From the IMG/VR virus record IMGVR_UViG_3300025030_000411, positions 1 to 24,148 of that record: a stretch of DNA of 24,148 nucleotides, one strand, 5' to 3'. This DNA comes from a virus. How positions within the stretch are numbered: position 1 is the stretch's first letter; every line of letters begins with the position of its first letter. The position numbers and the translations under genes are program-made. This document shows positions 1-24,148 of this stretch, piece after piece. A model generated the notes under the pieces. It ran no database searches and had not been told where the DNA came from. It saw only the letters and a list, made by a program, of their open reading frames with translations.

Positions 1-1
1 A

Positions 2-391
2 ATCACTTACGAAACTGAAGGTGAAGCTGCATGGAGCAAGCTATCTCCATTACTTATTTCAGCTCTAGATGGCCTCTGGGAGTTCGTTCAAGAAAAGACC
101 AGCAAAACTCCAGTAATCATCGTCAACAATTGGTCTTTTGGAGGTGACTCCCAATGGAGAGGCCTTCGTACTGAGAATTGCACAGTAGGTACTAATAAAA
201 GTCAACATTGGAAAGGCTGTGCCGCTGACTGTCATGTAAAAGGTTATGATGCCGAGTATATTCGAGGACTTATTCTCTCAGACCAAAACAACCCTCTCAT
301 CAAAGACATTATGAGAATGGAAGCTGGAGTTTCTTGGATTCATCTTGATGTGAAACCAGTTCCTAATCGTATCCATCTATTCAATCCCTAG
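2..391 (+). CDS. Endolysin, M15-type peptidase (5' end missing)
   Basis: The reading frame is open from the left edge to TAG at 389-391 and gives the last 129 residues. It shows the two zinc-site motifs of the M15 / DD-peptidase fold: S-x-H-x(2)-G-x-A-x-D (SQHWKGCAAD, His69 and Asp76 of the visible part) and W-x-H-x-D (WIHLD, His114 and Asp116). Family knowledge: such phage enzymes cut the peptide part of peptidoglycan, either as lysis endolysins or as virion-borne hydrolases. A holin-like gene two genes downstream favours the lysis role. The N-terminus and any cell-wall-binding domain lie outside the window, so exact bond specificity cannot be judged. Confidence 0.8.
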   Translation: MTYETEGEAAWSKLSPLLISALDGLWEFVQEKTSKTPVIIVNNWSFGGDSQWRGLRTENCTVGTNKSQHWKGCAADCHVKGYDAEYIRGLILSDQNNPLIKDIMRMEAGVSWIHLDVKPVPNRIHLFNP

Positions 392-402
392 AGGAAATAT
401 AA

Positions 403-612
403 ATGAATAGTTCCCTTCTTCGTAAAGAAGCTAATTTTACATTACAAGAACATTATGATGCTTGTCATGCAGAACTATTAGAGATTCATCGTATTTGTTT
501 ATGTATCGCTGAATGTCCACCACCTGAGTTAGGAAAAGATACACTCACTGTTTATGTGGTCAAATGTATGGCCCAAGAAATTAACCGATTACACAATAAG
601 GAGATTATATGA
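403..612 (+). CDS. Hypothetical protein, 69 aa
   Basis: Short soluble protein starting at ATG behind a GAGGAAAT ribosome binding site, 11 bases after the endolysin stop. It overlaps the next gene by four bases (ATGA), so the two are probably translationally coupled. It contains a helical stretch with several Cys residues (CLCIAECPPPE) but no signal peptide or membrane segment. I do not recognise the family. Its position between endolysin and holin candidate suggests it belongs to the lysis operon; its function is unknown. Confidence 0.7.
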   Translation: MNSSLLRKEANFTLQEHYDACHAELLEIHRICLCIAECPPPELGKDTLTVYVVKCMAQEINRLHNKEII

Positions 613-842
613 AAAAGAATATTATCCAGTCATTTCTCGCCATTACCTCAGTTATTGGATTTCTCGTAGTTATGGGATTTCTTTTCACGACACCAGTACC
701 AACAGATAATAAAGATTTCTTTAATATTTGTTTAATTGCCTTAGTAGGATTTGTAGGTACAGCTTTTGGTTATTTTCTTGGGTCAAGTCAAGGATCTGCA
801 CGGAAGACTGAAATTATTGCGCCAACAACTGAAGAATCCTAA
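609..842 (+). CDS. Two-helix membrane protein, holin candidate
   Basis: 77 aa with two clear hydrophobic segments, about residues 7-27 (SFLAITSVIGFLVVMGFLF) and 39-57 (ICLIALVGFVGTAFGYFLG). A short polar linker separates them, and a charged C-terminal tail follows. The tail start FGYFLGSSQGSARK resembles a motif common in small phage membrane proteins annotated as holins. Size, topology and the endolysin just upstream fit a class II holin that permeabilises the inner membrane. This is inference; another small inner-membrane protein is possible. Translation is coupled to the upstream gene by an ATGA overlap. Confidence 0.6.
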   Translation: MKKNIIQSFLAITSVIGFLVVMGFLFTTPVPTDNKDFFNICLIALVGFVGTAFGYFLGSSQGSARKTEIIAPTTEES

Positions 843-855
843 ACAAGGATAACTT

Positions 856-1314
856 ATGGTTAAGATAATCTTCTTCAAGGCTAAGACAGCTATTAAAAAT
901 AAATGGCTTAATAGCTTAATAGCATGGAAGACTGATGGTCCCTATAGTCATTGCGAGATTTATTTTAATCGTAGTCGTCAATCCTTTTCTGCTGATGCTG
1001 AGTATAATAAATGTCATTTTAAAATTAGAAACCTGAATTTTGATCAATGGGATATCGTTGAGTTAGATGTGGATGATTATGAAACTTACTTAGCCTGTAA
1101 GGAATTTGAGAACCATTACTATGATTGGATGGGAATTATTTTTAACTTTCTTATCCCGATAAATATTCAACATAGAAGTAAATTCTTTTGTTCTGAACTC
1201 ATTGTAAGAATATTACAATTAGTGAGATATGATAAGGTGATGGGGATGAGAGCGCATAAGATAGATCCGAATAAACTTTATAGGATATTGACTAATGGCA
1301 AAAGTTACGTTTAA
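856..1314 (+). CDS. Permuted NlpC/P60 (YiiX/YaeF-like) cysteine peptidase
   Basis: 152 aa. The order His then Cys matches the circularly permuted papain-like fold: YSHCEI (His32, Glu35) near the N-terminus and FFCSEL (Cys112) late. Family knowledge: these proteins are thiol hydrolases acting on amide or lipid substrates, and several phages carry one near lysis genes. It may modify the cell wall or envelope. The ribosome binding site AGGAT lies inside a small possible hairpin (836-850). The 3' end overlaps the next gene by 20 bases. No signal peptide is visible. The substrate is unknown. Confidence 0.65.
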   Translation: MVKIIFFKAKTAIKNKWLNSLIAWKTDGPYSHCEIYFNRSRQSFSADAEYNKCHFKIRNLNFDQWDIVELDVDDYETYLACKEFENHYYDWMGIIFNFLIPINIQHRSKFFCSELIVRILQLVRYDKVMGMRAHKIDPNKLYRILTNGKSYV

Positions 1315-2053
1315 TAAACTTGAACAGTTAGATGAAGGTGTTGGGGAGTTAGCCGCTAACATTGCTAAGGGCGCTGTCAAACATATTGCAAAGACTTTTG
1401 GGGAAGAATTAGTTAAGGCTTTCTTTCCTGCCGAAACCGCCACGAAGATTTTATCAAAGTTAAGCGAGATTAACAAAATTAAAATTACTGAGGCTAATAT
1501 TAAAAAAGTTGAGACTGAATTAGCTAAGGCTGAACAAGATAACGATGAATTAATTAAAGAGTTCTTAATAAAGTATTATAAGCTATTAACGAATATTTAT
1601 GTTCCTAAGTCTAGTCCTGATGATATCTCAAAGATTACTTATGAAGATGGTGGTAGTGCCTTAGAGATTGATGTTAATGGGAATAAGCTCATGAGATTTA
1701 TTCCTGATAACGACTTAGCTAATTTTAAAAAGTTCATTGATAATTACTTGATTAAGTTTGAGGAAGCAGTGAGAGCTGAATATAATCGCTCTTATACTTA
1801 TTCTGATGCTCTCTTGGCAAGTAAGATGGAAGAGAAACTTAAGAAGGAATCTGGTTTCAGTCCTACCGTTAAAAAATTCATTGAGGCTGGTGGGGTTATT
1901 GGTAACGTGAATAGTCGTAAGGTGACTATCTATTCTCAGATTACTAATTTCATGAAACGGGTAGTTGATATTATGAGAGCCTTAGAAAAAGCTAAACGAG
2001 AATTAGAGAAGCTTAAGGATGAACTAGAATCTAAGACTAAGGCTAATAGATGA
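1295..2053 (+). CDS. Hypothetical coiled-coil protein, 252 aa
   Basis: The start ATG lies inside the previous gene behind AGGATATTGACTA. The protein is strongly helical and charged. Residues about 60-90 and 225-252 look like coiled coils (e.g. KAKRELEKLKDELESK). The N-terminus reads FNKLEQLDE-G and has an L-x-E site like the tag on the neighbouring proteins, but at residue 14 and without the rest of the tag, so I do not count it as a member. It overlaps the next, tagged gene by four bases. No family recognised. A virion or scaffold-like role is possible given the neighbourhood. Confidence 0.65.
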   Translation: MAKVTFNKLEQLDEGVGELAANIAKGAVKHIAKTFGEELVKAFFPAETATKILSKLSEINKIKITEANIKKVETELAKAEQDNDELIKEFLIKYYKLLTNIYVPKSSPDDISKITYEDGGSALEIDVNGNKLMRFIPDNDLANFKKFIDNYLIKFEEAVRAEYNRSYTYSDALLASKMEEKLKKESGFSPTVKKFIEAGGVIGNVNSRKVTIYSQITNFMKRVVDIMRALEKAKRELEKLKDELESKTKANR

Positions 2054-2538
2054 AGACTTATAAGGAATGGTTAGCTGAGGATTTCGCTACAGGCTTTAAG
2101 GATAGAGGGACTTATCAAGAAGTGTATGTGAACCCCTCTAAGAGTGAGATACAGGGCTTTGATAAAAATATTAGACTCATCCTTGATTCTGAGGAACGGA
2201 AGCTCTACGCTTCATCTGGAGACGTTTTACATGATGATTCAATTAAGGCTCTGAAAGCTGATGGAATGTTGCTTGATTTTAACTATGATGCTTACTGGAG
2301 GGATGGGAAGGGGATTGATCGTTACCTAACCTTTGTGATTGAGAGTGATGATTATTATAGTGACTCCATCACTGACTTATTCTTTAATGATCGTGGTAAT
2401 AAAGAACAAAACATAATTAATATTAAGAAATTCCTAGAGAAAGATTTCACTTGGCTGAGTAGATTTATCTGGTTAGATAAGGATAAATTTAAATCTATGT
2501 TAAATGAGATTGAGGATGCCGCTAAAATTAAAGCCTAG
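2050..2538 (+). CDS. Tagged protein (capsid-targeting-like N-terminus), 162 aa
   Basis: Begins with MKTYKEWLAE-D, the shared tag resembling the T4 internal protein capsid-targeting sequence; predicted cleavage is after Glu10. The body has the segment VNPSKSE...RLILDSEERKLYASSGDVLHDD (about residues 27-65). It resembles the gene at 6912 (RNPSKKQ...RGLLTDDQFYIW...VHND), so the two probably share a fold. Function is not recognised. It is coupled to the upstream gene (ATGA overlap). Its last codons and stop form the left arm of a strong terminator hairpin. Confidence 0.75.
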   Translation: MKTYKEWLAEDFATGFKDRGTYQEVYVNPSKSEIQGFDKNIRLILDSEERKLYASSGDVLHDDSIKALKADGMLLDFNYDAYWRDGKGIDRYLTFVIESDDYYSDSITDLFFNDRGNKEQNIINIKKFLEKDFTWLSRFIWLDKDKFKSMLNEIEDAAKIKA

Positions 2539-2560
2539 CATAATAGCTAGGCTTTAATTT
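2525..2560. terminator. Bidirectional terminator between convergent genes
   Basis: A perfect 15-bp inverted repeat: left arm 2525-2539, loop ATAATA at 2540-2545, right arm 2546-2560 ending in TTTAATTT. It covers the stop codon of the rightward tagged gene and abuts the stop of the leftward small gene. AT-rich tracts on both sides allow termination in either direction. Confidence 0.8.
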
Positions 2561-2561
2561 G

Positions 2562-2711
2562 TTAATCTTTACTAATGTCAAATGATCTTAGTTTTGCTTC
2601 ATATTCACGACCAGCTTCAAAGGCATTCTGCATATCATTATCATTAATATTTCCCTCAAAATCTTCCCACTCACACTTAAGATAATTTTTAAACCATTCT
2701 TTAAAGTTCAT
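2562..2711 (-). CDS. Small hypothetical protein, 49 aa
   Basis: ATG at 2711-2709 follows a strong ribosome binding site (AAGGAGAGATAAA); the frame ends at TAA just before the terminator. The protein starts MNFKEWFKNYLKCEW and ends with an AFEAGREYEAK segment, a pattern seen in many very small phage proteins. It sits directly downstream of the leftward gene at 2723, so both are probably read from the promoter at 3001-3029. Its start only superficially resembles the N-terminal tag (no L-x-E at position 10). Function unknown. Confidence 0.65.
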   Translation of the reverse strand: MNFKEWFKNYLKCEWEDFEGNINDNDMQNAFEAGREYEAKLRSFDISKD

Positions 2712-2722
2712 TTTATCTCTCC

Positions 2723-2971
2723 TTAAATGACAATCCAGTCAGTGTGTGAGGAAGTTTGAAATACGGCTTCTCTTGTCAGGATGTATGTTTCTGTGTCAGG
2801 TTTCAGGTAAGGATAAGGATTAGGTAATTTACGATACTCGACAGTGTTAACCATAAGTTTATTATTCCTACCTACAGTAAACCAAACCTCAACATAACCA
2901 TGTTGGTTGGGTTCTCTGATAATCCTACCATTAGTCTCGACTTGTTTTACCTTAGCATCATCCAGAGTCAT
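2723..2971 (-). CDS. Hypothetical early protein, 82 aa
   Basis: An upstream in-frame ATG at 3010 exists, but it lies beyond the -10 element of the promoter at 3001-3029. The start MTLDDAK at 2971 has a clear GGGAGGAAC site in front, so I use that. The protein is small, soluble and mixed alpha/beta, with no cysteines or membrane segments. Family not recognised. It is first gene of a two-gene leftward unit with the 49-aa gene, behind a sigma70-type promoter, which suggests early expression. Confidence 0.65.
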   Translation of the reverse strand: MTLDDAKVKQVETNGRIIREPNQHGYVEVWFTVGRNNKLMVNTVEYRKLPNPYPYLKPDTETYILTREAVFQTSSHTDWIVI

Positions 2972-2992
2972 CTTTAAGTTCCTCCCATAAGT

Positions 2993-3000
2993 GATAAATA
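2993..3000 (+). promoter_or_regulatory. Candidate late promoter GATAAATA
   Basis: GATAAATA begins 47 and ends 40 bases before the start of the tagged gene at 3040. The same octamer occurs at similar spacing before the genes at 6469, 11802 and 20500. It resembles the T4 late promoter TATAAATA. It nearly abuts the -10 of the leftward promoter. Confidence 0.5.
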
Positions 3001-3029
3001 AAGATAACATTAAACTAACTAATTGTCAA
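3001..3029 (-). promoter_or_regulatory. Sigma70-type promoter, leftward
   Basis: On the minus strand TTGACA (3029-3024), a 17-base spacer and TATCTT (3006-3001). It lies about 30 bases upstream of the start of the 82-aa gene at 2971. Confidence 0.7.
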
Positions 3030-3039
3030 GAGGGAAATT

Positions 3040-4812
3040 ATGTTATCTTACAAGCAATTTATCTTAACTGAAGCCATTAACTATGAAGATATGTTTAGTG
3101 GATTCCTTCAATTTTTACTTACCCCTGAAGATAAAAAAGATTTCACTGATGGCATAAATAAGGTTATTAAATCTTATAAAACTAATTTAAAAAAGGAAGA
3201 TAGAATTGTTTGGTTTCTCAGACACCACAAAATAGCGATAATGGAATATGCTTATAAACATGACCGATTAGTATTAAATTATCGTGATGCAGATTTAATA
3301 CAATTAGATAGAAAATTATTTGAACCTTGGTATGCAAATGAAATTAAAAAATATTCTTACATTAAAGAAGATGACCGTTTAACTTTCAGTGAATTGATTA
3401 CCTTTGAAAGAAATGTTCTTCATTTTCTCTCCTTACCTATTCCTGCCATACAATCGTATGTGTGGGGTAAACAAACTGATGAGCAAATATTTGATTACTT
3501 TTTAAAGTTAGAGGATGGATGGAAGGAAGCTCAGAAGGGTAAGATTAAATATACCGATCAACCATTAGATGAGGATGTCACTGTTCTTATTAATTTTAAT
3601 GATGGATTTTATTGGCTAGACCTAGAACGTTCTTATTGTGACCTTGAAGGTAAATCGATGGGCCATTGCGGTAATTCTGCGGCTAGAGATGGCTCAGTGT
3701 TATCCCTGAGAAAATTAATTAAACCTAGTGGGAATAAAGATACATGGATGTGGGAACCTCATGCGACTTTCATTCATTCTGATGAGGGCTACTTAGGAGA
3801 AATGAAGGGTAAAAATAATGAGAAGGTTATAGCTAAATATCACCCTTACATTATCGAACTCCTAAAACTTAAGGTTACCACTAGCTCTAAGGGAACTCAA
3901 TCATATTTCATTAAAGGTTTAAGAGGTGGTGGGTATAAACCTGAAGCTAACTTTAGTTTAGCTGATTTATCAGAAGAACTCTATGATGGATTAATTGAGG
4001 CTAGACCAGACCTAGACACCCTTAGTAATCGTTTTAACAAAGAAGGATTAACTGAAGATTTAATCAAAGACCTAAGAGAGAAAAATCCTCTTGGAATTAA
4101 ATTAGAATTTAATAAGAATGTTGTGGTGATTGATAAAGCTAAGAACCTAGTTGGGTTTATGGATGAGCATGGGAAGCAGGATAGACGTAATGGTAATGAT
4201 GCTAAGTATGCTGCTGAGATTTATACTGGTGAGGAAAACTTAGATTTCTATGAGACTCCTAGTGATTCTGAAATTGAATCTATTTATGATGATTGGTTTG
4301 ATGAGGATAAAGTTAGAGAATACTTAATTAAAGAATTAGGCGAAGATAAAGTTAATGCTTATGATGAAGAAGATTATAATAGTTATTTCGATTTAATTAA
4401 AGAAGAAGATGAGATAATTAATGCTATCGAACAATCCTACGCTAGAGGTTATGAGTGGGGAACGAGCAATGAGATTAGCAAAGCGATCAAGAAAGCCTTA
4501 GCTAATTTTGATATCGTGATTAATCATGGTTATGATGAATTCACTGAAGCTGGCTCTTGCTATATCTTAGGTGAGCCTCATGATGAACCATTAGAAATTG
4601 CTATGACTGTTGATAAGTTTTGTAAGATGATAGATGATCATGGGGCAGAATTAGAAGAAGAGGGTTATAAATATAATATAGAGATAGAACAACCTTATAA
4701 TGGCTGGAGTGATTTTGATGATAGAGGTGTTGTTGAATCATTAGTTGATGATGGATATAAACATTTACTTAACACTAAAGCCTTAAAGAAACTTGAGGGA
4801 TTATATGAGTAA
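3040..4812 (+). CDS. Large tagged protein, PcfJ-like motif, 590 aa
   Basis: Starts MLSYKQFILTE-A, the shared tag with one extra residue, so the predicted cleavage is after Glu11. The middle holds C-x(6)-M-G-H-C-G-N (Cys200, His209, Cys210), then VLSLR (220-224), PHATF (240-244) and a GxxNxK segment (257-262). This series of motifs resembles PcfJ-like proteins of plasmids and phages, whose biochemical role is not established. The C-terminal third (about 400-590) is very acidic. It is the largest tagged protein here and the first gene after a divergent promoter pair. It overlaps the neck gene by eight bases. Confidence 0.75.
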   Translation: MLSYKQFILTEAINYEDMFSGFLQFLLTPEDKKDFTDGINKVIKSYKTNLKKEDRIVWFLRHHKIAIMEYAYKHDRLVLNYRDADLIQLDRKLFEPWYANEIKKYSYIKEDDRLTFSELITFERNVLHFLSLPIPAIQSYVWGKQTDEQIFDYFLKLEDGWKEAQKGKIKYTDQPLDEDVTVLINFNDGFYWLDLERSYCDLEGKSMGHCGNSAARDGSVLSLRKLIKPSGNKDTWMWEPHATFIHSDEGYLGEMKGKNNEKVIAKYHPYIIELLKLKVTTSSKGTQSYFIKGLRGGGYKPEANFSLADLSEELYDGLIEARPDLDTLSNRFNKEGLTEDLIKDLREKNPLGIKLEFNKNVVVIDKAKNLVGFMDEHGKQDRRNGNDAKYAAEIYTGEENLDFYETPSDSEIESIYDDWFDEDKVREYLIKELGEDKVNAYDEEDYNSYFDLIKEEDEIINAIEQSYARGYEWGTSNEISKAIKKALANFDIVINHGYDEFTEAGSCYILGEPHDEPLEIAMTVDKFCKMIDDHGAELEEEGYKYNIEIEQPYNGWSDFDDRGVVESLVDDGYKHLLNTKALKKLEGLYE

Positions 4813-5407
4813 TCCATATTTTAATTTCTTTAGTCAAAATAATACTAACGAGTTTAATCTGTTCAACAATCTATCCTCAGAAATTATTAATATTTATGGT
4901 ATAGACTGTTATTACATGCCACGCAATAAAAGAAAAGATGATATGCTATTTGGTGACGCTATTGGTAGTTATTTTACTGGCGATAATTCGTTTATGATAT
5001 CAATGTATTTAGAGAATCCTTTAGACTTTGAAAACGACGAAATGTTCTCCAAATTCGGAATTCAGACCACTAATAACGTTAATTTCATAGTTAACATGAG
5101 TGACATTCATCAAGCTATCGGAGACAGACCATTTACGGGTGATTTGATATATGTACCTAATTTTAATAGAGTATTTTCCGTGAGTAAAGCTGAGGAGAAG
5201 TACACTTTGTATATGACAGGGCGTCTCATGAATTACAAGATAGTATGTAATCTCCTAGAATTATCCGATGAAACGTTTGAGGATACACCATTCTCAGAGC
5301 TAGATAGTCTTAATGCTATGACTAGTATATCTCCTACCTATAGCGATAATATTAGTGCGACTACCGCCACACTCTATATTGACTTTGGGGAGACTAGACC
5401 ATTTTAG
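4805..5407 (+). CDS. Neck protein, T4 gp14-like
   Basis: 200 aa from ATG at 4805, chosen because GAGGGA lies just upstream; an alternative TTG at 4793 has no better site. The sequence IINIYGIDCYYMPRN (residues 27-41), DDMLFGDA (45-52), the MYLENP segment and FSKFGI (81-86) match the T4 gp14 family. Those proteins sit at the head-tail connector and help join tail to head. T4 gp14 is somewhat longer (256 aa). It lies a few genes before the terminase, as in T4, but a block of tagged genes separates the two. It carries no N-terminal tag, as expected for an outer connector protein. Confidence 0.75.
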   Translation: MSNPYFNFFSQNNTNEFNLFNNLSSEIINIYGIDCYYMPRNKRKDDMLFGDAIGSYFTGDNSFMISMYLENPLDFENDEMFSKFGIQTTNNVNFIVNMSDIHQAIGDRPFTGDLIYVPNFNRVFSVSKAEEKYTLYMTGRLMNYKIVCNLLELSDETFEDTPFSELDSLNAMTSISPTYSDNISATTATLYIDFGETRPF

Positions 5408-5553
5408 AAGTAAATAAAGATTAGTTTAGATTTACCACAACACTTACACTGTTTAGCAGCTAAAGTTAACACTTGATCGTTATCAGTTCTAACATTAAAT
5501 ACGTCAGTTTCCCAAGGATGATAACCAAAGAAACACTTAATTCGTTGTAACAT
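5404..5553 (-). CDS. Small metal-binding-like protein, 49 aa
   Basis: ATG at 5553 behind AAGGAGAAAAAT; stop TAA at 5404, overlapping the end of the neck gene by four bases. Its residues CFFGYHPW near the N-terminus and CKCCGK near the C-terminus give several Cys and His residues that could hold a metal ion. A sigma70-type promoter lies upstream, inside the next rightward gene. It is an isolated leftward gene within the rightward structural block. Function unknown. Confidence 0.65.
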   Translation of the reverse strand: MLQRIKCFFGYHPWETDVFNVRTDNDQVLTLAAKQCKCCGKSKLIFIYF

Positions 5554-5578
5554 ATTTTTCTCCTTAAAGGTTAAAGTG

Positions 5579-5983
5579 ATGCTATCTTATAAACAATATT
5601 TATCAGAGTCAACAATGGGAATTAATATTAATGACTCTGAGTATCCTTGGACTGATTATATTATGAGTGGAAAGAAAACTATTGAAACTCGTAATACTCC
5701 TACCCTTAGACCTTATATTGGAAAGAGAGTGGGAATTATTCAGACTGGTAAAGGTAAGGCTAAACTTATTGGTTATATGACGATAGAAAAAGAAATTGAG
5801 TATGATAAAGAAAGTTGGGCTAAGGATAAATCTAAACACTTAGTTGATTCTGAACTAGGAGACGGGGAGAAGAAATATGGTTATGTTATAGGTAAGGTAG
5901 AGAAGATAACTCCCCAAGAAATTAATTCCAAGGGTATTGTGGCGAGGAAGATAAATGAAAACTTACAAGCAATGGCTAACTGA
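5579..5983 (+). CDS. Tagged ASCH-domain-like protein, 134 aa
   Basis: Begins MLSYKQYLSE-S from the ATG at 5579 (a GTG one codon upstream is unlikely to be the start). Residues about 17-70 match the ASCH (PUA-like) fold: PWTDYIMSGKKTIETR (23-38), then GKRVGIIQTGKGKAKLIGYM. Family knowledge: ASCH domains bind RNA, and some bacterial members are ribonucleases. If packaged through its tag, it would be an RNA-directed protein delivered at infection; that is inference. The end overlaps the next gene by 29 bases. Confidence 0.7.
   Translation: MLSYKQYLSESTMGININDSEYPWTDYIMSGKKTIETRNTPTLRPYIGKRVGIIQTGKGKAKLIGYMTIEKEIEYDKESWAKDKSKHLVDSELGDGEKKYGYVIGKVEKITPQEINSKGIVARKINENLQAMAN
5584..5612 (-). promoter_or_regulatory. 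Sigma70-type promoter inside a tag-coding region, leftward
   Basis: Minus strand TTGACT (5612-5607), 17-base spacer, TAAGAT (5589-5584), about 30 bases upstream of the 49-aa leftward gene starting at 5553. It lies entirely within the first codons of the opposing tagged gene. Confidence 0.55.
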
Positions 5984-6401
5984 AGCTAAACAAGTTTCAG
6001 TAGAAGAATATAACGATTTATTAAAGTCAATTTATTCTCCAGAGTTCTCAGAGATGATTTTATCTCAGGATGAAATGTTATCTGATATGATGGGGGAAGA
6101 TCCTACCGTTGAGACGACAGGTAATCTTTTCGTGAAATACCTAGAGACTCCTAATGAAGCTTTCATTATCGGCCTATTAAGCAAATCAGGTAAGATGAAA
6201 CGTGATGATGTAGAAGATTTTAGGATATGGAAAACGAGATTAATTAAAGCCTTAGATAAAGGTAAGGAAGTTTACACCTCTGTTAATAAATTTAGTAGAC
6301 CTTTAATCAATAAATTAATTAAAGATTATGAGGTAACAAGTATCGGTAAATTAAACTTCCCTGATGGTGAATGGGAAACCATTATGATTAATAAGCCTTA
6401 G
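5955..6401 (+). CDS. Tagged hypothetical protein, 148 aa
   Basis: Begins MKTYKQWLTE-A, with predicted cleavage after Glu10. The start lies within the end of the ASCH-like gene (29-base overlap). The ribosome binding site is GCGAGGAAG. The body is helical in its first half and ends in a short beta-like segment (TSIGKLNFPDGEWETIMI). No family recognised. A terminator hairpin begins within its last codons, so this gene closes a transcription unit. Confidence 0.75.
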   Translation: MKTYKQWLTEAKQVSVEEYNDLLKSIYSPEFSEMILSQDEMLSDMMGEDPTVETTGNLFVKYLETPNEAFIIGLLSKSGKMKRDDVEDFRIWKTRLIKALDKGKEVYTSVNKFSRPLINKLIKDYEVTSIGKLNFPDGEWETIMINKP

Positions 6402-6426
6402 AGTAAATTCTAAGGTTTTCTTATTT
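6393..6426 (+). terminator. Rho-independent terminator
   Basis: Stem CCTTAGA (6396-6402) / TCTAAGG (6409-6415), loop GTAAAT, extended outward by a G-T pair and two A-T pairs. A T-rich tract follows (TTTTCTTATTT). It separates the upstream tagged genes from the late promoter candidate at 6432. Confidence 0.7.
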
Positions 6427-6431
6427 AAACA

Positions 6432-6439
6432 GATAAATA
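6432..6439 (+). promoter_or_regulatory. Candidate late promoter GATAAATA
   Basis: AGATAAATA directly after the terminator. It begins 37 and ends 30 bases before the tagged gene at 6469, a spacing close to that before the sheath gene. Confidence 0.55.
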
Positions 6440-6468
6440 ATTGTAATGCTATCATTAGGAGAAGATCA

Positions 6469-6912
6469 ATGAAGAGTTATAAAGAATATTTATTGGAAAT
6501 ACTCAAGAATAGCTACGACTTTGACTATGTAGACGACGACCAATATACATTTGAAACTGATAAACGGATAACCTATAAAGTAGGATTTGTTGATGGAGAA
6601 TACATTAAAGATTATGAAGGATTTGAGAAATATAATAGTTTAACTCTAGCAGAGATATTCTTTTATATAAAGAGAGGAGATTTTAATTTAAGTAACACTA
6701 AGGATCAATATAAAGTATTCTCTACTATCATATCCATTATAGAAAGTTATGTAAAGAATAGTAGTGTCGATGTAATAGTGTTTATTTCAAAGAAGAGTGA
6801 AAAATCTAGAACTAGTCTTTATGAAAAAATCATAAATAAATTAGGGAAGAAGTATGAGAAGATTTATGATGAAGTGGAAGATTTTTACTTCTTCATGGTG
6901 GAGGTAAACTAA
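6469..6912 (+). CDS. Tagged hypothetical protein, 147 aa
   Basis: Begins MKSYKEYLLE-I. ATG follows AGGAGAAGATCA. The body has a central helix (FSTIISIIESYVKN), a strand (VDVIVFISKKSE) and a SRTSLYEKIINKL segment. The last two resemble a small phage family that I know by pattern but cannot name. Fold layout could suit a small alpha/beta enzyme, but no catalytic residues are evident. It shares one base with the next gene (TAATG). Confidence 0.7.
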   Translation: MKSYKEYLLEILKNSYDFDYVDDDQYTFETDKRITYKVGFVDGEYIKDYEGFEKYNSLTLAEIFFYIKRGDFNLSNTKDQYKVFSTIISIIESYVKNSSVDVIVFISKKSEKSRTSLYEKIINKLGKKYEKIYDEVEDFYFFMVEVN

Positions 6913-7295
6913 TGAAGACTTGGAAAGAATGGTTAGGCGAGTCTATGTCTGACACTCATATCATTAGAAATCCTAGTAAGAAACAATTTGAGGATTTAAT
7001 TAGTTCATCAAATATGAATATGATAAGAGGACTCTTGACTGATGATCAATTCTATATCTGGAAAAATTTAAATAAAGTTCATAATGATGTTGCTGATGAC
7101 ATTAAGCCTTATGGTTCTTTAAAGTCATTCATCAAACTAAATATTACTCAACATAAGAATATGAAACCTTACTATAGGATGCAAGTTGATAAGGTCTATG
7201 ATGGTAGAGTAATTCCTTATAGCTATGATAAGATTAAGGATAACAAACATATCAATAATATTTTCTCTAACGAATATGTTCAGAAGGATAATTAA
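6912..7295 (+). CDS. Tagged hypothetical protein, 127 aa, related to the 2050 gene
   Basis: Begins MKTWKEWLGE-S; Trp replaces Tyr at position 4, the only such case. The body holds NPSKKQFEDL, MIRGLLTDDQFYIW and VHNDVADD in the same order as NPSKSE, RLILDSEERKLY and LHDD in the protein at 2050, so the two are probable paralogues. The order and spacing look like a small phage family with unknown function. It is coupled to the upstream gene by a one-base overlap. Confidence 0.7.
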   Translation: MKTWKEWLGESMSDTHIIRNPSKKQFEDLISSSNMNMIRGLLTDDQFYIWKNLNKVHNDVADDIKPYGSLKSFIKLNITQHKNMKPYYRMQVDKVYDGRVIPYSYDKIKDNKHINNIFSNEYVQKDN

Positions 7296-7297
7296 AA

Positions 7298-7963
7298 ATG
7301 AAATCATATAAACAATGGTTGTTAGAAACATCATCTAATAGATTTGAAGATTATATAAAATCAAACACGATAACCTATTCTGGATTTGTTTTTCACGGCA
7401 CATATTTAAGAAATCTTTATGAAATTTTGTCCACATCTAGTATTCACGGAAACTCTCATGGAGAAATAAGAGATAGTGATACGTTTTCGACTTCTATAAA
7501 CGACAATATGATTAACAAGTTTTCTGACACTAACTCTGGATTAGCGTTTGAGGTTAATGAATTAAAAATCTTTGTTATTCCTGAATGGTTTTTAAAGTTT
7601 TACACCGACTCTAGTTTGGGTGAGGATGTTGACGAAACATTAGCGAAAGAAAATATAGAAAAATATAACATTCCGTTGGATAGATTTGGAGAGATAAAAG
7701 AAAATTATTTAGGAGATATTCTTCGGAAGCTAGGAATAAAAGCAGGATGTCATGAGTATATGAAAGACACAATCATTAGTAACAACTATGGGCACAACGA
7801 TGAATCAGAAATAATCATTTTTGATCCTGATTGGTTATTGAACAATATAGGAGAAATATATGTGAACGGAGAAACATTTGAAGATAAAGACGAAGCCATA
7901 AAATACATTGAGGATAATTTTGACTTAGAAGAATTAGAGTGGCAAGAAAAATATAGGGATTAA
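7298..7963 (+). CDS. Tagged ADP-ribosyltransferase-like protein, 221 aa
   Basis: Begins MKSYKQWLLE-T. Behind the tag there are three motifs in the order expected for the ADP-ribosyltransferase fold: FHGT (residues 32-35) followed by a helix LRNLYEIL, then FSTS (63-66), and ESEIIIF (169-175) as a possible E-x-E motif. T4 injects the ADP-ribosyltransferase Alt to modify host RNA polymerase, so a packaged enzyme of this fold has precedent. Overall similarity is weak, the residues are read by eye, and the first motif has His where Alt-type enzymes have Arg. Acidic C-terminus. The target is unknown. Confidence 0.5.
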   Translation: MKSYKQWLLETSSNRFEDYIKSNTITYSGFVFHGTYLRNLYEILSTSSIHGNSHGEIRDSDTFSTSINDNMINKFSDTNSGLAFEVNELKIFVIPEWFLKFYTDSSLGEDVDETLAKENIEKYNIPLDRFGEIKENYLGDILRKLGIKAGCHEYMKDTIISNNYGHNDESEIIIFDPDWLLNNIGEIYVNGETFEDKDEAIKYIEDNFDLEELEWQEKYRD

Positions 7964-7971
7964 GGACTGAT

Positions 7972-9357
7972 ATGAAATCATATAAGGAATGGCTAGAAGA
8001 AGCCTTAAAATTATCTCAGTATAGAGATCAATATAAAATATTCAAGAAACATTTTAATAAGAAATACGATGCTTGGTTTGGTGATGCTAAACGAATCTAC
8101 TTACCCTTAAACGGATTTGAATCTGACTCGACTTACCAATTAGTTAATAGTAAATTGAATAGTAAGGGTTATGAAATTTCCTCATGGAAAGATGGTATAG
8201 CTGTTAAGAAGGAGAGTAATCGAATTATTCGTATTGGTAAACTCTTAGCTGATGATGATTCTACCTTGAAGAAATTTAATGAAAGATTTAAGGGTAAGAA
8301 TGCTTCTGAGGAAAAAGAATATGAAATAGTGATTAGTCGTCACCTTTATGACTATGTCTCACAATCTACTGATCGTCAATGGTCTAGTTGTAAGAATTTA
8401 GTTGATGGTGAGAATAAATATTATATTCCTGCTGAGTTTGAAACTGACTGGATGATAGCTTATGTTATTGAGAAGGGTGAAGAGTATTTTAAAGATGTCC
8501 ATTCTAAAATAAGCAAAGAAGTGAGTGACGAAATATTCAACGCTATTAAAAAAACACAACACAGATCATCTGATGTAATTGGTCTTAGGGGAAAAATATT
8601 TGATAAAAAAGAATTTTATGACAACATAACCGATACAAGAATGAATATTATAAAATATTTGTCTGACGGTGTAGAAGAAGGTATAGAAGAATTTAAAGAA
8701 ATTATTGACAAATATGAAAAACATTTTACTGTCAAACAAGTTCCTAGCAAAGAAAAATTAAATGACCCTATTGCAAGATTATTAATTGTTCCTTATTTCA
8801 ATCCTAATAATCCTGAAGATATCTTTCTTTATGTTCCAGATAGACCTTATGGGAAGATGGTATCAGGATTCAGGGAAACCGTTCAGGCTTGGTTAGATAA
8901 GAAGCAAGGTAAGAAGACTGGAGTTTATTGCAGAACTAATTCAGGTTATGACGATAAGTATCCTGCTAAAATTAATAAGGATACTGGTGAAGAATTAATG
9001 CACGATAACCCTACCTTTAATCTCTTAACATTAGGTTACATTACTTTCTTTAAGAATGGTGAGCCTACTGATTATTCTCCTGATAATATGAAACGATTAG
9101 TGGCTAACAAAGATGATGCTTACCCCTTATCCTCCTTCATGGAAGAAGTTTATATTGATGAGGCTAGTTTAATTGAAGCTGCTATAGCTGGGGTTAATAC
9201 TCTCAAGAAATACTTCATCGATACCCTAGAAGCCTTAATTGATAATTGGGAGAATGAGAAAGAAGGAACAGAAAGAGATCGATATCTTAACTATTATAAG
9301 AAGCTCATTAGGATGATAAATAGTGGTACAATGGCAGTTAGATTCACACTGGAGTAA
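7972..9357 (+). CDS. Large tagged protein of unknown function, 461 aa
   Basis: Begins MKSYKEWLEE-A. A central block SRHLYDYVSQSTDRQWSSCKNL (split here as SRHLYDYVSQ, 122-131, and STDRQWSSCKNL, 132-143) and a later block NDPIARLLIVPYF look like two conserved parts of one domain. I recognise the pattern from large-phage hypothetical proteins but not a function. Between them, at about residues 172-262 (8485-8757), codon choice shifts (more AAA and ATA, less AAG), suggesting an insert. The C-terminal part contains SLIEAAIAGVNTLKKYF, a probable helix. Confidence 0.65.
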   Translation: MKSYKEWLEEALKLSQYRDQYKIFKKHFNKKYDAWFGDAKRIYLPLNGFESDSTYQLVNSKLNSKGYEISSWKDGIAVKKESNRIIRIGKLLADDDSTLKKFNERFKGKNASEEKEYEIVISRHLYDYVSQSTDRQWSSCKNLVDGENKYYIPAEFETDWMIAYVIEKGEEYFKDVHSKISKEVSDEIFNAIKKTQHRSSDVIGLRGKIFDKKEFYDNITDTRMNIIKYLSDGVEEGIEEFKEIIDKYEKHFTVKQVPSKEKLNDPIARLLIVPYFNPNNPEDIFLYVPDRPYGKMVSGFRETVQAWLDKKQGKKTGVYCRTNSGYDDKYPAKINKDTGEELMHDNPTFNLLTLGYITFFKNGEPTDYSPDNMKRLVANKDDAYPLSSFMEEVYIDEASLIEAAIAGVNTLKKYFIDTLEALIDNWENEKEGTERDRYLNYYKKLIRMINSGTMAVRFTLE

Positions 9358-9362
9358 CCTTA

Positions 9363-9668
9363 ATGTTAACTTATAAAGAATGGTTAAATGAGTCTGCGGA
9401 ATATCAAGGAAGAAAAGTTACCCTAGATAAACCTAGATCCTCAGATAATCCTAAGAAGAAATATATGGTTTATGTGAAGAATGATAAGGGTAATGTTGTT
9501 AAGGTTTATTTCGGTGATCCCGAAAGTACCATTAAGAGAAGTAATCCTGATAGAAGAAAAGCATTTAGGTCTAGACATTCCTGTGATGATGATAAACCTA
9601 ATAAATGGGAGCCTAGATATTGGGCTTGTAAATTTTGGGACAAGAAATCTATTAAGGATCTATTATGA
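9363..9668 (+). CDS. Tagged small basic protein, 101 aa
   Basis: Begins MLTYKEWLNE-S. The body is strongly basic, with FGDPESTIKRSNPDRRKAF, RSRHSCDDD and RYWACKFW. This pattern (FGDP...IKR..P.RR..FR.RH.C...RYW.C..W) recurs in proteins from very diverse phages. Its role is not established. The Cys and His residues could bind metal, and the charge suits a DNA-associated packaged protein. Its end overlaps the next gene by four bases (ATGA). Confidence 0.75.
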   Translation: MLTYKEWLNESAEYQGRKVTLDKPRSSDNPKKKYMVYVKNDKGNVVKVYFGDPESTIKRSNPDRRKAFRSRHSCDDDKPNKWEPRYWACKFWDKKSIKDLL

Positions 9669-10204
9669 AAACTTATAAGCAATGGTTAATTGAATCTTCA
9701 ACTAAACCTAATTGGTCGATTACTCCTTGGAGAGATGATGAAGGTTATCATGAACCCTTAGGGATGGTTCCACTTCAATCTAAAAGTGATGTTGAGTATA
9801 GAGGGTTGATAGGATTAATTACCCCTCGTAAGTTTCAATACCTTGCTGCTCAACCTACTGGTGGATTATCTAATGTTGAGGGACTTAAGGAAGAGATGTC
9901 AAAGGGAACTCCTATTGCTCCTCCTTGGCTAGATATTAAAATTGATGATGGTCGTTGTGTTGTTAGAGGACATGAGGGTAGAAATAGAGTTGAAGCGGCT
10001 AAACAGTTATATGGTAATGATCCTGTACCTATTATGCTTTATCTTTATATTGATGGAACTAAGGGAACATATAAAAACTTAGCACAATATATTGATCTAG
10101 TTGATGCTGGATTATTCTCAGAAAAATTGAATTATATATTGAGAAACCCTTCATTAAACTTGATATGGGTGATAAGGTTAGTGAGTATATTTAATGGGAG
10201 TTAA
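9665..10204 (+). CDS. Tagged ParB-like protein with probable C-terminal frameshift
   Basis: Begins MKTYKQWLIE-S. Residues 84-122 (IAPPWLDIKIDDGRCVV, RGHEGRNRVEAAKQLYG) match the ParB/Srx-like core, with the GHEGRNR motif at 102-108. Family members bind or cut DNA or act as nucleotide-dependent switches. The last 23 residues look unnatural. Shifting frame at the TATATAT run (10133-10139) gives the more protein-like ending EKPFIKLDMGDKVSEYI, with a stop at 10192-10194. A two-base TA gain in that run would explain this. The coordinates given follow the frame as read. Confidence 0.7.
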   Translation: MKTYKQWLIESSTKPNWSITPWRDDEGYHEPLGMVPLQSKSDVEYRGLIGLITPRKFQYLAAQPTGGLSNVEGLKEEMSKGTPIAPPWLDIKIDDGRCVVRGHEGRNRVEAAKQLYGNDPVPIMLYLYIDGTKGTYKNLAQYIDLVDAGLFSEKLNYILRNPSLNLIWVIRLVSIFNGS

Positions 10205-10221
10205 CAAAGGTTTATCGATTC

Positions 10222-11751
10222 ATGAAAAATAATATCTATTATAGAGGTAACAGCAATCTCAAAGGCGATAATGTAGATCTAGAATATACACCAGAACAAA
10301 TAGAAGAAGTAATTAAATGTAGGGAAGACGTAAAATATTTCATTAAAAAATATGTAAAAATTGTAACTCCAAACGGTTTACAGTTATTTGAACTTAGAAA
10401 CTATCAAGAAAATATTATAGATTTAATACATAATAACGGAAGGTGTGTCTATCTTTCGGGCCGTCAATCGGGAAAAACGGCCACAGCAGCAGCATACATA
10501 GCTCATTATATTATTTTCAATCAGTATAAGAACGTGGCTATTGTTGCCAACAAGGAGGAAACGGCTAAGGTCATTTTCGATAGAGTTCAGTTAATATATG
10601 AACATCTTCCTATCTGGCTTAAGGTTGGGGTAAGAGAGTGGAATAAGAAATCCTTAGAGTTAGATAATGGTTGTACTGTAGTTATAGGGTCGTCTTCATC
10701 AACATCAATTTCGGGTCGCAGCATCAATTTGCTGTACATTGATGAATGTGGACTCATCCCAAAGAAAATGGCCGAGAAATTTTTTGACTCTGTTCTTCCG
10801 GTTGTTTCAGCAGATCCAAACGCTAAGATTGTTATTTCCAGTACTCCTAAAGGATTAAATCATTTCTATAGGATATGGAAAGAGGCAGAAAGTGGAAGAT
10901 CTGGTTATAAACATTTAAAGGTTGAGTGGTGGGAAGTACCGGGGAGAGACGAAAAATTTAAAGAAAAGATAATAAGAGAAAAGGGTATTGAACATTGGGA
11001 ACAAGAATACGCTGTAGAATTTAAGGGGTCTGGTGGTTCCTTAATTGATAGTTACTCGTTAAAGGCTATGGTTGTTGAAACTCCTCTTGAGTCTAGGATG
11101 GAAAGTAAATTTGATATCCTAGAGTATCCTAAACCAGATAGGAAATATTTAATCTTTGTTGACACTGGAGAGGGAGTTGGATTAGATGAATCAACTTGTC
11201 AAGTCCTAGATATAACGACTAGGCCATACAAACAAGTGGCTGTGTATTATGATAACACAGTTAAGATAGAAAATTTTCATGTACCTATCTCCTTAATTGG
11301 AGAAATGTATAACACTGCCTTAGTTGTCATTGAAACTAATAATGGTGGATCTGAAGTTTGCAGAAATCTCAACTACGATGTGGAATATGAGCACCAATTC
11401 TTCAATGATGATTTTGGAGTTAAGACCACAAAGTTAACTAAACGTTTAGGATGTTCCCAATTAAAATATTTAGTGGAAAGTGGTCAATTAATTTTAACTC
11501 ATTGGAAGACCATAGAACAGTTAGGTGGGTTTGTTAGAAATGCTAGAGACTCTTATAGTAACGAAGATGGTGACGATTTAGTTATGCCATTAGTGAACTT
11601 TGCTTACTGGATAAATAATAAGGACTTCACGAATCTTTGGTTAGACGAAGAAAACCTAAGCAAAATATTAAATAAATCTCAGATAGATGATATCAACGAA
11701 AACTTAATTCCATGCTCACTCTTTTGTGACGATGGATTGGATGACGATTAA
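10222..11751 (+). CDS. Terminase large subunit
   Basis: 509 aa. The N-terminal ATPase shows Walker A SGRQSGKT (79-86), Walker B LLYIDE (170-175) and coupling motif SST (206-208). The C-terminal RNase H-like nuclease shows Asp314 in FVDTGEG, Glu371 in VVIETNNGG and Asp451/452 in EDGDDL. It translocates DNA into the prohead at the portal and cuts the concatemer. It is directly followed by sheath and tube genes, as T4 gene 17 is by 18 and 19. No small terminase subunit gene is recognisable in the window. Confidence 0.96.
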   Translation: MKNNIYYRGNSNLKGDNVDLEYTPEQIEEVIKCREDVKYFIKKYVKIVTPNGLQLFELRNYQENIIDLIHNNGRCVYLSGRQSGKTATAAAYIAHYIIFNQYKNVAIVANKEETAKVIFDRVQLIYEHLPIWLKVGVREWNKKSLELDNGCTVVIGSSSSTSISGRSINLLYIDECGLIPKKMAEKFFDSVLPVVSADPNAKIVISSTPKGLNHFYRIWKEAESGRSGYKHLKVEWWEVPGRDEKFKEKIIREKGIEHWEQEYAVEFKGSGGSLIDSYSLKAMVVETPLESRMESKFDILEYPKPDRKYLIFVDTGEGVGLDESTCQVLDITTRPYKQVAVYYDNTVKIENFHVPISLIGEMYNTALVVIETNNGGSEVCRNLNYDVEYEHQFFNDDFGVKTTKLTKRLGCSQLKYLVESGQLILTHWKTIEQLGGFVRNARDSYSNEDGDDLVMPLVNFAYWINNKDFTNLWLDEENLSKILNKSQIDDINENLIPCSLFCDDGLDDD

Positions 11752-11758
11752 CTTAAAA

Positions 11759-11766
11759 GATAAATA
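11759..11766 (+). promoter_or_regulatory. Candidate late promoter GATAAATA
   Basis: AGATAAATA, beginning 43 and ending 36 bases before the sheath start. It lies in the short gap between terminase and sheath, where a separate strong late promoter for an abundant structural protein would be expected. Confidence 0.6.
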
Positions 11767-11801
11767 ATAATAAACAATAGTTTAAGAATAAGGAGAACAA
11801 A

Positions 11802-13490
11802 ATGAAATTATCCGCTGGAGTTATTGTAAAAGAATCTGATCTTAGCACTAGTGTTCCACAATTAGCTAGTTCTGTAACTGCTATGGTGGGAGCATTTTCA
11901 CAAGGGCCATGTACTGAGAGAGTTCTAATTACCAATGTTAAATCCCTAGAGGAAGTCTATGGCAAGCCTGATGATACCAATTATATTGATTGGTTCACTG
12001 CTTATAATATTCTTCAGTACAATCAGCTTCTTTATATTAATAGAGCTGAAAACTCTACCATGCTCAATGCTGGTCTTGGTTTCACAACTGTCTCTACCTT
12101 AGCAACTGCTGCTAGTGTGAGTGATATTAGACTTAATGATACCGATGATTTTGATGCTACTGATATTAGTTTTAACACTGGAGAGAAACTTAGAATTCTT
12201 GCCAGATATCCCGGTGCTTATGGTAACTCAATTAAAGTTTCCACTTGTCCCTCAACTTCATTTACGACTGCTACTATCTATGGAACTACTAAATTCGTAG
12301 ACCTCTTTGATAAGGCTACTCTTGAGACTAATGATGTTGCTGTTGTTGTCCAGTATCCAGATCCAATTGATACTTCAACTTGGGCTATTGTTGAAACTCA
12401 TATTTGTTCAACGAGTCCTACCGCTAAGGATTATAATGGTCAGACAACTTGGATTGGTGAATACATTAATCGTAATTCAAGTTATATCTGTGCTTACACT
12501 GGTGATAGTTCCACCTTTGCCTTACCAGTCTCAAAAGAAGTTGCTCTAGTTGGTGGAACTTTAGGGACTTATACCAGTGCTGACTTTGATGAGGCTTATG
12601 ACATCTTTGCTAATCCTGAAGATTTTGATTTCAGTATTCTTGTTGACTGTCATAATACTACCTTGAATAGTGCTGCTAGTGTTGCTGCTCTTCAGAAAAG
12701 TGTTGTCGATAAAATGGTTGGTACTAGTAAACGTAATGACATTTTCTTTGTCCTTAGTCCTTATAGTGGTGATGTGGTTAAGAAGACTCCTAGTCAGGCT
12801 CAGGCAGCTCTTGAAACCTATGTTAAAACGACCCTGAATAAGCCTACAAGCTACGCAGCTCTTTATGGTAACTGGAAGTATCAGTATGACCGTTATAATG
12901 ATAAGTATCGCTGGCTTCCCCTTTCCGGTGATATAGCAGGTATCTTTGCTAGTAATGATGCTACTAGAGAATTATGGTTTGCTCCTGCTGGTTTAACGAG
13001 AGGTCAGATTAAAAATTGCATTAAACTTGCCTTTAATCCTGATAAGGGTGTTCGTGACATTCTCTATAAGAATAACATTAACCCTGTTGTGAGTTTCCCC
13101 GGTGAAGGTCATGTTGTCTTAGGTCAGAAAACTTTACTTACTGCCTCAAGTGCTTTCAGTAGAGTTGCGGTGAGACGCTTATTTAACTATATGGAAAAGG
13201 CTATTAGTATTGCTAGTCGTTATTTCCTCTTTGAAAAGAATAATACTTTCACACGTAGACAATGGATTAGTATTGTTGATCCCTTCTTAGCTGACATTAA
13301 GGCTAAGGAAGGTTTATTGGATTATGCAGTTTTATGTGATAGTTCTAATAATGGTTCGACTCAATTAGATAATAATCAGCTAGTGGCGAGTATCTTCGTG
13401 AAACCTGCTTCTGACATTGAAGAAATCGAATTAAATTTCATTAATACTAAGAATGGTGTGGACTTTAAAGAAATTACTAATAGAGCATAA
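11802..13490 (+). CDS. Tail sheath protein
   Basis: 562 aa, starting behind AAGGAGAACAAA. The N-terminus (SAGVIVKESDLS, with MVGAFSQGP after it), the middle and the C-terminal part (about 440-562: RRLFNYMEKAISIASRYFLFE, ending FVKPASDIEEIELNF) are typical of T4 gp18-like sheath proteins. Copies stack as rings around the tail tube and contract to drive the tube through the envelope. It is somewhat shorter than T4 gp18 (659 aa), probably in the protruding domains. It is followed 11 bases later by the tube gene and preceded by its own late promoter candidate. Confidence 0.93.
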   Translation: MKLSAGVIVKESDLSTSVPQLASSVTAMVGAFSQGPCTERVLITNVKSLEEVYGKPDDTNYIDWFTAYNILQYNQLLYINRAENSTMLNAGLGFTTVSTLATAASVSDIRLNDTDDFDATDISFNTGEKLRILARYPGAYGNSIKVSTCPSTSFTTATIYGTTKFVDLFDKATLETNDVAVVVQYPDPIDTSTWAIVETHICSTSPTAKDYNGQTTWIGEYINRNSSYICAYTGDSSTFALPVSKEVALVGGTLGTYTSADFDEAYDIFANPEDFDFSILVDCHNTTLNSAASVAALQKSVVDKMVGTSKRNDIFFVLSPYSGDVVKKTPSQAQAALETYVKTTLNKPTSYAALYGNWKYQYDRYNDKYRWLPLSGDIAGIFASNDATRELWFAPAGLTRGQIKNCIKLAFNPDKGVRDILYKNNINPVVSFPGEGHVVLGQKTLLTASSAFSRVAVRRLFNYMEKAISIASRYFLFEKNNTFTRRQWISIVDPFLADIKAKEGLLDYAVLCDSSNNGSTQLDNNQLVASIFVKPASDIEEIELNFINTKNGVDFKEITNRA

Positions 13491-13501
13491 GGAGTTATAA
13501 A

Positions 13502-14002
13502 ATGACTGGTATCGCAGATTTCGTAAGTAAATTTCAACATGGAGCTAGATCTAATCTCTTCCGATTAGACATCCCTGCTAAACTTAGTGCTGATACTAAG
13601 TTCTTTGTGAAAGCAGCTCAGATTCCCGGTAAGACGATTAATAAAATTGAGATGAAATATCTCAACAATATTATTCCTATTGCTGGAGAAACCGCAACCT
13701 TTCAGGATTGGTCAATTACTGTTGTGAATGATATTGATTATGGTATCAGAAAACAGCTTGAGGCGTGGATGGATTCGATTAAGTCTAACCTTGAAACTAA
13801 TGGTGCAACGAATCAGAATCAATATTACGCTGATGCTACTGTGACTCAGATTCTTCAGAATGGACAAGATAGTAATATTAGCTATACGATGAAATATTGT
13901 TTCCCTACTGATCTTGGGACTATTGATCTTTCCTTTGACAATCAAGATCAGGTTCAAGAATTTCAAGTGACCTTCGCGCTCGGCGGCTGGATAGCAAATT
14001 AA
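13502..14002 (+). CDS. Tail tube protein, T4 gp19-like
   Basis: 166 aa behind AAGGAGTTATAAA. The segments ADFVSKFQHGARSNLF (5-20), KAAQIPGKTI, YLNNIIPIAGE, FQDWSITVVND and SFDNQDQVQEFQVTF at the end match the T4 gp19 tube family. The protein forms the hexameric inner tube through which DNA and packaged proteins pass. Its place straight after the sheath supports this. A second paralogue of the same length lies at 22618. A terminator follows. Confidence 0.9.
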   Translation: MTGIADFVSKFQHGARSNLFRLDIPAKLSADTKFFVKAAQIPGKTINKIEMKYLNNIIPIAGETATFQDWSITVVNDIDYGIRKQLEAWMDSIKSNLETNGATNQNQYYADATVTQILQNGQDSNISYTMKYCFPTDLGTIDLSFDNQDQVQEFQVTFALGGWIAN

Positions 14003-14039
14003 TCTAGCGTTAGTAATACAGAATAATCTAGAAATGATA

Positions 14040-14078
14040 ATGCCTCACTACCAATTAAGGTTAGTGAGGCATTTCTCT
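14040..14078. terminator. Terminator after the tail tube gene
   Basis: Stem ATGCCTCACTA (14040-14050) / TAGTGAGGCAT (14062-14072) continued by CC/GG with a one-base bulge and an AATTAA loop, then TTTCTCTT. The left side is also T-rich when read leftward, so it can end both converging units. Confidence 0.8.
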
Positions 14079-14150
14079 TATCTCAGAATTATCCCTAAAT
14101 AAAACTAAGACATCCATAACCTGACGGAATAGGGCGATTAAAAGAGGGGA

Positions 14151-14189
14151 TAAAAGTTAATAATCTGCTAAACTCAACTTTTATTTTTT
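14151..14189 (+). terminator. Terminator-like hairpin in the non-coding gap
   Basis: TAAAAGTT (14151-14158) pairs with AACTTTTA (14176-14183), followed by six Ts. GGCGA (14133-14137) can pair with TCGCC (14189-14193) around it. No gene is seen between the previous terminator and this one, so it may end a short non-coding transcript or be a relic. Confidence 0.4.
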
Positions 14190-14245
14190 CGCCAAAGTGT
14201 GCATCACTGTCATAGGGATTAACAGGCTAGGCATGGCACCGCGAT

Positions 14246-14437
14246 TTACCAATGATCTGATTTGTAATCTGTTGGGCCTAAAGAAATCCCACTCCAATAT
14301 CCTTGAATTTTTAAATCCATAAGAGTTTCGTAACAGTCATCATTACAATAATATTTATCTCTCTTTATGATTCTTCCACAATATAAACACTTACGTTTAT
14401 AAAATAAGAATAAAAGGAAATCGTGTAATATAATTAA
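14246..14437 (-). pseudogene. Zinc-ribbon-like ORF without a usual start codon
   Basis: A 63-codon open frame directly downstream of the nuclease gene. It encodes CLYCG...YYCNDDCYETL, a convincing C-x2-C / C-x3-C metal site, and ends with GYWSGISLGPTDYKSDHW. There is no ATG, GTG or TTG before the metal site. An in-frame TAG lies at 14438-14440. AAAGGA stands six bases before an ATT codon at 14434-14432, overlapping the upstream stop, so initiation at ATT is conceivable. Otherwise the gene has lost its start. The only ATG is internal and would remove the Cys residues. Confidence 0.45.
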
Positions 14438-15105
14438 CTATCCTTTAAGAATACACGCATCTTTTTATCAACGACTTCTAATCTTAATTCAGGAATAACA
14501 CTTGTCCCGATAAATTTTCTTAGACAATTTTTAGCTGTAGCATCATTACTGTAATGATGTTCTGATTTTTTAATTAGATCAACGTATTCTATTCCAGCTT
14601 CCTTAGAGACAATATTAATCATGTTCAGAACTGTCTTCTTAAAGGGAGTGTAATATCCACAACCGCTTTGACTACCAGCCTTAGCCCAATGTTTCTGTTC
14701 TTCTACTAGTGCTAATCCTAAAGCTTTCCTGAATAATTTTGGAGCTTTCCTTTCATGAACTGTGGGCCAATGTCTAGATGGATTAATTATGTGTTGAGGA
14801 TCAACTGATAAAATCCCAATATTAAATCTATCACAAATCATATCACCAAAACTAGTACTAGAATTTCTAGGAACCGCCACTGAAACATAATGACACCATC
14901 GTTTCCAATTAAAGGCTTGTTCTAAGACAGGAAACCCTAAACTTAATTTACACTCAATAGCCCATTGAATTTTTCCTCTAGTAGCAACTATGTCACATCT
15001 TGCTCCACCATTATGAGAAACTTCTTGATAAACTTCCCATTGCCAGTCTTCAAGATATGATACAACTGCTTCAGCTAATTGAGCTTCAGTAATCTTAGGT
15101 TTCAT
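14434..15105 (-). CDS. PD-(D/E)XK nuclease-like protein, 223 aa
   Basis: Residues 7-80 carry the nuclease core: EAQLAEAVVSYLED then WEVYQEV (with Glu24), CDIVATRG (Asp38), WAIECKLS (Glu51-x-Lys53) and VLEQAFNWKRW (Gln63) with VSVAVP after it. This D...E-x-K arrangement matches the restriction-endonuclease-like superfamily, including MmcB- and VRR-NUC-type proteins. It may act in phage DNA metabolism, repair or host DNA breakdown. The C-terminal half is a helical region of unknown type. It is the last intact gene of a leftward run behind three-base spacing. Confidence 0.65.
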   Translation of the reverse strand: MKPKITEAQLAEAVVSYLEDWQWEVYQEVSHNGGARCDIVATRGKIQWAIECKLSLGFPVLEQAFNWKRWCHYVSVAVPRNSSTSFGDMICDRFNIGILSVDPQHIINPSRHWPTVHERKAPKLFRKALGLALVEEQKHWAKAGSQSGCGYYTPFKKTVLNMINIVSKEAGIEYVDLIKKSEHHYSNDATAKNCLRKFIGTSVIPELRLEVVDKKMRVFLKDS

Positions 15106-15108
15106 TAT

Positions 15109-15285
15109 TTACTTCTTATCGTGGTTATGACACATGATGATAATAGAGCCAGCACCACAATGACCAGCAACATCATTCAGTGTTCCAGTGTGAATATCAT
15201 TAATTGCCGCTTGAACCTTAACATGGTCAGTACAAACTTTTTGTTTCTTACAATTGTGACAGGTGTTGTAAGATGAATATGACAT
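15109..15285 (-). CDS. Small Cys/His-rich protein, 58 aa
   Basis: ATG at 15285 follows AAAGGGTAATCTAA; stop TAA three bases before the nuclease start. The N-terminus reads NTCHNCKKQKVCTDH, a C-x2-C-x5-C-x2-H pattern, and the end MCHNHDKK adds further Cys and His, so zinc binding is likely. The GHCGAGSIII segment is unexplained. It lies in a leftward operon with the SEC-C protein and nuclease. Function unknown. Confidence 0.7.
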   Translation of the reverse strand: MSYSSYNTCHNCKKQKVCTDHVKVQAAINDIHTGTLNDVAGHCGAGSIIIMCHNHDKK

Positions 15286-15290
15286 TTAGA

Positions 15291-15482
15291 TTACCCTTTC
15301 ATGTAGCAACATTTTTTAAATTTAATTCCGCTCCCACAAGGACAATTTTCATTACGACCAGTTTTCTCTCTTAACATTTGTGCTGGAACTTCCTTGTAAA
15401 ACTTAGATTGTTCAGGAAACTTTTCTTGAGCATTTCTAAATGCTTCGTTGTAATCAAATACTTGCCCTGTTCTACAATCCAT
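15291..15482 (-). CDS. SEC-C motif protein, 63 aa
   Basis: ATG behind AAAGGAGAACGAG. The C-terminal 23 residues contain [18 protein letters not shown], the SEC-C zinc-binding motif known from the SecA C-terminus and from many unrelated proteins. The N-terminal 40 residues are a helical linker without a recognisable domain. The motif usually mediates protein contacts, e.g. with SecB or ribosomes. What it does in the phage is unknown; binding a host partner of SecA is one speculation. Confidence 0.8.
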
Positions 15483-15522
15483 CTCGTTCTCCTTTAGGGT
15501 TATTTATTCCTTATACTTCAAC

Positions 15523-16062
15523 TTAAAATTTAATCACGATTCTATTTGAATCAGTATAAATCTCTTTAATCCCATATTCATCTGGATCGCTCAAAAATTT
15601 AAACCATATACTAGAACTCTTTAATTTATCTGTATGGTCAGAAATCAACCATGCCTTATATCGTTGGCTTGCTAATTTAAAAATGGTTACAAGAGTATCA
15701 GGATAGTCAACCTCAAACCTATCGGTAAAAATCATATCTAATATCTTCTCACCTTTACCAGAAAAGATATCAAAATCTACAGCTCCTATTATTTTTAAAT
15801 CTTTATAATAAAAGAATAATCCACTAAACATTTTAAGTATTACATAAATATCAGATTCGTCTGTGATACAAAACTGGTCTTCGATTATTGATTCTTCTAT
15901 GAAACGAATTATATTCTTATCGATATATTTTTTATTTATTCCCTTTACTGTGAGATTTGTGTTTTCTTTTAATAAAAGTTTCCGCCACTTTGTAGGAATA
16001 ATAAACAAGATTTCTTGTTTTATATAATCTTTAATTTTTGTTGTGGTTGAGAGGTTATCCAT
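15523..16062 (-). CDS. Hypothetical protein, paralogue of the 16532 gene, 179 aa
   Basis: Shares several segments with the protein at 16532: LFFYYKDLKIIGAVDFD against LFLYVVEGNFVGAVNFD, and SDHTDKLKSSSIWFKF...EYGIKEIYT against SDETQSRDSSSIWKKW...KYDIKEIYT. The beta-strand layout and the SSxIWxK segment remind me of GNAT-like folds, but no acetyl-CoA motif is clear. No tag at the N-terminus. The paralogues are separated by two tRNA genes and a structured non-coding element. Confidence 0.6.
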   Translation of the reverse strand: MDNLSTTTKIKDYIKQEILFIIPTKWRKLLLKENTNLTVKGINKKYIDKNIIRFIEESIIEDQFCITDESDIYVILKMFSGLFFYYKDLKIIGAVDFDIFSGKGEKILDMIFTDRFEVDYPDTLVTIFKLASQRYKAWLISDHTDKLKSSSIWFKFLSDPDEYGIKEIYTDSNRIVIKF

Positions 16063-16112
16063 TAATAAGCCTAATCACTATTAACGTTTATTATATTAGC
16101 TATTATATAGTT

Positions 16113-16187
16113 TGGTGCGCCTACCAGAAATCGAATCTGGAATAGAACCTTAGAAGGGTACTGTTATGTCCATTTAACTATAGGCGC
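16113..16187 (-). tRNA. tRNA-Arg(UCU)
   Basis: Acceptor GCGCCTA/TAGGCGC, D-arm GTTA/TAAC, anticodon loop CTTCTAA giving UCU, T-arm CCAGA-TTCGATT-TCTGG, discriminator A, encoded CCA at 16113-16115. One T-T mismatch sits in the anticodon stem. It reads AGA, a codon heavily used by the genes in this window. Confidence 0.93.
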
Positions 16188-16200
16188 ATATTAAATATTT

Positions 16201-16288
16201 TGGAGGAGAGTATAGGATTTGAACCTATGGAACCTTTCGGCCCTACTGGTTAGCAACCAGTTGCGATAAGCCACTCTGCCAACTCTCC
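16201..16288 (-). tRNA. tRNA-Ser(GCU)
   Basis: Acceptor GGAGAGT/ACTCTCC, anticodon stem ACTGG/CCAGT with loop TTGCTAA giving GCU, a long variable arm as expected for serine, T-arm ATAGG-TTCAAAT-CCTAT, encoded CCA at 16201-16203. It reads AGT/AGC; AGT is frequent in these genes. Thirteen bases separate it from tRNA-Arg. Confidence 0.95.
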
Positions 16289-16300
16289 AAACTTTTAATT

Positions 16301-16436
16301 CAAATGTGTGAACTAGCGTTACCTAATTCTAAAAATGGTACTCCTAGCTTCTTATAGAGTTATCATGGAGAATTATATCAGAGGACAGGCTAATATAATT
16401 CTCAACATGCTCTTGCTTTCCACATTACCACACTTG
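16301..16436. ncRNA. Structured non-coding element, copy B
   Basis: Homologous to the element at 17717-17861. Read on the plus strand both share, in order, an AGCG-loop hairpin, TTCTAAAAA (16327-16335), GAGTT-N3-ATGGA (16357-16369) and TCTCAACAT (16400-16408). Here the last two flank an 11-bp perfect stem, GAGAATTATAT (16368-16378) / ATATAATTCTC (16393-16403), and CATG pairs with CATG around an AA bulge. Closing pairs are CAA..GTG (16301-16308) with CAC-TTG (16431-16436) and TGGTA with TACCA. It lies directly beside tRNA-Ser. The transcribed strand is not known. The stretch 16437-16531 has further small hairpins but no gene. Confidence 0.55.
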
Positions 16437-16531
16437 AAATTTTATTGAGGCTGACAAGGAATTATACACGCTTACTTGCCTATCGTGGAGTCCAGCTTAC
16501 AGTAGGATCTAGAATGCCACCATAAGTTATC

Positions 16532-17095
16532 TCAACTCTTAAATTTTACAACAACTCTTACATCTTTATATTTATCAGAACTATTCCAAACATCATCTAC
16601 ATTAGTCATTCCTCTAGGAATGGTGTAAATTTCCTTTATATCATATTTCTCAGGATTAAGAAACCATTTCTTCCATATGCTAGATGAATCTCTTGATTGT
16701 GTTTCGTCAGAAACTATACCAGTCTTATACTTATTTCCAACAAATTTATAAATTTTGTGTAACACACCACTATAATCGGTTTCAAATTTCTTAGCTAAGG
16801 TGGGGACAAAATAAGATTCCCCATCTAAATATGTGTAATCGAAATTCACCGCACCAACAAAATTACCCTCGACTACGTATAAGAATAATCCTCCAACTAA
16901 TTTAGGTATATGAAAGATTTCTTTGTCGTCTGTGGGGTAAATTCCATTACTATTAAATGCGTCAGCAATTGGTTGTCTTAATTTTTCGTCAATATAATCA
17001 TCGTTAAGAGGTTTATCGAATACTTGTGGTGTTTCTCTTAGAATTTTATTCCACTTTAATTTCACCGTTCTATCTCCCAACTTAAATTCCATCAT
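16532..17095 (-). CDS. Hypothetical protein, paralogue of the 15523 gene, 187 aa
   Basis: Two adjacent ATGs follow AAAGGTTATTAAA; either could be used. Shares the GGLFLY...FVGAVNFD and SSSIWKKW...DIKEIYT segments with the protein at 15523, but their N-termini differ. The fold may be GNAT-like; this is a guess from strand and helix order. It lies 30 bases downstream of the nucleotidyltransferase-like gene and is probably cotranscribed with it. Confidence 0.6.
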   Translation of the reverse strand: MMEFKLGDRTVKLKWNKILRETPQVFDKPLNDDYIDEKLRQPIADAFNSNGIYPTDDKEIFHIPKLVGGLFLYVVEGNFVGAVNFDYTYLDGESYFVPTLAKKFETDYSGVLHKIYKFVGNKYKTGIVSDETQSRDSSSIWKKWFLNPEKYDIKEIYTIPRGMTNVDDVWNSSDKYKDVRVVVKFKS

Positions 17096-17125
17096 TTTAA
17101 TAACCTTTAGTTATTATACCATAAT

Positions 17126-17671
17126 TTAATTATACTTACTCAGTATTTGTTCGTAGTTTTTAATATCTTCTTCTGTCAAATCCCAACCGTTTAAATCTAC
17201 CTTACCAGTGTTATAGAGGTCAATAATATCCCCTATATCATGTCTCTTAAGTCTCTTAAGTTTTAAAGCTACTAAACCACTAGGAGATGCTACATTCACA
17301 CCAGAGTTAATTATAGCAGTTTTGATAACTTTATCAACCAATTTCTTAGAAATATTAATTGAGTCTGGAGACATCACTTCAATTTCAACATGAGTTTTAT
17401 TGTGCTGAAACGCACCTGTTCTAATTCTTTTGAAACCAAGAACAGTTTTCGGGATATCAGAACTAGATAGAAATAGAAAATCTACATCCATTGTCATTCT
17501 AGGTCTAACATAGAAATCTACAGCACAACCACCGATAAGAATACCGGCTGATGAATTTTTACACCAATCTAATAATGCTTGATTTACTTCCTTTACTGGA
17601 ATAGATTCATGAAGACTTCTACTTCCATTATTCACTTTATTTAGTAAATCGATAAATTTTAGTTTAGCCAT
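17126..17671 (-). CDS. Nucleotidyltransferase-like protein (AbiEii/MNT type), 181 aa
   Basis: Residues 44-66 show LIGGCAVDFYV...RMTMDVDFLF: the GG motif (47-48) and the D-x-D metal site (Asp62, Asp64), with a probable third acidic residue in HVEIEV (about 94-99). SGLVALKLKR followed by DIGDIIDLY matches the helical part of AbiEii-like nucleotidyltransferases, a group that includes toxins modifying tRNA or protein by nucleotide transfer. No partner antitoxin gene is evident. A structured RNA element lies 45 bases upstream, next to tRNA-Tyr. Confidence 0.65.
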   Translation of the reverse strand: MAKLKFIDLLNKVNNGSRSLHESIPVKEVNQALLDWCKNSSAGILIGGCAVDFYVRPRMTMDVDFLFLSSSDIPKTVLGFKRIRTGAFQHNKTHVEIEVMSPDSINISKKLVDKVIKTAIINSGVNVASPSGLVALKLKRLKRHDIGDIIDLYNTGKVDLNGWDLTEEDIKNYEQILSKYN

Positions 17672-17716
17672 TACTGATCCTCATTTTTATTTACAATTTG
17701 ATAAACTAAATTACCA

Positions 17717-17861
17717 GAACATGTGAAGCGTCACTTCTAAAAACAGTTAATAACTACAACATCAAGATAGGCACAATACCTAGATGGAGTTGTAATGGAA
17801 ATTTAATTGTTAGCAGCAACTAAATCTCAACATTACATTAAATTAACTGTTAACCATGTTC
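17717..17861. ncRNA. Structured non-coding element, copy A
   Basis: A nested, multibranched structure: GAACATG (17717-17723) / CATGTTC (17855-17861); AACAGTTAAT (17742-17751) / ATTAACTGTT (17842-17851); GTGA-AGCG-TCAC hairpin (17723-17734); CAAC..CATC with GATG..GTTG enclosing TAGG/CCTA (17757-17792); TAATG/CATTA (17793-17797, 17831-17835) with an inner AATTTA/TAAAT stem. It shares ordered motifs with copy B at 16301. It sits between tRNA-Tyr and the nucleotidyltransferase-like gene. It could be a stable RNA, a processing element of the tRNA transcript or a leader regulator. Confidence 0.6.
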
Positions 17862-17870
17862 CGTTACTTT

Positions 17871-17946
17871 TGGTGGATGGTGAAGAATTTGAATCTCCAT
17901 CTTGTCGCTTTACAGGCGAGGGCATTACCAATTATGCTAACCATCC
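17871..17946 (-). tRNA. tRNA-Tyr(GUA)
   Basis: Acceptor GGATGGT/ACCATCC, D-arm GCAT-AATTGGTA-ATGC, anticodon loop CTGTAAA giving GUA and identical to the loop of E. coli tRNA-Tyr, T-arm GGAGA-TTCAAAT-TCTTC, discriminator A, encoded CCA at 17871-17873. The variable loop has only five bases (AAGAT), whereas bacterial tRNA-Tyr normally has a long arm. The outer anticodon pair is C-C. Confidence 0.85.
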
Positions 17947-18028
17947 ATTAAATTTTAATTTAGCGTCTAAAGGGTAGGCGTGTACTGACGCCTCGTTTTA
18001 GTTTTGTCTTGCGACCTTCTTGTTAGCA

Positions 18029-18116
18029 GAGCTAGGCGGGAATCGAACCCACATTTATGTGAAATGATTATTTGATTATCTCTGAGGTAATAGACCAGTT
18101 ACCCCATTAATGGCTC
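18029..18116 (-). pseudogene. Degenerate class II tRNA-like sequence
   Basis: It has a good T-arm (GTGGG-TTCGATT-CCCGC at 18052-18036), a D-arm GGTAA-CTGGTCTA-TTACC (18103-18086) and a variable-arm hairpin CATTT-CACAT-AAATG (18066-18052). The acceptor pairs only partly (GAGCCAT with CTAGCTC), no CCA follows, and the 19 bases where the anticodon arm should be do not form a five-pair stem. The 88-base length suits a Leu- or Ser-type tRNA. Probably a decayed gene, or a tRNA with an unusual anticodon arm. Confidence 0.45.
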
Positions 18117-18240
18117 ATTCGGTGATCAATCGAATTTCGCCACACGACACTTCAAACACTAGCAAATCACATTGTCCTTCCGTTTAGACGACCAGCCCAC
18201 ACAAAATCTTTTACCTAACAAGTTCCCCTTTAGCAGATTT

Positions 18241-18256
18241 CCATAGCGCACTATGG
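18241..18256. other. Perfect hairpin after the lipoprotein gene
   Basis: CCATAG-CGCA-CTATGG, six perfect pairs, 16 bases beyond the lipoprotein stop on its 3' side. No T-run follows in either direction, so it looks like an RNA-processing or stability hairpin between the mRNA and the tRNA region, not a terminator. Confidence 0.4.
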
Positions 18257-18271
18257 CGTCTCTTTCGAGAA

Positions 18272-18454
18272 TTACTTACACCCAACAGGCTTACCATTAA
18301 TGTCAACTTTAACACAAGCTCCTGAAGTAAATTGAAGGTAAGTGACACCATCAATACAACTCTCAGAATTACCAGTAACACTAGCGGTGATACGATCAAA
18401 CTTACCACAACCAACAATGATCAGACACATGAGACATAAGATAATAAATTTCAT
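18272..18454 (-). CDS. Small lipoprotein, 60 aa
   Basis: Starts MKFIILCLMCLIIVGC: a short signal peptide with a lipobox (I-V-G-Cys16), so the mature protein would be a 45-residue lipid-anchored peptide. The mature part contains a conserved-looking GVTYLQFTSGACVKVDINGKPVGC, written here as GVTYLQFTSG and ACVKVDINGKPVGC, with two Cys that could form a disulfide. ATG follows GAGGAGCTAAA and a consensus promoter lies 27 bases upstream. It may act at the envelope, for example in superinfection exclusion; it lacks an inner-membrane spanin partner nearby. Confidence 0.75.
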   Translation of the reverse strand: MKFIILCLMCLIIVGCGKFDRITASVTGNSESCIDGVTYLQFTSGACVKVDINGKPVGCK

Positions 18455-18480
18455 TTTAGCTCCTCGTTTAATGTTTAAGA

Positions 18481-18509
18481 ATTATATCAGCTTACGATTA
18501 AGAAGTCAA
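18481..18509 (-). promoter_or_regulatory. Sigma70-type promoter, leftward
   Basis: Minus strand TTGACT (18509-18504), 17-base spacer, TATAAT (18486-18481). Drives the lipoprotein gene and possibly the tRNA region beyond it. Confidence 0.8.
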
Positions 18510-18511
18510 CA

Positions 18512-18721
18512 CTATTTTTCAAGAATTTCGATGGTGATGACACAGTTAGTAAGATAATTTTCTTTAATAATTGTGTCGTTACCATTACATTTTATGTTTA
18601 AATAATTCAAATCCTTTTTTGAAAGAGAAATCAAATCACCTAATTCTTCTTCAGTCATTACACTACTATCACTGTAATGAACCTTACCAGAATAATGTTC
18701 AACAACAATTCTAGCTCTCAT
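18512..18721 (-). CDS. Small hypothetical protein, 69 aa
   Basis: Starts MRARIVVEHYSGKVHYSD two bases after the upstream gene. Mixed alpha/beta with MTEEELGDLISLSKKDL as a likely helix and TNCVITIEIL as a final strand. No family recognised. It is the last gene of a leftward unit of three that begins at 19142. Confidence 0.65.
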   Translation of the reverse strand: MRARIVVEHYSGKVHYSDSSVMTEEELGDLISLSKKDLNYLNIKCNGNDTIIKENYLTNCVITIEILEK

Positions 18722-18723
18722 AA

Positions 18724-18924
18724 TTATTTATTCCCTGTGATAATGTATTCGATATTCTTATCTAGATATTTAAAGTTACCAGCTTCATAAGTGGCAACCT
18801 TAAGTTCAATACAACGTTTATTCCTGCCACCAGTTTCATTAGCATAAATAAGTGCAGCAGCAACCAGAGTCATGAAACAACCAACAGCGATTCCTACCAT
18901 AACCCCGTTAACCCATTCATCCAT
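18724..18924 (-). CDS. Small membrane protein, 66 aa
   Basis: One hydrophobic segment at about residues 8-28 (VMVGIAVGCFMTLVAAALIYA) follows an acidic N-terminus, so an N-out, C-in topology is likely, with a 38-residue cytoplasmic tail. Clear ribosome binding site GAGGAGAAATAATT. Lies two bases from both neighbours in a tight early operon. Function unknown. Confidence 0.7.
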   Translation of the reverse strand: MDEWVNGVMVGIAVGCFMTLVAAALIYANETGGRNKRCIELKVATYEAGNFKYLDKNIEYIITGNK

Positions 18925-18926
18925 AA

Positions 18927-19142
18927 TTATTTCTCCTCAAGGTATTCCAAAAGATATTTAGCTAGATTAATTTCCTTACGAGCTTTCTCACCAGCACCCA
19001 TAGCAATCAATTCCTGAGCGTCAGAAAGAATACTAAAGATTACCATATTCTTACCACTAAATTTATAACTTAAAGAATTCTTAGCAGACTCAAGATATTC
19101 TTTAGGATCACACCCATAACAATTATTCTCAAACTCAGTCAT
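18927..19142 (-). CDS. Small hypothetical protein, 71 aa
   Basis: There are two in-frame ATGs (19148 and 19142). AAAGGAG stands only one or two bases before the first but seven before the second, so I start at 19142 (MTEFENNCYG). A helical protein with one Cys pair near the N-terminus (CYGC). First gene of a three-gene unit behind a consensus promoter. Family not recognised. Confidence 0.65.
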   Translation of the reverse strand: MTEFENNCYGCDPKEYLESAKNSLSYKFSGKNMVIFSILSDAQELIAMGAGEKARKEINLAKYLLEYLEEK

Positions 19143-19178
19143 CGTCATTCTCCTTTAAGTGTTGCTCAATGTTTAAAG

Positions 19179-19207
19179 AGTATAACCTTATCTAAGAATA
19201 ATGTCAA
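19179..19207 (-). promoter_or_regulatory. Sigma70-type promoter, leftward
   Basis: Minus strand TTGACA (19207-19202), 17-base spacer, TATACT (19184-19179), 37 bases upstream of the start at 19142. Its -35 overlaps the stop codon region of the preceding gene. Confidence 0.8.
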
Positions 19208-19575
19208 GAGTTAATTTCTAAACTAATTAAATTTAAAGCTTCCTTAGCATCATCTAATTGTGAGGTAAGAATTCTAATCTGACGTTTCTTCCTAGCAATG
19301 AAAGATTCCTTAGCATCCTCAATGGTGCGACAAGCAAACTTCTTGTTACAAGTTAGATTAACGAATTTCTGATACTCTTTAGAAACATCCTTACTTTCTA
19401 AGATTCTGTTTACTAGATGATAACCAGTAAAGATCCAACACCCACATTTAGTTTCCTTAATGATATTATATGTATAAAGTTTCATCTTCATACTACCACG
19501 ATAAACAGTATCGTATTCATCACAGGAAACGTTACGATAAGATTCATAACGATAGAGGTATTTATTTTCAGACAT
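19204..19575 (-). CDS. Conserved phage early protein, 123 aa
   Basis: Contains YRYES (8-12), a strand and turn around CGCWIF, then KKFACRTIEDAKESFIARKK (split as KKFACRTIED and AKESFIARKK) and a C-terminal coiled-coil-like helix. I recognise this pattern (YRYE ... GxWI ... rFA ... AxxSFxxRKxxQ) from small proteins of many T4-like and other phages; no function is established. It has its own consensus promoter with an untranslated leader of about 170 bases. Confidence 0.7.
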   Translation of the reverse strand: MSENKYLYRYESYRNVSCDEYDTVYRGSMKMKLYTYNIIKETKCGCWIFTGYHLVNRILESKDVSKEYQKFVNLTCNKKFACRTIEDAKESFIARKKRQIRILTSQLDDAKEALNLISLEINS

Positions 19576-19752
19576 TTAATCTCCTAGAAATTTATTGCGA
19601 AGCATGAGCGAAGCGAATTATTATATTTTATTCATAAATGGATAATTCATTATCAGACCTGTGCTTAAATAAGGTGATAAATAATCATGATAATATTACA
19701 ACTAATATTAATTGAATCTTTTGTTTTTTGAATTTTCTTTTTGCCTAGAACC

Positions 19753-19781
19753 ATTATACAATTATCTAATAAACCTGTCAA
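19753..19781 (-). promoter_or_regulatory. Sigma70-type promoter, leftward (perfect consensus)
   Basis: Minus strand TTGACA (19781-19776), 17-base spacer, TATAAT (19758-19753). The leader to the gene at 19575 is T- and A-rich and contains a tandem GCGAAGC (19597-19603 and 19608-19614). Confidence 0.85.
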
Positions 19782-19802
19782 GAGAATAAGAATTAAATCT
19801 AA

Positions 19803-19940
19803 TTAATCCTTCTCTTCATTCTCAGAAGGTTTATAAAACGGTAACTTAAGTTTTCTAGCAATATGTTCAAGGCTAGTTATTACCTTACCATTTTTAATCT
19901 GTTTATAACCTTTATTGTTGTGGTGTCTTCTATCCCTCAT
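19803..19940 (-). CDS. Very small basic protein, 45 aa
   Basis: Starts MRDRRHHNNKGYKQIKNGKVI and overlaps the previous leftward gene by 11 bases. Strongly basic N-terminus, acidic C-terminus (SENEEKD). Only a weak ribosome binding site is visible (GAGAAACGAT), so translation may depend on coupling. The ITSLEHIARKLKLPFY segment looks like a helix-turn-helix half. Function unknown. Confidence 0.5.
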   Translation of the reverse strand: MRDRRHHNNKGYKQIKNGKVITSLEHIARKLKLPFYKPSENEEKD

Positions 19941-20076
19941 ATCGTTTCTCATTATCAGAAACAATTTTAACAATTTTCTTCCCTGCGAGTCTGGTAAGTT
20001 TACCAGCTTTTATCCAAATAAAATGATAGAATTTGTACTTCCAAGTTTTCCGTAGATCTTCCATTGATAGATACAT
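19930..20076 (-). CDS. Very small basic protein, 48 aa
   Basis: Starts MYLSMEDLRKTWKYKFYHF directly after the stop of the upstream gene. AAGGAGAATTAA lies inside that gene's last codons. Rich in Lys and Arg (KAGKLTRLAGKKIVKI), so it may touch nucleic acid. No family recognised. Confidence 0.55.
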   Translation of the reverse strand: MYLSMEDLRKTWKYKFYHFIWIKAGKLTRLAGKKIVKIVSDNEKRYEG

Positions 20077-20253
20077 TTAATTCTCCTTAAGGATTAGAGG
20101 CCAACCATAACGATCAGTTTCAATTTCTTCCTGATTATAAAGAGCTGTTTGTAAGGTTACAATTTGTTGAGAACATTTATCAGCGTAATCCTCAAGACCA
20201 TCCCTGACAGCACAATGATAATCCACAATCAAATCACTGAGTAAATCTTTCAT
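20077..20253 (-). CDS. Small hypothetical protein, 58 aa
   Basis: ATG at 20253 follows AGGAGTTAATC. Acidic helical protein with a long probable helix (ADKCSQQIVTLQTALYNQEE) and a C-terminal DRYGWPLI. It is the second gene of the leftward four-gene unit behind the promoter at 20461-20491. Function unknown. Confidence 0.6.
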   Translation of the reverse strand: MKDLLSDLIVDYHCAVRDGLEDYADKCSQQIVTLQTALYNQEEIETDRYGWPLILKEN

Positions 20254-20262
20254 GATTAACTC

Positions 20263-20433
20263 CTAATCAATATAACTAACTTTAGCAGGGTAAGCTTCAT
20301 CTGGAAATTCTTCATCAACTTTGTATATGACGTGTTTAATGACGATAATTTCGGTACACTGAGGAACATAGTAAGTTCCAATAACCTCAAACTCATCTCT
20401 AATGTTATTTGAGTAAACCGTAACTCTTTTCAT
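20263..20433 (-). CDS. Small hypothetical protein, 56 aa
   Basis: ATG at 20433 behind AGGAGTAATTAAA. A beta-rich small protein (MKRVTVYSNN, FEVIGTYYVPQ, EIIVIKHVIYKV). First gene behind a near-consensus promoter. Family not recognised. Confidence 0.6.
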   Translation of the reverse strand: MKRVTVYSNNIRDEFEVIGTYYVPQCTEIIVIKHVIYKVDEEFPDEAYPAKVSYID

Positions 20434-20453
20434 TTTAATTACTCCTCAATTAA

Positions 20454-20461
20454 GATAAATA
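20454..20461 (+). promoter_or_regulatory. Candidate late promoter GATAAATA
   Basis: AGATAAATA, beginning 46 and ending 39 bases before the tagged gene at 20500. It meets the -10 of the leftward promoter, forming an overlapping early/late divergent pair much like that at 2993-3029. Confidence 0.55.
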
Positions 20462-20491
20462 TTATATAGCAGGAATCAATTTAATTGTCAA
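20461..20491 (-). promoter_or_regulatory. Sigma70-type promoter, leftward
   Basis: Minus strand TTGACA (20491-20486) and TATATAAT (20468-20461), giving a spacer of 17 to TATATA or 19 to TATAAT. Drives the four very small genes 20433-19803. Confidence 0.75.
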
Positions 20492-20499
20492 GGATAATT

Positions 20500-21507
20500 A
20501 TGCTATCTTATAAAGAATATTTAGCGGAAAAAGTAAGTGATATCATCTTTCATAAAAGTAATCTTCAGGCAGTCCTAAAAATCCTCACTCAAAATAGATT
20601 CAGATTAACGAGTGCGGTTGGCACTGAGTCTGACAAGATTCATAATAAAAATAAATATTATTACCTCTCAACTGCTAGAAGTCCTATGTCTAGTTACATT
20701 GCTAAAGACCCTTACACTTCTGAAATTTACCTGACCTTAGATGGAAAGAAATTGAATCAAAAATACAAGGGCTTCCCTGTTGATTATTGGGGGCCAGAGT
20801 TCAGAAAGGTTGATCCCTCTAAACACGAGATGGAAGATAGGGTTGTATCCGATGATCAATTTATCGAAAATGCAATCGATTATATTAAAGAGGTTCATAT
20901 CCTCTACTCCTTCTCATCCACTGAATTTTCGTTTCTTGATATTAAGAAAGAGAATCCGAAAACTAGAGAGACTAAGGTTGATGATAGATTTGTAGGAACA
21001 ATCCAACAGATTTATTCATTCTGTAAGAAGAATAATATTCCTATCTACCTTTATAAAAATAAATCTGACTATGGCACTAGAAATAAAAAGAATGCTATTA
21101 ACACTTTAGATATGCTTAAGGATAGAGACTCCTTTAAAGAGGATAAGAAAGAATATGTATCTAGATTTGATATGGTTAAGGGTTATGATGAGGCGAGTGC
21201 TTGGGTAGAAGTCATTAAGTTTCCTATTGAGAAATATCGATTAGAGACTAGAGAAGATTATGAAGAAAAAGTGTTACCCTTATTCTCAAAAAATGCTAAA
21301 CGAATTTTAACTAATTATGTGTTGGGTTGGTACAAGGAAGATGGAATGACTCAGTTCAAAGTGATGTTTCATAATTATAAATCTAATGATAAGATTGGCA
21401 AGATCATTAAGGTGATGAGAGATTTAAAGATAAATACTCCTGAAGACTTATTTGAGAAGATCTATGATAAGTATAAATTCGTTATCAAATTAAATTATAG
21501 GAAATAA
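20500..21507 (+). CDS. Tagged protein, ADP-ribosyltransferase-like by motif order, 335 aa
   Basis: Starts at ATG 20500 behind AAGGATAATT; a TTG five codons upstream is not needed and would bury the tag. Begins MLSYKEYLAE-K. The next 130 residues read IFHKSNLQAVLKIL, then YYYLSTARS, then HEMEDRVVS and a terminal YIKEVHIL. The order His ... ST(S/A) ... E-x-E resembles ADP-ribosyltransferase folds, and LDGKKLNQKYKG with VDYWG looks like a conserved family block. This is weaker than for the gene at 7298. The rest of the protein is not recognised. Confidence 0.45.
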   Translation: MLSYKEYLAEKVSDIIFHKSNLQAVLKILTQNRFRLTSAVGTESDKIHNKNKYYYLSTARSPMSSYIAKDPYTSEIYLTLDGKKLNQKYKGFPVDYWGPEFRKVDPSKHEMEDRVVSDDQFIENAIDYIKEVHILYSFSSTEFSFLDIKKENPKTRETKVDDRFVGTIQQIYSFCKKNNIPIYLYKNKSDYGTRNKKNAINTLDMLKDRDSFKEDKKEYVSRFDMVKGYDEASAWVEVIKFPIEKYRLETREDYEEKVLPLFSKNAKRILTNYVLGWYKEDGMTQFKVMFHNYKSNDKIGKIIKVMRDLKINTPEDLFEKIYDKYKFVIKLNYRK

Positions 21508-21509
21508 TT

Positions 21510-22613
21510 ATGCTATCTTATAAAGAATACTTAGATGAACGTAGAAGTAATCATGAGAATAATCCTAAAGTGTCGGCTTATACTCAGCTAAGACCTTATA
21601 GGAATGATCCTGATATTTATATTTCCTTCACTGATGTAGATAAATTAGGGATTAATCCTAAGAGTCGGTATAATACTCCGCTAGGAATCTACTTTTTCCC
21701 TCTGAAAGAAGTATGGTCTTTAATCGAGCATAAGGAATCTACAAGGGGATTACCTTTTGCTGGAGATAGGCCTTATATTTGGATCGTGAAGGGTAAGAAT
21801 AAAAACTTTATTAATGATATGTATAAAGATTATGGGAGTGATAACTTTGATAAGGACGTAAAAACACTGAAGAAGATATGGGAAGATAACCTAGAAAATG
21901 TTCCAACTGAGTTTGATAGATTGATTTCTAGCCTAAAGGAAGATGTAGAGGATTATACTGAGAGATACGACAGAGTAGTAACCCTTACAGACGAAGAAAT
22001 AAAAGAACGATATGATATGAGCAGAGAGGAATTACTAATTAAGCGTAAGGAAAAATTAGATAAATTTGGACGCGAATTAGTTTTATATGAAACAAATAAG
22101 AGAGATTTTTTACTTGGGTTATGGGACGAAACTTATGAGAAAGCATTAGCCTCAGCTAGAGGAAAGAATCCTATATCGTCATTTTGGAATTTAAGTAGAT
22201 TAATTTCTGAAGAGATGACACCTTATGAAGCTCCAATAAAACGAGCAACTAAGTGGAACTGGCTCTTAAGACAGTGCGGCTATAGTGGCTTTGCTGATAA
22301 ATCTGGTAAAGGTTATATTCACCCCTCTGAGCCAACACAAGCGGTGTTCTTAACCAGAGATGCCTTTACCGTAATAGATAAAATTTTAAATAAAGATTAT
22401 GGAGAGGGTATAAAATCTTTGTTGAGTGAGGTTCATAAGTGGGAAGAATTATATGATATGATGTATAGAGAAAATAGAATTCAAATGGTGAAGTATAAAG
22501 ATATTTCAAACTATAAAGAGTTAATAGATGATATAGTTGATGTTCTAGATATGGAGAAACACTTTCCTAATACCCTAAAGAAAATTAAATCAGGTTATTT
22601 CAAGAGGAAATAA
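21510..22613 (+). CDS. Tagged protein, first of a paralogous pair, 367 aa
   Basis: Begins MLSYKEYLDE-R, two bases after the previous stop. Layout: a conserved N-terminal domain (about 11-125, with YNTPLGIYFFPL and PFAGDRPYIWI), a variable charged helical middle (about 126-210), and a conserved C-terminal domain with CGYSGFADKSGKGYIHPSE and TQAVFLTRDAF. The same layout is seen in the gene at 23118. I know this C-terminal pattern from phage hypothetical proteins but no function. An 89-base block is identical to its paralogue. Confidence 0.75.
   Translation: MLSYKEYLDERRSNHENNPKVSAYTQLRPYRNDPDIYISFTDVDKLGINPKSRYNTPLGIYFFPLKEVWSLIEHKESTRGLPFAGDRPYIWIVKGKNKNFINDMYKDYGSDNFDKDVKTLKKIWEDNLENVPTEFDRLISSLKEDVEDYTERYDRVVTLTDEEIKERYDMSREELLIKRKEKLDKFGRELVLYETNKRDFLLGLWDETYEKALASARGKNPISSFWNLSRLISEEMTPYEAPIKRATKWNWLLRQCGYSGFADKSGKGYIHPSEPTQAVFLTRDAFTVIDKILNKDYGEGIKSLLSEVHKWEELYDMMYRENRIQMVKYKDISNYKELIDDIVDVLDMEKHFPNTLKKIKSGYFKRK
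21793..21881 (+). repeat. 89-bp exact repeat, copy 1
   Basis: Identical to 23401-23489. It encodes KNKNFINDMYKDYGSD and the residues after it, up to the border of the variable middle region. Sequence on both sides differs clearly. Confidence 0.9.
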
Positions 22614-22617
22614 TTAT

Positions 22618-23118
22618 ATGGCTTCGATCTCAGACTTTGTTTCTAATTTTCAACATGGGGCTAGACCAAACTTATTTAAAGTTGAAATTCCCTTCTTGGG
22701 TGAGAAGATGAAATTCTTCTGTAAGTCTGCTAGTATCCCCGGTATGAGTTTCGATAATATTCCAATTAATTATCAGAATAACACGATAAATATTGCTGGT
22801 GATATCAGTTATCAACCTTGGCAATTGACTATTATTAATGATAAAGATTTCCTCATTAGGAAAAATATTGAACGTTGGATGGGAGCTATTAAGGCTGGAT
22901 ATGGGACTAGTGGAGCAACTAGTCTAAAAGAATACCTTAAGAGTGCTTACGTTTATCAGTTAGATGAAGAGGGTGGCGAGATTCAAGGTTATGTTTTAAA
23001 TTATTGTTACCCTAGTAATCTTGGTGAGATCCCCTTAAGTTTTGATAATCAGAACACAGTTGAAGAATTTCAGTTAGAGCTTACATATAGTTTTTTCGAG
23101 AGAAATGGATTACTATAA
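22618..23118 (+). CDS. Second tail tube paralogue (gp19-like)
   Basis: 166 aa, the same length as the tube protein at 13502. Shares SDFVSNFQHGARPNLF, KSASIPG, IAGD, WQLTIIND and SFDNQNTVEEFQLE at matching positions, but most other residues differ, so this is an old duplication. It could be a tube initiator or terminator ring (as gp54 and gp3 of T4 are tube-fold proteins), a minor tube component or an alternative tube. It is framed by tagged genes, and there is no sheath gene beside it. Ribosome binding site GAGGAAATAATT. Confidence 0.8.
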   Translation: MASISDFVSNFQHGARPNLFKVEIPFLGEKMKFFCKSASIPGMSFDNIPINYQNNTINIAGDISYQPWQLTIINDKDFLIRKNIERWMGAIKAGYGTSGATSLKEYLKSAYVYQLDEEGGEIQGYVLNYCYPSNLGEIPLSFDNQNTVEEFQLELTYSFFERNGLL

Positions 23119-24148
23119 TGTTATCTTATAAAGAATTTTTATTTGAACGTAGAAGTAATCATGAGAATAATCCCAAGATTTCCACTTATGATTATTTAAA
23201 GAAATATAAAGATGACCCCGATGTTTATATTTCCATGACTAGGATTGATAAAATCGGCATCAATCCTCAAAGTAAATTTAATACTCCTTTGGGGGTTTAT
23301 TGTTATCCTCTTCGTGAGATGTGGAATCTTATAGAGACGGGCAAAACAACCTCGGATTTACCCTTTGCTGGAGATAGGCCTTATGTGTGGATTCTTAGGA
23401 GTAAGAATAAAAACTTTATTAATGATATGTATAAAGATTATGGGAGTGATAACTTTGATAAGGACGTAAAAACACTGAAGAAGATATGGAACAGAGATAA
23501 CAAATATATCATAGATCTTAGAAACAAAGAATTAGAGAAGCGTAGAGATTATAACACTAAAAAATTGTATTTTTATGATGAGGGTAGTAGAGACTATAAT
23601 AATTTTTTAATTATATTAAAAGACATAGAAAATGAAATAAAGAAAAATAATTCTGATTATTTATGGGATGAGATATACGAGGATGGCCTGAAGAGTGCCA
23701 GAGAAAAAAACTCTATATCCTCATTTTGGAATGTTACTAGATTAGTCTCTTTACATTTAACTAAAGACAAAGAAGCTATTTCCTCTATAACTAAATGGAA
23801 TTCCATATTAAGAGAATGTGGTTATAGTGGTTTTGCTGATAAGTCTGGTAAGGGTTATATTCATCCCTCTGAATCAACACAAGCGGTATTCTTAACTAGA
23901 GATGCCTTTGAAGTAATAGATAAAATTCCTAACAGAGATCATAAAGAAAATAGCGCCTCGGCGGTAATTACTGATTTGTTGAATCAAGGAACAGCAAAAG
24001 CGTTTAAGTCGGTTTACTCCATAATCAAAAATATCAAAGATAAAGAACTTCTTGAAAACGTGCTATCTTACCTCTTGTACAGAATAGTGCGATATAAAAG
24101 TTACAATGGGGATAAAGAACTTTATAATCATGTATATTATATTATAAA
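23118..24148 (+). CDS. Tagged protein, second of the paralogous pair (3' end missing)
   Basis: Starts at TAATG, sharing one base with the tube paralogue. Begins MLSYKEFLFE-R, and RRSNHENNPK follows as in the gene at 21510. The frame is open to the window edge (343 codons). It has the same N-terminal and C-terminal domains as its paralogue, with FNTPLGVYCYPL, PFAGDRPYVWI and CGYSGFADKSGKGYIHPSE; the middle (about 126-190) is unrelated in sequence. The end beyond residue 343 is not visible. Confidence 0.75.
   Translation, partial: MLSYKEFLFERRSNHENNPKISTYDYLKKYKDDPDVYISMTRIDKIGINPQSKFNTPLGVYCYPLREMWNLIETGKTTSDLPFAGDRPYVWILRSKNKNFINDMYKDYGSDNFDKDVKTLKKIWNRDNKYIIDLRNKELEKRRDYNTKKLYFYDEGSRDYNNFLIILKDIENEIKKNNSDYLWDEIYEDGLKSAREKNSISSFWNVTRLVSLHLTKDKEAISSITKWNSILRECGYSGFADKSGKGYIHPSESTQAVFLTRDAFEVIDKIPNRDHKENSASAVITDLLNQGTAKAFKSVYSIIKNIKDKELLENVLSYLLYRIVRYKSYNGDKELYNHVYYII
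23401..23489 (+). repeat. 89-bp exact repeat, copy 2
   Basis: Identical to 21793-21881, 1608 bases away in direct orientation; the block lies at the same position in the paralogous gene. Confidence 0.9.

What the first reader, a model, noticed from the sequence alone, without database searches (positions are those of the whole stretch)
7298..7963. Packaged ADP-ribosyltransferase-like effector
Seen: behind the tag, FHGT, FSTS and ESEI occur in the order and rough spacing of ADP-ribosyltransferase motifs. Known: T4 Alt is a head-packaged ADP-ribosyltransferase that modifies host RNA polymerase. Inference: this may be a functional counterpart with a different (His-type) first motif.
Basis: partly seen in the sequence, partly recalled or inferred. 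Interest (0 to 1): 0.62.

Follow-up and report, generated by a model that had tools for sequence, protein, structure and literature searches.

The report
Probable head-packaged ADP-ribosyltransferase in T4-like phage
A virus of bacteria carries a small protein with an address label for the inside of the virus head and the hallmark residues of enzymes that stick ADP-ribose onto other molecules; the label is convincing, the enzyme call is likely but not proven, and other viruses join the same label to similar enzymes again and again.

Summary
The tag MKSYKQWLLE is one of 13 near-identical N-terminal tags in the window, against none in 100 simulated windows. It fits the T4 capsid-targeting sequence, so packaging and injection are a strong inference.

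The ART reading is plausible but unproven.

The best support is comparative. Searching IMG/VR for 'tag + [FY]HGT' gave 13 loci, all tagged ART-like proteins in six groups. Two groups pass Pfam's ART-PolyVal cut-off. Their profile, built without this protein, retrieves only KptA, cholix and exotoxin A-type ARTs from the PDB. This protein aligns to ART-like profiles better than nearly all of 362 control ORFs.

Best view: a divergent His-type ART delivered with phage DNA, target unknown. It may work like T4 Alt but is not shown to be an Alt homologue.

The parts
7298..7963 (+). CDS of the finding, 221 aa, tagged putative His-type ADP-ribosyltransferase
   Evidence: orphan in phages, plasmids, viral contigs and genome contigs
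7298..7327 (+). capsid-targeting-sequence-like tag MKSYKQWLLE (aromatic 4 and 7, L8, E10; predicted cleavage after E10)
   Evidence: T4 CTS rules from PMC9026906; PHROG internal head protein matches the same tag region in L110
7391..7402 (+). FHGT, residues 32-35; candidate first ART motif (His33)
   Evidence: invariant HGT in all tagged relatives aligned
7484..7495 (+). FSTS, residues 63-66; candidate second ART motif
   Evidence: aligns with GFYTT of L007:8460-8918
7802..7828 (+). ESEIIIFDP, residues 169-177; candidate third ART motif. E171-IIIFDP aligns with E-FVVLDP of L140, which passes the ART-PolyVal cut-off
6912..7295 (+). upstream tagged gene (MKTWKEWLGE), unknown
6469..6912 (+). tagged gene (MKSYKEYLLE), weak DUF6934 match
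5955..6401 (+). tagged gene (MKTYKQWLTE), unknown
5579..5983 (+). tagged gene (MLSYKQYLSE), ASCH-like domain at the edge of the Pfam cut-off (ORF listed from 5576)
7972..9357 (+). tagged gene (MKSYKEWLEE), conserved in sister contig L011
9363..9668 (+). tagged gene (MLTYKEWLNE)
9665..10204 (+). tagged gene (MKTYKQWLIE), 81% identical to an L011 gene
2050..2538 (+). tagged gene (MKTYKEWLAE)
3040..4812 (+). tagged gene (MLSYKQFILTE), 73% identical to an L011 gene
10222..11751 (+). terminase large subunit directly downstream of the cargo block (T4-like phage context)
20500..21507 (+). second tagged ART-like candidate (MLSYKEYLAE); family with invariant H, S, R and ExE-x-R (ORF listed from TTG 20485)

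Best explanation
A divergent His-type ADP-ribosyltransferase carried inside the head of a T4-like phage. Step 1: the protein is made late with other head and tail proteins (inferred from its place upstream of terminase, sheath and tube). Step 2: the ten-residue N-terminal tag draws it into the prohead core and is cut off after Glu10 by the prohead protease (inferred from the T4 precedent). Step 3: it is ejected with the DNA into the next host cell (inferred). Step 4: His33 and the FSTS strand bind NAD+, and Glu171 (possibly with Glu169) directs transfer of ADP-ribose to a host molecule, in first-line take-over or counter-defence (inferred). The gene sits in a block whose content differs in a sister contig, as expected for exchangeable cargo. 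Packaging is the firmer half (about 0.85); ART chemistry for this protein is about 0.6; the target is unknown, and RNA polymerase is only one possibility.
For: Tag: 13 copies in the window, 0 in 100 simulated windows; it meets the T4 CTS rules (PMC9026906); PHROG 'internal head protein' matches residues 1-22 of a relative with the same kind of tag. Neighbourhood: terminase large subunit at 10222-11751, T4-like. Cargo block: sister contig L011 shares the flanking genes at 53-81% identity but has no copy of this gene. Tag + [FY]HGT across IMG/VR: 13 loci, all tagged open proteins in six groups. L140 and L144 pass the ART-PolyVal cut-off, and L007:8460-8918 matches PARP, DUF3990, KptA and ART-PolyVal weakly. 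The profile without this protein finds only KptA, cholix and exotoxin A-type ARTs in the PDB at E <= 0.01. [FY]HGT in 3 of 112 tagged versus 0 of 1,249 untagged proteins from tag-only loci. This protein against profile A5: 5 of 362 ORFs and 1 of 200 shuffles score as high, one of the five being the tagged HGT protein L093; against profile A7: only the family member itself among 362 ORFs and 0 of 200 shuffles. EIIIFDP matches EFVVLDP of L140.
Against: No match of this protein to any ART family in Pfam, PHROGs, NCBIfam or the PDB. A profile of the tagged ART-like proteins did not recruit it at E < 20 with hmmsearch. The single hhalign comparisons are weak (P 0.036 and 0.0057). Both AlphaFold2 models failed and Foldseek on the second found no ART. 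No homologues, so conservation of H33, S64 and E171 cannot be tested. The scan control with the motif reversed also returned 11 loci, though nine of them are one short family.
Confidence: 0.55

Rival explanations
1. The tag is a genuine capsid-targeting sequence, but the body is an unrelated small protein (for example an inhibitor of a host nuclease, as T4 IPI is) and the three motifs are coincidence.
For: No family, fold or homologue evidence for the body; the loose motif pattern occurs in 0.5% of shuffles and 11 of 1,361 ORFs; most other tagged proteins of the window show no ART signature.
Against: FHGT soon after the tag is the recurrent arrangement in six groups of tagged ART-like proteins; profile comparison places this protein above nearly all controls; the end motif matches ART-PolyVal.
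Confidence: 0.3
2. An ART-fold protein that does not ADP-ribosylate macromolecules: an NADase, a KptA-like 2'-phosphotransferase or NAD-derivative enzyme, or an inactive pseudoenzyme.
For: The nearest solved structures to the tagged set are KptA/Tpt1 RNA 2'-phosphotransferases; several tagged relatives lack an obvious third-motif Glu.
Against: This protein has a well-placed Glu in an ART-PolyVal-like strand, which the H-H-h KptA clade does not use (clade names from PMC9503650).
Confidence: 0.12
3. A functional counterpart of T4 Alt that modifies host RNA polymerase.
For: Predicted packaging and injection, as for Alt (PMC9026906).
Against: No Alt/VIP2 family match; a His rather than Arg first motif; no evidence on the target.
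Confidence: 0.08

Closest known systems
T4 Alt (R-S-E clade, Alt/VIP2 family), packaged ADP-ribosyltransferase
   Same: Predicted to be packaged in a T4-like head, cut by the prohead protease, injected, and to act first in infection
   Different: His-type first motif, 221 aa, no sequence match to Alt/VIP2; carries an IP-type capsid-targeting tag
T4 internal proteins IPI, IPII, IPIII with capsid-targeting sequence
   Same: Ten-residue N-terminal tag with aromatic 4 and 7, L/I at 8 and E at 10; exchangeable cargo genes
   Different: T4 IPs are small basic proteins, not described as ART enzymes; this one is acidic with ART-like motifs
ART-PolyVal (PF18760) and PARP/KptA-like H-type ARTs
   Same: HGT first motif; E..VVF/LDP-like end motif; tagged relatives L140 and L144 pass the ART-PolyVal cut-off
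   Different: This protein does not match PF18760 itself; it has FSTS where H-Y-E enzymes have Tyr, and about 100 residues between second and third motif
H..STAR..ExEDR family of large phages (window 20500-21507)
   Same: Tagged in this window; His, Ser-Thr and ExE in the same order; best profile match of this protein
   Different: Separate family with an invariant Arg after the second motif and widespread homologues; this protein is not a clear member

Membership tests
T4-type capsid-targeted internal proteins | N-terminal ten-residue tag with aromatic 4 and 7, hydrophobic 8, Glu 10 | tested here: met
   rules from PMC9026906
T4-type capsid-targeted internal proteins | Cleavage by prohead protease and presence in the virion | not testable with these tools
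   needs mass spectrometry of virions
ADP-ribosyltransferase superfamily | Split beta-sandwich ART fold | tested here: inconclusive
   AlphaFold2 pLDDT 34 and 45; Foldseek without meaningful hit
ADP-ribosyltransferase superfamily | Ordered NAD-site motifs (His or Arg; S-T-S or Tyr; Glu) | tested here: met
   H33, S64-T65-S66, E169/E171 in order; chance level of a loose pattern 0.5%
ADP-ribosyltransferase superfamily | Significant profile match | tested here: not met
   none in Pfam, PHROGs, NCBIfam or PDB; suggestive profile ranking only
ADP-ribosyltransferase superfamily | Conservation of the catalytic residues among homologues | not testable with these tools
   no homologues found
ART-PolyVal PF18760 | Score over the curated cut-off | tested here: not met
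   no match in the window, though L140 and L144 pass
T4 Alt / VIP2 family | R-S-E active-site profile and family match | tested here: not met
   His-type first motif; no family hit at E <= 1

The most novel reading that the evidence does not exclude
T4-like phages use one ten-residue capsid address label as a plug-in on many unrelated His-type ADP-ribosyltransferases, giving an exchangeable injected ART arsenal. This window would carry at least two such cargo enzymes (7298-7963 and 20500-21507), both with a hybrid active site: His first motif as in PARP/KptA, Ser-Thr second motif and ExE third motif as in the R-S-E clade.
Probability: 0.4. Interest if true: 0.62.

Novelty: new variant of a known kind. 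Interest (0 to 1): 0.45.

Why it matters
Packaging of ARTs into phage heads is known from T4 Alt and inferred from domain fusions and gene context (PMC9503650). A cleavable address label on the protein itself marks injected ARTs directly and makes them findable by a short sequence pattern, as done here. If true, it turns many 'hypothetical proteins' into testable first-minute effectors, and the His/STS/ExE combination would test how separate the large ART clades are.

Tried and rejected
Single-sequence AlphaFold2 (pLDDT 34) and AlphaFold2 with 12 tagged relatives (pLDDT 45): both unusable; the second would in any case have been partly circular. Foldseek on it: best E 4.2, no ART. Relatives by back-translated peptides in viral contigs and genome contigs: none. 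tblastn in phages and plasmids: only a chance-level Synechococcus phage hit, and nothing. A DNA pattern for H-STS-E-FDP: two hits, both broken by stops, rejected as chance. L011:7367-7963, in the same place in the sister contig, was considered as an orthologue and rejected: it begins like a GIY-YIG endonuclease (recognised by eye, not by a family search). Using the count of tag+HGT loci alone as evidence was rejected: the reversed-motif control gave 11 loci, so the argument rests on the variety of families and their ART matches. T4 late promoter TATAAATA: only two in the window, fewer than chance, none by this gene.

Full report
Observation. The N-terminal MKSYKQWLLE is one of 13 near-identical tags at gene starts in the window (2050, 3040, 5579, 5955, 6469, 6912, 7298, 7972, 9363, 9665, 20500, 21510, 23118); 100 simulated windows gave none.

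The tag. In T4, the first ten residues of IPIII suffice for packaging; positions 4 and 7 matter for targeting, 8 and 10 for cleavage (PMC9026906). All ten-residue tags here have an aromatic residue at 4 and 7, Leu at 8 and Glu at 10; the 3040 tag has one extra residue. PHROG 'internal head protein' matches residues 1-22 of a tagged relative, L110. The phage is T4-like by its terminase. Sister contig L011 keeps the flanking genes (53-81% identity) but has different genes between them, including other tagged genes and a GIY-YIG-like gene, and lacks this one. This is what an exchangeable cargo block looks like. Packaging itself was not observed.

The body on its own. No match above chance in Pfam, PHROGs, NCBIfam or the PDB. 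No relatives in phages, plasmids, IMG/VR or GTDB genomes. Two AlphaFold2 jobs gave pLDDT 34 and 45, and Foldseek on the better one found nothing.

The body in company. Scanning IMG/VR for the tag alone gave contigs with other tagged proteins. Among 112 tagged proteins from those loci 3 have [FY]HGT near the start, against 0 of 1,249 untagged (about 5 in 10,000 by chance, my own calculation from these counts). Scanning for tag plus [FY]HGT gave 13 loci, all single open tagged proteins, in six groups. L140 and L144 pass the Pfam cut-off for ART-PolyVal; L007:8460-8918 matches PARP, DUF3990, KptA and ART-PolyVal below cut-off; L110 and L139 match the PHROG RNA 2'-phosphotransferase. A profile of these proteins without the window protein finds only KptA and cholix/exotoxin A-type ARTs among solved structures at E <= 0.01. 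A control scan with the motif reversed gave 11 loci, nine of them one short family, so raw counts prove little; the ART matches do the work.

Placing this protein. Plain HMM search with a profile of the tagged set does not recruit it. Profile alignment puts FHGT on HGT and FSTS on the second motif with P 0.036; 5 of 362 control ORFs and 1 of 200 shuffles do as well, one of the five being a tagged HGT protein. Against the profile of the window's other candidate family it scores above all 361 unrelated ORFs and all 200 shuffles, on the first motif only. The segment E171-IIIFDP aligns with E-FVVLDP of L140; first motif plus this end motif occurs in none of 50,000 shuffles or 1,470 ORFs, with the caveat that the pattern was written afterwards. 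Together I put the ART reading at about 0.6.

A second candidate. Tagged 20500-21507 belongs to a family found in large phages of Vibrio, Dickeya, Rhizobium, Pseudomonas, Alishewanella and others, annotated as hypothetical where annotated. Its profile finds no solved structure, but aligns to the tagged ART set with P 0.0008.

Relation to known systems. A survey of viral NAD/ADP-ribose systems reports ARTs in 30% of myoviruses, with about 44% of phage ARTs in contexts suggesting head packaging, and names the H-H-h, H-Y-[EDQ] and R-S-E clades (PMC9503650). Packaged phage ARTs are thus known. In the passages I read and the searches I made I did not find capsid-targeting tags described on ARTs; that is a limited search. 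I therefore call it a new variant of a known kind: like Alt in its predicted delivery, not shown to be an Alt homologue.

Noticed in passing
window 20500-21507 (+): Tagged protein of a widespread large-phage family with invariant H, S-T, R and ExExR; a second ART-like cargo candidate, homologues annotated hypothetical. Its middle part has a sub-cut-off 2CompARG match.
   Followed up: partly
window 21510-22613 and 23118 onward: Two tagged genes whose starts are nearly identical (MLSYKEYLDERRSNHENN / MLSYKEFLFERRSNHENN); the second is cut by the window end. Only a distant match in a 735-kb uncultured phage.
   Followed up: partly
window 13502-14002 and 22618-23118: Two tail-tube-like paralogues matching the same genes in other T4-like contigs, the second sitting between tagged cargo genes.
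   Followed up: no
L007:7450-8460 and L007:8460-8918: Two tagged ART-like genes in tandem in one related contig; the first has FHGT about 150 residues in.
   Followed up: partly
L141:9228-9746 and L161:5962-6444 (Vibrio phage Kuja): A tagged HGT protein whose Vibrio-phage relatives lack the tag, suggesting the tag was gained or lost.
   Followed up: partly
window 5579-5983 and 6469-6912: Tagged cargo with an ASCH-like domain and with a DUF6934-like domain; tagged L159:12413-13342 also matches DUF6934.
   Followed up: no
L150, L151, L152, L154, L155, L156, L157, L158, L160: A 67-aa protein with a tag-like start (MKSFKE[FY]SKSLHG) repeated nearly unchanged in nine contigs; it lacks the Glu at position 10.
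   Followed up: no

Follow-up and report, generated by a model that had tools for sequence, protein, structure and literature searches.

The locus studied here raises the question of whether two similar regions beside the tRNA genes of a phage are copies of one structured RNA, and what such an RNA would do at that position. The window, namely the 24,148-base virus record IMGVR_UViG_3300025030_000411 taken from position 1 to 24,148, was assigned to a T4-like myovirus because the genes for the terminase large subunit (10222-11751) and the tail sheath protein (11802-13490) are present. The terminase is about 40% identical to those of known T4-type phages. For the tail sheath, a relative of 72% identity (L229:8947-11079) spans 2133 bases against 562 aligned residues, and this length suggests that about 450 bases are inserted in that gene. 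Elsewhere in the window, stretches of 21513-22400 are repeated at 23121-23930 (plus strand, region 21510-23930); among them, 89 bases match exactly (at 21792 and 23400), and this pattern points to a probable gene duplication.

Position of the two elements in the tRNA gene cluster

The sequence motifs that a preliminary description had placed at 16301-16436 and 17717-17861 were found in both regions. The corresponding elements are E1, of about 139 nt (16300..16438, minus strand), and E2, of about 150 nt (17715..17864, minus strand). Three tRNA genes lie close by, all on the minus strand: tRNA-Arg(UCU) at 16113..16187 and tRNA-Ser(GCU) at 16201..16288, identified by ARAGORN and Rfam (RF00005 for the latter), and tRNA-Tyr(GUA) at 17871..17946, identified by ARAGORN, Rfam and its sequence, with the CCA end encoded. 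In minus-strand order, the region reads as a degenerate tRNA-like sequence, a short motif named Q, tRNA-Tyr, E2, two ORFs, E1, tRNA-Ser, tRNA-Arg and a further ORF. E2 starts about 6-9 nt downstream of tRNA-Tyr, and tRNA-Ser lies about 11-12 nt downstream of E1; each element is thus located at a tRNA/mRNA boundary with the tRNA about 6-12 nt away. The surrounding ORFs are on the same strand, and plausible genes overlap neither element. The boundary between tRNA-Arg and the following ORF carries no copy, indicating that the element is dispensable at some junctions.

Between E2 and E1 lie an ORF of 181 aa (17126..17671, minus strand) and an ORF of 187 aa (16532..17095, minus strand). The former shows a weak likeness, under the Pfam cut-offs, to nucleotidyltransferases (DUF6036/AbiEii), and no phage relatives of it were found; a search for recognised relatives of the latter also gave none. 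As the start codon at 17671 follows soon after the end of E2, this element could be a cis-regulatory leader or riboswitch that controls the ORF starting about 45 nt downstream. E1, however, precedes a tRNA instead of an ORF, and neither a riboswitch match in Rfam nor an intrinsic terminator at the element was found; we regard this role as quite unlikely.

The best minus-strand promoter-like sites were located near 19781-19753 and 18509-18481, both upstream of the tRNA and element region. The second of these (18481..18509, minus strand) has the form TTGACT-17-TATAAT, matching the consensus at 11 of 12 positions with TG ahead of the second hexamer. Such sites showed no excess over shuffled sequence.

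A common fold of E1 and E2

For both elements the predicted fold is stronger on the minus than on the plus strand, with z of -3.0 versus -1.6 for E1 and -5.4 versus -3.8 for E2. The shared structure contains six G-U cells and no A-C cell, a count that is biased, the structure having been derived from the minus strand. On these predictions, the minus strand, which also carries the tRNA genes and neighbouring ORFs, is the preferred reading of E1 and E2. Read in this direction, the shared blocks are AUGUUGAGA, UCCAU-N3-AACUC and UUUUUAGAA, in the same order in both elements.

Each element is enclosed by a closing helix, P1, formed by CAAGUGUG/CACAUUUG in E1 and by CGGAACAUG/CAUGUUCUG in E2. The flanks of the two elements show no similarity, indicating that the conserved unit ends at P1. 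The long arm P3 has the common form AUG-UU-hairpin-CAU with a UU bulge, and is represented by CAUG-UU-14-bp hairpin-CAUG in E1 and GUAAUG-UU-12-bp hairpin-CAUUAC in E2. The variable helix P4 starts at or near the conserved AACUC and consists of ACUC/GAGU in E1 and of CAUC/GAUG plus UAGGUA/UGCCUA in E2. A UUUUUA linker then leads from P4 to P5 in both elements. P5, located one base ahead of the 3' strand of P1, has the common form GAA...UUC with the loop end UAACG or UGACG; it is a 7-bp hairpin in E1 (GAAUUAG-GUAACG-CUAGUUC) and a 4-bp hairpin in E2 (GAAG-UGACG-CUUC). In E1, the minimum free energy (MFE) fold favours a different pairing over P5, and the conformer with P4 and P5 lies 0.5 kcal/mol above it. 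P2 comprises 10 bp in E2 and at most 3-5 bp in E1, with a predicted probability near zero in the latter. The second helix of the preliminary description is thus strong only in E2. What that description had read as a hairpin with an AGCG loop corresponds on the minus strand to P5, and its AA bulge before CAT in the long arm reads UU.

The shared sequence blocks by themselves are within chance. Local alignment of E1 with E2 gave p of about 3e-4, and other pairs in the window score equally; in shuffled windows, the same block pattern arose by chance in about 5.75 pairs when both strands were taken into account. Two A/T-rich hairpin regions with accidental short blocks in common might then account for the likeness. 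The fold argues against this. In a simulation of 4000 random windows of the same composition, inner helices of at least 10 bp in both members were observed for none of the 29,072 block-sharing pairs (0/29,072), and the real pair has inner helices of 14 bp (E1) and 12 bp (E2). Blocks and fold together are significant, and it is the fold that carries the case.

Covariance models built from single elements gave the same result. The model of E2 alone, built on a structure near E2's own MFE fold, detected E1 at 29.8 bits (E 1.1e-5). With the model of E1 alone, E2 scored 33.3 bits (E 2.5e-6), and all displayed pairs were standard; the structure of this model, chosen after both elements were known, was a near-MFE fold of E1 to which P5 had been added and from which a 3-bp hairpin had been taken out. 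E-values of single-sequence models are rough, and the null was set by 86 kb of DNA from other T4-like phages, in which the best scores were 12.8 and 12.2 bits, so that the reciprocal matches stand 17-21 bits over the best null score. A chance origin is, with these results, highly improbable. The reciprocal detection and the P1/P3/P5 architecture common to both place E1 and E2 in one group.

Covariation, which had been suggested from the inner stem, was borne out by the alignment of E1 and E2, in which 13 base pairs are changed on both sides with pairing kept. As many as 98.8% of the cells are paired, against 33-41% in slid controls, for an alignment that was fitted to the E1/E2 structure. Identical columns are more frequent among unpaired (25/33) than paired (39/71) positions, the pattern to be expected of loops and linkers that are important. 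Since E2-ORF-ORF-E1 is a direct-repeat arrangement and both intervening ORFs lack phage relatives, the elements could also be relics of duplication or recombination around a two-ORF cassette in the tRNA array, with the folds as passengers. A passenger repeat would not keep its pairing by two-sided change in strongly diverged copies as E1 and E2 do, and such an origin appears unlikely. The common fold of E1 and E2 is well supported, and we take the two elements to be a real, distantly related pair of paralogous RNAs.

Search for relatives, and a separate motif in the same array

In Rfam 15, only the three tRNAs were recognised at gathering scores, and E1 and E2 had no match even at E 10, in agreement with the earlier remark that no named RNA family was recognised here. 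Further homologues were searched for by blastn, by pattern scans and with R2, the covariance model from the E1+E2 pair; together with Rfam, the search took in T4, 13 isolate phages and about 75 viral contigs. Blastn gave no match of E1 or E2 against phages, and none of E2 against plasmids. Matches in pattern scans of viral contigs and genome contigs were judged from context and fold to be chance. No match was obtained by R2 in the whole T4 genome, nor in the 13 further isolate phages, searched whole with stricter filters; no convincing match was observed in terminase relatives or tail sheath relatives, including the loci of the latter searched with filters off. In genome contigs, no relative of the tail sheath protein was found. 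The contigs and loci of the nearest (sheath) relatives carry no tRNA genes, so that the absence of the elements there is weak evidence. As the model R1 misses E1 with default filters, the sensitivity of negative whole-record searches run under such filters is limited where homologues are distant.

The known copies of the element are therefore two, both in one 24-kb fragment. The covariance model from both copies, proposed in the preliminary description for a survey of phage genomes, revealed no further homologue, and the wider class of phage RNA anticipated there gained no third member in any search. Further homologues with compensatory changes, on which that description had made its proposal depend, were likewise not found, but the two copies themselves carry the 13 compensatory pairs.

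The Q motif (17971..18030, minus strand), identified by alignment and blastn, is located between tRNA-Tyr and a degenerate tRNA-like sequence (18031-18117, minus strand) directly upstream. In this tRNA-like sequence, which ARAGORN did not call, the T-arm GGGUUCGAUUCCC is intact and the anticodon arm is weak. The core of Q is a conserved ACGAGGCG-loop-CGCCUA, and nine aligned Q sequences have the invariant core UAANACGAGGCG...CGCCUA. The hairpin AGGCG/CGCCU shows no variation in this nine-sequence alignment; the hairpin preceding the core differs in sequence among phages with, as judged by eye, pairing kept. Q was observed beside or between tRNA genes of unrelated phages, namely Psa21, D6, Erwinia and Pectobacterium jumbo phages, TPWB-08 and the T5-like phages KEY and AAS21; at other positions it was seen in P22-like, Acinetobacter, Arthrobacter and Rhodococcus phages (loci with tRNA genes, L298, L300 and L302-L308; loci without annotated tRNA genes nearby, L299, L301 and L309-L311). 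In most of the tRNA-array cases it is preceded by a T-arm-like sequence. Q had no match in Rfam 15 and may represent an unrecognised phage RNA family. Homology of Q to E1 and E2 was not supported: the Q core pattern, present at the Q site and other Q loci, is absent at E1 and E2, and the E1+E2 model found nothing at the Q loci.

Possible roles and comparison with known RNAs

Most likely, E1 and E2 would be structured RNAs co-transcribed with the tRNAs, either acting at the junctions or released as stable RNAs. We tentatively favour, at somewhat below even confidence, the interpretation that they are paralogues of one structured RNA domain, duplicated long ago, co-transcribed with the genes around them and marking the tRNA/mRNA boundaries. 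From the strand shared with the tRNAs and the promoter-like sites upstream, we infer that both would be transcribed from the minus strand as part of a phage tRNA/mRNA transcript. Each element would fold into a closed multi-arm junction with its ends sealed by P1, and each copy would mark one boundary, tRNA-Tyr|E2|ORF or ORF|E1|tRNA-Ser. The sealed fold, the P1 of which lies some 6-12 nt from the tRNA, might keep tRNA and mRNA parts apart. Nucleases could then cut the A/U-rich spacers, by which tRNAs and messages would be freed with their ends protected and the element would remain as a compact stable RNA. This separation of tRNA from mRNA is suggested by the position and the sealed fold. Counted against it are the presence of two copies only, the helix P2 that is not shared, the empty tRNA-Arg|ORF boundary, the 0.5 kcal/mol by which the MFE fold of E1 disfavours P5, and promoter-like sites at shuffle frequency.

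A role in trans is possible and nearly as likely as the separation of boundaries. E1 and E2 could be stable RNAs analogous to T4 RNA C and D, with the conserved UUUUUA linker, the P5 loop and the UU bulge as binding sites for a host or phage protein or RNA. The tight packing among tRNAs, as for T4 rnaC and rnaD, and the conservation of unpaired positions are consistent with this role; no target or partner was identified, and the elements match rnaC and rnaD in neither sequence nor structure. RNAC and RNAD of T4, the function of which is not known, are late RNAs detected by Northern blot (PMC9697503).

To return to the separation of tRNA and message, it is doubtful, but conceivable, that E1 and E2 represent a new family of structured RNAs which, in a T4-like lineage so far little sampled, lies at tRNA/mRNA junctions and controls this step, possibly by nuclease recruitment or self-cleavage. 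A pair within one genome with compensatory changes offers a fold to test and fixed boundaries, together with invariant unpaired bases as sites for probing. It also suggests that phage tRNA arrays contain more RNA genes than are annotated.

Like tRNA (RF00005), E1 and E2 fold into several arms, with a closing stem that adjoins a 3' hairpin, but they lack a T-loop sequence, their first arm is much longer and they have no Rfam match. GOLLD and ROOL are ornate noncoding RNAs of several hundred nt associated with phage tRNA genes; E1 and E2, at about 139 and 150 nt, differ from both in length and have no match in Rfam. Theta ribozymes are HDV-like and associated with phage tRNAs; a role in processing the 3' trailers of tRNAs has been proposed for them, and they indicate that neighbours of phage tRNAs can be catalytic RNA elements (PMC10879173). 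E1 and E2 resemble them as RNA elements adjoining phage tRNA genes. In theta ribozymes, however, the associated tRNA lies at most 5 nt from the cleavage site, and their HDV-like fold, with the topology of a nested double pseudoknot and J4/2 core, was not recognised by eye in the folds of E1 and E2. By inspection only, an HDV-like fold, an integron attC-like site and a 5S-like fold were each not supported.

With RNA C and D of T4, to which the preliminary description had likened the two elements, structured RNAs without a known function were already on record next to phage tRNA genes. Homology was rejected for lack of a sequence-plus-structure match: over the T4 tRNA region, R2 scored 9.5 bits at best, and its sole match inside rnaC was of 3.3 bits. 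T4 rnaC in addition carries a T-arm-like sequence that E1 and E2 lack. Although the pair model thus matches neither rnaC nor rnaD, the likeness in position beside the tRNA genes holds. As non-tRNA sequences of 119-139 nt, rnaC and rnaD are packed against T4-type tRNA genes in the same direction, and E1 and E2 likewise lie inside a cluster of phage tRNA genes, on the same strand as these genes.
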